DNA of 64,000 nucleotides from Alistipes sp. (lineage in GTDB: Bacteria > Bacteroidota > Bacteroidia > Bacteroidales > Rikenellaceae), in assembly GCA_017416915.1 (NCBI GenBank), contig JAFQAN010000016.1, positions 1 to 64,000 on the forward strand, read 5' to 3'. Under the pieces are notes generated by a model. The model saw only the letters and a program-made list of their open reading frames with translations, was not told where the DNA came from and ran no database searches. The position numbers were made by a program, and so were the translations under genes. Positions 1-64,000 of this stretch are shown piece by piece. How positions within the stretch are numbered: position 1 is the stretch's first letter; every line of letters begins with the position of its first letter.

Positions 1-2
1 AA

Positions 3-99
3 GGGTAAGCTACTTATATCGCACCGCTACAACCACATACCCTTGCTCGATTCCTCGCCTGGGGGAGTTCTGTAGGAGCTGGTCGTATAAGACTTACCC
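3..99 (-). ncRNA. ffs: SRP RNA (4.5S-like, small bacterial type)
   Basis: Read on the minus strand, this is a ~97-nt RNA closed by GGGTAAG (93-99) pairing with CTTACCC (3-9). The apical hairpin has the SRP signature: a CAGG side and an AGCA side flank a CGA-GGAA-TCG stem-loop with the GGAA tetraloop that Ffh recognises. It would join Ffh to form the signal recognition particle that targets membrane proteins co-translationally. The 5' end lies about 6 nt after a good promoter box. The gene is divergent from mltG. The call rests on the conserved helix-8 pattern and on folding by eye. Exact ends are uncertain by a few bases. Confidence 0.85.
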
Positions 100-104
100 G
101 GGCA

Positions 105-136
105 CAAAAGTACAAAAAAAATGTATCTTTGCAAAA
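105..136 (-). promoter_or_regulatory. SRP RNA promoter (TTTTG-N19-TACTTTTG)
   Basis: On the minus strand TTTTG (132-136) is followed after exactly 19 nt by TACTTTTG (105-112), which matches the Bacteroidota -33/-7 consensus. The predicted RNA starts about 5 nt downstream. The spacer contains the plus-strand -7 box of mltG, so the two divergent promoters overlap. Confidence 0.75.
124..131 (+). promoter_or_regulatory. mltG -7 box (TATCTTTG)
   Basis: TATCTTTG fits TAnnTTTG, with the mltG ATG 18 nt downstream. No clear -33 TTTG is visible at the usual distance. The box sits inside the spacer of the opposing SRP RNA promoter. Confidence 0.55.
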
Positions 137-149
137 AAAAAAGTGAATA

Positions 150-1166
150 ATGCGTAAGAAAATTGTATATGCCGTCGCGCTTGTCGCTGTTGTTGTGGTA
201 GTTGCACTATTTGCTGTCTATCGTATGTTCTACGGCTCGGCGGTGGAAAATAGCTTTACGCTCGATGTCGGTAGTGATGACAGCTACGCCACTGTCGTTG
301 AGAGGGTCAAGCAGCATATTAGTAACGATATGGCGTTTGACCTCTATGCCAAGCGTATCAACCTCGAAAAGTCGTTTAAGGCTGGACGTTACACCTTCGA
401 GGAGGGTATGACGGTTATCGACATTGCGCGTATGCTTAAATTTGGCAGCAATGCTACCGTGCGCCTTATAATCAATAATGCGCGTACCCCCGAGGCGTTG
501 GCGGGCCGCATATCACAGCAACTCGACATTGACTCTGCGGAGATGGTAAAGTTGCTACGTAGCGACGAGATGGTTGAGCGTATGGGCTATAAAAGCCCCG
601 AGGCGATGTTCTCGATGTTTCTGCCTAATACCTACGAGGTGTTTCCCAATATCACTGCCGAGGAGTTGGTGTTGCGCCTTAAAGATGAGTCGGATAGGTT
701 CTGGTCGAGGGATAGCAACCGTGAGCGTCTTGAAGCCATCTCTCTTACGCCATACGAGGTGATGACCCTTGCGTCGATAGTTCACGAGGAGACCAACGCT
801 CAGGATGAGATGCCGCGTGTGGCTGGCGTATATATGAACCGTCTGCGTAAAGGTATGCCGTTACAGGCTGACCCTACGGTAAAGTATGCGGTTGGCGACC
901 CTACGCTCAAACGTATATTGTACCGCCATTTGGAGGTGGACTCGCCATACAATACCTATAAGCACCTCGGCTTGCCTCCTACGCCTATCGCTATGCCCGA
1001 TATGGCGGCTATCGAGGCGGTGCTTAACTACGAGCAGCACGACTATTACTACTTCTGCGCCCGTTCGGAGATGGATGGCAGACACAACTTCGCGCGTACA
1101 CACGCCGAGCACGAGCGCAACGCGGCGGAGTATCACAGAGCGTTAAACAATATGAAGATTAAATAG
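150..1166 (+). CDS. mltG: Endolytic murein transglycosylase MltG (YceG family)
   Basis: The 338-residue product cleaves nascent glycan strands of peptidoglycan at the inner membrane and so limits strand length. One N-terminal membrane segment (about residues 5-25, valine-rich) anchors a periplasmic YceG domain. The family motif ASIVHEET is near residues 208-215, and its conserved second Glu (about 214) is the expected catalytic residue. The following segment with VYMNRLRKGMPLQADPT is also typical of the family. The length is normal. The ATG at 150 follows a -7 box by 18 nt and no earlier in-frame ATG exists. The next gene starts 3 nt after the stop, so co-transcription with the DUF4199 and glycosyltransferase genes is likely. 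Confidence 0.95.
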   Translation: MRKKIVYAVALVAVVVVVALFAVYRMFYGSAVENSFTLDVGSDDSYATVVERVKQHISNDMAFDLYAKRINLEKSFKAGRYTFEEGMTVIDIARMLKFGSNATVRLIINNARTPEALAGRISQQLDIDSAEMVKLLRSDEMVERMGYKSPEAMFSMFLPNTYEVFPNITAEELVLRLKDESDRFWSRDSNRERLEAISLTPYEVMTLASIVHEETNAQDEMPRVAGVYMNRLRKGMPLQADPTVKYAVGDPTLKRILYRHLEVDSPYNTYKHLGLPPTPIAMPDMAAIEAVLNYEQHDYYYFCARSEMDGRHNFARTHAEHERNAAEYHRALNNMKIK

Positions 1167-1169
1167 GCT

Positions 1170-1763
1170 ATGCAGAACAATTTTTGGTATGATGCCCTCA
1201 AATATGGTGCTTTGTTGGGCCTGATTATGGGTCTGTCGCGTATCTTCGAGACCTACGAACTCTTTCTTAGTGATAGAGTGGGCGTCGGCGGACTCTTTGT
1301 TGTGGAGTGGTTGGCGTCGGTCGTGATTTTTATTTGGCTGCTCTACCGCTTTACTAAGCGCCGCGCACTATCGGCACCCGATGACGAGGGCTTCTCGTAT
1401 GGCTCGGGGTTGAGCTATGCGCTTATGGTGTCGATGTTGGCAGGTGTCGTTGTCGGCGTTATGTACCATATCTTTGTCTCGATAGTTGGCTACGAGGCGT
1501 ATGTCGAGGGCTATATATCGCTCATCGACGAGTATTATGCCATTATCGCTAATAGTGGTGTGCAGTTGCCGTCGGACTATATGGAGATGTTCGAGGATAT
1601 TAAGGATATGTTGCGTCGCGGTGAGGCACCTTCGATGTTCGATAACCTGCTTACGTCGCTTCAAATCTATATGTTTACAGGTCTTGTGGTGGGTCTTATC
1701 ATTGCGGCTATTACACGTCGTCAGCCCCAATATCCGCAGTCAAACAATACTATCAACCAGTAG
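1170..1763 (+). CDS. DUF4199 family membrane protein
   Basis: This 197-residue integral membrane protein resembles DUF4199, a Bacteroidota family of unknown function. About four hydrophobic segments are visible: near residues 12-30, 42-58, 82-110 (with a glycine-rich VVVGVMYHIFVSIVG stretch) and 165-182. The loop between the last two is acidic and probably holds a helix. It starts 3 nt after mltG and ends 5 nt before the glycosyltransferase gene. This DUF4199 and GT2 pairing suggests a job at the envelope, perhaps linked to the lipid-linked sugar made by its neighbour. That is inference from position only. Confidence 0.75.
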   Translation: MQNNFWYDALKYGALLGLIMGLSRIFETYELFLSDRVGVGGLFVVEWLASVVIFIWLLYRFTKRRALSAPDDEGFSYGSGLSYALMVSMLAGVVVGVMYHIFVSIVGYEAYVEGYISLIDEYYAIIANSGVQLPSDYMEMFEDIKDMLRRGEAPSMFDNLLTSLQIYMFTGLVVGLIIAAITRRQPQYPQSNNTINQ

Positions 1764-1768
1764 TCATT

Positions 1769-2734
1769 ATGCAACAGAAATTGGATATATCGGTTGTTGT
1801 CCCCCTCTATAATGAGGCAGAGTCGCTCCCAGAGCTTGTCGCTTGGATAGATAGGGTGGCTACCGAGAACGACCTCTCTTACGAGATAATAATGATTGAC
1901 GATGGCTCTACGGATGAGTCGTGGAGCGTTGTCGAACGGCTTAAAACCAAGTATGCAGCGATACGTGGTATCAGCTTCTCGCGCAACTACGGTAAGTCGG
2001 CAGCCCTGTACTGCGGCTTTGAGATGGCGCGCGGAGAGGTGGTGTTTACTATGGATGCCGACTTGCAGGACTCGCCTGATGAGATTCCAGCTATGCGACG
2101 TATGATTCTCGATGAGGGCTACGACCTTGTTTCGGGCTGGAAACGCAAGCGCTACGACCCTGCTGGCAAACGCATACCGAGTAAGTTCTTCAACTTTACA
2201 GCGCGCTTGATGTCAGGCATCAAGCTGCACGACTTCAACTGCGGCTTGAAGGCATATCGGCGCAAGGTGGTTAAGTCTATCGAGGTGTATGGCGAGATGC
2301 ACCGCTATATCCCCATCTTGGCTAAGCACGCGGGCTTTAAGCGTATCGGCGAGAAGGTTGTTGAACACCACGAACGTAAGTATGGAAGGTCGAAATTTGG
2401 CTTGGAGCGTATGTTGAAGGGCTACTTGGACCTTATCTCCGTTACCTTTATGTCGCACTTTGGGCGTTCGCCGATGTATCTGTTTGGCGGGCTTGGTACG
2501 CTGATGTTCCTTGTTGGTGGCGCTACGACAATATGGGTTATTGCCGATAAACTCTACTCTCAGGCTCACGGACTTGCGTGGCGCGGTGTTACCGATCAGC
2601 CGCTCTTCTACCTTGCGTTGCTTGCTATTGTGCTTGGCGTGCAGCTCTTCTTGGCGGGCTTCCTTGGCGAGCTTATAAATAGACGCTCGACGGATAGAAA
2701 TAGCTACCTTGTGGATAGACGTATAGATGAGTAG
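1769..2734 (+). CDS. Family 2 glycosyltransferase, polyprenyl-phosphate sugar type (GtrB/DPM1-like)
   Basis: The 321-residue product has a GT-A catalytic domain (residues 1-225) with VVVPLYNEAESLPELV at the N terminus, the IDDGSTD motif near 43-49, and DADLQD near 93-98 for metal and nucleotide-sugar binding. Two C-terminal membrane helices follow (about 233-255 and 272-295). This arrangement is typical of enzymes that move a sugar from a nucleotide donor to undecaprenyl phosphate, such as GtrB and ArnC-like proteins. The actual sugar cannot be read from the sequence. It is the third gene of the mltG run. A 45-nt gap separates it from the DUF4293 gene. Confidence 0.9.
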   Translation: MQQKLDISVVVPLYNEAESLPELVAWIDRVATENDLSYEIIMIDDGSTDESWSVVERLKTKYAAIRGISFSRNYGKSAALYCGFEMARGEVVFTMDADLQDSPDEIPAMRRMILDEGYDLVSGWKRKRYDPAGKRIPSKFFNFTARLMSGIKLHDFNCGLKAYRRKVVKSIEVYGEMHRYIPILAKHAGFKRIGEKVVEHHERKYGRSKFGLERMLKGYLDLISVTFMSHFGRSPMYLFGGLGTLMFLVGGATTIWVIADKLYSQAHGLAWRGVTDQPLFYLALLAIVLGVQLFLAGFLGELINRRSTDRNSYLVDRRIDE

Positions 2735-2779
2735 AGTGGGGTAGTCGTTGTAAATGTAAAATTGTAAAAAACGAATAAT

Positions 2780-3241
2780 ATGATTCAGCGAATTCAGACT
2801 TTGTATCTTTTGGCGGTAGTTGCGCTTATGTCAGTAACGCTCTTTGCGCCTATTGCCACCTTTACCGTTGGCGAGACCACCTTTACGCTTTCGGCATTTT
2901 CACTTGCGGGCGGCAATCAGTCGCAGAGTACCTTATGGATGGGCATCTTGCTTGTTGTTAGCACGGTGTTGCCGCTTGTAACGATTTTTCTGTTTAAGCG
3001 CCGACAGTTGCAGGTGCGCTTGTGTGGAGCAGAGGTGGTGTTGTTGCTTGGAGCTTTGGTGTTTATAGGCATCTACTATTGGTTGTCTGTTGATAAGGCC
3101 TTCGACGGCGTAGAGATTATGCATAAGCAGTTTGGCTGGGCAGCGCCTATGCCTCTTGTGTCGATAGTGCTTACCTACTTGGCAGGCAGAGCCATCTTCA
3201 AGGATGAGATTTTAGTGCGCTCCCTCGACCGAATCCGATAG
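2780..3241 (+). CDS. DUF4293 family membrane protein
   Basis: This 153-residue protein opens with MIQRIQTLYLLAVVALM, the usual start of DUF4293, a four-helix Bacteroidota membrane family of unknown role. Hydrophobic helices lie near residues 8-26, 52-69, 80-100 and 122-142. A short extracytoplasmic loop with IATFTVGETTFTL follows the first helix. The final tail is basic, as expected for a cytoplasmic C terminus. It follows the glycosyltransferase by 45 nt and may share its transcript. No function can be assigned. Confidence 0.8.
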   Translation: MIQRIQTLYLLAVVALMSVTLFAPIATFTVGETTFTLSAFSLAGGNQSQSTLWMGILLVVSTVLPLVTIFLFKRRQLQVRLCGAEVVLLLGALVFIGIYYWLSVDKAFDGVEIMHKQFGWAAPMPLVSIVLTYLAGRAIFKDEILVRSLDRIR

Positions 3242-3276
3242 TAAAAGTGAGATAAATAAAAAAATAACGCCAAAAA

Positions 3277-3308
3277 TTTTGGTGGTAAGAAAAAAGTGTG
3301 TATATTTG
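3277..3308 (+). promoter_or_regulatory. tRNA-Leu(CAA) promoter (TTTTG-N19-TATATTTG)
   Basis: TTTTG at 3277-3281 and TATATTTG at 3301-3308 are separated by 19 nt, an exact Bacteroidota housekeeping promoter. The tRNA 5' end lies 25 nt after the box. Confidence 0.8.
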
Positions 3309-3332
3309 CACACCATTTCAGAGAAATCTGAT

Positions 3333-3416
3333 GCCCAGATGGCGGAATCGGTAGACGCGCTGGTCTCAAACACCAGTAGGTTCACCCCTGTGCCGGTTCG
3401 ACCCCGGCTCTGGGTA
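3333..3416 (+). tRNA. tRNA-Leu (anticodon CAA)
   Basis: This is a class II tRNA with a long variable arm. The acceptor stem GCCCAGA pairs with TCTGGGT (G-U at the first pair) and is followed by discriminator A. The anticodon stem CTGGT/ACCAG (3360-3376) encloses loop CTCAAAC with anticodon CAA at 3367-3369, which reads UUG. The T loop GGTTCGACCC is standard. No CCA is encoded. Confidence 0.96.
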
Positions 3417-3420
3417 CACG

Positions 3421-3451
3421 AAGAGAGGAACGAGAGTTACTCTCTTTTTTT
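3421..3451 (+). terminator. Terminator of tRNA-Leu(CAA)
   Basis: AAGAGAG (3421-3427) pairs with CTCTCTT (3440-3446) and runs into a T tract to 3451. It lies five bases after the tRNA. Confidence 0.8.
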
Positions 3452-3472
3452 GTTGATTATAGTTGGCGATAG

Positions 3473-3608
3473 CCGACCTATGGTCGTTGAGTGCGTTGCG
3501 GTATGGCCCCCTACGAGCAAGCTCGCAAAAAAAGGCTTAGTCCGAAATTTCAGTAGTATGGGAGCAAAAGGCAGTACTAAGTATAGGCCTTATAACTCCA
3601 TAGGTCGG
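3473..3608 (-). terminator. Structured 3' region and likely terminator of umuC
   Basis: On the minus strand after the umuC stop, AGGC and TTAGT (3587-3590 and 3576-3580) can pair with ACTAA-GCCT (3533-3541). A run of seven T follows (complement of 3527-3533), as in an intrinsic terminator with an internal bulge. An outer perfect 11-bp inverted repeat, CCGACCTATGG (3473-3483) and CCATAGGTCGG (3598-3608), encloses the whole region and begins at the stop codon. No gene is seen in 3452-3609. Confidence 0.45.
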
Positions 3609-3609
3609 A

Positions 3610-4872
3610 TTATTTGACCTTCGCGATGGGAAGCTCGTCCCAGTGCGTAGTATAGCGCGGTGAGCGGTGGTCGCTATACGACTTTACGCCAAGCATACCT
3701 TGCGATGCTACGACAACCTTTGCATCGCCCTCCGAGCGATTAATGGCGTCCACAGTGCGCATAAGGCGTTCGTGCTGAGAGTGTTCTTCGGCGTTGAACA
3801 TCGGTCGCATAGTAGCCTCGATGGGCGATATATGGCTTGCAATAACGCCCGCGCGCTTATAGCCATTACCCGAAATGAAGATGTCGTTTGCCGCCTCGCG
3901 GGCAGCGCGAACAAGATGCAGAGTGCTATTCGTTGGCTCCGTAAAAGGCGTTATTATATTCCCATATTGCTGTGTTTCGTCGCTATGAAAACGGTTTGTC
4001 GCGGCAAAGACGCTCAGCTGTCGGCAGAGGCTCTTTTGGTCGCGGAGCTTCTCGGCGGTCATCGCGGCGAACTTTGCCACCTGCTCCATAAGCTCTTCGC
4101 GGTTGTATATCTCTGAGGAGAAGCTACGTGATACGCATATCGACTGCTTCGCCTCGATGCTGTGTTCAAACTCAATGGAGGGTATGCCACGCAGCTCACG
4201 CCACGTGCGCACTCCCGTAATGCCCATCTTGGCACGTACACGCTCTTCGCTCAGTTGCGTGAAGTCGTAGGCGCTGATTATGCCTGCCTCTCGAAGTCGA
4301 GGGGCGTGGCGACGACCTATGCCCCACACATCTTCGATAGCAAACTTGCGCAACACCTTTTCTACATCCTCTGCACGGTGCATATAGCATCCTCCACGAA
4401 GCTTCGGGTACTGCTTGCATAGCTTCGAGGTAATCTTCGCGAGGGTCTTTGTCGGAGCAACGCCCACTGATACGGGTATCCCCGTTAGGCGACGGCACTC
4501 TGCCGAGAGGTGTTTGGCGAAGTGGTCGAAATCACACTCCTGCATACCGCGCAGGTCTAAAAATGCCTCGTCAATGGAATATACCTCGACCTGTGGTGCG
4601 TGGTCGCGCAGTACCGAGCGCACACGGCGCGAGAAGTCGGCGTAAAGGGTCATATTCCCTGAGAAGACGGCTACGTCGTGGCGCTTGACGATGCCTGCAA
4701 TCTTGAAATAGGGGTCGCCCATCTTGATACCCAATGCCTTAGCCTCGTTGGAGCGCGCAATGGCACAGCCGTCGTTATTCGACAGCACGATGACTGGGCG
4801 TCCCTCCAAGTCGGGGCGGAACACCCGTTCGCACGAGACGAAAAAGTTGTTGCAGTCGGCAAGGGCAAACAT
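3610..4872 (-). CDS. umuC: Y-family DNA polymerase, UmuC-like (Pol V catalytic subunit)
   Basis: The 420-residue protein is a translesion polymerase that copies past damaged bases. The palm begins with FALADCNNFFVSCERVF, which carries the first catalytic Asp. SIDEAFLDL near residues 99-107 holds the second acidic pair. A helix-hairpin-helix region with IEDVWGIGRRHAPRL (about 173-187) and a little-finger domain (about 240-350) follow, and the length fits UmuC. It lies 15 nt after umuD on the minus strand, so both are probably one operon. Under SOS conditions processed UmuD would activate it, which is knowledge of the family and not shown here. Confidence 0.95.
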   Translation of the reverse strand: MFALADCNNFFVSCERVFRPDLEGRPVIVLSNNDGCAIARSNEAKALGIKMGDPYFKIAGIVKRHDVAVFSGNMTLYADFSRRVRSVLRDHAPQVEVYSIDEAFLDLRGMQECDFDHFAKHLSAECRRLTGIPVSVGVAPTKTLAKITSKLCKQYPKLRGGCYMHRAEDVEKVLRKFAIEDVWGIGRRHAPRLREAGIISAYDFTQLSEERVRAKMGITGVRTWRELRGIPSIEFEHSIEAKQSICVSRSFSSEIYNREELMEQVAKFAAMTAEKLRDQKSLCRQLSVFAATNRFHSDETQQYGNIITPFTEPTNSTLHLVRAAREAANDIFISGNGYKRAGVIASHISPIEATMRPMFNAEEHSQHERLMRTVDAINRSEGDAKVVVASQGMLGVKSYSDHRSPRYTTHWDELPIAKVK

Positions 4873-4887
4873 CTATAATAGAGAGTG

Positions 4888-5301
4888 TTAAGCTCGTTTA
4901 ATGACGTATGTAACGACACCCCAGATAGCAAACTCGTTGTCGCGCGTAATCCTCAGTGGCTTGAACTTGGGGTTGGCGGCGACAAGCATAATATGGTCAT
5001 CGTGCTTTTCGACGCGCTTTACGGTGAACTCGCCGTCGATAAAGCACACCGCCGAGCAGCCGTTATATGGCTCTATACTGCGATCTACGATGATGATGTC
5101 GCCCTCGTCCATCTCGGCATCTACCATCGACGTACCGCCGATGCGAAAGAAGAATGTCGAGGCGGGGTGGCGCACCAGCAGACGCAATAGGTCAAGCTTC
5201 TCGCGAGGCTCCTCGTCTGCGGGCGAGGGAAAGCCTGCGCGTACCTCGCCAAGCATATCCGCCTCGATGGGCGTGGTGCAATCTATCTTATAAGGCTCCA
5301 T
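4888..5301 (-). CDS. umuD: UmuD-like self-cleaving S24 protein (Pol V accessory subunit)
   Basis: This 137-residue S24 peptidase-fold protein has a likely self-cleavage site Ala22-Gly23 in RAGFPSPA. The catalytic Ser is at about 58 in GTSM and the general-base Lys at about 95 in FTVKR, matching LexA/UmuD proteins. It lacks a DNA-binding domain, so it is UmuD and not LexA. Cleavage, promoted by RecA filaments, would yield the form that activates UmuC, which is encoded directly downstream. Two small palindromes lie just upstream and are candidates for damage-responsive control. The ATG at 5301 is the only sensible start. Confidence 0.93.
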   Translation of the reverse strand: MEPYKIDCTTPIEADMLGEVRAGFPSPADEEPREKLDLLRLLVRHPASTFFFRIGGTSMVDAEMDEGDIIIVDRSIEPYNGCSAVCFIDGEFTVKRVEKHDDHIMLVAANPKFKPLRITRDNEFAIWGVVTYVIKRA

Positions 5302-5312
5302 AATCTGTTATG

Positions 5313-5341
5313 TGGCATCTATTGTGCCATTTGTTAGACAA
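5313..5341. promoter_or_regulatory. Paired palindromes upstream of umuD (candidate SOS operator)
   Basis: TGGCA (5313-5317) and TGCCA (5325-5329) form an inverted repeat with a 7-nt spacer. Beside it is the near-perfect palindrome TTGTTAGACAA (5331-5341), with TTGT/ACAA arms. No TAnnTTTG box was found for umuD. A LexA-type operator is a guess from position. Confidence 0.35.
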
Positions 5342-5344
5342 GAT

Positions 5345-5367
5345 GGGCTGACCGATGAAGCCAGCCC
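5345..5367 (-). terminator. Hairpin after the GH2 gene
   Basis: GGGCTG (5345-5350) pairs with CAGCCC (5362-5367), 30 nt after the GH2 stop. On the minus strand it is followed only by TCTTGTCT, so termination would be weak. It could also form part of the umuD control region. Confidence 0.45.
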
Positions 5368-5396
5368 AATTGTCAAGTTGTTGGCAGGGTCCTGAT

Positions 5397-7907
5397 TTAT
5401 CGGCTCTCGATAGTTATCGCATTTGACTCTACGCCGTCGCCGCTTACCGTGAGGGTTATCTTGCCCGCGGTGCCACGCAACGAGCGTACGATGGCCAACG
5501 CCTTGCCGTTGAACAGCTTCATCTGTTTGCCTTTGAGGGACTCGCCACCTGCGGCATTGCCGTTATCGACTCCTACAAGCTCGCCTGCGCCCGATAGCTC
5601 GAAGTAGAGCTGATTCATCGCCGTAGGCATAAAGTTCCCCTCGCTATCGGTGCAGTCAATGGTGATGTACGAGAGGTCGTAGCCATCGGCAGCTATTGTC
5701 GTGCGGTCTGCCGTAAGGCTCAACTTCGCAGCCTCGCCCGCGGTCTTGCGAGTGTGGCGCAGTACCTCCTTGCCCTCCTTGTAGCCGATAGCAGTAATCT
5801 CTCCCGCCTCGAACTCAACGCCCTCCCAGATGGCGTGTAGGCGCTCTGCGCTCTTCTTGCTGCGTCCCATCGAGCGACCATTAACCAAGAGTTCCACCTC
5901 GTCGGCAGTGTTGTAGTATGCCCAGATGTCAATCTTGTCGCCTGTCTGCCAATTCCAGTGCGGGAAGAGGTGTAGGGTAGGCTCATCGGTCCACTCGGCA
6001 CGATACATATAGTAGCAATCCTTCGGGAAACCACACAAATCGACGATGCCGAAGTATGACGAGCGTGATGGCCACGAGTAGGGCGTAGGCTCTCCGAGGT
6101 AGTCGAAGCCTGTCCAGACAAATGTTCCCGCACAGTAGTCGCGGTCGCGCACGGCTATCCACGCTGTCTCGTGCAGAGCGCCCCACGGCGTACGTGAGTT
6201 GTCGTATGCCGAGCATTGGTGGTGCTCGGTGTCGTAGGTTATATCCCAACGCTCGGGATGGACCTGTATCTCACTCGACGGATGGAGGTAGAAACCTCGG
6301 CTATTTATCGAAGATGCGGTCTCCGAGCCGATAAAAGGCTTGTCGGGGTACCACTCGCGGACATTGTCATAGTCGGTCTCGTGGTAGTTGAAGCCCACGA
6401 TGTCGAGTGCTCCCGAACGCAGAAGGTTGTTTATCGGGCGTGTCTCGTTGCATCCCGCCGTAACGGGGCGAGTGGGGTCGTACTCCTTGACAATAGAGAC
6501 TAAGTGGCGCGTAAGCAGTACGTTGGGGTTCATCTCCGAGTCGGTAACATCGCCTTCTTCGCTCTTCGAGAGGAAGTTCATCAGTAGGTTGCGCTGCTCG
6601 GCAGGCAGGTTGTCTAACGTCTGATTCTCGGCATCCCACTGCTCCAAAATCTCGTTGCCGATTGACCACATAATAATCGATGGGTGATTTCTGTCTCGCT
6701 TGATGAAGTCGATAAGGTCTTTTTGGTGCCACTCGTCGAAGTAGCGCGAGTAGTCGAACTCGGTCTTGGCACGTCGCCACATATCGAACGCCTCGTCCAT
6801 TACGAGAAAGCCCATACGGTCGCATAAATCGAGGAACTCGGGGGCGGGTGGATTGTGTGAGGTGCGAATGGCATTCACGCCAAACGAACGCAGAATTTCG
6901 AGCTGACGCTCCAAGGCGCGGGTATGCACAGCAGAGCCAAGAGCGCCCAAATCGTGGTGCATACATACTCCCAATAGCTTGACATTGCGGCCATTGAGCC
7001 AAAAACCTGTCTTCGCGTTGAACTCTATGGTGCGGATGCCAAAGGGGGTGATGTACTTGTCTAATATGACGTTGCCCTCCTCGATGGTGGTAACCATATC
7101 GTAGAGATAGGGGTGGTCTATATCCCACATCTTGGGCGACGGTATCTGCATCTGCATCTCAACGTCGAGCGAACTGTTAGCAGCCACGTGGCACTCCTTC
7201 GAGGTCTTGCGCACCTGCTTGTCATTGGCGTTGATGATGGTGTTTGTCAGCGTGATGTTGCGGTCTCGGTCGCTGTCGTTCTCGATTGTTACAACGACGT
7301 TTGCCACTGCCGACTTGTTGCTAACCTCGGGCGTTGTTATATATGTTCCCGAGTAGGCTACGTGGATGTCGGGGCTGACCACAAGGCGTACATTGCGATA
7401 TATGCCGCAGCCAGCATACCAACGCGAGTTGGGCTGCTCGGAGTTGTCGCAACGCACGGCAACGATATTCTCCTCGCCCGCCTTGTTAAGGTAGGGCGTT
7501 ATGTCGTACGAGAACGACGAGTAGCCGTAGGGGCGATGTCCTACCTCGTTGCCATTGACATAGACTGAGCTATTCATAAATACGCCGTCAAACTCGATGA
7601 ATACGCGCTTGTCGGTGTAGTCCTCCACCGTAAAACTCTTGCGATACCAGCCTATGCCGCCAGGCAATGCTCCGCCACCAGGCGTCGAGGGGTTGTCGAT
7701 ACTGAACTCTCCCTCGATGCTCCAATCGTGTGGCAGACGTAGCTCACGCCACGCGCTATGGTCATACTCCGCAGTAGCGTAGGCGGCATCGTCGCCGAGG
7801 GTGAAGTGCCAGTCGAAGTTAAAATCTTCGACCGTGCGCAAACTCTCCTCCTCGCTGCTACAACCTACCGCTAAGGCGGCTAATATGATTAAAAACAGTC
7901 GTTTCAT
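5397..7907 (-). CDS. Glycoside hydrolase family 2 lipoprotein (beta-galactosidase-like)
   Basis: The 836-residue enzyme has a type II signal peptide with lipobox AVGC (Cys16), so it should be a lipoprotein facing the periplasm or cell surface. Domains in order are a jelly-roll sugar-binding domain (about 30-185), an immunoglobulin-like domain (about 190-290), a TIM barrel (about 295-600), then DUF4982 and a C-terminal Ig-like GH2 module. The acid/base is Glu419 in WSIGNE and the nucleophile is Glu529 in FIGSETA. The family covers beta-galactosidase, beta-glucuronidase and beta-mannosidase. The Bacteroidota layout with DUF4982 points to beta-galactosidase, but the substrate is not proven. It starts 14 nt after the GH3 gene, so the two enzymes probably digest one glycan. 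Confidence 0.92.
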   Translation of the reverse strand: MKRLFLIILAALAVGCSSEEESLRTVEDFNFDWHFTLGDDAAYATAEYDHSAWRELRLPHDWSIEGEFSIDNPSTPGGGALPGGIGWYRKSFTVEDYTDKRVFIEFDGVFMNSSVYVNGNEVGHRPYGYSSFSYDITPYLNKAGEENIVAVRCDNSEQPNSRWYAGCGIYRNVRLVVSPDIHVAYSGTYITTPEVSNKSAVANVVVTIENDSDRDRNITLTNTIINANDKQVRKTSKECHVAANSSLDVEMQMQIPSPKMWDIDHPYLYDMVTTIEEGNVILDKYITPFGIRTIEFNAKTGFWLNGRNVKLLGVCMHHDLGALGSAVHTRALERQLEILRSFGVNAIRTSHNPPAPEFLDLCDRMGFLVMDEAFDMWRRAKTEFDYSRYFDEWHQKDLIDFIKRDRNHPSIIMWSIGNEILEQWDAENQTLDNLPAEQRNLLMNFLSKSEEGDVTDSEMNPNVLLTRHLVSIVKEYDPTRPVTAGCNETRPINNLLRSGALDIVGFNYHETDYDNVREWYPDKPFIGSETASSINSRGFYLHPSSEIQVHPERWDITYDTEHHQCSAYDNSRTPWGALHETAWIAVRDRDYCAGTFVWTGFDYLGEPTPYSWPSRSSYFGIVDLCGFPKDCYYMYRAEWTDEPTLHLFPHWNWQTGDKIDIWAYYNTADEVELLVNGRSMGRSKKSAERLHAIWEGVEFEAGEITAIGYKEGKEVLRHTRKTAGEAAKLSLTADRTTIAADGYDLSYITIDCTDSEGNFMPTAMNQLYFELSGAGELVGVDNGNAAGGESLKGKQMKLFNGKALAIVRSLRGTAGKITLTVSGDGVESNAITIESR

Positions 7908-7921
7908 TGACTATCGTGTCA

Positions 7922-10261
7922 TTAGATATTGTAGCCGAAATCGGTTGTCTCGGTGCAACGCAGCTTAGCAGTATGCTCACCACACTGGATAGTGAACGTA
8001 CCCTCTTCGAGGTGCCACTTACCATCACGACCTACCATTGCCAACTCCTCGGCGTCGAGTTCGAACTCTACGGTACGGCTCTCGCCTGCTTGAAGCTCAA
8101 TCTTCGTGAAGTCGCGCAGACGGCGTGCGTCGGGAACGATTGATGCTACATCGTCGTTGATGAAGAGCAGTACGCTCTCTTTACCTGCGCGGTCGCCCGT
8201 GTTCTTAATATCTACCGCAATACGAATCTTGTCGCCTGCCTTGAACTCCTCGCCCTCGACAACACGAAGGTTGCTGTATGCGAAGGTGGTGTATGACAAA
8301 CCGTAGCCAAATGCCCACTGTGCTGAGACAACGGCGTTGTAGTCGTATGCACCCTCCATAGTGCCAACGCTCTCCGATACCTTGTGGTCGTAGGTGGTCA
8401 TAGCGTTAGAGTACTTCTGGTAGGTGTAGGGGAGTTTACCCGAGGGGTTTACCTTGCCATAGAGAATGTCTGCTACGGCAGCTGCGCCCTCCGTGCCAGG
8501 AAGGTAGGTGTGAAGCACACCCTTAACGTCATCTACGAACGACGATATGATACGACCGCGACCCTCGTTGAGAAGCAATACCACGGGCTTGCCCGTAGCG
8601 ATGAGAGCCTTGGCGAGTGCCTGCTGGTTGGGCGAAATCTCCATCTCGTTAAGGTTGCCAGGGGTCTCGCAGTATGAGTTCTCGCCGAGGCAGAGAACTA
8701 TAACATCAGAACCCTCCGAAGCCTTCACTGCACCCTCGATGTCGATGTTGCACTCGTCTGCATAGGTGCCGCCATCCTTATACTCAACACCTGCGTAGTA
8801 GGTTACGTTGTCGCCACCGATAGCCTTGATAGCGTCGAGCAACGTTACACCGTCGGGCAGTACCTTATCGACGATGTCGCCCTGCCAAGAGTAGCTCCAA
8901 CCGCCGCACAACGGACGCATACGGTCAGCGTTAGGACCTGCCACAAAAATCTTGCTGTCGGGGGCAAGAGGCAGTATGTTGTTCTCGTTTTTGAGCAACG
9001 TAATAGACTCGGCAGCAGCCTCGTAGCAAGCCTTGCGAATATCCTCGCCTTGGAACTTGGGATAGTCTTTGAGGTAGGTGTTGGGCGTGTCGATAAGCCC
9101 CAAACGCAACTTCATACGAATAACGCGGCGGGCAGCGTCGTTTATTCGCTCCTCCGACACCTTACCCTCCTTAACAAGCTCGATAAGCAGAGGACAGAAG
9201 TCCACGTCGTAGGGAATCATTGACATATCGACACCTGCATTAATCGAGATGCGGATAGCATCCTTGTAGTCGGTAGCAATCTTCTCACGCGTGTAGAGGT
9301 TTACAATATCCGACCAGTCGGTAACAATCATTCCGTCCCACTGTAAGCCCTCTTTGAGCCATACGGTAAGCAACTCATAGTCGGCGTGTGTGGGAACACC
9401 ATTTACCGATGCCGAGTTTACCATAATCGAGAGCGCACCAGCCTCGATAGCTGCCTTAAAGGGTGCAAAGTGCTTCTCACGAAGCTCCGAAATAGATACA
9501 TAGGCGGGGGTACGATCCTGACCCGAGTTGGTCATACCGTATGCCATATAGTGCTTGGGACACGATGCTATGTGATACTTGTCGATATGGTTGGGGTCTT
9601 CGCCCTGATAGCCGAGTACCATCTCGCGTGCCATCTCGGCAGAGAGGTATGCATCCTCCGAGAAGCTCTCCCATACGCGCGACCACGACGACTTACGACC
9701 GAGGTCGATGGTGGGCGAGTAGGTCCACGGAATGTTACTTGCGCGCACCTCGTATGCCGTCATCTCTGCCATATTGCGCACCAAAGCACGGTTGAACGAT
9801 GCTGCTCCGTTTACCTCCTGCGGGAAGAGGGGCGATGCCCAAGTGTAGGTGGCGCCGTGAATGGCGTCGATGCCGTAGAGCGTGGGAAGACCCGTGTGCT
9901 TTATCGACGCAGCGTTGATTTTCTCAATAACCTCGTTCCACTGTTCGGCGGTAAGAGCCTTGCCTGGGGCATTGAGTACCGAGCCGAACTTGTACTTTGC
10001 CGCAAGCTGGTCGAGTACATCCTCTTTGAGTACAAAAGCCTTGTCGTCGGCAACGCCGCTTATGCTGTTGCCCAACATATCGATACCGATCTCTGCCATC
10101 TGACCGACCTTCTCTTCAAGTGTCATCTTCGAGAGAATCTTCTCCACCTCGCGCTCAATCTTCTTGTCGGGCGCTATTGCTGGCTTACGCTCCTGAGCGG
10201 TAGCCGAAAGACCGATTACTGAAAGTAATGCAGACATAGCTAAAAGTTTGATAGTTTTCAT
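7922..10261 (-). CDS. bglX: Glycoside hydrolase family 3 beta-glucosidase (BglX-like)
   Basis: The 779-residue periplasmic enzyme has a Sec signal peptide ending near SATAQE (residue 24). The GH3 N-terminal barrel holds the KH pair in CPKHYMAYG (236-237) and the nucleophile Asp315 in MIVTDWSD. The C-terminal alpha/beta domain and a fibronectin III-like domain (from about 680) complete the BglX layout. It releases terminal beta-glucose or a related sugar from oligosaccharides. It is the first gene of a two-gene operon with GH2 and has its own -7 box at 10317-10324. No SusC/SusD pair is nearby, so this is not a complete polysaccharide utilisation locus. Confidence 0.93.
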   Translation of the reverse strand: MKTIKLLAMSALLSVIGLSATAQERKPAIAPDKKIEREVEKILSKMTLEEKVGQMAEIGIDMLGNSISGVADDKAFVLKEDVLDQLAAKYKFGSVLNAPGKALTAEQWNEVIEKINAASIKHTGLPTLYGIDAIHGATYTWASPLFPQEVNGAASFNRALVRNMAEMTAYEVRASNIPWTYSPTIDLGRKSSWSRVWESFSEDAYLSAEMAREMVLGYQGEDPNHIDKYHIASCPKHYMAYGMTNSGQDRTPAYVSISELREKHFAPFKAAIEAGALSIMVNSASVNGVPTHADYELLTVWLKEGLQWDGMIVTDWSDIVNLYTREKIATDYKDAIRISINAGVDMSMIPYDVDFCPLLIELVKEGKVSEERINDAARRVIRMKLRLGLIDTPNTYLKDYPKFQGEDIRKACYEAAAESITLLKNENNILPLAPDSKIFVAGPNADRMRPLCGGWSYSWQGDIVDKVLPDGVTLLDAIKAIGGDNVTYYAGVEYKDGGTYADECNIDIEGAVKASEGSDVIVLCLGENSYCETPGNLNEMEISPNQQALAKALIATGKPVVLLLNEGRGRIISSFVDDVKGVLHTYLPGTEGAAAVADILYGKVNPSGKLPYTYQKYSNAMTTYDHKVSESVGTMEGAYDYNAVVSAQWAFGYGLSYTTFAYSNLRVVEGEEFKAGDKIRIAVDIKNTGDRAGKESVLLFINDDVASIVPDARRLRDFTKIELQAGESRTVEFELDAEELAMVGRDGKWHLEEGTFTIQCGEHTAKLRCTETTDFGYNI

Positions 10262-10316
10262 AGTGTTATTTATTGATTGTTTGTTGCACTCGTCAAAGGG
10301 AAAATTTCCTCGACTA

Positions 10317-10324
10317 CAAAGATA
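10317..10324 (-). promoter_or_regulatory. -7 box of the GH3-GH2 operon (TATCTTTG)
   Basis: On the minus strand TATCTTTG lies 55 nt before the GH3 ATG. The upstream segment is AT-rich, with no clear -33 TTG. Confidence 0.5.
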
Positions 10325-10444
10325 CTTAATTTTTATAAAAAATTAGTCTCTCTCTCGGCTAAACTTTTCGATATAATACAAACCACTCCGCTAATACAAC
10401 AAACCGTCCCCTCGGAAGCGATTGTCGTTAGATGTAAACTAAAA

Positions 10445-10476
10445 GGTAGCTATTAGGCAAGTGCCCAATAACTACC
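10445..10476 (-). terminator. Terminator of the DUF3244 gene
   Basis: GGTAGCTATT...AATAACTACC forms a long hairpin with one mismatch and an inner GGC/GCC. On the minus strand it runs into TTTTAGTTT, 28 nt after the stop. Confidence 0.65.
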
Positions 10477-10503
10477 TATCGTTAAACGCCTCCAAATGGC
10501 TGT

Positions 10504-10953
10504 TTACTCCAACTCGAAGTAACCGTAATAGTCGCCCTCGGCGGTGCTAATTAGCAGAGTGTACGTGCCGCTTAGTGGCTCAAAGGCTAACTCTAAACTC
10601 TTGGCTCCATTCTCTGTTTCGGCACTCCACATATCGCCGCTTGCCGTATTCTCAATTGTAGCCGATACCCACTCTGTGGCATTGTCGAAGTTGATAACAA
10701 TGCGCTCCTCAGCAAGCTCAACGGCTATGCCCTGTGGCTGCTCCGCGAGAGGACGCGGATATGGCTTCTCGCCCTTGCCTTTGTCGGGTTTGAAGATAGG
10801 TATTGTGCGGTTTGGACGCTTTATTCGCTCAGGTAGCCGTTTAAGTGGTGGTGTGCCATCTGCTGGTGGAGCCGCTGCATCCATCATAATGCACGAGGTG
10901 AAAAATAGTGCGCTTAGTAGAGATGCTATAAATATGTAGATTGCTCTGTTCAT
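10504..10953 (-). CDS. Small lipoprotein with DUF3244 domain
   Basis: This 149-residue protein has a lipoprotein signal (lipobox FTSC, Cys21), a proline- and lysine-rich linker (about 28-70), and a C-terminal beta-sandwich-like domain (about 76-149) ending in GTYTLLISTAEGDYYGYFELE. The domain resembles DUF3244, a small Bacteroidota surface module of unknown role. It is transcribed alone from a -7 box at 10989-10996 and stops at a hairpin. It has no clear link to the glycosidases next door. The family call comes from pattern memory only. Confidence 0.6.
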   Translation of the reverse strand: MNRAIYIFIASLLSALFFTSCIMMDAAAPPADGTPPLKRLPERIKRPNRTIPIFKPDKGKGEKPYPRPLAEQPQGIAVELAEERIVINFDNATEWVSATIENTASGDMWSAETENGAKSLELAFEPLSGTYTLLISTAEGDYYGYFELE

Positions 10954-10988
10954 ATCGGTTTGCGAAAATTTTTAGCTCTTCGCCTTTG

Positions 10989-11015
10989 CAAAGTTAGTAG
11001 CAAAAAGAGTTTTTA
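10989..11015 (-). promoter_or_regulatory. Promoter of the DUF3244 lipoprotein gene (TAACTTTG)
   Basis: TAACTTTG (10989-10996 on the minus strand) follows a TTG about 20 nt upstream. The gene ATG is 35 nt downstream. Further upstream, 11120-11147 holds overlapping palindromes, including the perfect 12-mer CACTGCGCAGTG, of unknown role. Confidence 0.55.
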
Positions 11016-11176
11016 GCAACTTTTTTGCTTAAAAATTTTTCAGCGGTGCGTAGTCTAAAATGCTGATTGTTAGTGTGTTGCAAATTGTAAAAATGCCAAT
11101 TTTTCAACCTCTTGATAATCAGTGTGTTATGGTAACACTGCGCAGTGGTAGATATAACTCTTTGAAAGTGTGATAG

Positions 11177-12835
11177 TTACTTTTCTGATAGAGCTGCGCA
11201 TAACATCTCTTGGCTATCGGTCTCTGCCCTCTTGATTTTCTGTTTGAGGTTGTACTTCATCTTCGATACCGTTATTGGGTCGCTGTCGATGAAGAGGGCG
11301 ATGGCACGGTTTGAGAAGCCCGCAAAACTATACAGAGCGATACGCATATCGCGTTCGCTGAGCTTTGGCATCTGCTCACGGAGCTGCGCCATAAGGTTGT
11401 GGCGGTAGCGGTTTACAGCCTCCTCCATATTGTCAAGTCGCTCCCTATCATTCTTTATTGACGTGATAGTCTGGCTCAGCTTATCATAGACCAGCGTCTT
11501 TTGTCGCGACGAGCCACTGTGGTCGTAGTAGATGTCGCACAGCTCATTCAACTCGCTGAAACGGTCGCGGTAGAGTGCGCCAATCGAGGCGTTCATCTCG
11601 TCGGGAAGATTACGATTTGCCAACTGCAACTCCTTGATGGTCTCTACGTACTGTGCTATATCGCGATTTTTGCGGCGCATACGATACCATATATATAATA
11701 TAGCAACTACTACAAGGATGGCGATGCCCACATATATCATAATGTTACGCTGACGGATGAGCGAGCGTTCGCGGCGTTCACTATCCAAGTTTTTCTGCAA
11801 CAGCTCTACCTGCACATTGAGAATAGGCTGCTCCAAGGCACGAAGCACGGTGCTATCTTGTCGGTGCTTGTTTATCTCGTGGAGCGATAGGGCGTTTTGG
11901 GTGTCGTCGAAGGCGCGATATACGGCGTAACTTGCATACTCAACACGCTCGGAAAACTCGTCATAGCTGCGCGCGATAGCGATATTTTCGTACGCCTCTT
12001 TCTCATCGTGGCGATTGGCGGCACATATAGCCTTGACGCTGTAATAGAATGCCTTGCCATTTAGTAGGCACTCCTGCGTGTCGAATAGCGATATTGTTGC
12101 CTCGCACTTGTCGTAATCCTCGACCTGTGTGTATAGCTCGGCAAGGTTGTGTAGCACCTCGCACAATAGCCATTTATTCTGCTGCTCTATGGCGTAGTCG
12201 CGCACTTCGATAAGCAGCGGCTCAGCCTTCTGGTAGTGGCGAGAGTTTATCAATGCGCAACCCATATCCAACATCGCGTATGCGCAATGCTCTGTGAGGT
12301 TGGCTCTCTTGAAGCAGTCGTAACTCTCGTTGTGCGACTCGTAGGCGTTGCGGAAGAGGTAGCCGTCGCTATAAATCGATGCCTTTGTGCGGTGAACAAG
12401 ACCCTCCAAGCGAGGGTTGTTAATCTTGTGGCACGACTCCTCGGCAAGAAGTAGTGAGTGCATAGCCTCGGGCATCTTGCCCGCAGCCTGCATAACTAAG
12501 GCGTGCTGGTAGAGTGCGCGGGCGCGCTCGGCGTGGTTGTCGCTCTCCGTGTAGTACCTCGCCATAGGTGCTGCGAGGCTATCATTGTCGCTCACTATGC
12601 GGTTGTAGTAGGCAGCCTCGCAATATACCAAGGCGTAGCGCGCGAAGTCCATTTTGCCGTGTATATCGTCGCGATTGATGCCCTGCATAATACGCAGAGC
12701 CTCCTCGGGCGCGCTCTCGGCAATGCTCTCGGCGTGGTCTATCTCCTCCAAGATGGCATCGTCCGTCGAGCAGGCGTAGCCAAGAGAGGTAGCCGCGAGC
12801 GTGAGCAGTAGGTATATGTGTTGCGATAGCTTCAT
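11177..12835 (-). CDS. Membrane-anchored TPR regulator with C-terminal LuxR-like HTH
   Basis: The 552-residue protein has a lipoprotein-like signal (GYACS, Cys22), then about 300 residues of TPR helices with repeated A..Y..AL patterns. A single membrane helix (about 365-385, IYVGIAILVVVAILYIW) comes next, then a coiled coil and a C-terminal helical domain with LSERDMRIALYSFAGFSNRAIALF near 500-525. The last part resembles the LuxR/GerE helix-turn-helix used to bind DNA. Such proteins are common in Bacteroidota and are thought to sense something outside the membrane. The signal and targets are unknown. It is monocistronic, with no convincing promoter box. Confidence 0.75.
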   Translation of the reverse strand: MKLSQHIYLLLTLAATSLGYACSTDDAILEEIDHAESIAESAPEEALRIMQGINRDDIHGKMDFARYALVYCEAAYYNRIVSDNDSLAAPMARYYTESDNHAERARALYQHALVMQAAGKMPEAMHSLLLAEESCHKINNPRLEGLVHRTKASIYSDGYLFRNAYESHNESYDCFKRANLTEHCAYAMLDMGCALINSRHYQKAEPLLIEVRDYAIEQQNKWLLCEVLHNLAELYTQVEDYDKCEATISLFDTQECLLNGKAFYYSVKAICAANRHDEKEAYENIAIARSYDEFSERVEYASYAVYRAFDDTQNALSLHEINKHRQDSTVLRALEQPILNVQVELLQKNLDSERRERSLIRQRNIMIYVGIAILVVVAILYIWYRMRRKNRDIAQYVETIKELQLANRNLPDEMNASIGALYRDRFSELNELCDIYYDHSGSSRQKTLVYDKLSQTITSIKNDRERLDNMEEAVNRYRHNLMAQLREQMPKLSERDMRIALYSFAGFSNRAIALFIDSDPITVSKMKYNLKQKIKRAETDSQEMLCAALSEK

Positions 12836-12916
12836 ATTGCAAATGTAGTAAATTTACGCCTAACAGCAAAATTTTACGACAGCAAAAGCGAATGGCGGGA
12901 TAATCTCAAAAACAAA

Positions 12917-12944
12917 AGACGAGCTGCCGTGAAGCAACTCGTCT
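12917..12944 (-). terminator. Terminator of korB
   Basis: AGACGAGCTGC (12917-12927) and GCAACTCGTCT (12934-12944) form an 11-bp stem with one mismatch. On the minus strand TTTTGTTTTT follows. It is 22 nt after the korB stop. Confidence 0.85.
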
Positions 12945-12966
12945 CGAATGGTGCATTTTGAGAGTA

Positions 12967-13998
12967 TTAGCGAATCTCCCAAGTCTGACCCGAACGCAAC
13001 AAATCATCAACACACTTAATCTTCGCGGTAGCCTTAACCTCCTCTACCTGCTGCTGTACGCGCTGATCATAGACGTTCTCGTCATCAACATCGCGGATGA
13101 CACCGACAGCAACGGGGTACTCGGGGTACTTCATTGCTGCAAGCATAGAGTGTAGCGTAGTATCTGCGGTCTTAGCATCGTGTACCAAAATGTCGTCGAT
13201 GGTGTAGCCATCCTCGCCAATAGTAACGGGCTTTAAGCGCATATTCTCAAATACCAAACCCTTGTTCTTGTCCTTGCCAAAGAGCATCTTCTCACCGTGT
13301 TTCAGTACGATGGTATGCTCCTCGCGAGTAGCCTTGTCGCCAGCAAACATTGCGTGGGTCTTGTCGTTGAAAATCATACAGTTTACCAATGCCTCGGTAA
13401 CAGCCATACCCTTATGCTTAGCGGCTGCAACCAGACAATCCTTCGTCAAGACAACCTCCTGGTCGATGGTGCGCGCAAAGAACGTACCCTTGGCGCCAAT
13501 GACCAGCTCACCTGGGGTAAATGGCTTCTCTACCGTACCGAAGGGCGAGGTCTTGGTAATCTTGCCCAACTTCGTAGTAGGCGAGTACTGACCCTTAGTC
13601 AGACCATATATCTCGTTGTTGAACAGTATCACGTTAAGGTCGATGTTACGACGAATGGCGTGGATGAAGTGGTTACCACCGATAGCCAACGAGTCGCCAT
13701 CGCCCGTGCATACCCATACCGAGAGGTCGGGGTTAGCTGTCTTGATACCAGTAGCAATGGCGTTCGCACGACCGTGAATGGTGTGGAAGCCAAAGGTCTT
13801 CATATAGTAGATGAAGCGCGACGAGCAGCCGATACCCGATACGAATGTAAACTTGTTGTGGGGCTTATCCAAGGCGTCTGCCACCTCGGGCATAGCGCGC
13901 TGCACGGCATTAAGTATAGCGTGGTCGCCGCAACCGGGACACCACTTTACCTGTTGATCGCTCTTGAAATCGGCGGGTGTATATTTGAAATCTGCCAT
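12967..13998 (-). CDS. korB: 2-oxoacid:ferredoxin oxidoreductase, beta subunit
   Basis: The 343-residue subunit binds thiamine diphosphate and Fe-S. WCPGCGDHAIL near residues 19-29 supplies the cluster Cys pair, and GDGDSLAIGGNHF (about 97-109) with NNEIYGLTKGQ is the TPP-magnesium motif. With KorA it converts a 2-oxoacid (2-oxoglutarate in the best-known cases) to acyl-CoA, CO2 and reduced ferredoxin in the cytoplasm. It starts 27 nt after korA and ends before a strong terminator. No separate ferredoxin-like subunit is encoded here, which fits the two-subunit KGOR type. Confidence 0.93.
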   Translation of the reverse strand: MADFKYTPADFKSDQQVKWCPGCGDHAILNAVQRAMPEVADALDKPHNKFTFVSGIGCSSRFIYYMKTFGFHTIHGRANAIATGIKTANPDLSVWVCTGDGDSLAIGGNHFIHAIRRNIDLNVILFNNEIYGLTKGQYSPTTKLGKITKTSPFGTVEKPFTPGELVIGAKGTFFARTIDQEVVLTKDCLVAAAKHKGMAVTEALVNCMIFNDKTHAMFAGDKATREEHTIVLKHGEKMLFGKDKNKGLVFENMRLKPVTIGEDGYTIDDILVHDAKTADTTLHSMLAAMKYPEYPVAVGVIRDVDDENVYDQRVQQQVEEVKATAKIKCVDDLLRSGQTWEIR

Positions 13999-14025
13999 AA
14001 TTGCTAAATCTTTAAGTGGTGTGTA

Positions 14026-15867
14026 TTAAAACATTTTCTCGATGCGCTCGCGAAGCTCTACAACCGTGAAGGGCTGACCCTCAGTCTTGCCGAACGACTC
14101 GAACTCGTACTTCTGGAACTGCTGGCGCAGGTAGTTGGCAAACTGTCCCTCGTTAAGCTCGCATACGATGATGCGCTTGTAACGCTTCAAAATATCCTCG
14201 ACGCCCTTCTGCAAGGGGTAGATATAGTTGAAGTGGAGGTGAGCTACCGACTTGCCCTCGTCGAGGAGCTGCTTAACGGTGCTGTGCAGGTGTCCGCGAG
14301 TACCACCCCAGCCGATAACAAGTACGTCGCCACTCTCGGCGCCATATACATCCAACTCGGGGAGGTAGTCGGCAACCTTCTCTACCTTCTGCTTACGTGT
14401 GGTTACCATCTCCTGATGGTTTTTCGGGTCGTGCGAGATGGTGCCTCTTAGGTGGTCCTTCTCCAAGCCACCGATGCGGTGCTGCAAGCCAGCCTTGCCA
14501 GGGAATGCCCAGCCGCGGGCGAGCTTCTCGTTACGAGCGTAGGGCAAGAACTCTTCACCCTCGCGAGGCTCAACAATAGGAGGTACGATAGCGGGGTAGT
14601 CCTTCATCTCGGGGATGCGCCAAGGCTCTGAGCCGTTTGCGATAAAGCCATCCGAAAGAAGAATTACGGGGGTCATATGCTCCATAGCAATCTTACCTGC
14701 CATAAATGCGTAGTGGAAGCAGTCGCTGGGCGATGATGCTGCAATTACGACCATTGGACACTCGCCGTTACGGCCGTAGAGTGCCTGGTTGAGGTCGCTC
14801 TGCTCGGTCTTTGTAGGAAGACCTGTCGAAGGACCGCCGCGCTGAACATCGACAACAACGATAGGAAGCTCTGCCATCACAGCCAAGCCCATAGCCTCGC
14901 TTTTGAGCGAGATACCAGGACCCGATGTGGTGGTAACGGCGAAGTTACCCGCATAGGCAGCACCAATCGAGGTACAGATACCTGCAATCTCGTCCTCTGC
15001 CTGTACGGTCTTAACGCCCAAGTCCTTACGCTTAGCAAGCTCTTCGAGAATTACCGTTGCGGGAGTGATAGGGTATGAGCCGCAGAAGAGCGGAAGACCC
15101 GACTTCTCGGATGCTGCGCAGAAGCCCCATGCCGTAGCGGTGTTACCGTTGATTGAGCGATATACGCCCTCTTCGAGCTGTGCGGGAGCGATAAAGTAGT
15201 TGTTGGCAATCTGATGTGTATTTGCTGCGAAGTTGTAACCTGCCTCAATTACGAGTTTGTTAGCCTCGGCAACGACGGGGTTCTTCTTCGCGAACTTAGA
15301 GTCAAGGAATCTGCGGGCATAGTCATCGGGGCGGTTATACATCCAGAAGCACATACCCAAGGCAAACATATTCTTGCACTTAACCATCGCCTTGTTGTCC
15401 ATACCAAGATCCTTCAAGGCCTCCTTGGTCATAGTGGTAATGTCGGGGATAATCACATTAAAGCCCTCCAAGTCCAACTCCTTGATGGGGTCGAGGGTCT
15501 TGAAGCCCGCCTTTTTGATGTTATCCTCGGTCATTGTGTCGCCATCGATGATGACTGTTGCTGTGGGCTTCAACCACTTGCGGTTGGCAATTAGGGCTGC
15601 GGGGTTCATAGCAACCAATACGTCGCAGTAGTCGCCAGGGTTATCCACGCGCGATGCGCCTACGTGTACCTGAAAACCCGAAACACCTGCCACAGTACCC
15701 TGCGGTGCGCGAATCTCGGCGGGGTAGTCGGGGAATGTCGAGATGCCGTTACCGAGCAATGCCGATGTGTCCGAAAATAGTGTACCGGTGAGCTGCATAC
15801 CGTCGCCCGAGTCGCCCGAGAAACGGATTACCACATCTTGCAGCTGCCGTACGTTTACGTTGTCCAT
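14026..15867 (-). CDS. korA: 2-oxoacid:ferredoxin oxidoreductase, fused gamma-alpha subunit
   Basis: The 613-residue protein fuses the gamma domain (residues 1-190, opening with VVIRFSGDSGDGMQ) to the alpha pyrimidine-binding domain (from about 225, with GSYPITPATVILEEL) and a C-terminal transketolase-like domain (about 480-613). This fusion is the standard KorA of two-subunit enzymes. It pairs with korB downstream for reductive or oxidative flow through 2-oxoglutarate. The nearby ppdK suggests a central-carbon cluster. A 160-nt leader with an inverted repeat precedes the ATG. Confidence 0.93.
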   Translation of the reverse strand: MDNVNVRQLQDVVIRFSGDSGDGMQLTGTLFSDTSALLGNGISTFPDYPAEIRAPQGTVAGVSGFQVHVGASRVDNPGDYCDVLVAMNPAALIANRKWLKPTATVIIDGDTMTEDNIKKAGFKTLDPIKELDLEGFNVIIPDITTMTKEALKDLGMDNKAMVKCKNMFALGMCFWMYNRPDDYARRFLDSKFAKKNPVVAEANKLVIEAGYNFAANTHQIANNYFIAPAQLEEGVYRSINGNTATAWGFCAASEKSGLPLFCGSYPITPATVILEELAKRKDLGVKTVQAEDEIAGICTSIGAAYAGNFAVTTTSGPGISLKSEAMGLAVMAELPIVVVDVQRGGPSTGLPTKTEQSDLNQALYGRNGECPMVVIAASSPSDCFHYAFMAGKIAMEHMTPVILLSDGFIANGSEPWRIPEMKDYPAIVPPIVEPREGEEFLPYARNEKLARGWAFPGKAGLQHRIGGLEKDHLRGTISHDPKNHQEMVTTRKQKVEKVADYLPELDVYGAESGDVLVIGWGGTRGHLHSTVKQLLDEGKSVAHLHFNYIYPLQKGVEDILKRYKRIIVCELNEGQFANYLRQQFQKYEFESFGKTEGQPFTVVELRERIEKMF

Positions 15868-15930
15868 TGTAGTGAAGTTTGTAGTTTATTTAAGTAAATT
15901 ATGTTATCCTATCCTAAAATAATATTGTGT

Positions 15931-15964
15931 GCGTATGTCCGCATCACGCGCCTTATACATACGC
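15931..15964 (-). promoter_or_regulatory. Hairpin in the korA leader
   Basis: GCGTATGT (15931-15938) and ACATACGC (15957-15964) are perfect 8-bp arms around an 18-nt GC-rich loop, 64 nt before the korA ATG. It could be a leader structure or a protein site. It fits no riboswitch class I recognise. Confidence 0.4.
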
Positions 15965-16026
15965 GCGAGGAGATTTATTGCACAACCAAACAAGCGCACC
16001 TCTATATGGCACCCCATAATTTTATA

Positions 16027-16034
16027 CAAATATA
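16027..16034 (-). promoter_or_regulatory. korA -7 box (TATATTTG)
   Basis: TATATTTG on the minus strand lies about 160 nt before korA. A TTTTTG lies 23 nt upstream, slightly far. The 364-nt gap 15868-16231 holds this box, the leader hairpin and the ppdK terminator, with no gene. Confidence 0.5.
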
Positions 16035-16178
16035 CGAATAATTCTTGAAGGGTGTATCAAAAAGTTGTAATTATTTTGCCTCGGCAGACGCTTTTTTGTA
16101 ATATATCGAGGCTTATTGCTAAATATCGACGCTGTGAGTTGCGATATTGACGGTTTTTTACACCATTTACACAAAATA

Positions 16179-16211
16179 GAAGAGGGTTACCACTCGCTGG
16201 TAACCCTCTTC
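16179..16211 (-). terminator. Terminator of ppdK
   Basis: A perfect 13-bp stem, GAAGAGGGTTACC (16179-16191) with GGTAACCCTCTTC (16199-16211), has a 7-nt loop. On the minus strand TATTTTGTG follows, 20 nt after the ppdK stop. Confidence 0.85.
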
Positions 16212-16231
16212 GTCGTCTATGCTGTGAAAGA

Positions 16232-18961
16232 CTATTTCACGTTGAGTGCTGCGTGAGCGGCTGCCAAACGTGCGATAGGCACACGGAAAGGCGAACAGCT
16301 TACGTAGTTCAAACCTGCGTGGTGGCAGAACTCTACCGATGAAGGCTCGCCGCCATGCTCACCACAGATACCGCACTTCAAGTCGGGACGAGTGGTGCGA
16401 CCCTTGAAGACTGCCTCACGGATAAGCTGACCTACGCCGTTGCGGTCCAAAATCTTGAACGGGTCGTTTTTGAGGATGTTCTTCTCCAAGTAGATGGGCA
16501 AGAACTTCGCAATATCATCACGCGAGAAGCCGAGAGTCATCTGCGTAAGGTCATTGGTACCGAACGAGAAGAACTCTGCAACCTCGGCAATCTGGTTAGC
16601 GGTAACAGCCGCGCGGGGAACCTCAATCATAGTGCCTACGAGGTAGTCGATGCGGTCGTTGCGCTCTGCAAATACAGCCTCAGCAGTCTTGTCGATGATG
16701 TTCTTCTGGTAGCGAAGCTCCTTGTGGTTACCTACCAGCGGAACCATAATCTCTACCTTAACAGGAGTGCCTGATGCCTTGACGTTCATCGCAGCCTCGA
16801 TGATAGCACGTGCCTGCATCTCGGTAATCTCGGGATAGGTGTTACCCAAGCGGCAACCACGATGACCGAGCATCGGATTGACCTCGTGCAGTGCCTCTAC
16901 CTTAGCGACAACCTTCTCGAAGGGGATGCCCATAGCCTCTGCCATCTCCTTCTGGTCCTTCTCGGTGTTGGGAGCGAACTCGTGCAAAGGTGGATCCAAC
17001 AGACGTACAATAACGGGGTAGCCGTTCATAACCTTGAACAGACCCTCGAAGTCGCCACGCTGCATAGGAAGCAACTTAGCCAACGCCACACGACGACCAG
17101 CCTCGTCATCCGAAAGAATCATCTCGCGGATAGCCTTGATACGGTCGCCCTCGAAGAACATATGCTCGGTACGGCAAAGACCGATACCCTGTGCGCCAAA
17201 GGCAAATGCCTGCTGTGCGTCGCGAGGAGTATCAGCGTTAGCACGTACGTTGAGTACCGAGTACTTAGTAGCAAGCTCCATCAATTTGCCGAAGTCGCCA
17301 TCAAGCTTAGCCTCCTGCGTAGCTACCTCGCCGAGGTAAACCTCGCCAGTAGAGCCGTTGAGCGAAATCCAATCGCCCTCCTTGATGGTGTAGCCATTAA
17401 CCTTGATAGTGCGAGCCTTATAGTCAATCTCCAACTCGCCTGCACCCGATACGCAGCACTTACCCATACCACGAGCCACAACGGCAGCGTGTGAGGTCAT
17501 ACCACCACGTGCAGTAAGGATACCAGCAGCATCCAACATACCCTTCAAGTCCTCGGGCGATGTCTCGATACGTACCAAGATAGCCTTTTTGCCAGTAGCT
17601 GCGAGGTGCTTCTCGGCGTCGTCGGCGAAGAATACTACGGGACCCGTAGCTGCACCAGGAGATGCGGGAAGACCCTTAACGATGACCTTCGCGTTCTTGA
17701 TAGCAGCCTTGTCGAATACGGGGTGCAAAAGCTCGTCGAGCTTCGCAGGCTCACAACGCAATACTGCGGTCTTCTCGTCGATAAGACCCTCGCGGAGCAT
17801 ATCCATAGCAATCTTTACCATTGCAGCGCCCGTACGCTTACCGTTGCGGCACTGCAACATCCACAACTTACCGTCCTGGATGGTAAACTCAATATCCTGC
17901 ATATCGGTAAAGTACTCCTCCAAGTGGTGCTGGATGCCGTTAAGCTCGGCATATACCTCAGGCATAACCTCCTCCAATGAGGGGTACTTCGTCTTACGCT
18001 CCTCCTCAGAGATGTTCTGAGCAGCAGCCCAGCGCTTCGAACCCTCGATGGTAATCTGCTGGGGAGTACGGATACCTGCTACCACATCCTCGCCCTGAGC
18101 GTTGATGAGGTACTCGCCGTTGAAGATATTCTCGCCAGTTGCGGCATCACGCGAGAAGGCAACACCAGTAGCTGAGTTGTCGCCCATATTACCGAATACC
18201 ATCGCCTGTACCGAAACGGCTGTTCCCCACTCCTCGGGGATGTTGTTGAGCTTACGGTAGAGGATGGCGCGCTCGTTCATCCAAGAGCCGAACACTGCGC
18301 AGATAGCGCCCCAGAGCTGATCCCAGGGGTTGGTGGGGAACTCCTTGCCTGTCTGCTCCTTGATAGCCTTCTTGAAGTTTGCTACAAGCTCCTTCAAGTC
18401 GTCGGTAGTAAGGTCTGTATCTGCCTTAACGCCGCGCTTCTGCTTCTGAGCCTCGATAAGCACCTCGAAGGGGTCGTGATCCTCCTTCGATATGGGCTTC
18501 ATATCGAGAACAACGTCGCCGTACATCTGCACGAAACGACGGTATGAGTCCCAAGCAAAACGGGGGTTACCCGAGAGCTTTGATACGGCCTCCACAGCCT
18601 CGTCATTCATACCGAGGTTGAGGATAGTGTCCATCATACCAGGCATTGATGCACGAGCGCCCGAACGTACCGATACCAATAGAGGAAGGTTGTGGTCGCC
18701 AAACTTGCGGCCAGTGAGGCTCTCGATGTTCTTCATCGCAGCCTCCACCTCGGGACGCAGCAACTCGATAACCTTCTCCTTGCCCTGAGCATAATACTCG
18801 GTACATACATCGGTGGTAATGGTAAAGCCCGGAGGTACGGGAATACCGATTAGGTTCATCTCGGCGAGGTTGGCACCCTTACCGCCAAGCAACTCTCGCA
18901 TCTTGCCATTACCCTCAGCCTCTTTGTTGCCAAAGGTATAGACACGTTTTACATCTGCCAT
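16232..18961 (-). CDS. ppdK: Pyruvate, phosphate dikinase
   Basis: The 909-residue enzyme interconverts pyruvate, ATP and phosphate with PEP, AMP and pyrophosphate. The N-terminal ATP-grasp domain starts with [12 protein letters not shown] near residues 25-36. The swivelling domain holds the phospho-histidine in [16 protein letters not shown] (His about 455), and the C-terminal PEP/pyruvate TIM barrel ends with [17 protein letters not shown] carrying the catalytic Cys. The length is normal for the family. In anaerobic Bacteroidota it serves PEP formation or PPi-linked glycolysis. It has its own promoter at 19047-19077 and a strong terminator. Confidence 0.97.
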
Positions 18962-19046
18962 AATCGTTTACGTTTTATAGTTAAAAAATCAATAATATTT
19001 TCTGCTTTATCTGCTAAAAGCTCAGTAATAGCTTTATAATAGCCTA

Positions 19047-19077
19047 CAAAAGTACGTTTTTTTTTCTAAAAAATCAA
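19047..19077 (-). promoter_or_regulatory. ppdK promoter (TTG-N20-TACTTTTG)
   Basis: On the minus strand TTG (19075-19077) and TACTTTTG (19047-19054) are 20 nt apart. The ppdK ATG lies 85 nt downstream. Confidence 0.7.
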
Positions 19078-19092
19078 GTCTTCGTGCGTCGA

Positions 19093-19908
19093 TTAGTCGA
19101 GAAATATGTAAATAGGTAGTTTTGAGGAGTAGCCACCTACGTATCTGCGATAGGAAAAAGTGGCTCGCGGCGCACCTGAAATGTCGATGAGGTAGTCGCG
19201 AATAAATACTTCGGCATCAGCCAATTGGCTACTATCCGTAAGTATTCTATCGCTCATCTGCCACTTCTCCTTATATACGCTGTTGCCACGACCGCGATGC
19301 TCTGCCTTGTGGCAGGCATCTCGCAGACAAAAATCGTAGCTGTTTACCCTCGAAGTACGCCCTGCAATAATTATGCGACGGTTGCTCTTCTGGCGTAAGT
19401 TCTCCCGTAAAACGGTGTTTGCAGCATCCGAATTGCGCACTAAGAGTATGAGCGTGGGCTTGTGGTCGAACTCGCACTTTATGCTGAGGTAGTCGAAGCC
19501 GCTCTCTACCTCCTCGATGAAGAGCCTGTCGCCCGCATAGAGTAGTGCAAAGTCTAAGCCGTCGTCGGTCGAAAGGGTGCGGTGAAGATAGCCATATTCG
19601 AGCTTTGATGCGAATACGATGTCGCGCACAACCTCCTCATTCTCTACGCCATAGAGGACTATTGCGGCAAGGTGCATAGTGTCGATAACCGAAGCGATAT
19701 TTTCAACCTTTCGTCTGTATCGCTCCTCGTCCCAACAGTAGCGCCCTTCGGGTGTATATGCTCTATCGTCGTAGAATGTAGAGGGTTTGGTGTCGTAGAA
19801 CTTATCGACGTCGTAGTATCCGAACGAGGTGTGGCGCTGTGCTAAGAGGGGTGTCGTGCTGAAAAGTGATGCAATGATGCTCAATATTACGATAGTTATC
19901 CCTCTCAT
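19093..19908 (-). CDS. Secreted endonuclease/exonuclease/phosphatase-fold protein, probably catalytically dead
   Basis: I place the start at the ATG at 19908, giving 271 residues. The longer frame runs into mnmA and lacks a signal, whereas this start gives a Sec signal (RGITIVILSIIASLF...LLAQ). The body looks like the EEP nuclease/phosphatase fold: DKFYDT, AYTPEGRYCWDEERYRRKVENIA and VLYGVENEEVVRDI match the N-terminal family pattern, including the metal-binding Glu. The later catalytic motifs appear lost. The expected GDFN is IAGRTSR, and the expected final SDHxP is SSKLP. The protein may bind without cutting, or be decaying. It starts 7 nt after the mnmA stop. Confidence 0.6.
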   Translation of the reverse strand: MRGITIVILSIIASLFSTTPLLAQRHTSFGYYDVDKFYDTKPSTFYDDRAYTPEGRYCWDEERYRRKVENIASVIDTMHLAAIVLYGVENEEVVRDIVFASKLEYGYLHRTLSTDDGLDFALLYAGDRLFIEEVESGFDYLSIKCEFDHKPTLILLVRNSDAANTVLRENLRQKSNRRIIIAGRTSRVNSYDFCLRDACHKAEHRGRGNSVYKEKWQMSDRILTDSSQLADAEVFIRDYLIDISGAPRATFSYRRYVGGYSSKLPIYIFLD

Positions 19909-19915
19909 TGTTGGC

Positions 19916-21088
19916 CTATTTGCTGATTGTTCCACTGCCACATAGTGTCTCGCCGTCGTACCACGCCGCAAACTGCCCCGCGGTAATGCCGCGCTGTGGC
20001 TCATCGAAGAGTATATACATACCCTTGTTGGTCATACGTAGCTCCGCCCGCTGCAATGGCTGGCGGTAGCGTATGCGCACCATATAGCGGCGGCTATCGC
20101 CAACACTCATACGTTCGGCGGGGTCTATCCAATGTATCTCGTCGGGGAGTATGTGTAGTGCTTTGCGGTATAATCCTGGGTGGTTGTCGCCCTCGCCGAC
20201 ATACACCACATTTTCGACTACGTCGGTGGCAAGCACAAATAACGACTCCTTGCGACCACCTATGCCTAAACCTTTGCGCTGACCTATGGTGTAGAAGTGT
20301 GCGCCGTTGTGAGTGCCTATCTTCTTGCCGTCGCGTACGGTAAGACGGTATGGCTCTGCAAGAGACTCTATGTCTGCATCTTCGCTGCGTACGAAGCGCG
20401 GAGAGGAGGGTAGTATCTCGTGTACGTTGCCACTCTTGGCAGCGAGTTTCTGTTGTAGAAATACGGGCAAATCGACCTTGCCGACAAAGCAGATGCCCTG
20501 CGAATCTTTACGCTTGGCAGTGGCTAAGCGCTGCTCTAAGGCGATGTGTCTCACGTCGGGTTTAAGCATATCGCCAATGGGAAACATCGCATACGATAGC
20601 TGCTTTTGTGAAAGCTGGCACAGAAAGTAGCTTTGGTCCTTATTGGGGTCGCTACCCGCTAACAGTTTGTAGTGTGTAACGCCTTCACTATCAATCCACT
20701 CCTCGCGACGGCAGTAGTGTCCCGTAGCTACTCGCTCGGCACCGAGTTTGAGCGCCTCTTCGAGGAATACGTCGAACTTAATCTCGCGGTTGCACAGCAC
20801 GTCGGGGTTGGGTGTTCTGCCGAGTTCGTACTCCTTGAACATATAGTCCACAACGCGCTTGCGATACTGCTCCGATAAATCTACATAGTGAAACTCTATG
20901 TCGAGACGCTTGGCGACAAGCTCAGCAAAGACTTGGTCGTCGTACCACTGGCAGTCGCCTTCGAGCGTGCCTATCGTGTCGTGCCAATTGCGCATAAAGA
21001 GTCCGATGACGTCGTGTCCTTGCTCTTTGAGTAGGTACGCCGCCACAGATGAATCTACGCCGCCCGAAAGGCCTACGACAACACGCAT
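19916..21088 (-). CDS. mnmA: tRNA-specific 2-thiouridylase MnmA
   Basis: The 390-residue enzyme installs sulfur on U34 of tRNAs for Lys, Glu and Gln. The PP-loop GLSGGVDSSVAAYLL is at residues 6-20. Catalytic Cys99 lies in NPDVLCNREIKF and the partner Cys200 in SQGICFVGK. TIGQRKGLGIGG marks the central domain, and a C-terminal beta barrel follows. It lies 22 nt after folE on the same strand, so the two are likely co-transcribed, with the EEP-fold gene last. Confidence 0.96.
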   Translation of the reverse strand: MRVVVGLSGGVDSSVAAYLLKEQGHDVIGLFMRNWHDTIGTLEGDCQWYDDQVFAELVAKRLDIEFHYVDLSEQYRKRVVDYMFKEYELGRTPNPDVLCNREIKFDVFLEEALKLGAERVATGHYCRREEWIDSEGVTHYKLLAGSDPNKDQSYFLCQLSQKQLSYAMFPIGDMLKPDVRHIALEQRLATAKRKDSQGICFVGKVDLPVFLQQKLAAKSGNVHEILPSSPRFVRSEDADIESLAEPYRLTVRDGKKIGTHNGAHFYTIGQRKGLGIGGRKESLFVLATDVVENVVYVGEGDNHPGLYRKALHILPDEIHWIDPAERMSVGDSRRYMVRIRYRQPLQRAELRMTNKGMYILFDEPQRGITAGQFAAWYDGETLCGSGTISK

Positions 21089-21110
21089 AGTAGTAGTCGG
21101 TTAAGTGATA

Positions 21111-21713
21111 TTACTTAATTAGCTGCATAAACTCGTCGCGAGTGCGGGGGTCCGAGAGGAATATGCCCGTAAATGCCGATGTGGTGGTAAGCGAACGTTG
21201 CTTCTCAACGCCACGCATCTGCATACACGTATGGCTTGCCTCGATGACTACGGCGACGCCCACGGGGTTTAGCGCCTGCTGTATGCTATCGCGAATTTGC
21301 ACCGTTAGTCGCTCCTGCACCTGTAAGCGGCGGGCGAAGCACTCTACAACGCGGGCAATTTTAGAGAGTCCCGTAATATAGCCATTGGGGATGTAGGCGA
21401 CATGAGCCTTGCCGATGAAGGGCAGCATGTGGTGTTCACACACAGAGAATAGCTCTATGTCCTTGACCAACACCATCTGCTGATACTCCTCCTTAAACAT
21501 TGCCGACTGCAAGATGGCGATAGGGTCTTGTGAGTACCCCTTTGTGATAAACGACATAGCCTTAGCCACACGTTCGGGGGTCTTTATGAGACCTTCGCGC
21601 TCGGGGTCTTCGCCAAGGAGGCGTAATATCTCGCGGTAGTGTACCATAAGTTCGGCGATACGCTCGTCGTTATAGCAATCTTCTCTGCGATAGTTTGTGA
21701 TAAGTTCGTCCAT
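21111..21713 (-). CDS. folE: GTP cyclohydrolase I
   Basis: The 200-residue enzyme converts GTP to 7,8-dihydroneopterin triphosphate for folate synthesis or queuosine-type pathways. [18 protein letters not shown] near residues 91-108 holds zinc ligands and active-site His residues. [23 protein letters not shown] and a C-terminal HxCMxMRGV motif (HTCMQMRGV) complete the type IA signature. It is the first gene of folE-mnmA, with a -7 box (TACCTTTG, 21733-21740) 20 nt before the ATG. Confidence 0.96.
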
Positions 21714-21732
21714 ATACTATATATATTTTATA

Positions 21733-21740
21733 CAAAGGTA
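21733..21740 (-). promoter_or_regulatory. folE -7 box (TACCTTTG)
   Basis: TACCTTTG on the minus strand lies 19 nt before the ATG, giving a very short leader. The preceding T tract belongs to the rimM terminator, so terminator and promoter abut. Confidence 0.6.
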
Positions 21741-21741
21741 T

Positions 21742-21774
21742 AAAAAAATCGGTTAGGTTGAACCCCTGACCGAT
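21742..21774 (-). terminator. Terminator of rpsP-rimM
   Basis: ATCGGT (21748-21753) pairs with ACCGAT (21769-21774), extended by AGG/CCT inside, then seven T on the minus strand (complement of 21742-21748). A second small hairpin (CATCCG/CGGATG, 21783-21799) lies just upstream. Confidence 0.85.
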
Positions 21775-21809
21775 AACTTTTCATCCGTAAGGCGGATGCT
21801 TGCTTCCGT

Positions 21810-22304
21810 TTATAGCTCCAACAGACCCTCGGGAAGCACAAATTTTATCGTGCGCTTGTCGAAGTCGATATGTGCTATAAACTCCTCGGCGGCGGGGATT
21901 AGATGCTCCTTGTCGTCGATGACAATCTCGAAGAGCGGGTTTGCTTCGCTGTCGTAGTAGTCGGTAAGTTTGCCACGAAGGTTGCCTGCCGTAATATCAA
22001 AGCCGATAAGGTCCTCCATATAAAATTCGTCATCCTCCTCGTCGTCCACCTCCTCTATGAATATCTCGCGACCCACCAAGAACTCCTCGGCGCGACGCGG
22101 GGTGTCTATGTCGTCGAAGTGGACTATCGCGCCTGTCTGTCCTCGACGCTCAAACGAGTTACAAAACAGAGGAACCGCAAGCTCGTCAATTACGACGAAC
22201 AGCGGTTCCTCATTTTGATAATTGTCGGGGAACGAGGCGTAGAGCGTTACCATCACTCCGCCATCGGTGCCAAATAGGCGACCTATGCGTCCCACGGCAA
22301 TCAT
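21810..22304 (-). CDS. rimM: Ribosome maturation factor RimM
   Basis: The 164-residue protein helps assemble the head of the 30S subunit by binding S19. The N-terminal RimM beta barrel (about 1-85) starts MIAVGRIGRLFGTDGGVMV, and the C-terminal PRC-barrel ends with HLIPAAEEFIAHIDFDKRTIKFVLPEGLLEL, as usual. The middle is unusually acidic (EVDDEEDDEFYMEDL). It follows rpsP by 16 nt, the common bacterial order. Confidence 0.93.
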   Translation of the reverse strand: MIAVGRIGRLFGTDGGVMVTLYASFPDNYQNEEPLFVVIDELAVPLFCNSFERRGQTGAIVHFDDIDTPRRAEEFLVGREIFIEEVDDEEDDEFYMEDLIGFDITAGNLRGKLTDYYDSEANPLFEIVIDDKEHLIPAAEEFIAHIDFDKRTIKFVLPEGLLEL

Positions 22305-22320
22305 AGCACCACTCTAAGGA

Positions 22321-22854
22321 TTAAGCCTCAGCGTTCTCCTCTGCGGGAGCCTCAGTTGCCTCCTCGGCAGCCTCCTCGGCAGCCTCAGCAGCAGCGGCAG
22401 CCTTCTTCTCGGCGATAGCCGTAGCGCGCTCCTCCTTAATCTTGGTCTCGGCAGCAAGCTGTGCCTTCTTTGCAGCGTTGGCGTCAGATGCGAGCTTGTT
22501 GCTCTTAGCATCAATCTTAGCCTGCTTCTCAGAGGTCCACTTGTTGAAACGTGCCTCAGCCTCAGTCTCGGTGAACGCACCCTTAGCAACACCACCCAAG
22601 AGGTGCTTCTTATACATTACGCCCTTGTACGAGAGAATTGCTCGACAAGTATCCGTAGGTTGTGCGCCTTTAAGTAACCAATCCAAAGCTCGGTCGAACT
22701 TCAAATCGATTGTAGCAGGATTCGTGTTGGGGTTGTAGGTACCCAACTTCTCGATGAACTTACCATCACGTGGCGCTCTGCTATCTGCGGCAACGATGTG
22801 GTAGAAAGCATAACCCTTCTTACCGTGACGTGCCAAACGAATTTTAACAGCCAT
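22321..22854 (-). CDS. rpsP: 30S ribosomal protein S16 with long Ala/Glu/Lys tail
   Basis: Residues 1-80 are a normal S16 ([40 protein letters not shown]), a 30S assembly protein that binds 16S rRNA. The product is 177 residues instead of about 80-90. The extra part (about 95-177) is a charged, alanine-rich helix-like tail that ends in an almost pure Ala/Glu stretch. Extended S16 proteins occur in Bacteroidota, and the tail has no known job. A strong promoter lies upstream, and rimM follows. Confidence 0.95.
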
Positions 22855-22916
22855 TTGCTATAAAAATTTATTGGTTAATAATTAATACGCTCAACCCTTT
22901 GGGGTTTTTAAGCGCG

Positions 22917-22948
22917 CAAATATACGCACTATTTTCCGAACTGCAAAA
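22917..22948 (-). promoter_or_regulatory. rpsP promoter (TTTTG-N19-TATATTTG)
   Basis: On the minus strand TTTTG (22944-22948) and TATATTTG (22917-22924) are 19 nt apart. The leader of about 55 nt carries a small AACCC/GGGTT hairpin. Confidence 0.8.
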
Positions 22949-23055
22949 CGTTTTCCATATTTTTCGCACCCTTTTATATATTTTATCTCTTTTTTGAGGC
23001 GTTGCGGTACGTATCTTGCTCTTGTTGGGGTGATGTTTAACTAAATTTTTGTGTT

Positions 23056-23520
23056 ATGATGCCTGTTAAAAAGTACAATCGTGTACCCTCGCTCTTTGGC
23101 GATTTCTTTGCGGACCAATGGTCTGATATGTTTCTTAAACGTGCTACTACGCCGCAGGTCAATATTGTTGAGTGCGACAAGAAGTACAAGGTGGAGATTG
23201 CCGCCCCAGGAATGTCGAAGGATGACTTGAAGATTGACCTTACGCCCGATAATCAGCTTGTCGTAAGCCTCGAAAAGGATGAGAAGTGGGATGCCGACAA
23301 GCAGGACGAAAAGGGCGAGAAGCAGAGTGAAGATGAGAAGCGACACTACCTGCGTCGCGAGTTCTCATATACGTCGTTCCGTCAGGTGTTTAATCTGCCC
23401 GATAGCATCGACCGCGACAAAATATCGGCAAAGATGAAGCACGGCGTGTTGTGTATCAAATTGCCCAAAAAGGATGGCTCTGACAAGCTCCCCGAGGCGA
23501 AGCATATTTCGATAGAGTAA
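23056..23520 (+). CDS. Hsp20/alpha-crystallin small heat-shock protein
   Basis: The 154-residue cytoplasmic chaperone holds unfolding proteins. The N-terminal arm (1-35) has NRVPSLFGDFFADQWSDMF. The alpha-crystallin domain (about 38-140) contains YKVEIAAPGMSKDDLKIDL and the end motif HGVLCIKLPKK, and the short tail ends HISIE. Two Met codons are adjacent at 23056 and 23059, and either may be the start. No TAnnTTTG box is evident upstream, so another sigma factor or a heat-shock regulator may drive it. It stands alone and ends at a bidirectional hairpin. Confidence 0.93.
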   Translation: MMPVKKYNRVPSLFGDFFADQWSDMFLKRATTPQVNIVECDKKYKVEIAAPGMSKDDLKIDLTPDNQLVVSLEKDEKWDADKQDEKGEKQSEDEKRHYLRREFSYTSFRQVFNLPDSIDRDKISAKMKHGVLCIKLPKKDGSDKLPEAKHISIE

Positions 23521-23536
23521 CAATTAGCGAAAAAAT

Positions 23537-23567
23537 AATTCCGTTGCGGCACTGCTACAACGGAATT
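23537..23567. terminator. Bidirectional terminator between hsp20 and the zinc-ribbon gene
   Basis: AATTCCGTTG (23537-23546) and CAACGGAATT (23558-23567) form a perfect 10-bp stem. It is flanked by A-rich sequence on the left and GTTATTTTG on the right, so it can serve both converging genes. Confidence 0.75.
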
Positions 23568-23588
23568 GTTATTTTGTCGGGGGTGTTA

Positions 23589-24032
23589 CTACTCGTTGGT
23601 CTCTTCGTCGCGTTCTCTGAGACGTCGCGATATGTCGGCTACCGAGCGCAGTAGCGCCCACTGCACCATCGAAAAGGCGAAAAGTAGCACCGCGGCACAT
23701 ATCGACATTAGCTTGATGTTCTCGACGTCGGCGATAAACATTGGGCTTATCAGCGCGCCAAAGGTGCAGAATAGACCCAATACAAGCATCGTGTCGGCAG
23801 CAAACGTAAGCACGCTTTCGCGGAAATTGTACTTCGACTTTGCGGGCTGTACGGCATTGGTGTAATTTTCCTCTACGATTGTCGTTTCGCTCAGCTCGTT
23901 TTGCTCCATTTGCTCGGCTGCGCTAAGTGCCTCGGGACGCTCTGCATCGCATCGCGGACACTTGTCTATATCATTAGATATTAGGCTATTGCAGTTGCGG
24001 CATAGCCACGTGTTGTTATTCTCGTTACTCAT
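23589..24032 (-). CDS. Zinc-ribbon membrane protein of unknown function
   Basis: I choose the ATG at 24032 (147 residues), because it overlaps the previous stop as ATGAGTAA. The longer frame starts inside that gene. The N terminus is a zinc ribbon, CRNCNS...CPRCDAE (CxxC, 10 residues, CxxC). An acidic linker and two membrane helices (about 75-97 and 107-128) follow, then a charged tail (RRLRERDEE). I do not recognise a named family. Translational coupling to the upstream Cys-rich gene suggests they work together. Confidence 0.7.
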   Translation of the reverse strand: MSNENNNTWLCRNCNSLISNDIDKCPRCDAERPEALSAAEQMEQNELSETTIVEENYTNAVQPAKSKYNFRESVLTFAADTMLVLGLFCTFGALISPMFIADVENIKLMSICAAVLLFAFSMVQWALLRSVADISRRLRERDEETNE

Positions 24033-24318
24033 CCTCTTCTGGGCTATTTTGAGTCTTGGTTTTCTTGCTCTCGCTGTGGTCAATATCGCATCCTGCGCAG
24101 TTGCCCGAGCAGATGTTGTCGCTATCGCAATCGTTGAGACCCATATCCTCGCGGGTCTCCTGCACGGCGCACTTAATTCCCATCTTCTGCATATTGGGGT
24201 TTGTCGATATTTCGGACTCGATGTGGTGTCCCTTAAAGATGTATGTTAGCGACATTGCGAGGACAAAAAATCCCACTACGGCAATGGCAACGATGATGGT
24301 TACTAAGATTGATGACAT
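24025..24318 (-). CDS. Small Cys-rich single-span membrane protein, possibly NqrM-like
   Basis: This 97-residue protein has one N-terminal membrane helix (about 5-28, ending AMSLTYIFKG) and a tail with CDSDNICSGNCAGC, four Cys in a C-x6-C-x3-C-x2-C pattern, plus an earlier single Cys. The layout of a helix, the YIF motif and a short Cys cluster resembles NqrM (DUF539), which delivers Fe to the Na+-NQR complex. The match is loose and no nqr genes are in the window. It has a good promoter (24375-24406) and overlaps the zinc-ribbon gene by 8 nt. Confidence 0.6.
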   Translation of the reverse strand: MSSILVTIIVAIAVVGFFVLAMSLTYIFKGHHIESEISTNPNMQKMGIKCAVQETREDMGLNDCDSDNICSGNCAGCDIDHSESKKTKTQNSPEEDE

Positions 24319-24374
24319 ATCTTTTTTTTGAGTTAAATGCTAAAAACTCTGTTTTTATTATGGTTTTTCCGATG

Positions 24375-24406
24375 CAAATTTATATATTTGCGTGTTAAAA
24401 TGCAAA
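24375..24406 (-). promoter_or_regulatory. Promoter of the Cys-rich membrane protein gene (TTTG-N20-TAAATTTG)
   Basis: On the minus strand TTTG (24403-24406) and TAAATTTG (24375-24382) are 20 nt apart. Confidence 0.7.
24383..24390 (+). promoter_or_regulatory. trkA -7 box (TATATTTG)
   Basis: TATATTTG on the plus strand abuts the opposing -7 box, so the two divergent promoters share DNA. The leader to trkA is about 75 nt. No -33 is evident. Confidence 0.5.
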
Positions 24407-24468
24407 TATTGTAGTCGTTCGTTAGATGACTGCTGTATATAATTGACTTATATTCACTTGATTAAAGT

Positions 24469-25809
24469 ATGAAGATAGTTATTGCTGGTGCAGGAGATAT
24501 GGGTACGCACCTTGCCAAGATGCTTAGTGGTAACGGACACGATATTACGGTTGCCGATGTCGATCCTAAGGCGTTGGTCGAGGTGGGTAATCTTATGGAT
24601 GTCGTTACGGTGGAGGGCGATACTACGCAGTTCTCGGTGTTACGCAAGGCGGGGGCGCGCAAATGCGACCTCTTTATCGCTGTGCGCTCGGTAGAGAACG
24701 ACAATATCCTCTCGGCGGTAATGGCAAAACAGCTCGGTGCGCGCAAGGCCATCGCACGTGTCGATAGTAACGAGTATCTCGAACCCAATAGCAAGGAGGT
24801 CTTTATCGATATGGGCGTGGATTACCTATTCTATCCCGAGCAAATCGCCGCACGTGAGGTTATCAACCTTCTGGGCCATACCTCTTCGACCGAGTATGTC
24901 GAGTTTGCGGGTGGTAAGCTGTCGTTGGTGGCATTCCGCTTGGAGCTTACCTCTCCCCTGCTGGGTCGTGCGGTTATTGATGGCGACTATTACGACGAGG
25001 ACTTGGAGTACCGCACGGTGGCTATCGTACGTGGCTCTCGCACCATCATCCCCTCGGCCGATGACCGCTACGAGGAGGAGGATATGGTATATGTGATTAC
25101 GCGCAGCAATAACATCTCGAAGGTTGTCGAACTATCGGGACGCAGGGAGGAGGCAATACGCAATATGATGATTCTCGGTGGCTCGCGTATCGGTGTGCGT
25201 ATCGCCAATGAGTTGCAAGATGAGGTAAACATCAAGCTTGTCGATTACAATGCCGATAAGGCGTATCACCTTGCCGAGATACTCGACCGTACGCTTATCA
25301 TCAACGAGGATGGTCGCGATACCGAGGCGATGATGGAGGAGGACCTTGCGGGTATGGATGCCTTTGTGGCGGTTACGGGACGTAGCGAGACAAACATCCT
25401 TGCGGCAATGTTGGCGAAGCGTATGGGCGTAAAGCGTGTAATTGCCGAGGTGGAGAACATCAACTATATATCGTTGGCGGAGAGCATCGGTGTCGATACC
25501 ATCATCAACAAGAAGCTCGTTACGGCCTCCAACATCTTCCGCTTCACGATGACTACCGACGTGCAGGCTATCAAGTGCCTTACGGGCAGCCAGGCGGAGG
25601 TTATGGAGTTTATCGTCAAGCCCAACTCGCCCGCAACGAAGTCGCGCATACGCGACCTCGGTCTTCCCGATGATGCCGTTGTTGGCGGTGTTGTACGTGG
25701 CGACAGGGTGTTTATAGCGGTGGACGACACGCAGATAAACGCCTACGACCGTATAGTCGTGTTCACGATGCCCGACTCGGTTATGCGTGTTGCGGAGTTC
25801 TTCAACTAA
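24469..25809 (+). CDS. trkA: Potassium uptake regulator TrkA
   Basis: The 446-residue peripheral membrane protein gates the TrkH/KtrB K+ channel in response to nucleotides. It is a duplicated protein. An N-terminal Rossmann RCK_N domain (GAGDMGTHLAKML, residues 6-18) with an RCK_C domain (about 140-215) is followed by a second pair (GGSRIGVRIANEL near 235-247, and an RCK_C domain from about 370). The length is typical. The partner trkH usually follows, but here the next 380 nt hold two structured repeats and then a nucleoside kinase gene, so the channel must be encoded elsewhere. Confidence 0.95.
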   Translation: MKIVIAGAGDMGTHLAKMLSGNGHDITVADVDPKALVEVGNLMDVVTVEGDTTQFSVLRKAGARKCDLFIAVRSVENDNILSAVMAKQLGARKAIARVDSNEYLEPNSKEVFIDMGVDYLFYPEQIAAREVINLLGHTSSTEYVEFAGGKLSLVAFRLELTSPLLGRAVIDGDYYDEDLEYRTVAIVRGSRTIIPSADDRYEEEDMVYVITRSNNISKVVELSGRREEAIRNMMILGGSRIGVRIANELQDEVNIKLVDYNADKAYHLAEILDRTLIINEDGRDTEAMMEEDLAGMDAFVAVTGRSETNILAAMLAKRMGVKRVIAEVENINYISLAESIGVDTIINKKLVTASNIFRFTMTTDVQAIKCLTGSQAEVMEFIVKPNSPATKSRIRDLGLPDDAVVGGVVRGDRVFIAVDDTQINAYDRIVVFTMPDSVMRVAEFFN

Positions 25810-25944
25810 ATTTGTTGTGATAAGGGGTCATCTGCGGCACTACCCTCATCTGCCTGAATGGGGATGTACGCCAAGTACACCCCCCCCATCCAGTCAGCTT
25901 TCGGGATAGCACCACATCTGACGCCCTTCTGACAACAAATTTGG
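25808..25944. repeat. Foldback repeat element, copy 1
   Basis: Perfect 11-bp ends, AAATTTGTTGT (25808-25818) and ACAACAAATTT (25932-25942), enclose inner arms AAGGGGTCA (25822-25830) and TGACGCCCTT (25919-25928). A central hairpin has ATGGGG and CCCCAT around GTAC/GTAC (about 25858-25889). It begins at the trkA stop codon. A similar copy follows at 25964. No reading frame is shared cleanly by both copies, because an extra G in the G8 run shifts it. Confidence 0.7.
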
Positions 25945-25963
25945 CTCTTTGGTTCTTTGGTTC

Positions 25964-26095
25964 TTTGTTGTGATAAGGGGTCATCTACTGCCGCTAACGA
26001 ATTATCTCGTCAATGGGCAGTACGTCTAAGTACAGCCCATCGCCTCGAAATTCGCCGAGCGTTGTATCTGACACCCTTCTGACAACAAATTTGGC
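25964..26095. repeat. Foldback repeat element, copy 2
   Basis: It has the same plan as copy 1. The ends are TTTGTTGTGATAAGGGGTCA (25964-25983) and TGACACCCTT-CTG-ACAACAAA (26069-26089), with a central hairpin ATGGGC-A-GTAC/GTAC-A-GCCCAT (26013-26040). The central stem bases differ from copy 1, but pairing is kept. Copies 1 and 2 are separated by about 20 nt containing CTTTGGTTCTTTGGTTCTTT. Confidence 0.7.
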
Positions 26096-26191
26096 TTGCT
26101 GCTGTCCGACTGAGAACGACTGAGAAAAAGCAAGCGCGACGTAAAAGAAAACTACTAACAGGAGACGAACGAAATAAAATATTGATTGAAT

Positions 26192-26800
26192 ATGTATATA
26201 GCTATTGCGGGTAACATCGGTAGTGGTAAGACCACGCTTACCGAGATACTTACCAAACGCTACAATGCCAAAGCCTACTACGAAGATTTGGCAAACCCCT
26301 ACATCAGCGACTTTTATGAGGATATGAGCCGCTGGTCGTTCCAGTTCCAACTATGGTTTCTCGGCAGCCGTATCCAGCAGACGCTCGATATGCTTGCCGA
26401 CGGCTCGGAGAATGTCGTGCAGGACCGCACCATATACGAGGATGCGCACATCTTTGCCGATAACCTCCACCGTATGGGCTTTATGGCGAGTCGCGACTTC
26501 GGGACCTATATGAAGATATTTGATATACAGTCGAATATCATCCCTAAGCCCGATGTGCTGATATACCTCAAAGCCAGTGTGCCTACGCTTATATCGCAGA
26601 TACGTATGCGCGGTAGAGACTACGAGCAGAACATCGACGAGGAGTATCTGATGCGCCTAAACGACAAGTATAACCACTGGATAGAGAACATCTACGAGGG
26701 TAGGGTGTTAGTCGTTGATAAGGATGTTGATGACTTCGTCTCTAACCCCGAGGTTGTAGAGCGTATCTGCGCCGAGATAGAGCAAATTTGTAAAAAGTAG
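26192..26800 (+). CDS. Deoxynucleoside kinase (deoxyadenosine/deoxyguanosine kinase type)
   Basis: The product of about 202 residues phosphorylates deoxynucleosides for nucleotide salvage. I use the ATG at 26192. An in-frame TTG six bases earlier is less likely. The P-loop GNIGSGKTT is at residues 7-15. The ED motif (YYEDLANPYI) supplies the base for the 5'-hydroxyl, and DRTIYEDAHIFA (about 78-89) is the DRS-like motif. RMRGRDYEQNIDEEYL forms the lid. The length fits the dNK family. The rsmF-like gene follows by 6 nt. No promoter was found after the repeats. Confidence 0.9.
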   Translation: MYIAIAGNIGSGKTTLTEILTKRYNAKAYYEDLANPYISDFYEDMSRWSFQFQLWFLGSRIQQTLDMLADGSENVVQDRTIYEDAHIFADNLHRMGFMASRDFGTYMKIFDIQSNIIPKPDVLIYLKASVPTLISQIRMRGRDYEQNIDEEYLMRLNDKYNHWIENIYEGRVLVVDKDVDDFVSNPEVVERICAEIEQICKK

Positions 26801-26806
26801 GAGCGT

Positions 26807-28171
26807 ATGCGTATCCCACTACCCGAAGAGTTCGTTGCGGATATGCGCCGCACGTTGGGCGATGTCGAGGCGGAGCGCCTGTTCGATGCTCTCGATGACG
26901 AGCCTACGGTTGCGGTACGATGCAACCCGCTAAAACCCGCCCTCTGCTTCGAGGGCGAGGCTGTGGGGTGGTGTCGGTGGGGGCGATACCTGGATAGACG
27001 TCCGCAGTTTACGCTCGACCCGCTTATGCACGCGGGAGCCTACTATGTTCAGGAGGCATCGTCGCAATTTATGGCACACCTGATGGAGGGTGTGGCGTTG
27101 GAGGGGTGTCGTGTGCTGGATATGTGTGCTGCCCCTGGCGGTAAGACCACGATATACTCTACGCTGGTGGGTCGTGAGGGCTTGGTTGTTGCCAACGACA
27201 TCAGCCGTAACCGCGCCTTGGCGCTGGCGGATAATGTGCAGCGCTGGGGTATGGGCAATGTCGTCGTTACCTGCAACGAGCCGAGTCATATCGGCGAGTT
27301 CGGGGAGTGGTTTGACGTCGTCGCTGTCGATGCTCCCTGCTCGGGCGAGGGTATGTTTCGTAAGATGGAGGAGGCTCGCGAGGAGTGGAGCGCTGGGGCG
27401 GTGGATGTGTGTGCTGCGCGCCAAAAGGAGATACTGGCGGAGGCGTGGCGAGCGTTGCGCCCTGGGGGTGTGCTGATGTATAGCACCTGCACCTTTAATA
27501 CGCGCGAGGATGAGGGCGTCGTCAGGTGGCTCGTGGAGAGCTATGGCGACGAGCTTGTGCCGATGTCGGATATTGAGACAGACGAGCAGTGGGGTATCGC
27601 CGTGTCGCGAATAGGGGCGTTCCAATGCTTCCACTTCTACCCGCATCGCGCTCGTGGCGAGGGCTTCTTCGTGGCTATCGCGCGTAAGGCAGAAGGGGCG
27701 ATAAGACGCTCTAAACCAAAGGTTCGACGCAAGATTTTTACACCCGTAGCGAAGTCCGATTTGGGCGAGGTGCAGAGGTGGGTGGATACGCCCGAGAGCA
27801 AGATGTTTGCTGCCATTGGCGATACGATATACTGCTTCGAGCGCGCCATATATGAGGATGTTGTGGCACTTGCCGAGTCGCTATCGGTGATATACTCGGG
27901 AGTGGCTATGGGACAGCTCTTTAAGCGCCGACTGCGCCCCGAACATCCGTTGGCGCTGTATGTGGGGCTGAATGTTGATGCTCTCCCCTCGTCGGAAATC
28001 TCTGCGGAGGATGCTGTGGAGTATCTCAGACGTGGCGATGTCGAGGCGTCGCTGTTCGAGGAGGGAATAAATGTGGTGCGTTATGGTGGACTTGCCATAG
28101 GCTTTGTTAAGCGCATAGGCGCGCGATGTAACAATATGTACCCCAAGGAGCTAAGAATATTGAAACAATAA
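26807..28171 (+). CDS. rRNA (cytosine-C5)-methyltransferase, RsmB/RsmF family
   Basis: The 454-residue SAM-dependent enzyme methylates a cytosine in rRNA. The SAM site CAAPGGKTT is at residues 107-115. Catalytic cysteines are Cys178 in DAPCSGEGMF and Cys228 in STCTFN. The C-terminal part (about 300-454) looks like the RsmF-type PUA-like module, with GQLFKRRLRPEHPLAL and a basic end. The closest role is RsmF-like (m5C1407), but the site is not provable here. It is preceded by the nucleoside kinase gene (6 nt) and followed by merR (20 nt). Confidence 0.92.
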   Translation: MRIPLPEEFVADMRRTLGDVEAERLFDALDDEPTVAVRCNPLKPALCFEGEAVGWCRWGRYLDRRPQFTLDPLMHAGAYYVQEASSQFMAHLMEGVALEGCRVLDMCAAPGGKTTIYSTLVGREGLVVANDISRNRALALADNVQRWGMGNVVVTCNEPSHIGEFGEWFDVVAVDAPCSGEGMFRKMEEAREEWSAGAVDVCAARQKEILAEAWRALRPGGVLMYSTCTFNTREDEGVVRWLVESYGDELVPMSDIETDEQWGIAVSRIGAFQCFHFYPHRARGEGFFVAIARKAEGAIRRSKPKVRRKIFTPVAKSDLGEVQRWVDTPESKMFAAIGDTIYCFERAIYEDVVALAESLSVIYSGVAMGQLFKRRLRPEHPLALYVGLNVDALPSSEISAEDAVEYLRRGDVEASLFEEGINVVRYGGLAIGFVKRIGARCNNMYPKELRILKQ

Positions 28172-28191
28172 CCGAAAAACAGATATACAAG

Positions 28192-28830
28192 ATGGCAAAA
28201 CTACTCTATTCGATGGGTGAGGTTACCGAGATGTTCGATGTTAATGCATCGCTCATCCGCTATTGGGAGTCGAAGTTCGACTGCATCAAGCCTCACAAAA
28301 ACAAGAAGGGCAACCGTATGTTTACGCCCTCCGATGTCGAAAACTTGAAACTTATCTACCACCTTGTCAAGGAGAAGGGAATGACGCTCGAAGGGGCGAA
28401 CAAGACTATGAAGAGGCGTGGCGGCAGCGTTAAGCGCGATGTCTCGATTTTGGACCGTCTGCACAACATCCGCGCTATGCTTGTCGAGGTGCGTGAGTCG
28501 TTAGGCGATACGTCGGCGGCAGAGTATGAAGCGCCTATCGAGGCGGTGTCGGAGCTTATCTCGGATGTCGAGGCCGAGGCAAAGTCTGCTGTTGTCGAGG
28601 CTGCCACAACGCCTGAGGCGGAGGTTGAAGATGCAGTTGTAGAGCCTGCCGAGCAGCCCGTGGCACGTCGTCGTGGACGTCCTCGCAAGAGTGCGCCCGT
28701 AGAGCAGACACCCACGGAGCAGGCGCCTACGGAGGTGGCTTCGCAGCCTGCAACACGTCGCCGTGGTCGCCAGCGCAAGGGCGAGGAGGTGAAGGAGCTT
28801 TTCCCCTTCTATGAGCAGTCGTTATTCTAA
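28192..28830 (+). CDS. MerR-family regulator with two AT-hook-like motifs
   Basis: The 212-residue protein has an N-terminal MerR winged helix (about 4-72, YSMGEVTEMFDVNASLIRYW and NRMFTPSDVENLKLIYHLV). A short dimer helix follows (to about 105), then a long acidic, alanine-rich linker. Two basic motifs, RRRGRPRKS (159-167) and RRRGRQRKG (189-197), resemble AT hooks that bind the minor groove of AT-rich DNA. It has no metal-binding Cys pattern. Bacteroidota commonly encode such a MerR beside rRNA methylase and Nif3 genes. The ligand and targets are unknown. Confidence 0.85.
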   Translation: MAKLLYSMGEVTEMFDVNASLIRYWESKFDCIKPHKNKKGNRMFTPSDVENLKLIYHLVKEKGMTLEGANKTMKRRGGSVKRDVSILDRLHNIRAMLVEVRESLGDTSAAEYEAPIEAVSELISDVEAEAKSAVVEAATTPEAEVEDAVVEPAEQPVARRRGRPRKSAPVEQTPTEQAPTEVASQPATRRRGRQRKGEEVKELFPFYEQSLF

Positions 28831-28841
28831 ACCATACAACG

Positions 28842-29642
28842 ATGAAGATTAGAGAGATAGCCGAAGTTATCGAAAGTTTTGCTCCACTATCGTTGCAGGA
28901 GTCGTACGACAACTCGGGACTTATCGTCGGACGCCTCGATGACGAGGTGCATAGTGCGCTCTTGGCGGTGGATGTTACCGAGGAGGTCTTGGATGAGGCG
29001 GAGCGCGAGGGCTGCGACATTATCATCACGCACCACCCGATAATCTTCCACCCGCTGAAACGATTTAACTCGTCGAACTATGTCGAGCGATGTGTCGAGC
29101 GCGCTATTCGTAAGGGTATAGCCCTCTACGCTTGCCACACCAACCTCGACAGTGCGCCCGAGGGTATGAGCTATCACGTAGGCTCGATGATAGGTCTCGA
29201 TGCTATGCGCGTGTTGCAGCCTCGCCGCGACGACCCTACGACGGGCTTTGGTGTTGTGGGCGTTTTGCCTCGCGCAGAGGGTGTTATGTCGCTCTTGTCG
29301 CGTATTCAGACCATCTTTTCGGTGGGTGCAGTGCGCTATGGAGACCTGCCCTCTCAGGATATGATGGTGCGCCGTGTGGCGATATGCACTGGCTCGGGTG
29401 GCTCACTTATCGACGAGGCGCTGGCTGCCGATGCCGACCTCTACATCACTGCCGACCTCAAATATAACGACTTTATGAGGGGCGATGGACGTATGGTTAT
29501 TGCCGATATAGGGCATTTTGAGAGCGAATTTTGCGCAATTCGTCTTTTATTTGATATAATATCAAAAAAAATGTGTACCTTTGCGGTTCGCAAGAGTGTA
29601 TGCTCGCGTAACCCGATACACTATTTAGTCGGAAATATCTAA
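28842..29642 (+). CDS. Nif3-like dinuclear metal centre hexameric protein
   Basis: The 266-residue protein belongs to the Nif3/YbgI family, toroidal hexamers with two metal ions per subunit. Metal ligands are visible in ITHHPIIFHPLKRF (about 61-74), HTNLDSAPEGMS (about 99-110) and DIGHFESE (near 226-233). It lacks the PII-like insert that lengthens many Bacteroidota versions to about 365 residues. The role is unsettled; some members act as GTP cyclohydrolase-like or cell-wall-linked enzymes. Its last codons overlap the promoter of the next gene. Confidence 0.9.
   Translation: MKIREIAEVIESFAPLSLQESYDNSGLIVGRLDDEVHSALLAVDVTEEVLDEAEREGCDIIITHHPIIFHPLKRFNSSNYVERCVERAIRKGIALYACHTNLDSAPEGMSYHVGSMIGLDAMRVLQPRRDDPTTGFGVVGVLPRAEGVMSLLSRIQTIFSVGAVRYGDLPSQDMMVRRVAICTGSGGSLIDEALAADADLYITADLKYNDFMRGDGRMVIADIGHFESEFCAIRLLFDIISKKMCTFAVRKSVCSRNPIHYLVGNI
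29576..29583 (+). promoter_or_regulatory. -7 box (TACCTTTG) of the zinc-ribbon coiled-coil gene
   Basis: TACCTTTG lies inside the end of the Nif3-like gene, with a TTTG 22 nt upstream (29550-29553). The downstream ATG is 75 nt away. Confidence 0.55.
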
Positions 29643-29657
29643 AATTGTATAACATAT

Positions 29658-30398
29658 ATGGCACAGAAGAAGACACACGACGTTGATTACTCGATGCAGG
29701 AGAAGATTATGGCACTCTACCAGTTGCAGAAAATCGACTCTCAAATCGACGAGATTAACAAGGTAAAGGGCGAGCTTCCCTTGGAGGTGCAGGACCTCGA
29801 AGATGAGCTTGCAGGATTGAACACCCGCATCACGAACATCAACGCCGAAATCGAGGAGCTGAACTCCCTTACTCGTCAGCGTAAGAGAGAGGTTGATCAG
29901 GCGAAGATTATGATTACCAACTACAAGGAGCAGCAGAACAACGTGCGCAACAACCGCGAGTTCGACGCTATTACCAAGGAGATTGAGTATCAGGAGTTGG
30001 AGATTGAGCTTGCCGAGAAGCGATTGAAGGAGTATGCTGCTACGATGAAGACCAAGAAGGCTCTTATCGACCAAACCAACGAGCTTGTTGAGGAGCGCAC
30101 AATCGACTACAAGGCTAAGAAGGAGGAGTTGGAGTCTATCGAGGCGGAGACCGCACAGCAGGTGGCGGAGCTTACTGCCGAGGCTGAGAAGGCTAAGATG
30201 CCTATCGACGAGCGTCTGCTTACGGCATACAACCGCATTCGTAAGAATGTTCACAATGGCTTGGCTGTTGTTACCGTTACGCGTGATGCTTGTGGCGGCT
30301 GCTTCAATCGCATACCTCCCCAGCGCCAGGTTGATATACGTCAGGGCAAGAAGCTGATTGTCTGCGAGTACTGCGGTCGTATCCTCGTCGCAGAGTAG
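29658..30398 (+). CDS. C4-type zinc-ribbon coiled-coil protein (COG1579/CdsZ-like)
   Basis: The 246-residue protein has a long antiparallel coiled coil (about 15-185, rich in Glu and Lys, with EFDAITKEIEYQELEIELAEKRL). A C-terminal zinc ribbon follows, with CGGCFNRIPPQRQ and CEYCGRILV (about 214-242). This is the COG1579 family, thought to act in RNA or nucleic-acid handling, possibly a ribosome-linked factor. It has its own promoter within nif3 and a strong terminator downstream, so it is largely monocistronic. Confidence 0.85.
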   Translation: MAQKKTHDVDYSMQEKIMALYQLQKIDSQIDEINKVKGELPLEVQDLEDELAGLNTRITNINAEIEELNSLTRQRKREVDQAKIMITNYKEQQNNVRNNREFDAITKEIEYQELEIELAEKRLKEYAATMKTKKALIDQTNELVEERTIDYKAKKEELESIEAETAQQVAELTAEAEKAKMPIDERLLTAYNRIRKNVHNGLAVVTVTRDACGGCFNRIPPQRQVDIRQGKKLIVCEYCGRILVAE

Positions 30399-30433
30399 CA
30401 CTCGGCTTGTGGGCGACTGCTCGCCGTGAACAA

Positions 30434-30483
30434 ATGCCGTCAATGGAGACTCTTTGAAGAGTGTTCGTTGGCGGTATTTTTTT
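30434..30483 (+). terminator. Terminator after the zinc-ribbon coiled-coil gene
   Basis: A long hairpin forms from ATGCCG/CGGTAT, CAA/TTG and ACTCTT/AAGAGT segments, with a TG loop, and is followed by seven T (30477-30483). Confidence 0.75.
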
Positions 30484-30495
30484 GTGATGTGTGGT

Positions 30496-30545
30496 AAGTG
30501 TTGTTGCAAATAGAAACACAGGGTTTTGCAACAACAGCAACACTT
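30496..30545. repeat. Intergenic foldback hairpin
   Basis: AAGTGTTG (30496-30503) pairs with CAACACTT (30538-30545), and inside it TTGCAAA pairs with TTTGCAA, leaving CAACAG as a bulge. An alternative is the perfect 11-bp repeat GTTGTTGCAAA (30500-30510) with TTTGCAACAAC (30525-30535). Its role is unknown. It lies between a terminator and the yicC promoter. Confidence 0.5.
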
Positions 30546-30614
30546 GCCGTTGCTCTCTCGCTCGCTTTTTGTCTGTTTTCGTCGCCTATTACGCTCATTT
30601 TGCGAAAAAATTTG

Positions 30615-30622
30615 TATCTTTG
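30615..30622 (+). promoter_or_regulatory. yicC operon -7 box (TATCTTTG)
   Basis: TATCTTTG lies 38 nt before the yicC ATG. A TTTTG is present, but only 12 nt upstream, so the -33 is unclear. Confidence 0.55.
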
Positions 30623-30660
30623 TCAGTTAATGTATATGTACCCGAACAAAAACTGAGTAT

Positions 30661-31533
30661 ATGATAAAGTCAATGACAGGCTTCGGTAAAGGCGAGGTCG
30701 CAGTTGGAGATAAGAAATTTCGTGTCGAACTACGTTCGCTCAACTCTAAGCAGCTCGACCTGAGCATAAAGCTTCCAGGTAGGTATCGTGCCGCAGAGGC
30801 CGAGGTGCGCAATATTGTAACGCAGCAACTGCAACGAGGCAAGGTAGATTGCTTCGTGGCGGTGGAGAGTGTTGTGGCAGAGACGTCGGCACACATCAAT
30901 AGCGTGGCATTTAGAGCGTATGCCGAGGAGCTACGTAGAGTATGTGCCGAGACGGGTGTGCAGTGCGACGAAACGGCGCTCTTGCAGTCGGTGTTACGTA
31001 TGCCCGATGTCATTACCGCCGAGGAGCGCGAGGTGTCTGCCGAGGAGATTAACGCCATTGTGGAGGCTACGCGCATAGCTGCCGAGGCGCTCGATAAGTT
31101 CCGTTGTCAGGAGGGAGCAATACTTATCGCCGACCTTATGAAGCGCATCGACCTTATCGAGCAGTACCGCAAAGATGTAGAGCCGTTCGAGGCTGCGCGT
31201 GTCGATACCATCAAAAACCGCATCCGCGAGAGCTTCAACAAGCTCGCCTTGGAGGTGGATAACAACCGTTTGGAGCAGGAGATGATATTCTATATCGAGA
31301 AGCTCGACATCACCGAGGAGAAGGTGCGCTTGGATAACCACTGCCGCTACTTCCGTGAGGTGGCAGCCGAGGAGGAGGCGCCAGGACGTAAGCTCGGCTT
31401 TATCGCGCAGGAGCTTGGTCGCGAGATTAACACTATGGGGTCGAAGTCGAATGAGGCGTCGATGCAGCGTTTGGTGGTTAAGATGAAGGATGAGTTGGAG
31501 AAGATTAAGGAGCAGGTGCTTAATATATTATAG
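30661..31533 (+). CDS. yicC: YicC/YloC family endoribonuclease
   Basis: The 290-residue protein matches YicC, which opens with IKSMTGFGKGE and ends with a conserved C-terminal domain (EAPGRKLGFIAQELGREINTMGSKSNE and VVKMKDELEKIKEQVLNI). Members are RNases implicated in small-RNA decay. The gene is the first of a five-gene run (yicC, gmk, nadD, DUF3109, M23), with a -7 box upstream. The yicC-gmk pairing is common in bacteria. Confidence 0.94.
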   Translation: MIKSMTGFGKGEVAVGDKKFRVELRSLNSKQLDLSIKLPGRYRAAEAEVRNIVTQQLQRGKVDCFVAVESVVAETSAHINSVAFRAYAEELRRVCAETGVQCDETALLQSVLRMPDVITAEEREVSAEEINAIVEATRIAAEALDKFRCQEGAILIADLMKRIDLIEQYRKDVEPFEAARVDTIKNRIRESFNKLALEVDNNRLEQEMIFYIEKLDITEEKVRLDNHCRYFREVAAEEEAPGRKLGFIAQELGREINTMGSKSNEASMQRLVVKMKDELEKIKEQVLNIL

Positions 31534-31543
31534 GTAGGTGTTT

Positions 31544-32104
31544 ATGGGCAAGTTAGTGATATTTTCAGCGCCGAGTGGCTCGGGCAAGACAACTATCGTC
31601 CGCGAGTTGTTGAAGCGTTTTCCGCGCTTCGAGTTCTCAATATCGGCAACCTCGCGCCAGCCGCGCGGTCAGGAGCAGAATGGCGTAGATTACTACTTTC
31701 TAACGCACGAGGAGTTCCGCGCACGTGTCGAGCGTGATGAGTTTGTCGAGTGGGAGGAGGTATATGCTGGCACCTGCTATGGAACACTGCGTAGCGAGAT
31801 GGAGCGTATATGGAGCAAGGGTAATATCATCGTCTTCGATGTCGATGTTATGGGCGGTATCAACCTAAAATCGCTCTTTAAGGATGACGCCTGCTCAATA
31901 TTCATTATGCCGCCCTCTGTCGAGGAGTTGGAGCGCCGTCTGCGTGGTCGTGGCACCGATGCCGAGGAGGTCATTCGCAAGCGTATCGACAAGGCAGAGT
32001 TTGAGCTGTCAAAGTCGTCGCAGTTCGACTATACGGTCATCAACGACGACCTTGCGGTAGCTGTCGAGGAGGCTGCATCAATCATCGAAAACTTCTTAAA
32101 ATAG
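31544..32104 (+). CDS. gmk: Guanylate kinase
   Basis: The product of about 186 residues phosphorylates GMP to GDP. The ATG at 31544 is preferred over an in-frame GTG two codons earlier. The P-loop SAPSGSGKTT is at about 7-16, SATSRQPRGQEQNGVDYYF binds GMP (about 34-52), and the EWEEVYAGTCYGTL region follows. The length and order are standard. It lies 10 nt after yicC and 6 nt before nadD. Confidence 0.96.
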   Translation: MGKLVIFSAPSGSGKTTIVRELLKRFPRFEFSISATSRQPRGQEQNGVDYYFLTHEEFRARVERDEFVEWEEVYAGTCYGTLRSEMERIWSKGNIIVFDVDVMGGINLKSLFKDDACSIFIMPPSVEELERRLRGRGTDAEEVIRKRIDKAEFELSKSSQFDYTVINDDLAVAVEEAASIIENFLK

Positions 32105-32110
32105 TGGCTT

Positions 32111-32926
32111 ATGAAAAAACGTATGTTGCTCTATTTCGGCTCGTTTGACCCTATTCACAACGGTCATATTGCCTTAGCCGAGTATGCTCTCGATAGAGAC
32201 CTCGCCGATGAGGTGGCTCTGGTCATATCGCCCCAAAACCCCTTTAAGGCGGACTATTTGCAGACCCCCGAGATGATGCGTTACGAGATGGCGGAGCTGG
32301 CAACGAGCGATTCGCGCTACCCCGAGCGAATAAAGCCCTCGGTGGTGGAGTTCGTCTTGGAGAAGCCATCGTACACCATCCGTACGCTCGACTACCTGCG
32401 CGAGAACAATGGCGACGATATGGAGTTTTCGATAATCACGGGCAGCGATATATGGGAGCGTTTCGACGAGTGGAAGGAGTATGAGCGCATCCTCAACGAG
32501 TATAAGATATATGTATATCCGCGCAAGGGCTACGAGGTAAAGAAGTTCGCCGACCGCATCACGCTGTTGGAGGATGCTCCCTACGTCGATATTTCTTCGA
32601 CCGCCATCCGCGAGAGTGTAGAGCGAGGCGAGGATATTAGCTCCAATGTGTCGCCTCGCGTGGCAGATTACATCGCGAAGAGTCGTCTGTGGACGCTCGA
32701 TAGCCGTATCGTGCGCCTCACGTCGCTTATCGACGAGGGTAATGCCACGGCAGACCTCTACGTTGAGCGTGGCAAGTGCTACTACCGCCACAATGAGTGG
32801 GGTAAGGCTATCAATGACTTTAAGCGCGCTATGTCGCTCGACGAGAATCATACCGAGGCTCAGCAGCTCCACGATATGGTATATGAGATTTTAGCGTTCC
32901 GCTACAAGGATATATACAACCCTTGA
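32111..32926 (+). CDS. nadD: Nicotinate-nucleotide adenylyltransferase with C-terminal TPR extension
   Basis: The catalytic part (residues 1-190) forms NaAD from NaMN and ATP in NAD synthesis. Motifs are YFGSFDPIHNGHI (8-20) for ATP binding and YVDISSTAIRESV (158-170). NadD is normally 190-210 residues, but this one is 271. The added C terminus (about 205-271) has a TPR-like helix pair, ADLYVERGKCYYRHNEWGKAINDFKRAMSLDEN (about 214-246), and then LHDMVYEILAFRY. The reading frame is continuous with no sign of a frameshift, so the extension looks genuine. It lies 6 nt after gmk. Confidence 0.92.
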   Translation: MKKRMLLYFGSFDPIHNGHIALAEYALDRDLADEVALVISPQNPFKADYLQTPEMMRYEMAELATSDSRYPERIKPSVVEFVLEKPSYTIRTLDYLRENNGDDMEFSIITGSDIWERFDEWKEYERILNEYKIYVYPRKGYEVKKFADRITLLEDAPYVDISSTAIRESVERGEDISSNVSPRVADYIAKSRLWTLDSRIVRLTSLIDEGNATADLYVERGKCYYRHNEWGKAINDFKRAMSLDENHTEAQQLHDMVYEILAFRYKDIYNP

Positions 32927-32938
32927 TTTTAGTGTAGG

Positions 32939-33523
32939 ATGATAGAGATTGACGATAAGATTGTGTCGCTCGACCTGCTTCGCGAGATGTTCGTGTGCGA
33001 CCTTGCAAAGTGTAAGGGTATCTGCTGTGTAGAGGGCGACTCGGGCGCTCCGCTCGACATCGACGAGGTGGATATTTTGGAGCAGGAGTGGGAGAGCTAT
33101 GCCCCCTATATGACCGACGAGGGGCGTCGTGCTGTCGAAGAGCAGGGCTTTATGGTTGTGGATGTCGATGGCGACTATACCACGCCTTTGGTCGATGGTG
33201 CTGCGTGTGCCTACGCCTTCGAGGAGGCTGGTGTTACCTACTGCGCCATTGAACGTGCCTACCGTGAGGGTAAGTGCGCATTTATGAAGCCTATCTCGTG
33301 CCACCTCTATCCCATTCGTGTTACCCGCTTCCGCAATGGCTCGGCAGGGCTTAACTACCACCGTTGGTCGGTATGTAGTGGCGCTCGTGAGTGTGGTAAG
33401 AGGCTCGGTGTACCCGCCTATAAGGCGCTACGTGAGCCTATTATACGCGCCTTTGGCGAGGAGTTCTACGCACAGATGGAGCTGGCTGCCGATATGCTTA
33501 ACGAGGAGAATAACAAACAATAG
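32939..33523 (+). CDS. DUF3109 family Cys-rich protein
   Basis: The 194-residue protein matches DUF3109, a Bacteroidota family with conserved cysteines. Visible are CDLAKCKGICC (about residues 20-30), a Cys in GAACAYA, CAIE, CAFMKPISCHLYPIR and CSGARECGKR. This pattern suggests an Fe-S or zinc cluster like the YkgJ group. Its role is unknown. It lies in the gmk-nadD run, 12 nt after nadD and 8 nt before the M23 gene. Confidence 0.8.
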   Translation: MIEIDDKIVSLDLLREMFVCDLAKCKGICCVEGDSGAPLDIDEVDILEQEWESYAPYMTDEGRRAVEEQGFMVVDVDGDYTTPLVDGAACAYAFEEAGVTYCAIERAYREGKCAFMKPISCHLYPIRVTRFRNGSAGLNYHRWSVCSGARECGKRLGVPAYKALREPIIRAFGEEFYAQMELAADMLNEENNKQ

Positions 33524-33531
33524 ATAGACCT

Positions 33532-34635
33532 ATGAAGAGGACGCTGTTAGCACTTTTAGTTATGCTTGGCTGCTACGTGGCACACGCCCAGCAGCGCGAT
33601 ACGTTGGCAGTAGTGCCTGCGGGCGCCGATAGCCTCGCGGTTGAGCGTGGTGTCGATAGCCTTGCAGTTGGGCGTGGCGTAGATAGCCTTGTTACGCCCG
33701 CTGATAGCCTGCGTGTTGAGCCTAAGGTGGCGCCGCCCATCCCCGTTAAGCCTGTGCCTACGTTAGGCAAGGAGAGCGTTATCGACACGCTGCCTACGGG
33801 TAACCCTGCGCTGAGCATCATACTATTTAACAATAATACGTGGCGCTATGTCCTCTCGGAGGAGTATAAGCGCGACAGCAAGGTCTTCGATGACCATTGG
33901 AATACCACCACGACAAACCCCTACTATGGTGTTGCTGTGGAGTCGCTACCCGAGAGTACGGTGATACAGCTTGTCGATTCGTTGGAGAGCTACCACTACC
34001 CCTATAAGGGCAATATGAGTTCGCGCTATGGACCTCGTCGTGGTCGTGCGCATCAGGGCGTCGATTTGCCGTTAAAGACTGGTGAGCCAATATATGCTGT
34101 CTTCGATGGCAAGGTGCGCTACTCGCAATATTCGTCGAGTGGTTACGGTAACCTCGTTATCATACGCCACAACAACGGCTTGGAGACCTACTATGCCCAC
34201 CTCTCGTCGCGCGATGTCGAGGCTGGCGACTGGGTTGTGGCGGGTCAGCAGATTGGCGCAGGCGGCAGCACGGGACGTAGTACGGGACCGCACCTGCACT
34301 TCGAGGTGCGCTACTGTGGTCAAACCTTCGACCCCGAGCGTATAATAGACTTTACCTCGGGCGAGTTGCGTCGCTCGGAACTACTGCTCAGACGTCGCCA
34401 TTTCAGCATATACTCCAAGTTTGACCAAAACTTCGACGATGAGGAGGAGGTTGCCAAGCAGGAGGAGGCAGAGCGTAAGGCTGCTGCTGCGGTGCAGTAC
34501 CATACTGTGCGGTCGGGAGATACGCTGAGTGCTATTGCAGTGAAGTATCATACCACCGTGTCGCGTATATGTTCGCTCAATGGCATTAAATCTACTACGA
34601 CACTGAGTATCGGACGACGACTTAGAGTGAAGTAA
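33532..34635 (+). CDS. Secreted M23 peptidase with C-terminal LysM
   Basis: The 367-residue protein has a Sec signal (LLALLVMLGCYVAHAQQ) and a low-complexity segment with the repeat DSLAV-x-RG-V (about 28-62). The LytM/M23 domain (about 160-270) has zinc ligands in HQGVD and HLHFEV. A linker with an acidic helix and a LysM domain (about 322-367, YHTVRSGDTLSAIAVKY) follow. It would bind and cut peptidoglycan cross-links in the periplasm. It ends the yicC-gmk run at a terminator. Confidence 0.93.
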   Translation: MKRTLLALLVMLGCYVAHAQQRDTLAVVPAGADSLAVERGVDSLAVGRGVDSLVTPADSLRVEPKVAPPIPVKPVPTLGKESVIDTLPTGNPALSIILFNNNTWRYVLSEEYKRDSKVFDDHWNTTTTNPYYGVAVESLPESTVIQLVDSLESYHYPYKGNMSSRYGPRRGRAHQGVDLPLKTGEPIYAVFDGKVRYSQYSSSGYGNLVIIRHNNGLETYYAHLSSRDVEAGDWVVAGQQIGAGGSTGRSTGPHLHFEVRYCGQTFDPERIIDFTSGELRRSELLLRRRHFSIYSKFDQNFDDEEEVAKQEEAERKAAAAVQYHTVRSGDTLSAIAVKYHTTVSRICSLNGIKSTTTLSIGRRLRVK

Positions 34636-34640
34636 AAATC

Positions 34641-34672
34641 AAGAGCGGGTCTCATATCTGGGACTCGCTCTT
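34641..34672. terminator. Shared terminator of the M23/LysM gene and znuC
   Basis: AAGAGCGGGTC (34641-34651) pairs with GACTCGCTCTT (34662-34672), with one mismatch. Plus-strand readout runs into a T-rich stretch. The minus-strand side has TGATTTTTAC. Confidence 0.75.
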
Positions 34673-34754
34673 CTGTTTATATCTTTTTTAGTTTGTTGCT
34701 TCTCTCGTTTCGTCCTCACTCCTCACCCCTTGCGCTCTTCTCGCTCCGCACCCA

Positions 34755-35528
34755 CTATTTTTTGCAGTGTGGGCAGTCGTGGTGTTTGCCGAGGACGGTG
34801 TGTGGCACGTTGCCGTGGGTAATAATCTGTATGGGGCAGTCGTAGTTGCGTAGTTGCTCCTCGGTGATGATGTTCGAGTCGTGGCGATGTACGTGTCTGT
34901 TCACACATACGATGCTCTTCACGACGCTCGATATTGTGCCTATGTCGTGCGATACCATCACTATTGCCATACGTTCGGCGAGGTGGTGTAGCAGGTTGTA
35001 TAACTCGTTCTCGAAGCGGTTATCCACGAAGTTGGCAGGCTCGTCCAATATCAGGAGCTTTGGTTGCGATATTATCGCGCGGCAGAGCATAACACGTTGT
35101 AGCTGACCTCCCGATAGCTCGCCTATGGGACGTCGTGCAAGCTCCGTTAAGGCTGCCTGTTCGAGTGTTTGGTCGGTAAGACGTCGCTCTTCGCGAGTGT
35201 AGCGACGAAATATGCCGTGTCGCCCTTGTAGCCCCGACATCACAACCTCGCGTACCGATATGGGAAACTCTTTGTCGAACGAGGCTATCTGTGGCAGGTA
35301 GCCTATGTGGGGCTGTGTGCCGCGGTAAAGCTCCTTGGATAGCTCTATCGTGCCACTATAAGGCAGCAAGCCGAGTATCGCCTTGATAAGTGTACTCTTA
35401 CCGCCGCCGTTGGGACCTATGATGCCTACGAAGTCGTCTGTGAAGAGTTCCAAGTCGGCGTGTTCCAAGGCTACGGTGCTATCGTAGCGTACGCCGACGT
35501 CGCGCAGTGTTACTATCGCTCTACTCAT
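34755..35528 (-). CDS. Metal ABC transporter ATP-binding protein (ZnuC/MntB type)
   Basis: The 257-residue ATPase has Walker A GPNGGGKST (39-47), the Q loop YLPQIASFDKEFP, signature LSGGQLQRVMLCRA (about 139-152) and Walker B LLILDEP. The C-terminal tail is unusual, with NYDCPIQIITHGN and a final HHDCPHCKK, which offers Cys/His that could bind metal. It overlaps znuA by 8 nt. It would drive zinc or manganese uptake with a permease. None is present in the window. Confidence 0.88.
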   Translation of the reverse strand: MSRAIVTLRDVGVRYDSTVALEHADLELFTDDFVGIIGPNGGGKSTLIKAILGLLPYSGTIELSKELYRGTQPHIGYLPQIASFDKEFPISVREVVMSGLQGRHGIFRRYTREERRLTDQTLEQAALTELARRPIGELSGGQLQRVMLCRAIISQPKLLILDEPANFVDNRFENELYNLLHHLAERMAIVMVSHDIGTISSVVKSIVCVNRHVHRHDSNIITEEQLRNYDCPIQIITHGNVPHTVLGKHHDCPHCKK

Positions 35529-36372
35529 TGTCTCTGCATATTATCTCGGTTATGCGGCGTATCTCGCCCTCAATATCCTCCGCGAGTGGGTTGGTAGTGA
35601 TAATCTCGACCTCTATCTGCTCAGCAATGGGGCGCACCTTGTCGGCGTTGTATTGCGGCTGTATGAGTATTGCGCTGATATTTAGGCTTGCGGCGCGCTC
35701 ACTCAGCGTTGTCAGCTGCTTGGGCGTAGGCTCTTTGCCGTCGTGTTCGATGGCTATCTGCTCAATGCCGTAGTCGTGCGCAAAGTAGGTGTAGGCGGGG
35801 TGGTATATCATCATAGCATCTACGCCCGCGAGGTCGATATACTCCTTGCAGAAGTGGTCTAATGAGTCGAGACGCTCTATTATGCGGTCGGCGGCAACGC
35901 TATATTTCAGCGAGTCGGGGTATGCTTCGAGTACCGCATCGCGGATGTTGAGTGTTATCTGCTTCAAACATCTTGGCGACGTCCATATATGGGGGTCTAT
36001 GCCGTGGGCGTGGTGGTGATGGTGGTGTGAGCAGCTGCCCTCGATAAGCTCTATGCCGTGGCTGAGGTTTACGATACGCTCCTTGGCGACACTCTTTGTG
36101 AGGCTCTGCTCGAAGTTGATGAGTCCCGTCTCGAAGACCAAACGTGCGTCGTTAAGCTCGGTGAGCTGACGTGCCGATGGCTCGAAGCTTTCGGGCGAAG
36201 CACCCTCGGGAACAAGTACCCGTACATCGAAGTCGTTGCACGTTAGCTCGTTCACGATGCCTCGTAGAGGTGTTATGGTTACGTATAGCGTTCGTTCGTT
36301 GTGCGTGTCGCCACTTTTGCCACAGCCGATAAGCAGTATGGCGGTGAGTATTGTCGTAATGTGTCGTGTCAT
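35521..36372 (-). CDS. znuA: Zinc ABC transporter substrate-binding lipoprotein (ZnuA-like)
   Basis: The ATG at 36372 gives 283 residues. An in-frame upstream TTG falls inside the promoter box and is rejected. The lipobox LLIGC places it as a lipoprotein. The cluster A-I/ZnuA fold has a His-rich loop SHHHHHHAHGIDPHIW (about 118-133), a typical zinc-binding signature. Further ligands are in YHPAYTYFAHDYG and EHDGKEPTP. It precedes znuC and has a TACCTTTG box 18 nt upstream. Zinc is the best guess for the metal. Confidence 0.9.
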   Translation of the reverse strand: MTRHITTILTAILLIGCGKSGDTHNERTLYVTITPLRGIVNELTCNDFDVRVLVPEGASPESFEPSARQLTELNDARLVFETGLINFEQSLTKSVAKERIVNLSHGIELIEGSCSHHHHHHAHGIDPHIWTSPRCLKQITLNIRDAVLEAYPDSLKYSVAADRIIERLDSLDHFCKEYIDLAGVDAMMIYHPAYTYFAHDYGIEQIAIEHDGKEPTPKQLTTLSERAASLNISAILIQPQYNADKVRPIAEQIEVEIITTNPLAEDIEGEIRRITEIICRDNE

Positions 36373-36390
36373 AGTGGTAAATATGTATGG

Positions 36391-36398
36391 CAAAGGTA
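36391..36398 (-). promoter_or_regulatory. znuA -7 box (TACCTTTG)
   Basis: TACCTTTG on the minus strand lies 18 nt before the ATG at 36372. The leader would be very short. No Zur-type operator was recognised. Confidence 0.55.
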
Positions 36399-36416
36399 TA
36401 AAAAAGTATGCAAAAA

Positions 36417-36449
36417 TTTTGATTTTTCGATGATTTTTTACGATATTTG
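36417..36449 (+). promoter_or_regulatory. Promoter of the flavodiiron gene (TTTTG-N20-GATATTTG)
   Basis: TTTTG (36417-36421) and GATATTTG (36442-36449) are 20 nt apart. The -7 box has G in place of the first T. Confidence 0.5.
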
Positions 36450-36485
36450 CCCTATAACTAATAATTACTTAAAACTTCAAATACA

Positions 36486-37673
36486 ATGATTACTAACGTA
36501 ACCGACAAAATAAAGTATATCGGTGTTGATGACCTGGATATAGACCTCTTTGAGAGTCAGTACGTTGTGCCTAATGGTGTGTCGTATAACTCATACCTTA
36601 TCCTCGACGATAAGGTGGCGATTATGGATACCGTAGATAGCCGTAAGAGCGATGAGTGGCTCGATAACCTCGACCGTGCGTTGGAGGGTCGCAAGCCCGA
36701 CTACCTCGTTGTTCAGCACTTGGAGCCTGACCACGCAGGTACTATCGACCGTGTTATGGCTCGCTATCCCGCTATGCAGGTTGTGGCATCTGAGCGCGCC
36801 GTGAGGATGTTGCCGCAGTTCTTCTATGACGTCGATTTCGAAGGTCGCACAATCGCTGTAAAGGAGGGTGGTACGCTCTCGTTGGGTGGTCGTACGCTCC
36901 ACTTCGTGATGGCGCCTATGGTCCACTGGCCCGAGGTTATGGTTACCTACGACGACAAGGATAAGGTCCTCTTCTCGGCTGACGGCTTCGGCAAGTTTGG
37001 TGCGCTGTCGCACGATGAGGAGTGGGCGTGTGAGGCTCGTCGCTACTACTTCAACATCTGCGGTAAGTATGGCGGTCCTGTGCAGACGCTCCTGAAAAAG
37101 GCTGCTGCGCTCGACATCGCTATCATCTGCCCTCTGCACGGACCTATTCTAACGGAGAACTTGGACTACTACATCGGTCTATACGACACGTGGAGTCGCT
37201 ACGACATCGAGAGTGAGGGTGTCTTCGTGGCGTATGCCTCAATCCACGGCAATACTGCGGAGGTGGCACGCCGCTTTGCCGATATTTTGCGCGCTAAGGG
37301 TGCTGTCAAGGTAACCGTCGCAGACCTCTCGCGTGATGATATGGCTGAGGCGGTGGAGGATGCCTTCCGCTATGGTAAGTTGGTTGTTGCAGCTGCGTCG
37401 TACGACTCGGATGTATTTCCTCCTATGCACGACTTCTTGTACCACCTCGCCATCAAGGGCTACTGCAAGCGCCGCATAGGTATCATCGAGAATGGCTCGT
37501 GGGCGCCGTCGGCAGGACGTGCTATGCGTAATATTATCGACCGCTTTAAGGATGTGTCGGTCATCGAGGATGTTGTAACGATTGTATCACGCCTCAAACC
37601 TTCGGATATACCCGCGTTGGAGCGCCTCGCAGACGAGATGTTGGCAGAGAAGTGCGATCGTTGCGTAGAGTAG
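36486..37673 (+). CDS. Flavodiiron protein (A-type flavoprotein, FprA-like)
   Basis: The 395-residue cytoplasmic enzyme reduces O2 or NO to harmless products in anaerobes. The metallo-beta-lactamase domain (1-245) has a diiron site in HLEPDHAGT (about 79-87), further ligands in MVHWPEV and SADGFGKFG, and the final LHGPIL. The flavodoxin domain (from about 250) has VFVAYASIHGNTAEVARRFADIL for FMN. There is no rubredoxin or NADH-oxidase extension, so electrons must come from a separate partner. It is monocistronic. Confidence 0.94.
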   Translation: MITNVTDKIKYIGVDDLDIDLFESQYVVPNGVSYNSYLILDDKVAIMDTVDSRKSDEWLDNLDRALEGRKPDYLVVQHLEPDHAGTIDRVMARYPAMQVVASERAVRMLPQFFYDVDFEGRTIAVKEGGTLSLGGRTLHFVMAPMVHWPEVMVTYDDKDKVLFSADGFGKFGALSHDEEWACEARRYYFNICGKYGGPVQTLLKKAAALDIAIICPLHGPILTENLDYYIGLYDTWSRYDIESEGVFVAYASIHGNTAEVARRFADILRAKGAVKVTVADLSRDDMAEAVEDAFRYGKLVVAAASYDSDVFPPMHDFLYHLAIKGYCKRRIGIIENGSWAPSAGRAMRNIIDRFKDVSVIEDVVTIVSRLKPSDIPALERLADEMLAEKCDRCVE

Positions 37674-37780
37674 CCTCGGAGCGGTGGCGGAGTACCTATG
37701 CCGCTTTCACGCCAAGTTGGTAACTACGCTCAATATCGCAACGACGATAGCTGCTGATATGGGAGATGCCGCCAGCGAAC

Positions 37781-37815
37781 AAAACAAAAAAGAGAGGGGT
37801 TAATGCTCCTCTCTT
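37781..37815 (-). terminator. Terminator of tRNA-Leu(TAA)
   Basis: AAGAGAGG (37790-37797) and CCTCTCTT (37808-37815) form an 8-bp stem. On the minus strand TTTTTTGTTTT follows. Confidence 0.85.
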
Positions 37816-37819
37816 TCTG

Positions 37820-37905
37820 TACTCGGAACCGGGGTCGAACCGGTACGGGCATTACTGCCCACAGGATTTTAAGTCCGGCGTGTCTACCTATTCCACCATC
37901 CGAGC
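37820..37905 (-). tRNA. tRNA-Leu (anticodon TAA)
   Basis: This is a class II tRNA. Acceptor GCTCGGA pairs with TCCGAGT (G-U first pair), with discriminator A. The anticodon loop is CTTAAAA, with anticodon TAA at 37869-37871. The anticodon stem has one C-U mismatch. A long variable arm GGGCAGTAATGCCC and T loop GGTTCGACCCC are clear. No CCA is encoded. Confidence 0.96.
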
Positions 37906-37928
37906 AACCGCGTGTCTTAATGACGCCG

Positions 37929-37960
37929 CAAATTTACAATATTTATTTAATTCTGCAAAA
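37929..37960 (-). promoter_or_regulatory. tRNA-Leu(TAA) promoter (TTTTG-N19-TAAATTTG)
   Basis: On the minus strand TTTTG (37956-37960) and TAAATTTG (37929-37936) are 19 nt apart. The tRNA begins 23 nt further. Confidence 0.8.
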
Positions 37961-38010
37961 TCTTTTGTAAGATTTGCTGTGCATCTTTTTCTCAGCGCCT
38001 CTTCGATGTG

Positions 38011-38493
38011 TTACTCTGTGGCGATGAGCAGTGCTACTGCCGTGGCAGATACGCCCTCTTCGCGCCCCTCGAAGCCGAGACGTTCTGTTGTGGTTGCCTT
38101 TACCGATATGCGCTCTGTGGCGATGCCCACCACCTCCGATAGGCGCTGACGCATAGTGTCGATATGGGGGCGTAGCTTAGGACGCTGCATAGCGATAGTG
38201 CAGTCAATGTTGCTTATCGTGAAGCCCTTTGCGCGTACAATATCAGTAACCTCCTTGAGGAGTTTTGTTGAGTCGATACCTCTGTATCGCTCGTCGGTAT
38301 CGGGAAAGAGCTTGCCTATATCGCCAAGTGCCAACGCGCCGAGTAGGGCGTCGCAGATGGCGTGTATGGCAACGTCGCCGTCGGAGTGAGCAACGCAACC
38401 CTTAGAGTGTTCAACCTCGACGCCACACAACACCAAGCGTAGTCCGTCGGCGAGGGCGTGTACGTCGTAGCCGTGTCCTATTCTTATATCCAT
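38011..38493 (-). CDS. ispF: 2-C-methyl-D-erythritol 2,4-cyclodiphosphate synthase
   Basis: The 160-residue enzyme closes the cyclodiphosphate in the MEP isoprenoid pathway. The signature DIRIGHGYDVHAL (about 2-14) with metal-binding Asp and His, HSDGDVAIHAICDALLGALALGDIGKLFPDTD (about 37-68) and KATTTERLGFEGREEGVSATAVALL at the end are all typical. The length is standard. It is the last gene of the long minus-strand run, 13 nt after the signal-peptidase-like gene. Confidence 0.97.
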   Translation of the reverse strand: MDIRIGHGYDVHALADGLRLVLCGVEVEHSKGCVAHSDGDVAIHAICDALLGALALGDIGKLFPDTDERYRGIDSTKLLKEVTDIVRAKGFTISNIDCTIAMQRPKLRPHIDTMRQRLSEVVGIATERISVKATTTERLGFEGREEGVSATAVALLIATE

Positions 38494-38506
38494 AATCTTT
38501 TCGTTG

Positions 38507-38965
38507 TTATCTCTTTATACCTCGTTTGTAGTTTAGCCAGCGGCGCATCAGTGCTAAGGCGTAACGGCGTACGATGCGAGGTTGCCCAAGCCACATACGC
38601 TCCCTTATGCGCCACCAGCGCGATGTGCAGCTAACGCGTCTGCCGTTTTGGCGTATCACGCTATCTACCACGCCGATAATCTCGCTACGGCGACACTGCT
38701 CCCTCTGCTGGATGTTGCCGTCGCCCTGCAATGTAACCATATCATCTTTGATGCGAATGACGCGATGTACGATGATGCGTCTATCTGCCATACGAAACAT
38801 TGCTGCGCGGTGCATAATATCCTCCGTATCGGTGGTGCGGTGTAGTACGATGCGGTCGCGGCCATAGCCCAAGAGTGGTAGCATACTATACCCCGTAACC
38901 ACCATCTCGAAGCTCTCGCCACGCTCTACAAGCTGTTCGATATTGTCTATTATAAGGTTATTCAT
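38507..38965 (-). CDS. S24/S26-type peptidase, Ser/His dyad form
   Basis: The 152-residue protein has the nucleophile motif VTGYSMLPLL (Ser about 26) and the base motif IIVHRVIRI (His about 67), as in SipW- and archaeal-type signal peptidases that use His in place of Lys. No membrane helix is visible, and the C-terminal third is very basic (RWWRIRERMW, RRWLNYKRGIKR). It overlaps the HprK-like gene as ATGAATAA and follows the ABC exporter gene by one gene. The three together look like a peptide-processing cassette. The substrate is unknown. Confidence 0.7.
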   Translation of the reverse strand: MNNLIIDNIEQLVERGESFEMVVTGYSMLPLLGYGRDRIVLHRTTDTEDIMHRAAMFRMADRRIIVHRVIRIKDDMVTLQGDGNIQQREQCRRSEIIGVVDSVIRQNGRRVSCTSRWWRIRERMWLGQPRIVRRYALALMRRWLNYKRGIKR

Positions 38966-39845
38966 TGCCTAAGATTGTTGAGTACGACAGCTCGGCAGCC
39001 TCCTTGTTAGGCAGGCACTCCAAGTGGTAGGTAGGCACACGTCTAAGTATCTCGCCGAGGGTGCTACATATAAGGTCTTGGAGGTAGTCGTCGTGTGCAA
39101 AGGCGGGCGGACACGAGGGCAACAATGCTCCGATAGCGGCTATCGTAGGTAGCTTACGTATAGCGTTGTGTGGCGCTTGGCTAAGACGGCAGAAGCCCGC
39201 AATGGGGTACGACAGGTTGCGGTAGCAGGGTGTCTTGCCACTCCACGGCGAGCCATATACACGTGCCTCGCCATCTTTGAAGCGTATTATGGGCGAGTCG
39301 TCGTTGAGTAGGTGTGCATCCTCGATATTCTCTCGCCATAGACGCGTGTGCGTACTCTTGCCCGTGCCTGACTCGCCGAGAAAGAGGATGCAGCGTCCTC
39401 GCTTCTCGATTGTCGAGGAGTGTATGGCGATTGCCTGCTTCTCGCTGAGTACCACGCCAAACATCACCCACATAGCGAAGCGCATCTGCGAGATGTCGAG
39501 CGTGTCGTGGCATACGCTGTTGCCGACGATATGGTGCGTCGCGAGATCTATGTGGTAGAGCATCTCGCGCTCGTTGTCGCGGCGCTTTACGGCATAGAGG
39601 TAGCCCGTCGTGGTCTTCCACAATTGGCACTCCGCCTGTGTCTCGGCGGCGTAGAAGTCCGATAGGTGGCGCTCGATAACAAATTCGTCGCGGCTAAGCT
39701 CCTCGTTTGCTGTAAAGGAGCAGTCTATTGTAGCCTCGCTGTCGTACTCTACCTCGAAGGGCTTAAAGCCACGTATCCCTGCTGCGGCAATGTCGATGTC
39801 GGAGCGGAGACGTATCTCTGCGATTATATAGTCGTAGTATCTCAT
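38958..39845 (-). CDS. HPr-kinase-like (HprK/PEP carboxykinase fold) protein
   Basis: The ATG at 39845 gives 295 residues, one base after the ABC-exporter stop. The P-loop GESGTGKST (about 172-180) and downstream NDDSPII (about 197-203) match HprK-type kinases, with a further WSGKTPCYRN segment (about 216-225). An N-terminal domain of about 150 residues is specific to this group. Relatives in lasso-peptide and related peptide clusters phosphorylate the precursor peptide. Here the gene sits between an ABC exporter and a Ser/His peptidase, so peptide modification is an attractive but unproven idea. Confidence 0.75.
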   Translation of the reverse strand: MRYYDYIIAEIRLRSDIDIAAAGIRGFKPFEVEYDSEATIDCSFTANEELSRDEFVIERHLSDFYAAETQAECQLWKTTTGYLYAVKRRDNEREMLYHIDLATHHIVGNSVCHDTLDISQMRFAMWVMFGVVLSEKQAIAIHSSTIEKRGRCILFLGESGTGKSTHTRLWRENIEDAHLLNDDSPIIRFKDGEARVYGSPWSGKTPCYRNLSYPIAGFCRLSQAPHNAIRKLPTIAAIGALLPSCPPAFAHDDYLQDLICSTLGEILRRVPTYHLECLPNKEAAELSYSTILGNE

Positions 39846-39846
39846 A

Positions 39847-41544
39847 TTATTCAAGTGTTATTACTCTGTTGCAATACTCCAAAGAGCTTTCGCGGTGTGC
39901 TATGATGACAATAGTTAGTGTCTTATCCTCCTCCGAAAGACGCTTTATGGCGGTGTTGATATTCTCCTCGGTGCGTCCATCAAGCGACGATGTCGCCTCG
40001 TCGAAGAATAGCACGTCGGCACTCTTATATAGGGCGCGGGCGATGCCTATGCGCTGGCGCTGACCCCCCGAAAGACGGCTCCCCTGCTCGCCTATGCGCG
40101 AGTTAAGACCATCGGGCAGCGAGGCAACAAACTCTCGTAGGTCCGCAAGCTCGATTACACGCTGCACACGGTCGAGGTCTATGGTGTCGGCATCGCAGCC
40201 GAGGGCGATATTCTCAGCAAGGGTCATATCGGCGATAAAGACGTTTTGCGAGACGTAGCCGATGCTGTTTTGCCACTTGCGTATGTTCTTGTCGGTCAGC
40301 TTCTCGCCGTCGATGTATATGCCGCCTGCCGTAGGACGGTATAGACCCAAGATGAGGTTGAAGAGGGTAGTCTTGCCTACGCCCGATGTGCCGCGTATGC
40401 CCACGCACTCGCCCTTATGGATGTTGAGCGATAGCGAGTTGAAGGTTGGCGTGGTGGCGTCGTCAAACTGGAAGCAGAGGTCGCGTAGCTCTATTGTATC
40501 GCTGAACGTGAAGCGCTCGTCGCACTGCTCCACCGCAGGATAGCTCTCATCTGTGCCGCTCTCGGCGAGGATATCCACCGAGTAGGCATTGTAGCGTATT
40601 GCGCTCCATCCCGACATTATGCTGCGTATGGATGGTATTAGACGCAGTGCCGCCACGGCAAAGATACCAAATAGCAGTCGCATATTCTCCATATTGCCGC
40701 TTATGCAGATGAACAGTAGCGTTGTCATACCTACGGCGAGTCCCACCTCGGTAAACATCTGTGGTAACATACCTATTGTCGCGTTCTTCTTGCGGAGGCT
40801 CACTGTCTCGTTCATTGCCTCTTCGAAACGCTTGAACATCTGCGGAAAAGCGCCACTTATCTCAACATCGGCATAACCTCGAAATGTCTCCGCTACGATG
40901 CGGCTCTTGGTGCGTTGTGCCTCGTTCTCGCGCTTACCTATGTCGCTGAGCTTACGGCGTACGACGACGTAGAATAGGGCGATAGCTGGGATGAATACTG
41001 CCAAGGCGAGAAGCGCTGCAAGGGGCGAGTACCACAAGAGCGACCCATATATGAGCAGCAGCAAAAGCACCTCCGAGGCTATCGACGCCACGGGTTTTAG
41101 TACCCCCGCTACAAACATTAGGCTGACCACATTGACATTGCGGGTGAGTATAGCGGAGTTGCTACGCTTGACGAAACCCAAGCCGCGATGGTGATAGTCG
41201 ATGTAGAGACGCTCGGAGAGATACTTATAGAGCGAATAGATGAAGTTGCGCTCCGAGCGGTAGAGTAGCAATACAAGGACGTTTTTGAGGATTATTATGC
41301 CCACCACGGCGAGACAAACGACGACGACAAACTGCTCGTAGCTGTTGAACGATAGCGTGTTGTAGATGTCGCTAAGATAGCTGTTCGATGCTATATTCTC
41401 ACTGTCGAGGATGAGAATAAGTATCGGAACAAGCATTGCCAAACCCACAAAGTTGAGTAGCGCACGCACAAAGATTGTCAGTGCGACCCATATCGCTCTG
41501 CGGCGGAATGTTGGCGGTATAATCTTCCAAAACGAACTTTTCAT
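39847..41544 (-). CDS. ABC exporter, fused membrane and ATPase domains
   Basis: The ATG at 41544 gives 565 residues. The earlier TTG lies in the promoter and is rejected. The N-terminal exporter domain has about six membrane helices (residues 15-310). The ATPase part has Walker A GTSGVGKTT, signature LSGGQRQRIGIARAL and Walker B VLFFDEATSSLDG. It resembles the MsbA/McjD half-transporters used for lipids or peptides, with no C39 peptidase domain. Its own promoter lies at the end of addA and places the transcription start at or next to the ATG. The HprK-like gene follows by 1 nt. Confidence 0.88.
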   Translation of the reverse strand: MKSSFWKIIPPTFRRRAIWVALTIFVRALLNFVGLAMLVPILILILDSENIASNSYLSDIYNTLSFNSYEQFVVVVCLAVVGIIILKNVLVLLLYRSERNFIYSLYKYLSERLYIDYHHRGLGFVKRSNSAILTRNVNVVSLMFVAGVLKPVASIASEVLLLLLIYGSLLWYSPLAALLALAVFIPAIALFYVVVRRKLSDIGKRENEAQRTKSRIVAETFRGYADVEISGAFPQMFKRFEEAMNETVSLRKKNATIGMLPQMFTEVGLAVGMTTLLFICISGNMENMRLLFGIFAVAALRLIPSIRSIMSGWSAIRYNAYSVDILAESGTDESYPAVEQCDERFTFSDTIELRDLCFQFDDATTPTFNSLSLNIHKGECVGIRGTSGVGKTTLFNLILGLYRPTAGGIYIDGEKLTDKNIRKWQNSIGYVSQNVFIADMTLAENIALGCDADTIDLDRVQRVIELADLREFVASLPDGLNSRIGEQGSRLSGGQRQRIGIARALYKSADVLFFDEATSSLDGRTEENINTAIKRLSEEDKTLTIVIIAHRESSLEYCNRVITLE

Positions 41545-41548
41545 AGCG

Positions 41549-41578
41549 CAAAGATACAAAATCAATCTTTAACAACAA
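41549..41578 (-). promoter_or_regulatory. Promoter of the ABC-exporter cassette (TTG-N19-TATCTTTG)
   Basis: On the minus strand TTG (41576-41578) and TATCTTTG (41549-41556) are 19 nt apart. The ATG follows the -7 box after only 4 nt, so the transcript is predicted to be leaderless. The -7 box overlaps codons of the rejected upstream TTG start. Confidence 0.75.
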
Positions 41579-41583
41579 TAGAA

Positions 41584-44500
41584 TTACAGCTTTACAGTTA
41601 GAATCTCGCCCAACGACACATACCATACGTAGCCCTCTATGGTGTCGTAGCTCTCCATCCTTTGCATAAGCTCCATATATGCCTTTACCTGCTCGGTATG
41701 CTCCTTATCGATGACCTCCCCGAATTTGTAGTCCACGACAATCACACGCCTCTGGTCAATCATCACCCTGTCGGGGCGGCGTAACTCGCCGTTGTGGATA
41801 ATCTCCGACTCGCGTTTTACGTCCGACCACTTGTTGCTAAACCACTCTGCTACACGGCTATCTGCCATTGCCTCCTCGATTTGGCGGCGGATGTTGTCTG
41901 CCTCCACACTATCCACGATGCACCCCTTCTCCAAGCGCCTGATGGCGGCGTAGAGGTCTTCAAGGGTGGTGGCGCGCTCGAAGATGCTGTGTAGCTTGAT
42001 GCCTTTGTAGCGTGCCGCTGTACTCTTGTAAAGCTCCTCGTCGATGTAGCGTCTGCGTGGGTAGTATATCGCAGTCTCGGGCGTGAACGAGCTATATGTG
42101 TCGAGGATGACCTCCTTGACCCTCTCTTTGCTCCTCTTCTTTTGGTCGATGGTATGATGTTCGAGCTTTTTGCCGAAGCAGTACGTTGTCTTAGTCTCGT
42201 TCTCTGACGTGGTGGTGGTTATCCCCTCGCCACATACTACCTTCGCGGCGTTGGCAACGAGTTGATATACATCGCTAATGCCCTCAGGGTTCTTGGGTGG
42301 TGGCGGTGTGAAGAGGTATAACTCCTGTGAGGCACGTGTTACGGCGACATAGAGCATATTTATCATATCGACGTGGCTCATAACGTATTCGCGGTAGTAG
42401 TCGTGCTTAAATGCTGACTCCTTCATCGAGCTGCCAAAAGCCACGGGGAAGTCTCCAATCTCGGCAATCTCCTTTTCGCTATTGTCGGCTGTTGCCCAAA
42501 CAATGCTGGGTGTTTTGCCCCGCGATATAGCCTTCCACTTGCAGTAGGGGACGATGACTAATGGTCGCTCCAAGCCCTTTGCCTTGTGTATGGTGGTAAT
42601 CTCGATAGTGTTGTCGCTCATCTCGACTGTGAGGTTGGCTTCGTGTCCGCGATCATCCCACCAGCTGAGGTAGTTGGGTATGTCGGCGATGCGCGACGAC
42701 GAGAAGGCGATAACCTGCTCGTGCATAGCTTGTAGGTAGGCTATGCAGTCGGTACGCTCGTTCAGGTGGAAGCGTGTAACGATGCTCTCGAATGCCTCCA
42801 CGGGCGATAGGTGCGATACCTGACGTAGGAAGCTCTGCTCGTCGTTGTCGAACGTGTGGTCGAAGCTATATCCAAGATAACGGTTATAGATGCCTCGCTC
42901 GATGTCGTTTGCGGGGTTGATACACAGTCTCAAAACCGAGATGATAAACTCCGTGATGTCGTTGCCCTCGATTGTCAGCGAGTCCAGAGTGAGGATGTTG
43001 AAGCCTACCTCGCCTTGCGACGTGAACTTCTCGCGCTTGTAGCGGAAAAGCTCGTCGGCAATCTTGCGACCATCACGACCACTACGTGCCAAGATAAGGA
43101 TGTCGCTGTAACGGTAGCCTCGGGCAATAGCGTCCTCGATAACCTCTATAAAGGGGGGCGTCGTGCTGTTGTGTACGCACACCTCGGCATAGCCCGTAAA
43201 CTCGCTCTTCTTGCCTACTTTCTGTTTGTGCCCGTCGTATGCTAACCGAATAACGTCTTTAAGCTCGTCGTGAATTGCTTGGTTTATCTCGTTGTTTGAT
43301 AGTGCCGTGTCTATTGTGCTGTTGAGAAACTCGTTCTCGCGCTCCACAACCTCTTTGATGAGCATATTGTTGAACTTAACCACACTTTCGAGGCTTCGGT
43401 AGTTGTGCGTTAGGCTCTCTATCTGTGTGTCCTCCCTGCCCAGGTCGCGGTATGCAATATCTTTGAGCAGTCGCCAGTCGCCGCCTCGCCAACGGTATAT
43501 CGACTGCTTGACGTCGCCCACGATAAGTACCGATGTGTCCTCGTTCGATGCCATAGCATTTTTTAGCAGAGGCAACATATTGTTCCACTCACGCGTGGCG
43601 GTATCTTGGAACTCGTCAATCATATAGTGTTCGTAGCGGTTACCCACCTTCTCGTAGATGAATGGAGCGTTGCTATCGTTCACGAAGCCCGATAGTAGGT
43701 GTTTTGTGTCGCCCAGGAGCTTGGTATTCTCGGCGTTACATATTGCCACCACCTCCTCGTGGAGGTCGGCAAGAAGGGCATAGCTGCGATAGTTGCTTTT
43801 AAGCATCTTCGCAGTGTTTATGGTAGCTATGTTGCTGTCGTAGGTCTCGCACAGGCGCTGTGCATAGGGCTGCATCTGTTGTGCTGCACCCTTTACCGTA
43901 GCATCGGCAGAGGCAACATACCACGCTGTGGCATCCTTGGCGGCTTTGCGCAAAGTGTCGCTTGGGGCTTTTAGCTCGCCGTCGGCATATCTAAGTAGTG
44001 CAAATACGAAACTGCGTGAGCCTCCCTTAAACGCACTTGGCTGCAAGTTGTACTGCTCGATAATCTTCGTACACTGCTCTGCGCACTCCTTTATTGTCTC
44101 TTTTGCGCTATCGCTACGCTGAACAATCTCGGTAACTTTGCTCAACAGCTTGCTCTTGTCTTGCTTCATCTCGTCGATGCTTCGACCCTTGAATAGCTCC
44201 TTGCCTAAGGCCTGCAAGTCGCCACGCATATCCCATCTTGTGCCTTCGTCGAGTCGCTCTTGGGCAAACTCCAATAGCCACTTTTTTAGCTCCTCGTTCT
44301 CGGCTATGCGTTCGATAAGGGCATCGGCACCTCGTCCCAGCAGTGTGTCGGGGTTTAGCTCGATGTTGTAGTCCATATCGATATCCAGCTCTTTGAGAAA
44401 GGCTCGTATTATGCGCTGGTAGAAGCGGTCGATGGTAAGTACGCTAAATCGAGAGTAGTCGTGTAGAATATTCTTGCGGGCAAGCATCGCTCGCTGACGT

Positions 44501-44760
44501 ATGAGCTCTTCGCTGTAACCAAGCTCTGTTTGCAGCTGTTCGAGGTAGCTGCTCTTATCGCCTGATGCCAGAGCGTGAATATCTTTGAGTATTCGGCTCT
44601 TCATCTCCTCGGTAGCCTTGTTCGTAAAGGTTACGGCGAGTATTGCGCGATACAGCTCTGGGCGCGCAATAACATCCTTGATGTATTTGTATGCAAGCTG
44701 GTAGGTCTTACCCGAACCAGCACTTGCACTGAGTATTATTGCTCGCTTTTGCGTCTGCAT
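41584..44760 (-). CDS. addA: AddA-like helicase-nuclease (UvrD family)
   Basis: The 1058-residue subunit of an AddAB/RecBCD-type complex processes double-strand breaks for RecA loading. Walker A SASAGSGKTYQLAY (about 11-24), the DEFQDT motif (about 371-376), QSIYRWRGGDW and TIHKAKGLERPLVI give the SF1A helicase. The C-terminal PD-(D/E)XK nuclease shows VDYKFGEVIDKEHTEQV near 1020. The first codons overlap addB by 25 nt. The stop lies within the ABC-exporter promoter. Confidence 0.92.
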   Translation of the reverse strand: MQTQKRAIILSASAGSGKTYQLAYKYIKDVIARPELYRAILAVTFTNKATEEMKSRILKDIHALASGDKSSYLEQLQTELGYSEELIRQRAMLARKNILHDYSRFSVLTIDRFYQRIIRAFLKELDIDMDYNIELNPDTLLGRGADALIERIAENEELKKWLLEFAQERLDEGTRWDMRGDLQALGKELFKGRSIDEMKQDKSKLLSKVTEIVQRSDSAKETIKECAEQCTKIIEQYNLQPSAFKGGSRSFVFALLRYADGELKAPSDTLRKAAKDATAWYVASADATVKGAAQQMQPYAQRLCETYDSNIATINTAKMLKSNYRSYALLADLHEEVVAICNAENTKLLGDTKHLLSGFVNDSNAPFIYEKVGNRYEHYMIDEFQDTATREWNNMLPLLKNAMASNEDTSVLIVGDVKQSIYRWRGGDWRLLKDIAYRDLGREDTQIESLTHNYRSLESVVKFNNMLIKEVVERENEFLNSTIDTALSNNEINQAIHDELKDVIRLAYDGHKQKVGKKSEFTGYAEVCVHNSTTPPFIEVIEDAIARGYRYSDILILARSGRDGRKIADELFRYKREKFTSQGEVGFNILTLDSLTIEGNDITEFIISVLRLCINPANDIERGIYNRYLGYSFDHTFDNDEQSFLRQVSHLSPVEAFESIVTRFHLNERTDCIAYLQAMHEQVIAFSSSRIADIPNYLSWWDDRGHEANLTVEMSDNTIEITTIHKAKGLERPLVIVPYCKWKAISRGKTPSIVWATADNSEKEIAEIGDFPVAFGSSMKESAFKHDYYREYVMSHVDMINMLYVAVTRASQELYLFTPPPPKNPEGISDVYQLVANAAKVVCGEGITTTTSENETKTTYCFGKKLEHHTIDQKKRSKERVKEVILDTYSSFTPETAIYYPRRRYIDEELYKSTAARYKGIKLHSIFERATTLEDLYAAIRRLEKGCIVDSVEADNIRRQIEEAMADSRVAEWFSNKWSDVKRESEIIHNGELRRPDRVMIDQRRVIVVDYKFGEVIDKEHTEQVKAYMELMQRMESYDTIEGYVWYVSLGEILTVKL

Positions 44761-47609
44761 ATCTTATTATAATCACATAGGTTACAAATCTTCTTATCTT
44801 CATCGACCTGTCTGAACGGCGTGTCGTAGTCGAATAGCTCATCGAGACACGCCTCTAACTCGCTCTCGAACTCCTCTTTACACTCGCTAAAACGCTCCAA
44901 GTGGCTGTTGTTTAGCTTGTTGATGAGCTTCGGCGAGTAGCCGTCGGTAAGCATCTGTGAGGCAAAGTACAACGAGGGCAACGTGTCGCAGTTGCTCGTG
45001 CGATGAACTATGTCGGCATAGAGCATCGTCTGAAATATGTTTGATACACGCTCCTGGCTGTCGCCTTTGAATAGGTTGTTTATGCCGTTGAATACAAGGT
45101 GTGGCGTATTGCCGCTCTTGTAGTCGATGATTTGTCGTGTGCCGTCCGCAAGCAGGTCGATGCGGTCGGCACGTCCTGCGATATTTACCTTGCGACCATT
45201 TGCGATAGGGTAGCGACACTTTACGTCATTCTCCAAACAGTGGATGCTATACCCCTCTTTTTCTACGTCATACCGCATTATGCCGTTAAGGATGTACTTG
45301 ACGATGATGTCGCGTACGAGTAGCGTGTCGCCCGAGAACTCTGGCGAACGATCCTTGTCGGTCTTGTATATTACCTTGCAGATGTTTCGGTTTACCGCCT
45401 CCTCGACGGTGCTACGTTTGCGCAGTGTCTCAATTATACGTTGTGGATGTTGGCTACCTACGACCTTGTTCTTGACATATAGCTCCTCCATCGTCTCGTG
45501 CAGAATCAGACCGAACGTAAGAGCGTCTATCGTATCGTTGATGTCGTTTGTGCTACTTAGGTGGGCAATAGATGCGAAGTAGAACTTCATAGGACACTCA
45601 ACATATCGAAATAGCGATGTGGGCGAGAGCATCGACCTCTTGTCGTCTGCATTGAACGCCGCCTCGTCAAGGTAACGTTCGAGCATCTTACGCTCATATT
45701 CGCCCTTTTTTATCTCTATTGGCGGGTTCTCATTAAGGCTTAAATCGACACCCACGGAGTACTTCTCGACGGGATATTTCGACTCGTAGTCGAGTTGGTA
45801 GATGTAGCGACTACACTCGCCCGTACTCTTCTCGTCGGCCTTTGAACAGTAGAGCATCGTAACACTCTCGGAACGCTGCACAAGGCGATAGAAGTAGTAG
45901 GCGTACATCGCTTCGTGCTGCTCGGGTGTGGGTAGCTCGTAACCTGCGCGTAGGTTGTAGGGGATAAACGATGACTGCGAGCTGCGGTCGCCAGGGAACG
46001 TGGCGTCGGTCATTGAGAGGATGATAACATTCTTGAAGTCGATGTTTCGCGTCTCCAAGATACCCATTATCTGAATACCTTTCAAAGGCTCTCCCTCGTA
46101 GGGTATGGTTATCGTTTGCAGGTGCTTGCGTAGCAGCGATATGAATACCTTATTCGAGGTCTTAATATTGCACTTAGCAAGCGAACGTGTAGTCTTTGTA
46201 ACCTCTTCGAGGACGATGCGTATAAACTCGCTCTGTAACGGGTCTTTGCCCACGTCGGAGTCGGACAATAGCGACAGTGTTCGTTGTAGCTGCAACGATA
46301 GTGTCTGCCAATCGTCGGCTACGGTAAATATCGAGCCGAGAATCTCGTTTTTTGCCAGCGAGGAACCCTCGATAGATGGTATGCGGTCGCGTAGAACACG
46401 CTCTAATAGCTTGTTGGCTACCTCTTTGCAGCTATCGACGATGTAGGGGTGTGATAGTATGCCCGTAACATCGACGTGATAGAATATATCCTCCGTGTCG
46501 CGCCTATGACTATGTGTATGCAGGTCGATGATGCGCTCGATAAACGTATATGCTAACGTTGTCTTGATAGGGTAGCCCATCGTTACGTTTACCTGCTTAA
46601 TCTCCTCGGGGATGGAGTGCAGTAGTGGTATGAGCAGGCTCTCGTCGGTCAGCACAATTGCCGTGCGCTTGTCTCGCTCCTCGGCGGGAAGCTTACGTAG
46701 TATCTCGGCTACATACTTGCACTGAGCAATGTTCGATACGCAGCCTACCGACTTAAATCTCTTAGTCTTGCCGTAGAAGTTGTTGTGCGATATTGCGTCG
46801 TGGTCGGCGTAAGCCTGTAAGTTTTTGCGCAGAAATAGCCCCGCCTCGTGTTCGCTGTTGGCTACGTAGTAGTTGTCGTAGTCCCAGTAGAAGTCGGCAC
46901 CCTTGCTGCTGCGTTTTAGATAATCGAAGAGTATTCGCTCACTCTCGGAGAGGGCGTTGAAGCCCGCCACGATAAAGTGCTTGTCGATAAGCTCTATCTC
47001 TTCGCCGCGCTTGATGCGCTCGGCAGCCACACGATAGACCAACCCAGGATAGCCTATTCCGAGCGTTTCGAGTCGTTGGCGATACTCGGTGTAGATGGCG
47101 GGTAGTGTGCGCCATATCTTCAAAAACGCCTCTTTGTGCTTGGTGAGAGTCTCTTTGTCGGTTACGCTTGCCCAAAACGAACGTATGCAGCCTATGTGCG
47201 ACTCGTCAAGGTAGCTTAGGTCTGCCTCCAACTCTTTGAGGTCGTTGATGTTGCGTAGGATGCGGTTGGCATCGACCATATATTTGTCGATAAGGTCGAA
47301 GTCCGAGATGAGCATATCGCCCCAAAAGTAGAATTTATCAAACTCCTCCGAGGGGTGGTACTTTTTATATATCTTGAAAAGCTCGCTAAGAAGCACTATT
47401 CGCTCGCCGCAATCAATGCCCGATATTGTCTCCATTAGCTCATTGATAGAGGTCCACGTAGGTTGCCATGTGGGGCTATCGACCAAAGAGGTAAGCGCAT
47501 CGTTGAAAAATACCCTTGCTCTAAGCGATGGGAACATTATGGCCAATGACGATAGGTCGTTAGAGTAGCGCGATAGTAGGTCGGCTGCCAACTCTCTTTG
47601 AAAAGACAT
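44736..47609 (-). CDS. addB: AddB-like PD-(D/E)XK nuclease
   Basis: The ATG at 47609 gives 957 residues. A TTG three codons earlier is less likely. The N-terminal half is the inactive helicase-like region. The C-terminal half holds the nuclease motif IDYKSGN, and cysteines in YVECPMKF and ICNLCDYNKICRR, the pattern that binds a 4Fe-4S cluster in AddB. It partners with AddA downstream in recombinational repair. It starts 11 nt after the GIN-domain gene stop. Confidence 0.92.
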   Translation of the reverse strand: MSFQRELAADLLSRYSNDLSSLAIMFPSLRARVFFNDALTSLVDSPTWQPTWTSINELMETISGIDCGERIVLLSELFKIYKKYHPSEEFDKFYFWGDMLISDFDLIDKYMVDANRILRNINDLKELEADLSYLDESHIGCIRSFWASVTDKETLTKHKEAFLKIWRTLPAIYTEYRQRLETLGIGYPGLVYRVAAERIKRGEEIELIDKHFIVAGFNALSESERILFDYLKRSSKGADFYWDYDNYYVANSEHEAGLFLRKNLQAYADHDAISHNNFYGKTKRFKSVGCVSNIAQCKYVAEILRKLPAEERDKRTAIVLTDESLLIPLLHSIPEEIKQVNVTMGYPIKTTLAYTFIERIIDLHTHSHRRDTEDIFYHVDVTGILSHPYIVDSCKEVANKLLERVLRDRIPSIEGSSLAKNEILGSIFTVADDWQTLSLQLQRTLSLLSDSDVGKDPLQSEFIRIVLEEVTKTTRSLAKCNIKTSNKVFISLLRKHLQTITIPYEGEPLKGIQIMGILETRNIDFKNVIILSMTDATFPGDRSSQSSFIPYNLRAGYELPTPEQHEAMYAYYFYRLVQRSESVTMLYCSKADEKSTGECSRYIYQLDYESKYPVEKYSVGVDLSLNENPPIEIKKGEYERKMLERYLDEAAFNADDKRSMLSPTSLFRYVECPMKFYFASIAHLSSTNDINDTIDALTFGLILHETMEELYVKNKVVGSQHPQRIIETLRKRSTVEEAVNRNICKVIYKTDKDRSPEFSGDTLLVRDIIVKYILNGIMRYDVEKEGYSIHCLENDVKCRYPIANGRKVNIAGRADRIDLLADGTRQIIDYKSGNTPHLVFNGINNLFKGDSQERVSNIFQTMLYADIVHRTSNCDTLPSLYFASQMLTDGYSPKLINKLNNSHLERFSECKEEFESELEACLDELFDYDTPFRQVDEDKKICNLCDYNKICRRKSEQ

Positions 47610-47619
47610 ACGCAACAAT

Positions 47620-48351
47620 TTACTTGGTCATTGTAATCTCTCCTCCAAATACGGGAATTTCACGGCGTAAAATCTCGGGATAGGTGTTGTAATATATCTT
47701 GCCACCTGTGGCCGTCTTAGCCTCCAAACGCTGCGAAGCATTGACCTTTACGATGGCATTGTGTGCCGATGTAACCACCGTGGACATACTCTCCAAATCA
47801 AAGGCGTCGTACTCAGCACTCGCAATCTCTGCCGTCTGATAGAGCGCCTTGCCGCTCAGTACAACACGACACTTTCCAGTGATGTCTATCATCAGGTCCA
47901 TAACGTCGATGTTTGCCACAAACTTTGCGTCGCTCGAAATTCGTATGTCCAAGAGGGGTGATGATAGCGTCCCCTCCACCGAGGTATCCGCCTTAGATAT
48001 GGCGATGTCGCCCAGTTCGTTGAAATAGACCTCTACCTCGGTTATGCTCTCGCGTTTGAGGTCGTTGCGCTCACGAATTTTAAGCACACCGTTCTTGTCG
48101 GTCTCTGCCGTAAACTTCGAGGTGTAAACGCCCTTGGTATCGTAGATGATGTAGGGGGCGTCGTCCTTGCCAATCTTGATGAGTTTTAGCTTGATGGGAG
48201 CATCGACATCAATGGCGCTGAAACTCGTAGTCCACTGCTTAATTGGGTTGCTGTCGGCGATAGGCGTCGAAGCCTCGATAGTCGGAACATTTTGTGCGCA
48301 TACGTGCGCGATGCTCATAACGGCAAAAAGGGTGGCTATAAGGTGTCTCAT
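47620..48351 (-). CDS. Secreted GIN-domain (DUF2807) protein
   Basis: The 243-residue protein has a Sec signal (LIATLFAVMSIAHVCAQ) and a repetitive beta-helix-like body with the DUF2807 (GIN) pattern: FSAIDVDAPIKLKLI, AISKADTSVEGTLSSPLLDIRISSDAKFVANI and MDLMIDITGKCRVVLSG. The fold is a short right-handed beta-helix found in Bacteroidota surface or periplasmic proteins of unsettled role. It lies 11 nt upstream of addB. A 7-bp inverted repeat (TTAATAG...CTATTAA, 48364-48385) lies just before it. Confidence 0.8.
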   Translation of the reverse strand: MRHLIATLFAVMSIAHVCAQNVPTIEASTPIADSNPIKQWTTSFSAIDVDAPIKLKLIKIGKDDAPYIIYDTKGVYTSKFTAETDKNGVLKIRERNDLKRESITEVEVYFNELGDIAISKADTSVEGTLSSPLLDIRISSDAKFVANIDVMDLMIDITGKCRVVLSGKALYQTAEIASAEYDAFDLESMSTVVTSAHNAIVKVNASQRLEAKTATGGKIYYNTYPEILRREIPVFGGEITMTK

Positions 48352-48475
48352 ACTATACGATTGTTAATAGGTTTTAATCTATTAAAAAGCAAATCTCGCT
48401 TTCAAACCACTAAGTTATGAAATAAAAACGAATTAACCAAGTATTTGACGAATAAATTAGCGGTATATAGACCAA

Positions 48476-49039
48476 TTAGCCGATTTTTACAACAGAAAAG
48501 AGCGCCCCGCTACGTCGGGCTGCCTCAATGCCTACCTCCGAGTCCTCGAAAATGATGGTCTCGGCGGGCGTTACATTCTCTATCTGCATAGCTCGAAGGA
48601 AGCACTCGGGGTCGGGCTTTGCTGTGGTTACGTCGTCGCCCGTAAGGATGCCGTCAATACCCTCGTTTAAGTTCAAGTGTCGAATGACGTTGGCGATGTT
48701 ATCTCGATGCCCTGTCGATACTATCCATACCTTTACTCCACCCTTGCGCTGTGCCTGACACCACTCCCAAAGCGGTGTATTCAGCCTTACAGAGTCGAAG
48801 TAGTTGGGGTATAACTCAATCTTTCGGCGGCGAAGACGCGATATTGTCTCGGGGTCCTCGAAGCCGAGCATACGCATAAACTCCATACAACGAACGCCGA
48901 AATATTTTGATAGATACTCCTCTTCGCTAAGCGTAATTCCTACCTCGGATAGAGTCTTGATGTAGGCGGCAGCGTTGGCTTGTCGAGTGTCTGCCAAAGT
49001 GCCGTCGAAGTCGAGTATAATTAGCTTTAACTGAGCCAT
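48476..49039 (-). CDS. HAD-family phosphatase (beta-phosphoglucomutase/Gph-like)
   Basis: The ATG at 49039 gives 187 residues. The longer frame runs into the upstream gene. Motif I ILDFDGTLADT is at residues 6-16, with Asp nucleophile. A helical cap follows, then motif II WIVSTGH, motif III with a Lys in DDVTTAKPDPE, and motif IV EDSEVGIEAA. It should hydrolyse a small phosphate ester such as phosphoglycolate or a sugar phosphate. The actual substrate is not clear. It begins 1 nt after the M23 stop, so it is translationally linked. Confidence 0.88.
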   Translation of the reverse strand: MAQLKLIILDFDGTLADTRQANAAAYIKTLSEVGITLSEEEYLSKYFGVRCMEFMRMLGFEDPETISRLRRRKIELYPNYFDSVRLNTPLWEWCQAQRKGGVKVWIVSTGHRDNIANVIRHLNLNEGIDGILTGDDVTTAKPDPECFLRAMQIENVTPAETIIFEDSEVGIEAARRSGALFSVVKIG

Positions 49040-49040
49040 G

Positions 49041-49982
49041 TTAATCGAATGATTGCATGCTTGATAGCGCAATGTTTTTTATGCGGTGATACTCCTCGGG
49101 ATTCAGCTCCATAAAGAAGTAGTGTATCGGATCAACGCGCATATCGTTGAAGATAACTTCGTAGTGTAGGTGTGGTGCAAACGATAGACCAGAGTTGCCC
49201 GACATTGCTATAATGTCGCCACGCTTTACCACATCGCCAACCTTAACTCGTATGTCGAGTAGGTGGCTATACGATGTCTCGTAACCGTTGCCGTGGTCTA
49301 TTATTACGGCCTTGCCGTGCGAAGAGTTCTTCTCCGACAGCGACTTTATCCTACCGTCGGCAGTGGCAAATACGGCTGTACCCTCGGGTACAAGGTAATC
49401 GACGCCGTGGTGTTCGCGCATTGTGCGGTGGAATGGGTTGATGAGAGGCTTTTTGCCAGCAGCAAGAAGCGTCAGTTGTCGATTGTTCACGGGTTGTATC
49501 GAGGGTATATAGTCGAGCTGTACGTCGTTTGCCAACATCGTATAGCTAAGGTCGTCGCTCGAACGCTGCATTGTCTGTGCTATATCCTCTGCCCTCTTGC
49601 GGCGTGATGTGAGCTGCTGAGATAGCTCATAATTATTGGTCGATACCAACTCTTTGAGTAGCTCATATCGGCTGTTCGAGTAGTCCGAAGAGAGGTCGTA
49701 GGGATTCGACTCGAAGAGTTTGCGGAAGACATTTTCGTCGCGAGCAACTACATTATCCATTACAAGAGATAGAGAGTCGTAACGCTCTGATAATATGTCG
49801 TATTGCTCGCGCAGCTGGTCTGTCGAGTGGCGCAGCTCTCGCTCACGTGGCATATCGACCGTCAATGTTAGAATTATGTGCCAAGCCACAATCATACCGA
49901 CCCATACCAAGCCTTTGAGTAGGTGTGGTATGATGCGCTGTTTTAGCCTCTTTGGAGCTGATATGTTATCGTTGTGAGCCAT
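49041..49982 (-). CDS. Membrane-anchored M23 peptidase, paralogue 2
   Basis: The 313-residue protein has an N-terminal membrane helix (about 19-44), a coiled coil (about 45-140) and a C-terminal LytM/M23 domain (about 185-290) with zinc ligands in HHGVDY and HLHYEV. It should cut peptidoglycan peptides in the periplasm. The layout is like MepM/NlpD-type regulators. It lies 2 nt after the M23 paralogue at 49985-50932 and 1 nt before the HAD gene. Confidence 0.9.
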   Translation of the reverse strand: MAHNDNISAPKRLKQRIIPHLLKGLVWVGMIVAWHIILTLTVDMPRERELRHSTDQLREQYDILSERYDSLSLVMDNVVARDENVFRKLFESNPYDLSSDYSNSRYELLKELVSTNNYELSQQLTSRRKRAEDIAQTMQRSSDDLSYTMLANDVQLDYIPSIQPVNNRQLTLLAAGKKPLINPFHRTMREHHGVDYLVPEGTAVFATADGRIKSLSEKNSSHGKAVIIDHGNGYETSYSHLLDIRVKVGDVVKRGDIIAMSGNSGLSFAPHLHYEVIFNDMRVDPIHYFFMELNPEEYHRIKNIALSSMQSFD

Positions 49983-49984
49983 CG

Positions 49985-50932
49985 CTATTTCTCGGTCGAT
50001 TTTTCAAGTTGATTCATTAGGTCGATGTATGCCTCCTCGGACATATCTTTGTTGAAGTAGTGTATCGGGTTTACGGTGTTGTCGCGGTAGCGCACCTCGT
50101 AGTGTAGATGCGGACCCGATGATACGCCCGTATTGCCCACTTCGCCGATAACCTGACCGCGTGTTACACTGTCGCCCACCTGCACGTAGCGTTTCGAGAG
50201 GTGTGCATAGCGGCTTTTGTAGCCGAAGCCGTGGTTTACCTCGATTAGCTCTCCGTAGCCGTTTCGCCACTGAGACTGTGATATGACGCCGTTGCCCGAG
50301 GCATATACAGCAGTACCTATCGGCGCTGTGAGGTCGATACCCTCGTGCTTACGCCAGATGCCCAATGTGGGGTGCATACGCATACCGTAGAGGCTACTTA
50401 CGTGGCGCAGCTTTGTGCGGTCGATAGGCCATATTGCGGGGATGACTGTCGAGAATTCCTCCTTGTTCTCTGCCATCTGCTGCGTGGTGTCGAGCGAAAC
50501 TGACGCGTAGTAGATGTTGCGAGTAAGGCGGTCCATCTGTCGCCACGTATCGGTCATCAGTTCGCTGTATGTGTCGTTTTGCAGTGCTGCGTACTTCGAA
50601 TCGTTGTAGTCGGAGTATATCTGCGGCATTGCGATAGTATCGACACCGAGCAGTGGACGATAGACGTAGTGGTCGCGGTGCTTGATGTCGGCAATGGTGT
50701 TCTCTGCCAAAGCGATACGCTCTTGCAGAATTTGATACTCCTTTTCGATAGCTCGGTTTTCGCGTCGTATCTTTGCCATCTTGGGTGTGTCGTGCCAGAT
50801 GCCGACGACCATATTTCCGACGAGGGCAATGATGAGGGCAATGACAATCTTGGTCAATATGCGAGTACCTCTCGACCATCGCTTAGTCGAGTGATCTGTT
50901 GTTGCACCCTCTATTTTTGGCGTTATGCCCAT
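49985..50932 (-). CDS. Membrane-anchored M23 peptidase, paralogue 1
   Basis: The ATG at 50932 gives 315 residues. A TTG one codon earlier is rejected. It has one membrane helix (about 28-48), a coiled coil (about 55-85) and a LytM/M23 domain with HEGIDL and HLHYEV. It shares plan and length with the next gene, so the two are tandem duplicates. It has its own promoter, divergent from alaS. Both proteins likely remodel the wall around division or growth zones. Confidence 0.9.
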   Translation of the reverse strand: MGITPKIEGATTDHSTKRWSRGTRILTKIVIALIIALVGNMVVGIWHDTPKMAKIRRENRAIEKEYQILQERIALAENTIADIKHRDHYVYRPLLGVDTIAMPQIYSDYNDSKYAALQNDTYSELMTDTWRQMDRLTRNIYYASVSLDTTQQMAENKEEFSTVIPAIWPIDRTKLRHVSSLYGMRMHPTLGIWRKHEGIDLTAPIGTAVYASGNGVISQSQWRNGYGELIEVNHGFGYKSRYAHLSKRYVQVGDSVTRGQVIGEVGNTGVSSGPHLHYEVRYRDNTVNPIHYFNKDMSEEAYIDLMNQLEKSTEK

Positions 50933-50972
50933 CAATTGTAAATAAATTTATTAAAAAATCAATTTAACGCTA

Positions 50973-51003
50973 CAAATTTACAGTAAAATGTGTAATTTTG
51001 CAA
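50973..51003 (-). promoter_or_regulatory. Promoter of the M23 tandem (TTG-N20-TAAATTTG)
   Basis: On the minus strand TTG (51001-51003) and TAAATTTG (50973-50980) are 20 nt apart. The ATG is 40 nt downstream. Confidence 0.65.
50993..51000 (+). promoter_or_regulatory. alaS -7 box (TAATTTTG)
   Basis: TAATTTTG on the plus strand lies 42 nt before alaS and within the spacer of the opposing promoter. No -33 TTG is visible. Confidence 0.55.
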
Positions 51004-51042
51004 CCGCGTAATAAATATAGGAGTAAAATTAATTATTTAGAT

Positions 51043-53652
51043 ATGGATTCAAATCAAGTTAGACAAGCGTTTTTGGATTTCTTCCAGAGCAAGCAGCATC
51101 AAATTGTGCCTTCGGCACCGATGGTTGTTAAGAACGACCCGACGTTGATGTTTACCAATGCAGGTATGAACCAGTTTAAGGATATATTTTTGGGCAATGC
51201 TCCCCGCAAATATCCGCGTGTTGCCGATACGCAGAAGTGTCTGCGTGTGTCGGGTAAGCACAATGACTTGGAGGAGGTAGGTCACGATACCTATCACCAC
51301 ACAATGTTCGAGATGCTCGGCAACTGGTCGTATGGCGACTACTTCAAGAAGGAGGCTATCGAGTGGGCGTGGGAGCTTCTTACGGAGGTATATAAGCTCG
51401 ATAAGAGCCGTATGTATGCTACCGTCTTTGAGGGTAGCGAGGAGGATGGCGTGGCCTTCGATCAGGAGGCTTACGACTATTGGAAGCAGTTCCTGCCCGA
51501 GGACCATATCATCCGTGGCAATAAGCACGATAACTTTTGGGAGATGGGCGAGACAGGCCCTTGTGGCCCTTGTAGCGAGATACATTTCGACTTGCGCGAT
51601 GCCGACGAGGTGGCAAAGACACCTGGTCGTGATATGGTAAATATGGGTCATCCTCAGGTTATCGAGATTTGGAACCTTGTGTTTATGCAGTTCAACCGCA
51701 AGGTTAACGGCTCGTTGGAGGCGTTGCCTGCAAAGAATGTTGATACGGGTATGGGCTTCGAGCGCCTCTGTATGATTTTGCAGGGCAAGAAGTCTAACTA
51801 CGATACCGACGTATTCCAGCCTACGATTGCACGTATTGCGGCTCTCTCGGGCAAGGAGTATGGCAAGGACGAAAAGTGCGACGTGGCTATGCGTGTTATT
51901 GCTGACCACCTCCGCGCTATATCGTTCTCTATCGCCGACGGTCAGCTTCCCGCTAATGCCAAGGCGGGATATGTCATCCGCCGTATCTTGCGCCGTGCTG
52001 TACGCTATGGCTACACCTACCTCGGCTTTACCGAGCCGTTCATCTGCAAGCTGGTCGATGGTCTGACGAAGCAGATGGGACACCAGTTCCCCGAGTTGGT
52101 AGCTCAGCAGACCCTTATTGAGCGCGTTATTGAGGAGGAGGAGGCATCGTTCCTCCGTACCCTTGCTACGGGTATCAACCTGCTCGATGGCGTCATCCGC
52201 AAGTCGGCTAACGGCAAGATTTCGGGTAAGGATGCCTTTGTGCTTTACGATACCTACGGCTTCCCTATCGACCTTACCGAGCTTATCGCCAAGGAGCAGG
52301 GTGTAGAGGTCGATATTGAGGAGTTCGAGAAGGAGTTGCAGGTGCAGAAGGAGCGCTCACGAAATGCCGCTTCGCAGGATATAGACGATTGGCAGGAGCT
52401 GCTGCCCATCACCGAGAGTACGTTTGTAGGTTACGACACCCTTACCTCGGATGTCCGTATCGCGCGCTATCGCCGTGTTAAGAGCAAGAATACGGTAACT
52501 TATCAGTTGGTATTCGACCACACGCCGTTCTATGGTAACTCGGGCGGTCAGGTTGGCGATACAGGCTACATCGAGAGTGCTAACGAGAAGATAGAGATTA
52601 TCGCTACCGAGAAGGAGAATGGTCTTATTATCCACGTTGCCAAGCAGCTTCCCGAGAATCCTGAGGCTCAGTTCCGCGCAGTGGTTGATGCCGAGGCTCG
52701 TCAGCGCGCCGCCAACAACCATACGGCCACCCACCTCGTAGATTACGCTCTGCGCACGGTGCTTGGTACTCACGTTGAGCAGAAGGGTTCGATGGTTGGT
52801 CCTATGGGTCTGCGTTTCGACTTCTCGCACTTTCAGAAGGTTACTGCCGAGGAGTTGCGTGAGGTGGAGCGCCTTGTAAATAGGCTCGTTCGTGCCAACT
52901 ATCCTCTTGTCGAGAACCGCGAGGCTACTATGGCTGAGGCTGAGGCGGCTGGCGCTATTATGCTCTTTGGCGAGAAGTATGGAGACAAGGTGCGTATCGT
53001 GAACTTCGGTCCTTCGACAGAGCTTTGTGGTGGTACTCACACCTCGGCCACGGGTACTATCGGTATGTTCAAGATTATCAGCGAGAGCGCTATCTCGGCG
53101 GGTGTTCGCCGTATCGAGGCTGTTACGGGCGAGATTGCCGAGAATATGATATACTCTGCACAAGATATGATTTCGTCAATCGAACAACTCGTACACAACC
53201 CCAAACTGGTGCAGGCTATCGAGAAGATGCTCGAAAATAACGACTCTCTGAGCCGCGAGGTTGAGCAGATGCGTAAAGAGAAGGTTGCGGAACTCGCCGA
53301 CCGTCTCGCTTCGACGCCGATGCGTAACGGCGTAGTACTCATCTCGCACACGGCGAAGTACCAGTCGGAGATGGTTAAGGATTTGGCATTTACTTTGCGT
53401 CAGCGTGTCGAGCGCTTGGTGATGGTTATCGGTAACGTTCACGACAATAAGCCTACGCTTAACATTATGCTCTCGGACGACATCGTTGCTTGTGGCGTTG
53501 ATGCAGGTGCTGTTGTTCGTGAGGCTGCGAAGCTTATCAACGGTGGTGGCGGTGGTCAGAAGCACTATGCTACGGCAGGTGGTAAGAATATCGACGGCTT
53601 GCAGGCTGCTATCGACAAGGCTGTCGAGTTGATTATGGAGAAGTTGAATTAA
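51043..53652 (+). CDS. alaS: Alanyl-tRNA synthetase
   Basis: The ATG at 51043 gives 869 residues, beginning [19 protein letters not shown] as in other AlaRS. A TTG 45 nt earlier is rejected because it lies in the -7 box. The class II catalytic core (1-240) has [19 protein letters not shown] and [10 protein letters not shown]. The tRNA-binding region follows, then the editing domain with [14 protein letters not shown] (about 565-578) and [10 protein letters not shown] (about 663-672). The C-terminal DHHA1 domain ends with [16 protein letters not shown]. It charges tRNA-Ala and edits Ser and Gly. The gpmI gene follows by 16 nt. Confidence 0.97.
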
Positions 53653-53668
53653 AAAAGAGTAAGATATT

Positions 53669-55195
53669 ATGAGTCAGAAAGTTTTATTGATGATTTTGGA
53701 CGGTTGGGGCAATGGCGACCACTCTAAGTCGGATGCCATCTACTCGACCAACCCCGAGTATATCAACGCTATGACTAAGGCATATCCCCATGCCGAGTTG
53801 AAGACCGACGGCGAGAACGTGGGTTTGCCCAACGGACAGATGGGTAACTCGGAGGTTGGACACCTCAATATCGGCGCGGGACGTGTCGTCTATCAGGACC
53901 TTGTTAAGATTAATCGCGCTTGTGCCGATAACTCGATACTCGGTAACGAGGAGGTTGTCAAGGCATTTGAGTATGCTAAGGCTAACGGTGTGAACGTACA
54001 CTTTATGGGTCTTGTGTCGGATGGCGGTGTTCACTCGTCGCTCGACCACCTCTTCAAGTTGTGCGACATATCGGCTCACTATGGCATCGACAACACCTTT
54101 GTTCACTGCTTTATGGATGGTCGCGATACCGACCCTCGCAGCGGTAAGGGCTTTATCGAGGCTTTGGAGCAGCATATGGCAACGTCTAAGGGTCAGATTG
54201 CCTCGATTATCGGTCGTTACTACGCTATGGACCGCGACAAGCGCTGGGAGCGTGTGAAGATTGCTTACGATCAGCTTGTCGATGGCGTTGGCGAGGCTGC
54301 TACCGATATGGTTGCCGCTATGCAGAAGTCGTACGACGAGGGTGTTACCGACGAGTTTGTTAAGCCTATCGTCCACGTTGATAGCGAGGGTAAGGCTATC
54401 GGCACTATCAAGCCCAACGACTTGGTTATCTTCTTCAATTACCGAAACGACCGCGCTAAGGAGCTTACTATCGTACTTACGCAGCAGGATATGCCCGAGG
54501 AGGGTATGCACACTATGCCTCTGTACTACTGCTGTATGACCCCCTACGACGCTAAGTTCGAGGGTCTGCACATCCTCTTCGATAAGGAGAACGTGCCTAA
54601 TACCATTGGCGAGTATATCGCCGAGCAGGGCTTGAAGCAGCTGCGTATCGCCGAGACCGAGAAGTATGCTCACGTAACCTTCTTCCTCAATGGCGGCCGC
54701 GAGGATAAGTTTGCCGAGGAGGATCGTATCTTGGTGGCATCGCCTAAGGTCGCAACCTATGATTTGCAGCCCGAGATGTCGGCATACGAGGTTAAGGATA
54801 AGTTGGTAGAGGCTCTTGGCGAGCAGAAGTACGACTTCATCTGCCTGAACTTCGCAAATGGCGATATGGTAGGTCATACGGGCGTGTATGAGGCTATCGA
54901 AAAGGCTGTTAAGGCTGTTGATGAGTGCGTTAAGGATGTTGTCGAGGCTGCTAAGGCTAACGGCTACGAGGTTGTTCAGATTGCTGACCACGGTAACGCC
55001 GATAACGCTATCAACCCCGACGGTACACCCAATACGGCTCACTCGCTCAACCCCGTACCTATCGTGGTTGTGTCGGATAGGGTAGCACGTGTTAAGGATG
55101 GTATCTTGGCAGATGTTGCCCCCACGGTACTCGACCTTATGGGCTTGAAGCAGCCCGCCGAGATGACAGGTAAGTCGTTGGTAGAGTATAAGTAA
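53669..55195 (+). CDS. gpmI: 2,3-bisphosphoglycerate-independent phosphoglycerate mutase
   Basis: The 508-residue enzyme interconverts 3- and 2-phosphoglycerate in glycolysis using two Mn ions. [16 protein letters not shown] near residues 9-24 and [13 protein letters not shown] (about 60-72), with the phosphoserine nucleophile Ser61, form the active site. [13 protein letters not shown] and ADHGNAD later supply metal ligands. It lies 16 nt after alaS and is probably co-transcribed. The opposite strand has an equally long open frame, discussed under rejected items. Confidence 0.97.
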
Positions 55196-55214
55196 TACTT
55201 GCCATATAAACACA

Positions 55215-55240
55215 ACAAGCCGTCCGAGTGGGCGGCTTGT
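55215..55240 (+). terminator. Hairpin after gpmI
   Basis: ACAAGCCG (55215-55222) pairs with CGGCTTGT (55233-55240), with CC/GG inside. The following GTGTTATATA is only weakly T-rich. Confidence 0.6.
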
Positions 55241-55315
55241 GTGTTATATATGGGTCTGAGAGGTGTATGATTAAAAAACACCGCTACTTATGTAGAAATA
55301 ACTATGGTGTTAGTG

Positions 55316-55648
55316 TTACCAACCCATAATATCCTTAGGAAGAATAATTTTATCATCTTTACTTGTTGTAAATTTATTCGGATCGTGTGCTATTTTTGCA
55401 GCGAGTTCATTTCTTAATTTATGACTCTTCGCTTTTTGCACTTTCTTTACACTATATTCATATGTGTAAAAACCTAATGATATACAAATTGATAATACTG
55501 ACACTATGAATAGGAACCAACATATCATAGCAAGACAACATAGCCCATTCTTGCACGCATAAAATACTCCTATATAGGATATAATAAGGCAAATTAAATT
55601 CTGATTGAAATACTTGCCCCCAAATATTGAAAATACGCTATTATCCAT
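55316..55648 (-). CDS. Small AT-rich membrane protein, unknown
   Basis: The 110-residue protein has two hydrophobic helices (about 16-32 and 35-62) with several Cys (YACKNGLCCLAMICW). A lysine-rich cytoplasmic tail with KKVQKAKSHKLRNELAAKIAHD follows. I recognise no family. The gene is much richer in A and T than its neighbours. With the next gene it marks a probably acquired segment. No promoter box or operon partner is evident. Confidence 0.55.
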   Translation of the reverse strand: MDNSVFSIFGGKYFNQNLICLIISYIGVFYACKNGLCCLAMICWFLFIVSVLSICISLGFYTYEYSVKKVQKAKSHKLRNELAAKIAHDPNKFTTSKDDKIILPKDIMGW

Positions 55649-55752
55649 AATTTAAGAATGTTATATAATTAATATCCGTATTACGTCTTTTTAACAAATT
55701 ATAGATACTCCTAAAATAATTTCTAAATTAATTTAATACAAAAATATCTGCC

Positions 55753-58032
55753 TTAAAAGTTATACCCAAATATTTTATCGGAATAGTCGCGCCAATAACT
55801 TGCCGACTTATACGCGCTGACAGACTCCATAGGCACATATATTCTAACAGATGTTGCATTTGTATCAATACGAAAACCAGTTGGTGGAGTTGTGGGTTTG
55901 CAATAGACCGTCTGCAGCCAGTAGCAACGATAGAATGCATTTTCTCCAATCTTAGTAACGCCACTGCCAATAGTTACGCTTGTCAGCGCGGTGCAACCAC
56001 AGAATGCATAACTTCCAATCGAAGTAACGCTATCTGGAATGGTAATACTTCTCAGTGAGGAGCAATCATAGAATGCAGAAGAATCAATCGTAGTAACGCT
56101 TTCACCAATAGTTACACTTGTCAGCGAGGTGCAATCACTGAATGCAGAACCTCCAATCGAAGTAACGCCATTGCCAATGGTTACACTTGTCAGCGAGTCG
56201 CAATAACGGAATGCATAACTTCCAATCTTAGTAACGCTATTGCCAATAGTTATACTCGTCAGCGAGTCGCAATTATAGAATGCCATCTCTTCAATCGTAG
56301 TAACGCCATTGCCAATGGTTACACTTGTCAGCGAGTTGCAATTATAGAATGCATAACTTCCAATCTTAGTAACGCTGTCGCCAATAGTAACCTTTGTAAA
56401 ATCTGCTCCAATGAATTTTCCTTTGTCGAGGGATGTTGCAGATGGTATATTACAATTAACAATTAGCTCCCCTGTGCAACCAGAGAATGCATGACTTCCA
56501 ATCGAAGTAACGCTTTCGGGGATAGTCATGCTTGTCAGCGAGGTGCAACCAGAGAATGCAGACTGTCCAATCGAAGTAACGCTTTCGGGGATAGTCATGC
56601 TTGTCAGCGAGGTGCAACCAGAGAATGCATGTTCCCCAATCTCAGTAACGCTATCGGGAATAGTTATACTTGTTAGCGAGCGGCACTCATAGAATGCAAA
56701 ATCTCCAATCTTAGTAACGCCATTGCCAATAGTTACACTTGTCAGCGAGGTGCAGCCATAGAATACCCAACTTCCAATCGTAGTAACGCTATCGGGAATA
56801 GTTATACTTGTCAGCGAGTCGCAATAACGGAATGCATATTCCCCAATCTCAGTAACGCTATCGGGGATGGTTATACTTGTCAGCGAGGTGCAATCAGAGA
56901 ATGCATAATCTCCAATCAAAGTAACACTATCTCCAATAGTAACCTTTGTAAAATCTGCTCCATAGAATGCTCCTTCGTCGTACCATGTTGCAGATGGTAT
57001 ATTACAATTAACAATTAATTCGCCTGTGCAACCATAGAATGCAGAACCTCCAATCAAAGTAACACTATCGGGAATGGTTATACTTGTTAGCGAGGTACAA
57101 CCACTGAATGCAGAATTTCCAATCGACGTTAGATTAACAAAATATTGTAGTTCATCAAAGGATTTTACCGCATGAGCATAATCACCAAAGAACGATTCCG
57201 GGTAGTTGCCTTCGATAACCTTAACTTGTGCTGCCTCCTTATACGATAGTTCACCATCATCGTTGCTATCATATCGCTCTATACACACCTGTTTAACAAT
57301 AGGGTCAGCAAAGTCTATAACAGGTTGCGCCTTTTGGCTAATATTAAAGCACTGTAGTATATCACCGCCTTTTGCACAAAGATTTACAGTTGCGCTACGT
57401 TCTTCGCTGCCTTCATTTTTAGCTACATTCAAAGTCAATGTCTCCTCTCTCACCGCGCGAGTATCTGCTAAGCTTATCCAAGCTAATGCTTCGTTAGGTA
57501 TAATAACGTCGTATTCGAGGTTGGTAGTTACTTTAACAGCAACTGTACCCCCATCAGCCTCTACAATGTAATTACCCTCGCTGTCCGTGTCAAAAACCTT
57601 CTCTACACCTTTCTGTTTGAAACTTACGCTTTGTAACACCTTGCCATCAGCGCCTTTCAACTCAACCGTTGCGCTCCGCTCGTCAAATGACTCGTTCTCG
57701 GCAACGGTAAATATCAATGTCTCCTCGCGTACGGCACGCGTATCAGCGACGCTCAACCACGATTGAGCCTCTTTATCAATAACTACATCATATTCGAGGT
57801 TGGTAGTTACTTTAACAGCGACTGTGCCACCAACTGCCTCTACAATGTAGTTGCCATCGCCATTGATTTCGAATACGGGCTTCTCTGTGTCGTCGTTGCC
57901 GTCGTCGGGCTTCTCGTCGTTGCCATCATCGGGTGTTTCAGTCGGGGTGTTGGTTGGCTCGTTTACGCCTTCCTCCTCGCACGCCGTTGCAAACAAACCA
58001 ATAAGCGCAAAAAGTGTTAGTAGTTTTTTCAT
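55753..58032 (-). CDS. BspA-type leucine-rich-repeat surface lipoprotein with two BACON-like domains
   Basis: The 759-residue protein has a lipobox FATAC (Cys18) and an acidic low-complexity spacer (DDGNDEKPDDGNDD, about 35-48). Two BACON-like beta domains follow (about 60-141 and 150-235, each with GNYIVEA-GGTVAVKVTTNLEYDV). An EF-hand-like loop DSNDDGELSYKE (255-266) is next, then about 16 LRR_5 repeats with the pattern AF-x-x-C-x-SLTS-x-TIP-x-SVT-x-IG, and a C-terminal end YSDKIFGYNF. Two repeats are longer (about 46 residues, GELIVNCNIPSAT). BspA-type proteins bind host or matrix proteins or act in biofilm formation. It is AT-rich relative to the chromosome, and a structured element lies upstream. 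Confidence 0.85.
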   Translation of the reverse strand: MKKLLTLFALIGLFATACEEEGVNEPTNTPTETPDDGNDEKPDDGNDDTEKPVFEINGDGNYIVEAVGGTVAVKVTTNLEYDVVIDKEAQSWLSVADTRAVREETLIFTVAENESFDERSATVELKGADGKVLQSVSFKQKGVEKVFDTDSEGNYIVEADGGTVAVKVTTNLEYDVIIPNEALAWISLADTRAVREETLTLNVAKNEGSEERSATVNLCAKGGDILQCFNISQKAQPVIDFADPIVKQVCIERYDSNDDGELSYKEAAQVKVIEGNYPESFFGDYAHAVKSFDELQYFVNLTSIGNSAFSGCTSLTSITIPDSVTLIGGSAFYGCTGELIVNCNIPSATWYDEGAFYGADFTKVTIGDSVTLIGDYAFSDCTSLTSITIPDSVTEIGEYAFRYCDSLTSITIPDSVTTIGSWVFYGCTSLTSVTIGNGVTKIGDFAFYECRSLTSITIPDSVTEIGEHAFSGCTSLTSMTIPESVTSIGQSAFSGCTSLTSMTIPESVTSIGSHAFSGCTGELIVNCNIPSATSLDKGKFIGADFTKVTIGDSVTKIGSYAFYNCNSLTSVTIGNGVTTIEEMAFYNCDSLTSITIGNSVTKIGSYAFRYCDSLTSVTIGNGVTSIGGSAFSDCTSLTSVTIGESVTTIDSSAFYDCSSLRSITIPDSVTSIGSYAFCGCTALTSVTIGSGVTKIGENAFYRCYWLQTVYCKPTTPPTGFRIDTNATSVRIYVPMESVSAYKSASYWRDYSDKIFGYNF
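55830..57135 (-). repeat. 69-bp tandem DNA repeats within the LRR gene
   Basis: The DNA for the LRR units repeats about every 69 bp. Two neighbouring units near 56515-56620 are almost identical, which suggests recent duplication by slippage or recombination. Repeat number could vary between strains. Confidence 0.8.
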
Positions 58033-58133
58033 AGTAATATAAATTTGAAGTTAAAATTGTTTCAAACTTTATTACCATACAACTCCTATACGGTGGGTTA
58101 TATATAAAAAGAAAAGTGTGGAGTTGATTTCGT

Positions 58134-58347
58134 CTATTATAATGGAGGTTGTGGAATGACCCGAACTAAAACAAACGATACAATGCCCCACACTTGGATA
58201 GTATGGGGTATGCACAGAAAAGTGCATAGTCACACATAACTATACAAGAAATGAGTGTCATTCGTTTCTCCTTTAGTTCTGAAAACTTCCACATTTCCAT
58301 TATAGGATATCGAAAACACTTTCAATATGTCTGCTATTTATGCAATA
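58134..58347 (-). ncRNA. Candidate structured RNA or long-stem leader upstream of the BspA-like gene
   Basis: Two arms pair in order over 172 nt: TATAATGGA (58138-58146) with TCCATTATA (58296-58304), TGTGGAA (58150-58156) with TTCCACA (58287-58293), GAACTAAA (58163-58170) with TTTAGTTC (58272-58279), and AAACGA (58173-58178) with TCGTTT (58262-58267). The apical part has hairpins CCCCA/TGGGG (58186-58208) and ATGCAC/GTGCAT (58210-58227). A minus-strand promoter at 58354-58385 would start an RNA near 58347. It could be a separate RNA, the leader of the BspA-like gene, or a DNA mobile remnant. Confidence 0.45.
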
Positions 58348-58353
58348 GCACTA

Positions 58354-58385
58354 CAAAATTAAAAAGAATTTCCGAAACGAACAAC
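58354..58385 (-). promoter_or_regulatory. Promoter of the structured RNA or BspA-like leader (TTG-N21-TAATTTTG)
   Basis: On the minus strand TTG (58383-58385) and TAATTTTG (58354-58361) are 21 nt apart. The 791-nt gap 58033-58823 holds this promoter, the long-stem element, the two tRNA-end palindromes and tRNA-Ala, with no protein gene. Confidence 0.5.
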
Positions 58386-58461
58386 ACTCTTCGGGGACAT
58401 TGTTCGGCGAGAATACAAAATATCCTATAAATAATATGTGTGTCAATTAGAGTGATATGTC

Positions 58462-58568
58462 GGGAAAGGAGGAAATAAGAGTTCGTTCGTGCAAATCTCA
58501 TACACCAAAACAACAAGAGACACCCTGCGGGCGTCTCTGTTGTTTGTGGAGGATATGAGATTCGAACC
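58462..58568. repeat. tRNA-end foldback palindrome, copy A
   Basis: A 41-bp block (58462-58502) identical to 58617-58657 contains GAGTTCG and AATCTCATA. It faces TATGAGATT (58554-58562) and CGAAC in a partial copy of the tRNA-Ala 3' end. The intervening hairpin is AGAGAC/GTCTCT (58516-58538). Confidence 0.7.
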
Positions 58569-58577
58569 CGCGTTACC
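58546..58577 (-). pseudogene. Partial duplicate of the tRNA-Ala 3' end
   Basis: On the minus strand this segment ends GGTTCGAATCTCATATCC-TCCA, identical to the T loop and acceptor strand of the tRNA-Ala at 58694-58767. The T-stem 5' side is CGCGG and does not pair, and the rest of a tRNA is missing, so it is a fragment. Confidence 0.65.
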
Positions 58578-58616
58578 GCGGAGCATATAATATTTACATT
58601 CCTCCTGTCCTCCTTT

Positions 58617-58716
58617 GGGAAAGGAGGAAATAAGAGTTCGTTCGTGCAAATCTCATATACAACAAAAGGCATCCATAAGATGCCTTTTTGTTGTGGAGGA
58701 TATGAGATTCGAACTC
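58617..58716. repeat. tRNA-end foldback palindrome, copy B
   Basis: The same 41-bp block (58617-58657) faces the intact tRNA-Ala end: AATCTCATA (58649-58657) with TATGAGATT (58701-58709), and GAGTTCG (58634-58640) with CGAACTC (58710-58716). The apex is the tRNA terminator hairpin GGCATC/GATGCC, different from copy A. Confidence 0.7.
58664..58688 (-). terminator. Terminator of tRNA-Ala
   Basis: AAAAGGCATC (58664-58673) pairs with GATGCCTTTT (58679-58688). TTTTGTTG follows on the minus strand, six bases after the tRNA. Confidence 0.75.
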
Positions 58717-58767
58717 ACGACCTCTTGCATGCCATGCAAGCGCTCTAACCAACTGAGCTAAACCCCC
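58694..58767 (-). tRNA. tRNA-Ala (anticodon GGC)
   Basis: The 74-nt tRNA has anticodon stem CTTGC/GCAAG around loop ATGGCAT, giving anticodon GGC. The acceptor includes the G3-U70 pair that marks tRNA-Ala, though pair 6-67 is a T-T mismatch. D loop AGCTCAGTTGGTTAGAGC and T loop GAGTTCGAATCTC are standard. No CCA is encoded. Confidence 0.95.
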
Positions 58768-58778
58768 ATTCGCTGTTG

Positions 58779-58810
58779 CAAAGATATAGCTAATTTTCAA
58801 AACTGCAAAA
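58779..58810 (-). promoter_or_regulatory. tRNA-Ala promoter (TTTTG-N19-TATCTTTG)
   Basis: On the minus strand TTTTG (58806-58810) and TATCTTTG (58779-58786) are 19 nt apart. The tRNA starts 12 nt after the box. Confidence 0.8.
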
Positions 58811-58823
58811 TAATTGCCATATT

Positions 58824-59723
58824 TTATATCTCCGATATAGAGCTTAGGCGTTGGCGGATATAGCTGCGGAAGTCCTCCGAGTCGATAATGCGGATGTCGT
58901 CGGCAAGTCCCAAGTAGAAGCGCCCAATGCCCAAATAGTTGCATACCTCCGTGTCGAGCAGCCAGTGCGAAGCATCCGTCTGTCGTAGGTCGCGCTCGGC
59001 GAGAGGGTACTCCTCGATAAGCAGATTGTGCGCAAGTATGCCGAGTTCGAGCTGTACGCGGTGAAGCTCAAAGCCCGTAGTACGGAAGATGTCGATATGT
59101 CCCTCTTGGTGGTCTGCCTTATGTTGCCACTCGCTGTCGAGAATATCGACCGAGCCTACGCGCGATGTGTTGAAGAGCTTGTTCATACCGCTCTCAGGCT
59201 CGTAGCACCACATCTGCACATAGTTGGTCGTAAAGCCAAACGGCTCGACGATGCGGTTGCGGCAGCCCGTGCGCGCAGAGGCGTAGTTGCGCAGCACCAC
59301 CTGGCGGCGCTGGTCGATAGCCTCGATGATGCGGTTTATATTCTCCGCGTTTTTGCCCTTTACTATGCTGCTTGCCATCGACGTACAGTTATATACCGAC
59401 GTGAGCTTCTTACGTAGATTCTGTTTGAGCATATTGGTATCATCCAAGCCTGCAATAAGCTGATTTACAATATGTGCCTCCTCGTCGGTAAAGTGTATGA
59501 GCTGCGATATGTCCTGAAAATGTTGGCTCTCCTTGCCAAGCTTATAGACGCCGCCAGGGAGCTTATGCACCACAAAGCCTGCATCCTTAAATGTCTCTAT
59601 GTAGCGATATATCGAGCGGTACGAGGTGTCGAGACGCTCGGCAAGCTCCTCGACAGTATAGTTGATATGTCCCGTCATCAGCTTCATCAGACGCAACAGA
59701 CGCTCTACCTTTGGTTGATCCAT
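58824..59723 (-). CDS. WYL-domain transcriptional regulator
   Basis: The 299-residue protein has an N-terminal winged helix (about 5-65, VERLLRLMKLMTG and VEELAERLDTSYRSIYRYI). A middle helical part follows, and a WYL domain (about 130-215) with RQVVLRNYASARTGCRNRIVEPFGF and the MWCYEPES region. The C-terminal extension (about 225-299) is typical of this group. WYL proteins sense small ligands or nucleic acids. A perfect 7-bp palindrome lies in the divergent intergenic region and may be its operator. Confidence 0.88.
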   Translation of the reverse strand: MDQPKVERLLRLMKLMTGHINYTVEELAERLDTSYRSIYRYIETFKDAGFVVHKLPGGVYKLGKESQHFQDISQLIHFTDEEAHIVNQLIAGLDDTNMLKQNLRKKLTSVYNCTSMASSIVKGKNAENINRIIEAIDQRRQVVLRNYASARTGCRNRIVEPFGFTTNYVQMWCYEPESGMNKLFNTSRVGSVDILDSEWQHKADHQEGHIDIFRTTGFELHRVQLELGILAHNLLIEEYPLAERDLRQTDASHWLLDTEVCNYLGIGRFYLGLADDIRIIDSEDFRSYIRQRLSSISEI

Positions 59724-59798
59724 AGTACATCGGTTTTATATTGTAAAGGTACGCACTTTTTCTGAAATAGAGGCCAAAATGCCAAAAAATATTGCAAC

Positions 59799-59817
59799 TT
59801 TGACACAGGTTGTCAAA
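59799..59817. promoter_or_regulatory. Palindrome TTTGACA-N5-TGTCAAA (candidate operator)
   Basis: Perfect 7-bp arms (59799-59805 and 59811-59817) lie 9 nt before the plus-strand -7 box, overlapping where a -33 element would sit. The site is between the WYL gene and the divergent Cys-rich mini-gene. Confidence 0.5.
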
Positions 59818-59826
59818 CGGTAGCAA

Positions 59827-59834
59827 TACTTTTG
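59827..59834 (+). promoter_or_regulatory. -7 box (TACTTTTG) of the Cys-rich mini-gene
   Basis: TACTTTTG lies 38 nt before the ATG at 59873. The usual -33 spacing is replaced by the palindrome, so an activator or repressor may act here. Confidence 0.6.
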
Positions 59835-59872
59835 CACGAAATGTTTAATGTATAACCTAAAAATGTTTTGTT

Positions 59873-60076
59873 ATGGGTGTGATTTATAAGATGCAGTGCG
59901 ACTGTGGAACGTCGTTTGACCATCAGGCGGGCGTCGGCTTCTTCTGTATGTGCCGTGATTGTGGCGAGCAGCAAGATGAACATTCTCCCTTTCGGTGTCC
60001 TGTGTGCAACAAGCGTTTCGACCCCGATAGCGACCTCTTTGCCGAGAGTGTAAAAGAGGTTATACAGTGGGATTAG
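59873..60076 (+). CDS. Cys-rich mini-protein (zinc-ribbon-like)
   Basis: The 67-residue protein has Cys in CDCGTSF, CMCRDCGEQ and CPVCNKRFDPDSD, so eight Cys in a zinc-ribbon or rubredoxin-like spacing. It is cytoplasmic, with no signal, and ends EVIQWD. I recognise no family. It is divergent from the WYL regulator and convergent with the kinase gene, with its stop touching the kinase stop at 60077. Control by WYL through the palindrome is an inference. Confidence 0.7.
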   Translation: MGVIYKMQCDCGTSFDHQAGVGFFCMCRDCGEQQDEHSPFRCPVCNKRFDPDSDLFAESVKEVIQWD

Positions 60077-61090
60077 TTACTCCTCGTCCCTGATAGGTAT
60101 GGCGATAAGACGCTCGCCAAGCTTAACGCGGCATACACCATTGCGTGGCTCAAAGCCCATATCGTAGAGCGGCGGAATGACCCACTCGTAGCCACGACGG
60201 TAGCCCCATAGGTGGTAGTGGTGGTCCAACTCGACATCAGACGACACGCTGTCTGCGGCGGGGCGCAGAGCGTACTCCAAATACTCTTTAAGCTCGAAGA
60301 TGCCGAGGTAGTGCGACCTCACGGAGTAGGCTATGCGGTAGTGTGCAGCATCGCCACGCTCCTCAAAGATGCGTAGGGCATGCTCCATAGCTTTGTCGCT
60401 CTTGGTAATCACATCCTTAGGCTCGAAAAGTGTCTTATCTTCGCGTATATAACGCTCCATCGTCTCGCGGTCGTGAGCGAGGGCGGCAAGAGCCGTAGAT
60501 ATTATGGCTATTGGGAAGTCGTCGATAAGCTTCGAGTTGTAGTGAGGAGTGCGGCGCGGATGGCGATACTCCTCGGTGCCAAGCTCCTCGGCGGGCTGAT
60601 TGTTTAGCTCCAAGTCCCACGCGCCGTCGAAGTCGATTAGCTCCATTTCTCCGTCGGGACGTACTATGATGTTTTCGGGCTTTATGTCGCCGTGCGCACC
60701 GTCAGCCGCCAATGTGCGGCAAGCTAAACGGTCGAAAGCTTGGCTTAGTGCCTTATAGTCGGATGTGGGGTTGCCTATGTATGTGTCGAGCGGCTGACCC
60801 TCTACCCACGGCGTCAGGACGATGTCGATATACTCGATGCGCCCAGCCATAGTATATACGCCCAACTCCTTGCGCATATATGCCGAGCCATAAATGTAGG
60901 CGGTATTACGCTTGGGGCGGAAGTAGCACTTTACCAGATAGCGACCCTCGCGACCCATCACACGGCATCGTGCTGTAACGGTATTGTTACCTACGGCGAT
61001 GGTATCCTCATCCACCCATATCTGGTCGAGTGTCCGCAGATATTTGACATTCGACAATAGGGTATTTCGTATTGCGATACAATCGACCAT
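60077..61090 (-). CDS. Protein-kinase-like protein with C-terminal WG repeat
   Basis: The ATG at 61090 gives 337 residues. The longer frame starts before the promoter and is rejected. The kinase-like fold has ARCRVMGREGRYLVKCYF with the likely ATP-binding Lys, the catalytic loop HGDIKPENIIV, and LIDFDGAWD as the DFG-equivalent DFD. GTEEYRHPR resembles the activation-segment end. The final ~45 residues, with YHLWGYRRGYEWVIPPLYDMGFEPRNG, look like a WG (KWG) repeat. Substrates are unknown. It has a clear promoter (61111-61142) and stands alone. Confidence 0.75.
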   Translation of the reverse strand: MVDCIAIRNTLLSNVKYLRTLDQIWVDEDTIAVGNNTVTARCRVMGREGRYLVKCYFRPKRNTAYIYGSAYMRKELGVYTMAGRIEYIDIVLTPWVEGQPLDTYIGNPTSDYKALSQAFDRLACRTLAADGAHGDIKPENIIVRPDGEMELIDFDGAWDLELNNQPAEELGTEEYRHPRRTPHYNSKLIDDFPIAIISTALAALAHDRETMERYIREDKTLFEPKDVITKSDKAMEHALRIFEERGDAAHYRIAYSVRSHYLGIFELKEYLEYALRPAADSVSSDVELDHHYHLWGYRRGYEWVIPPLYDMGFEPRNGVCRVKLGERLIAIPIRDEE

Positions 61091-61110
61091 AGGAACAATG
61101 ATTTGCAAAA

Positions 61111-61142
61111 CAAAGGTACGAATATTTAGCCCGAATAGCAAA
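61111..61142 (-). promoter_or_regulatory. Kinase-gene promoter (TTTG-N20-TACCTTTG)
   Basis: On the minus strand TTTG (61139-61142) and TACCTTTG (61111-61118) are 20 nt apart. The ATG at 61090 lies 20 nt downstream, which fixes the start. Confidence 0.75.
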
Positions 61143-61187
61143 TCTTTCCTCAATGATTTGGAGTTATGGGCAGATATAAACAAAAAA

Positions 61188-61210
61188 GCGTTGCGAGAAT
61201 ATCGCAACGC
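61188..61210. terminator. Terminator of the small membrane-protein gene at 61235
   Basis: GCGTTGCGA (61188-61196) and TCGCAACGC (61202-61210) form a perfect 9-bp stem with a 5-nt loop. T tracts occur on both sides, so it may work in either direction. Confidence 0.8.
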
Positions 61211-61234
61211 CTTTTTGCTACAATAGCTAAATAT

Positions 61235-61633
61235 TTACATAATATCTTCGTTAGCCATAAAATAGAACTGCTTTGCAAATAGGTCGTAGCTGTTCAGTTT
61301 GGTAAATACCTCGGGAAACGACCAACCATAGTACTCGCAACGTTTAACCCATATATCGTATTTATTGGCATATTTCTCTGACTTGTTTTCGGGATAATCT
61401 ACCAAGCGCGCTACCGCCATAAAGTCGCTATATATCATATCTTGAAGTTCCTTGTCAAATGTTGGAGACTTTGTGGCAGATAGATATAGGAGCTTATCCA
61501 TCTTTGACTCCTTATTGCCATTAATCTTCTCCAATATTGCCTCTACATTGCTGCATAAGGTCCAAAATTTGACAATGAGAAGTATGCTTAAAACGATGCT
61601 TGCGATGTATAACAAAATAATAATAAAATCCAT
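61235..61633 (-). CDS. Small membrane protein, unknown
   Basis: The 132-residue protein has an N-terminal membrane helix (about 3-25, IIILLYIASIVLSILLIVKF) and a soluble helical part with SKMDKLLYLSATKSPTFDKELQDM and a Tyr/Trp-rich end. I recognise no family. The gene is AT-rich. It lies 22 nt downstream of the nucleotidyltransferase gene on the same strand and ends at a terminator. Confidence 0.6.
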   Translation of the reverse strand: MDFIIILLYIASIVLSILLIVKFWTLCSNVEAILEKINGNKESKMDKLLYLSATKSPTFDKELQDMIYSDFMAVARLVDYPENKSEKYANKYDIWVKRCEYYGWSFPEVFTKLNSYDLFAKQFYFMANEDIM

Positions 61634-61654
61634 ATCGTAATAATTTTAGTTATT

Positions 61655-62761
61655 CTACCTTAGTGTCTTTGGCTTTAAGAGGTGGCTATATACCTGCACA
61701 ATAAACGTGTGGAAAAGTCCTTCACGATGCACCAAGCGGTGCTTCCAGCGGTTTGCCCACCAACGGCGAAACTTGAATACAAGGCGTTTTAGGATGTTGC
61801 CCTTTGGCGCCTTCTCCGAGAACTCGGGTGATATGATGTCGCCCAAGACGCGCTCTTCGAGAGCCGCGTTGCGTTCAAAGTCGGGGACATACTCCTTCGC
61901 CAACCCGAAATGGTCGATAGATATGGCGTTGAGCGAGTCGAGGAACTTGTGCATATTCATCTCGCGGGCGTAGTTGCTGAGCCACACCCAATCAACCTCA
62001 GCGTGGTAGCGCTTGACAAATAGCGCCCAGTCGATAACCTGGCGGAAGTTTAGCTCCGTAGAGGCGAAGTGCGATGCGGCGTGGCGCAACAAAAAGAGGG
62101 CATTGAGGTTGGGCGATGGAAGATATACCGCCGAGCTACCTACCTCGACAACCTCGCCCTTGTCCTCGTTGGCAAGGCGTTTTAGCTCGCGCTCGATATG
62201 CTTGCTCGACGTGTGGGCGTGGATATTGATGAAGTCGTAGTGGTTCTCGATGAGGATGCCGTTGATTACGAAGGTGGTGTGATGATGCACATCCTCGTCA
62301 ATCTTAATGCCTTTCTCTTCGCGTAATAATCTGTCCGCCCGCTCCTGCTCGCCATATAGCCAGATGTCAATGTCGCCGCACTCGCGATGCTCAGGAGTAG
62401 GGTATAGGAGGCTTATGCCATAGCCTTTGAGTAGCATCATACGAATATCGTGGCTCTTGTAAAATGCAGCGAGCTTGCTAATAAGAGCCTCTTGGCGACG
62501 ATAGCGCTTGACGATATTGTCGATGCTGAGTGCCCATTGCAATTTCACCGTGCGTTCAGGTAGTTGCTCGGTGCAGAGCAGACCTTCATTGGCAAGTTGT
62601 TCGATACCCTCCCACGCGATAGCGATAACGCCCTGCTTAGCAGCAAGTTTGAAGATGTCGGTCCAGTCGATGCGCTCGACGGGTTGCCAACGCTCGGTAC
62701 TCTTTGTCAGTGCAACAAAGATGATGTTTATCAGTATTTTCGCCGTATCGTTACTTCTCAC
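61655..62761 (-). CDS. Nucleotidyltransferase-fold protein (NTP_transf_5-like)
   Basis: The 368-residue protein starts at GTG 62761, overlapping the aminotransferase stop by one base (TAGTG). The core LLKGYGISLLYPTPEHRECGDIDIWLYG (about 119-146) holds a GxS-like and DxD nucleotidyltransferase motif. HHHTTFVINGILIENHYDF follows, and a basic helical C terminus (RRWWANRWKHR). Such proteins occur in Bacteroidota glycan and lipopeptide loci, and the function is unknown. With the DegT aminotransferase it suggests surface polysaccharide synthesis. Confidence 0.8.
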   Translation of the reverse strand: MRSNDTAKILINIIFVALTKSTERWQPVERIDWTDIFKLAAKQGVIAIAWEGIEQLANEGLLCTEQLPERTVKLQWALSIDNIVKRYRRQEALISKLAAFYKSHDIRMMLLKGYGISLLYPTPEHRECGDIDIWLYGEQERADRLLREEKGIKIDEDVHHHTTFVINGILIENHYDFINIHAHTSSKHIERELKRLANEDKGEVVEVGSSAVYLPSPNLNALFLLRHAASHFASTELNFRQVIDWALFVKRYHAEVDWVWLSNYAREMNMHKFLDSLNAISIDHFGLAKEYVPDFERNAALEERVLGDIISPEFSEKAPKGNILKRLVFKFRRWWANRWKHRLVHREGLFHTFIVQVYSHLLKPKTLR

Positions 62762-64000
62762 TATCGTACAATGTTAGCCTTGATCTGCTCGACAATATAA
62801 CGTGCATCATCATCGCTTACACACGGACCGCTGGGAAGACACATACCTTGTTCGAAGAGCCTCTCACTTACTCCATTGGTGTAGGCGGGTGCATTTGCAA
62901 AAACAGGCTGTTTATGCATAGGTTTCCACAGAGGACGTGCCTCAATGCCAGCCTTGTCGAGAGCAATGCGCAGTGCCTCAACATTGGCGTTAGGCTCGCA
63001 GTCGGTATGTAGTGATGACGCGGCGTGAACAACGCTTCCTGCACCACCAACAGCACCCTGCACGGCAGTATCGTATGCATGCTCCTGACCTATAACCTTC
63101 AAATTGGGGTCGATAACGATAGTGTTTAGCCAGTAGTTACTATCGTATCTCTCAGATGGGTTTTCGTGTAACGTAATACCCTCGACATCAGCTAAAAGCT
63201 CTCTATATACATCGCAAAGGTGCTTGTGGTGTGCGATGTGATCAGCGGCTACGGTCATCTGTCCACGACCGATACCTGCGCATATATTGGACATGCGGTA
63301 GTTGTAGCCTATGTGTTCGTGCTGATAGTATGGGTACGCCTCGCGAGCTTGTGTAGCGTAGAACATAATCTCGTTCTTAGCGGCGTTGTCTTCGCAGATG
63401 AGCGCGCCACCTCCCGAGGTGGTAATCATCTTGTTGCCGTTGAACGAGAGTACGCCGTACTTGCCAAATGTGCCACATACCTTGCCATCATATTTAGATC
63501 CGAAGCCCTCGGCAGCATCCTCAATGACAGGAATGTCGTATTTGCGGCTTATTGCCATAATCTCATCAATTTTTGCTGGCATACCGTAGAGATAGACAGG
63601 AACAATAGCCTTTGGCTTCTTGCCAGTTTTTTCGATGCGGTCGATGATTGCCTTTTCCAGGAGTACAGGGTCCATATTCCAAGTCTCCTCTTCCGAGTCG
63701 ATGAATATGGGTGTTGCTCCGAGGTATGTGATAGGATTTGCCGAGGCGCAGAATGTGAAAGACTGACATAATACCTCATCGCCAGCTCCAACGCCACACG
63801 CAATAAGGGCGAGATGAACGGCGGCTGTACCAGCCGAGAGAGCAACAACTTTCTTATCTTCGCCGACGAACTTTTCGAGGTCTGCCTCAAAGCCGTTCAC
63901 ATTAGGACCAAGGGGTACTACCCAGTTAGTGTCAAATGCCTCTTGTATAAACTTTTGTTCCTCGCCCGACATATGTGCCAAGCAGAGGTAGATTCTATTT
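62761..64000 (-). CDS. DegT/DnrJ/EryC1/StrS sugar aminotransferase (5' end outside the window)
   Basis: The frame stays open to the window edge. NRIYLCLAHMSGEEQKFI matches the usual N terminus, so the real start lies beyond 64000. About 412 residues are present. The PLP enzyme moves an amino group onto a keto-sugar. LSAGTAAVHLAL, CQSFTFCASANPITYLGATPIFID and the PLP Lys in SFNGNKMITTSGGG are visible, as is YNYRMSNICAGIGRGQM. It precedes the nucleotidyltransferase gene. Likely part of a capsule or O-antigen locus continuing past the window. Confidence 0.92.
   Translation of the reverse strand, partial: NRIYLCLAHMSGEEQKFIQEAFDTNWVVPLGPNVNGFEADLEKFVGEDKKVVALSAGTAAVHLALIACGVGAGDEVLCQSFTFCASANPITYLGATPIFIDSEEETWNMDPVLLEKAIIDRIEKTGKKPKAIVPVYLYGMPAKIDEIMAISRKYDIPVIEDAAEGFGSKYDGKVCGTFGKYGVLSFNGNKMITTSGGGALICEDNAAKNEIMFYATQAREAYPYYQHEHIGYNYRMSNICAGIGRGQMTVAADHIAHHKHLCDVYRELLADVEGITLHENPSERYDSNYWLNTIVIDPNLKVIGQEHAYDTAVQGAVGGAGSVVHAASSLHTDCEPNANVEALRIALDKAGIEARPLWKPMHKQPVFANAPAYTNGVSERLFEQGMCLPSGPCVSDDDARYIVEQIKANIVR

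Follow-up and report, generated by a model that had tools for sequence, protein, structure and literature searches.

Integron attC sites, for example the VCRs of Vibrio, are hairpins similar in size to the units reported here; each sits behind a stop codon, antisense to the gene, with R boxes of consensus RYYYAAC / GTTRRRY at its ends. They are described as imperfect hairpins recognised by shape, in which a single strand matters and the folding strand is mostly the leading-strand template; in sedentary integrons the bottom strand of attC is the less stable one (PMC5371416, in excerpt). REP, REPIN and BIME elements are short palindromic units that occur in large numbers within a genome and form composite and mosaic groups (PMC2817692, in excerpt). 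The ERIC or IRU sequences of enterobacteria are palindromic, 127 bp long, co-transcribed, small and mobile, with an orientation that matters for their effect on mRNA, 7-bp TIRs, TA termini and a target duplication (PMC2229807, in excerpt). In the Bacteroidales, the BrickBuilt MITE of Porphyromonas gingivalis is intergenic with internal tandem short repeats; strain ATCC 33277 has 19 copies, 49-591 nt from coding sequences, with 23-nt repeats (PMC4596501, in excerpt). For Bacteroidetes, palindromic candidates for structured RNA have been named, including one of 132 bp, which are known to us by description rather than by sequence (PMC8040213, in excerpt).

The units reported here are likewise short, palindromic, many per genome and in composite groups, as are REP, REPIN and BIME elements. 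Set beside ERIC by description, they share the palindrome, the nearly equal length, the small size and the mobility; ERIC belongs to another phylum, and the excerpt of PMC2229807 describes no replication polarity for it. BrickBuilt, also of Bacteroidales, resembles the decamer/octamer region behind our arrays, whereas the excerpt of PMC4596501 describes neither a stop-codon junction nor a 126-nt foldback. No description of these elements was found in searches of an open-access library. To our knowledge, replication polarity and an exact stop-codon junction are no part of the definition of REP and, common as dispersed palindromic repeats are, we know of none that unites a stop-codon junction, a near-total replication-strand polarity and a pairing constraint on one strand.

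Two foldback units behind trkA

The window, that is the whole 64,000-nt stretch analysed, belongs to a genome of 2.0 Mb in 42 contigs that is 93% complete. A sequence-only reading of this stretch had noticed two tandem foldbacks of about 130 nt behind trkA (24469-25809). Both were confirmed as real, with lengths of 129 and 126 nt, and they carry the common 5′ arm TTTGTTGTGATAAGGGGTCA, the common 3′ arm ending ACAACAAA, and the stems ATGGGG/CCCCAT (copy 1) and ATGGGC/GCCCAT (copy 2) around a GTAC..GTAC core, as that reading had listed them. It had missed that the array starts 1 nt past the trkA stop codon and that the minus strand is the constrained one, and it had not noticed the family, the link to stop codons or the polarity with respect to replication. 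The features are given below, where plus or sense means the sense strand of trkA and the strand of each unit is the one under pairing constraint.

25807..25809, plus strand: TAA stop codon of trkA, with the array beginning 1 nt beyond
25811..25939, minus strand: foldback unit 1, 129 nt
25811..25818, plus strand: outer arm of unit 1, TTTGTTGT, partner at 25932-25939 (ACAACAAA); covarying across the family
25866..25878, plus strand: apical GTAC-loop-GTAC of unit 1; almost invariant within the genus, different in other families
25880..25887, plus strand: C8 run, the G8 run of the minus strand; adds 3 nt to unit 1 and shifts any reading frame
25940..25963, plus strand: 24-nt spacer between the units, TTTGGCTCTTTGGTTCTTTGGTTC
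25964..26089, minus strand: foldback unit 2, 126 nt, of a different subtype from unit 1
26107..26126, plus strand: the decamer CGACTGAGAA twice, a brief remnant of the tandem-decamer region found behind many other arrays of this genome

The arms of unit 1 reach out to 25808/25942. The frame-shifting G8 run in copy 1, also in the earlier reading, is thus the C8 at 25880-25887. Units 1 and 2 are 72% alike, and their starts are 153 nt apart, against 126-130 nt in 29 of the 39 neighbouring pairs of the window's genome. Compared with dinucleotide shuffles, the plus-strand folds gave z scores of −6.6 (unit 1) and −6.4 (unit 2) and the minus-strand folds −8.8 and −8.1; none of 200 shuffles folded as well in any of the four folds (two units, two strands). 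An Rfam scan gave no match above the gathering score at 25811-26089, and a further Rfam search gave one chance hit (E 3.6). Elsewhere in the window, the small SRP RNA of Bacteroidales (RF04183) lies at 1-106 on the minus strand.

The family and its constrained strand

A blast search with copy 1 found 48 places in the window's genome. The covariance model R1, built from 42 units, raised this to 150 places or more, of which three are cut at contig ends, in about 111 arrays; all 150 candidates scored were matches, out of 768 first-look candidates. The search in Alistipes and Bacteroidales that the earlier reading had proposed yielded a family, in this genome and in relatives. Weaker opposite-strand duplicates of one unit were omitted from the counts, as palindromes match both strands, together with a partial match (L042 15445-15499) and an edge-cut one (L044 1-84) whose whole unit was counted. 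In the fetched sequence of this genome, 48 units lie in 462 kb and 69 in 396 kb; they form the 117-unit set used below, from which the stability comparison took the 112 units of at least 115 nt. Among 80 arrays examined, 49 hold a single unit, 26 hold two, 4 hold three and 1 holds four, and different subtypes often stand side by side. The commonest unit classes are 122 to 129 nt long. Many contigs begin or end in or beside units (C14, C17, C21, C22, C28, C31, C39 and others), so the repeats probably fragment the assemblies of this genus.

R1 matched 14 of 25 genomes of the genus (the window's included, two with a single match) and none of 16 genomes of other genera. A subtype pattern was found in 24 stretches of GTDB r220 contigs; each title reads either Alistipes sp. 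or Rikenellaceae bacterium, and the Alistipes sp. titles name gut samples of cattle, yak, sheep, buffalo and deer. A minus-strand model, R2, matched 6 of 295 genomes of the order, namely the window's genome and five others that span four other families; in the alignments inspected, these distant relatives retain GUCAGAA, AGAUG and UUAUCAC in identical or similar form; their arms are unrelated and the apex differs. In a sample of the phylum, used to look beyond Bacteroidales, the match was to 1 of 395 genomes, the window's genome only. These searches scored 12 (order) and 8 (phylum) candidates per genome, at which weak or divergent families would escape. Phages, plasmids and viral contigs, searched with copy 1 or with one exact subtype pattern, gave no match.

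The compensatory changes noticed between the two copies extend to the 40 chosen units from 9 genomes in alignment A3. RNAalifold on the minus strand of A3 predicted 37 pairs, 27 of them with double-sided changes, at −45.7 kcal/mol. Paired cells amounted to 95.9% against 73.8% in shuffles, and the covariation score was 0.583 against 0.172 in shuffles and 0.05-0.11 with slid partners. Lack of covariation across homologous copies had been named beforehand as what would refute a structural element; 318 double-changed cells were found, against 101 in shuffles. The shuffles leave relatedness in place; still, single positions of helix 4 show GC, CG, AU and UA. The outer helix has 8 bp with 96.6% of its cells paired, that is, terminal inverted repeats are present. 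Outer, second and core helices covary, the internal loops CAG/AUC and AGAU/AGAU are nearly fixed, and the arm sequences vary freely. This fold is kept across Bacteroidales families.

The earlier reading had suggested that structure rather than coding is selected, and had set intact conserved frames in most copies as the opposite outcome. This view is borne out by the strong covariation, by the usual unit lengths of 122-129 nt and by the frames of 138 distinct units, since no one frame is open in the majority of them. A coding repeat of the RPE kind on the minus strand is scarcely credible. On the minus strand, 81 of 138 units have at least one frame open from end to end, compared with about 59 in mononucleotide shuffles, but the excess is equal on the plus strand (83/138). 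The best single frame is open in 59 units (minus) or 68 (plus), the usual lengths break the frame, and changes track base pairing.

The two strands differ in the kind of mismatch that their helices contain. On the sense strand, the 117 units of the window's genome have 402 A.C, 44 G.U and 428 other helix mismatches, and 30 units of eight relatives have 88 A.C and 4 G.U, with the bias of the same sign in each relative; the relatives' counts omit two units of the window's genome (L103) and a weak match (L109 3821, 33 bits). The minus strand of A3 has 132 G.U cells in 16 pairs against 8 A.C cells in 7 pairs, with 52 others. The strand count scored G.U and A.C alike, and its cells, drawn from related subtypes, are not independent events. 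An A.C mismatch of the sense strand becomes a G.U pair on the other strand, so the earlier reading had looked at the complement of the constrained strand, which is antisense to the gene. As read from A3, several sense-strand mismatches are G.U pairs of the minus strand, on which a tandem G.A/A.G motif is possible at AGAU/AGAU. Of 142 units, 139 fold more stably on the minus strand with DNA parameters and 129 do so with RNA parameters, so stability does not tell single-stranded DNA from RNA.

A model of plus-strand RNA was tried and dropped, since its RNAalifold consensus was weak (−16.5 kcal/mol and 23 pairs, from a unit set differing from A3) beside the −45.7 kcal/mol and 37 pairs of the minus strand. 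Mutation bias was rejected as the source of this difference in wobble between the strands. At 4-fold sites, genes assigned to the inferred leading strand have relatively much T and G, which means change from C to T on the sense strand; such a bias would put G.U on the sense strand, opposite to what is observed.

These counts bear on a REP-like mRNA element, a sense-strand hairpin in the 3′ UTR that would protect the mRNA or stall ribosomes at the stop codon. The REPs of E. coli near stop codons are a precedent, and the units do lie immediately behind stops. However, A.C is 9 times (window's genome) or 22 times (relatives) as frequent as G.U in the sense-strand helices, and in 129 of 142 units it is the sense strand that folds less stably. 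The wobble asymmetry disfavours such an element, which we regard as improbable.

Placement, polarity and mobility of the units

Around 80 arrays in 858 kb of the window's genome, genes were called by a codon-scoring script rather than a standard annotator. The upstream gene reads in the direction of the array in 70 cases and in the opposite direction in 9, with no call for 1. As many as 62 of the 70 arrays start within 19 nt of the same-direction stop codon (−13 to 19), 44 of them within 4 nt, and the other 8 lie farther away, up to 229 nt. At distances of −10 and −13 the stop of the gene lies inside the unit's own TGATAA-like stretch. Random placement within gaps would put 2.8 of 67 arrays at 0-4 nt; 42 of 67 were observed within 4 nt, a count that also takes in arrays overlapping the stop (10 of the 70). 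The same arrangement was seen in relatives, with genes called by the same script; there the upstream gene reads in the same direction in 34 of 39 arrays (opposite in 3, no call in 2) and 32 of these 34 arrays lie −10 to 13 nt from the stop. In other families, 11 of 13 loci (L179, which overlaps L171, being omitted) have a unit whose distance to the stop of a frame of 80 codons or more is −13 to 17 nt; at one locus this frame has just 91 codons.

Strand use was nearly uniform along contigs. The majority strand of their contig carries 146 of 150 units and 107 of 111 arrays, compared with a mean of 77 arrays and a maximum of 92 in shuffles. T-A skew at 4-fold sites was higher for genes on the sense strand of the element in all 20 contigs or stretches (14 contigs), and G-C skew agreed in 19 of 20, the exception being C42. 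On C10, one of two contigs with evenly mixed strands (the other being C6), the skew flips between two stretches in step with the units (1 unit in L101, 4 units in L102). With the leading strand inferred from 4-fold-site skew rather than from a mapped origin, 76 of 80 arrays in the window's genome lie on it. So do 36 of 39 arrays in relatives, where the call was the sum of G-C and T-A skews and 4 of the 39 assignments rest on weak calls; skews conflict on G003:C3 and G017:C6, G021:C55 (1 array) has no plus-strand genes and G022:C31 (3 arrays) has only 46 plus-strand sites. Convergent gaps, which hold 40 of the 80 arrays of the window's genome, offer one leading and one lagging stop each, and 38 of these 40 arrays lie at the stop of the leading gene. 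Another 27 of the 80 lie in same-direction gaps that contain no lagging gene. Where the upstream gene has the opposite direction (9/80), lagging-strand genes stand on both sides in 8, and the 4 lagging-strand arrays are still 0-7 nt from stop codons. Neither the stop-codon rule nor the polarity rule is absolute, since 9 of 80 arrays are off same-direction stops, 8 of 70 are more than 19 nt away and 4 of 80 are on the lagging strand.

For one lagging-strand exception, L054 (C20:129409-129535), what appears to be the same gene in G003 (L184) and G022 (L142) has units of other subtypes at its stop codon on the leading strand, which suggests a later inversion in the window's genome. On C14 (L086), a gene ending near 8396 on the inferred lagging strand has a bare stop, about 300 nt from an oppositely oriented array; its counterpart in G022 (L141) is filled.

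Near-identical units have unrelated flanks, and orthologous stops are empty or filled; the units therefore move as blocks of 126 nt, sharply bounded towards the gene. The earlier suggestion of a palindromic mobile unit is upheld by the same two observations. The window's genome has 195 unit pairs at least 96% identical, of which one is 100% identical with one member at a contig end, and unit 2 shares 99.2% identity with a unit of contig C33 that has unrelated flanks. On the gene side, the flanks cease to be alike where the unit ends (3.6 of 10 positions match in the first ten, 3.3 in the second). On the far side they often stay similar (6.7, then 5.7 matches), where a neighbouring unit or a decamer region may follow. 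In G011, three identical 125-nt units lie 0-1 nt behind the stops of three different genes. The trkA stop is filled, with different arms, in the window's genome, G004, G041, G011 and G003, and bare with short gaps in G021, G022 and G017, whose TrkA identity to the window's genome is above that of G003. No unit was seen at the other trkA loci read; of 30 loci, 8 were searched with the model and the rest read by eye over 420 nt (L120 is shorter). A second gene, which has the C-terminus MHFLFNV and which we take to be YchF-like, has a bare stop in the window's genome and RGIG6411; in G011 and SIG174 a unit begins 1 nt past its TAA. No target-site duplication was recognised by eye in the array flanks inspected.

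An autonomous copy, with a gene between close arrays, was looked for and rejected: genes between neighbouring arrays less than 3.3 kb apart read as housekeeping from their translations, and no transposase was recognised.

A double-stranded site or cruciform could act as a nucleoid site, which was the third suggestion of the sequence-only reading, as a segregation site or as a replication landmark of the KOPS type. Replication polarity does resemble that of chromosome-orienting motifs. Palindromes are also prone to arm-to-arm correction, and template switching between arms could give compensation in place of selection. The one-sided G.U/A.C pattern disfavours this reading, since a cruciform or double-stranded site is blind to the strand on which G.U falls. 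Arm correction would remove mismatched loops, which persist in units with different arms, and presence varies at orthologous stops. We consider it very improbable.

Possible handling of the units and repeats behind the arrays

Enzymes were searched for in incomplete MAGs, the window's assembly being 93% complete. Neither the window's genome nor any of 16 genomes of the genus (G000-G015) has a match to Y1 transposase (PF01797), which was found in 8 of 9 genomes from other families and in 5 of 14 controls; a RAYT/IS200 origin was rejected, and in this the units differ from REP with RAYT. No integron integrase (TIGR02249) reached more than 265 bits in these genomes, the best piece in the window's genome scoring 92 bits, and an integron origin was likewise rejected. 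The earlier statement that the elements resemble none that can be named holds against Rfam and, in the 16 genomes, against both enzymes.

Like attC, the units have a folding strand that is antisense to the gene and, by prediction and skew, on the leading-strand template. Unlike attC, they end in TTNNNGT...ACNNNAA without the RYYYAAC/GTTRRRY core (by eye in A3 and in A1, an alignment of 42 of 65 full-length units), they are scattered genome-wide rather than placed in one cassette array, and their apex is conserved within the genus where that of attC is variable. A stability difference between strands as large as theirs is not consistent among known attC sites in the excerpt of PMC5371416. By integrase and end boxes, the units are not attC.

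We tentatively favour the view, close to an even bet, that each unit is a non-autonomous mobile hairpin, recognised through its antisense strand when that is single and folded, with a logic like that of attC. An enzyme would recognise this strand by its shape, as integron integrase does with attC, and would copy units to gene ends, sparing coding sequence. In the orientation observed, the folding strand would be the leading-strand template. As this template is seldom single-stranded, insertions there would be stable; behind lagging-strand genes the folding strand would lie on the lagging-strand template and insertions would be lost. Handling of a folded single strand would thus give stop-codon targeting, polarity and strand-specific pairing from one logic. 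A selected RNA would explain the near-constant internal loops just as well.

The main rival is an antisense RNA function: a structured RNA at gene ends that would terminate, process or destabilise head-on transcripts before leading-strand genes, its copies spread by some mobile process and retained for function. We hold this unlikely, though a real contender. The earlier suggestion of an RNA element stands to this extent, with the strand concerned being the antisense one. G.U is the usual wobble of RNA (alignment columns 26-111 are G.U in 24 of 40 units and columns 51-86 in 32 of 40), units are flush with the gene border, and the arrangement recurs in other families. In the 40 convergent gaps the lagging gene would transcribe the minus strand, but the 27 same-direction gaps have no lagging gene to do so. 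At the window copies, no terminator-like site (a stem then a T run) occurs in 25700-26300, and a promoter match is at chance level with sigma-70 motifs, to which Bacteroidales promoters do not conform. Protection of genes gives no reason for lagging genes to be free of units, as in the 38 of 40 convergent arrays placed at the leading stop, and units come and go among sister species.

Copying through RNA would also account for a sharp junction, if a folded minus-strand RNA were reverse-transcribed from the nascent leading-strand 3′ end at a stop codon: the RNA 3′ end would make the junction and orientation would follow the fork. The sharp boundary at the stop, the variable other side and an orientation that fits a leading-strand primer agree with this, and reverse transcriptase (PF00078) is present in the unit-bearing G003, G006, G012 and G015. 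However, none was found in the unit-bearing window's genome, G004, G005, G008 and G011, on which grounds a retroelement origin was rejected, and the unit-free G002, G007, G009 and G014 have one too. RNA-mediated copying is thus hard to credit.

If single-strand handling by shape is the right mechanism, such recognition of sites would not be confined to integrons and IS200/IS605, and the rule that orients integron arrays, by which the folding strand is the leading-strand template, would hold genome-wide. The putative enzyme in uncultured Alistipes-like gut bacteria is a concrete target. A further reading, doubtful though possible, is that the units represent a new class of mobile nucleic acid, small hairpins that an undescribed enzyme handles by shape only, as folded single strands, behind the stops of leading-strand genes throughout the chromosome, attC-like without an integron. 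Their placement would come from that enzyme or from replication-dependent survival, and core genes would in principle be flanked by recombination sites. The count of G.U against A.C is itself a simple and general way to find the selected strand of any palindrome.

At C20:162222, C20:168400, C14:41317 and C9:9505, a 13-nt copy of the 5′ end of another unit (CTTGGTGTGATAG or CTTGGCGTGATAG) precedes the array, as though a unit had inserted behind the first 13 nt of one already there, or an older unit had been trimmed.

Many arrays are followed, in the same polarity, by tandem decamers (GCCWCGCAC.., CTGRGAAYG..), CCTGTGTTTTT and octamers (NGTCYCGT), and the second half of this composite has inverted decamers with AATCGCGCGCC; examples are on C25, C5 and C20 (loci L095, L041 and L056). 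In 598 kb, leading to lagging counts were 24:0 for the first decamer pair, 25:0 for AATCGCGCGCC, 180:28 for the octamer pair, 25:4 for CCTGNGTTTTT and 19:4 for GTTGGCGCGC. The count was only 146:91 for the second decamer taken singly, of which the composite contains copies in both directions. G004 shares the composite repeats at that position, and some other members of the genus have different short repeats.
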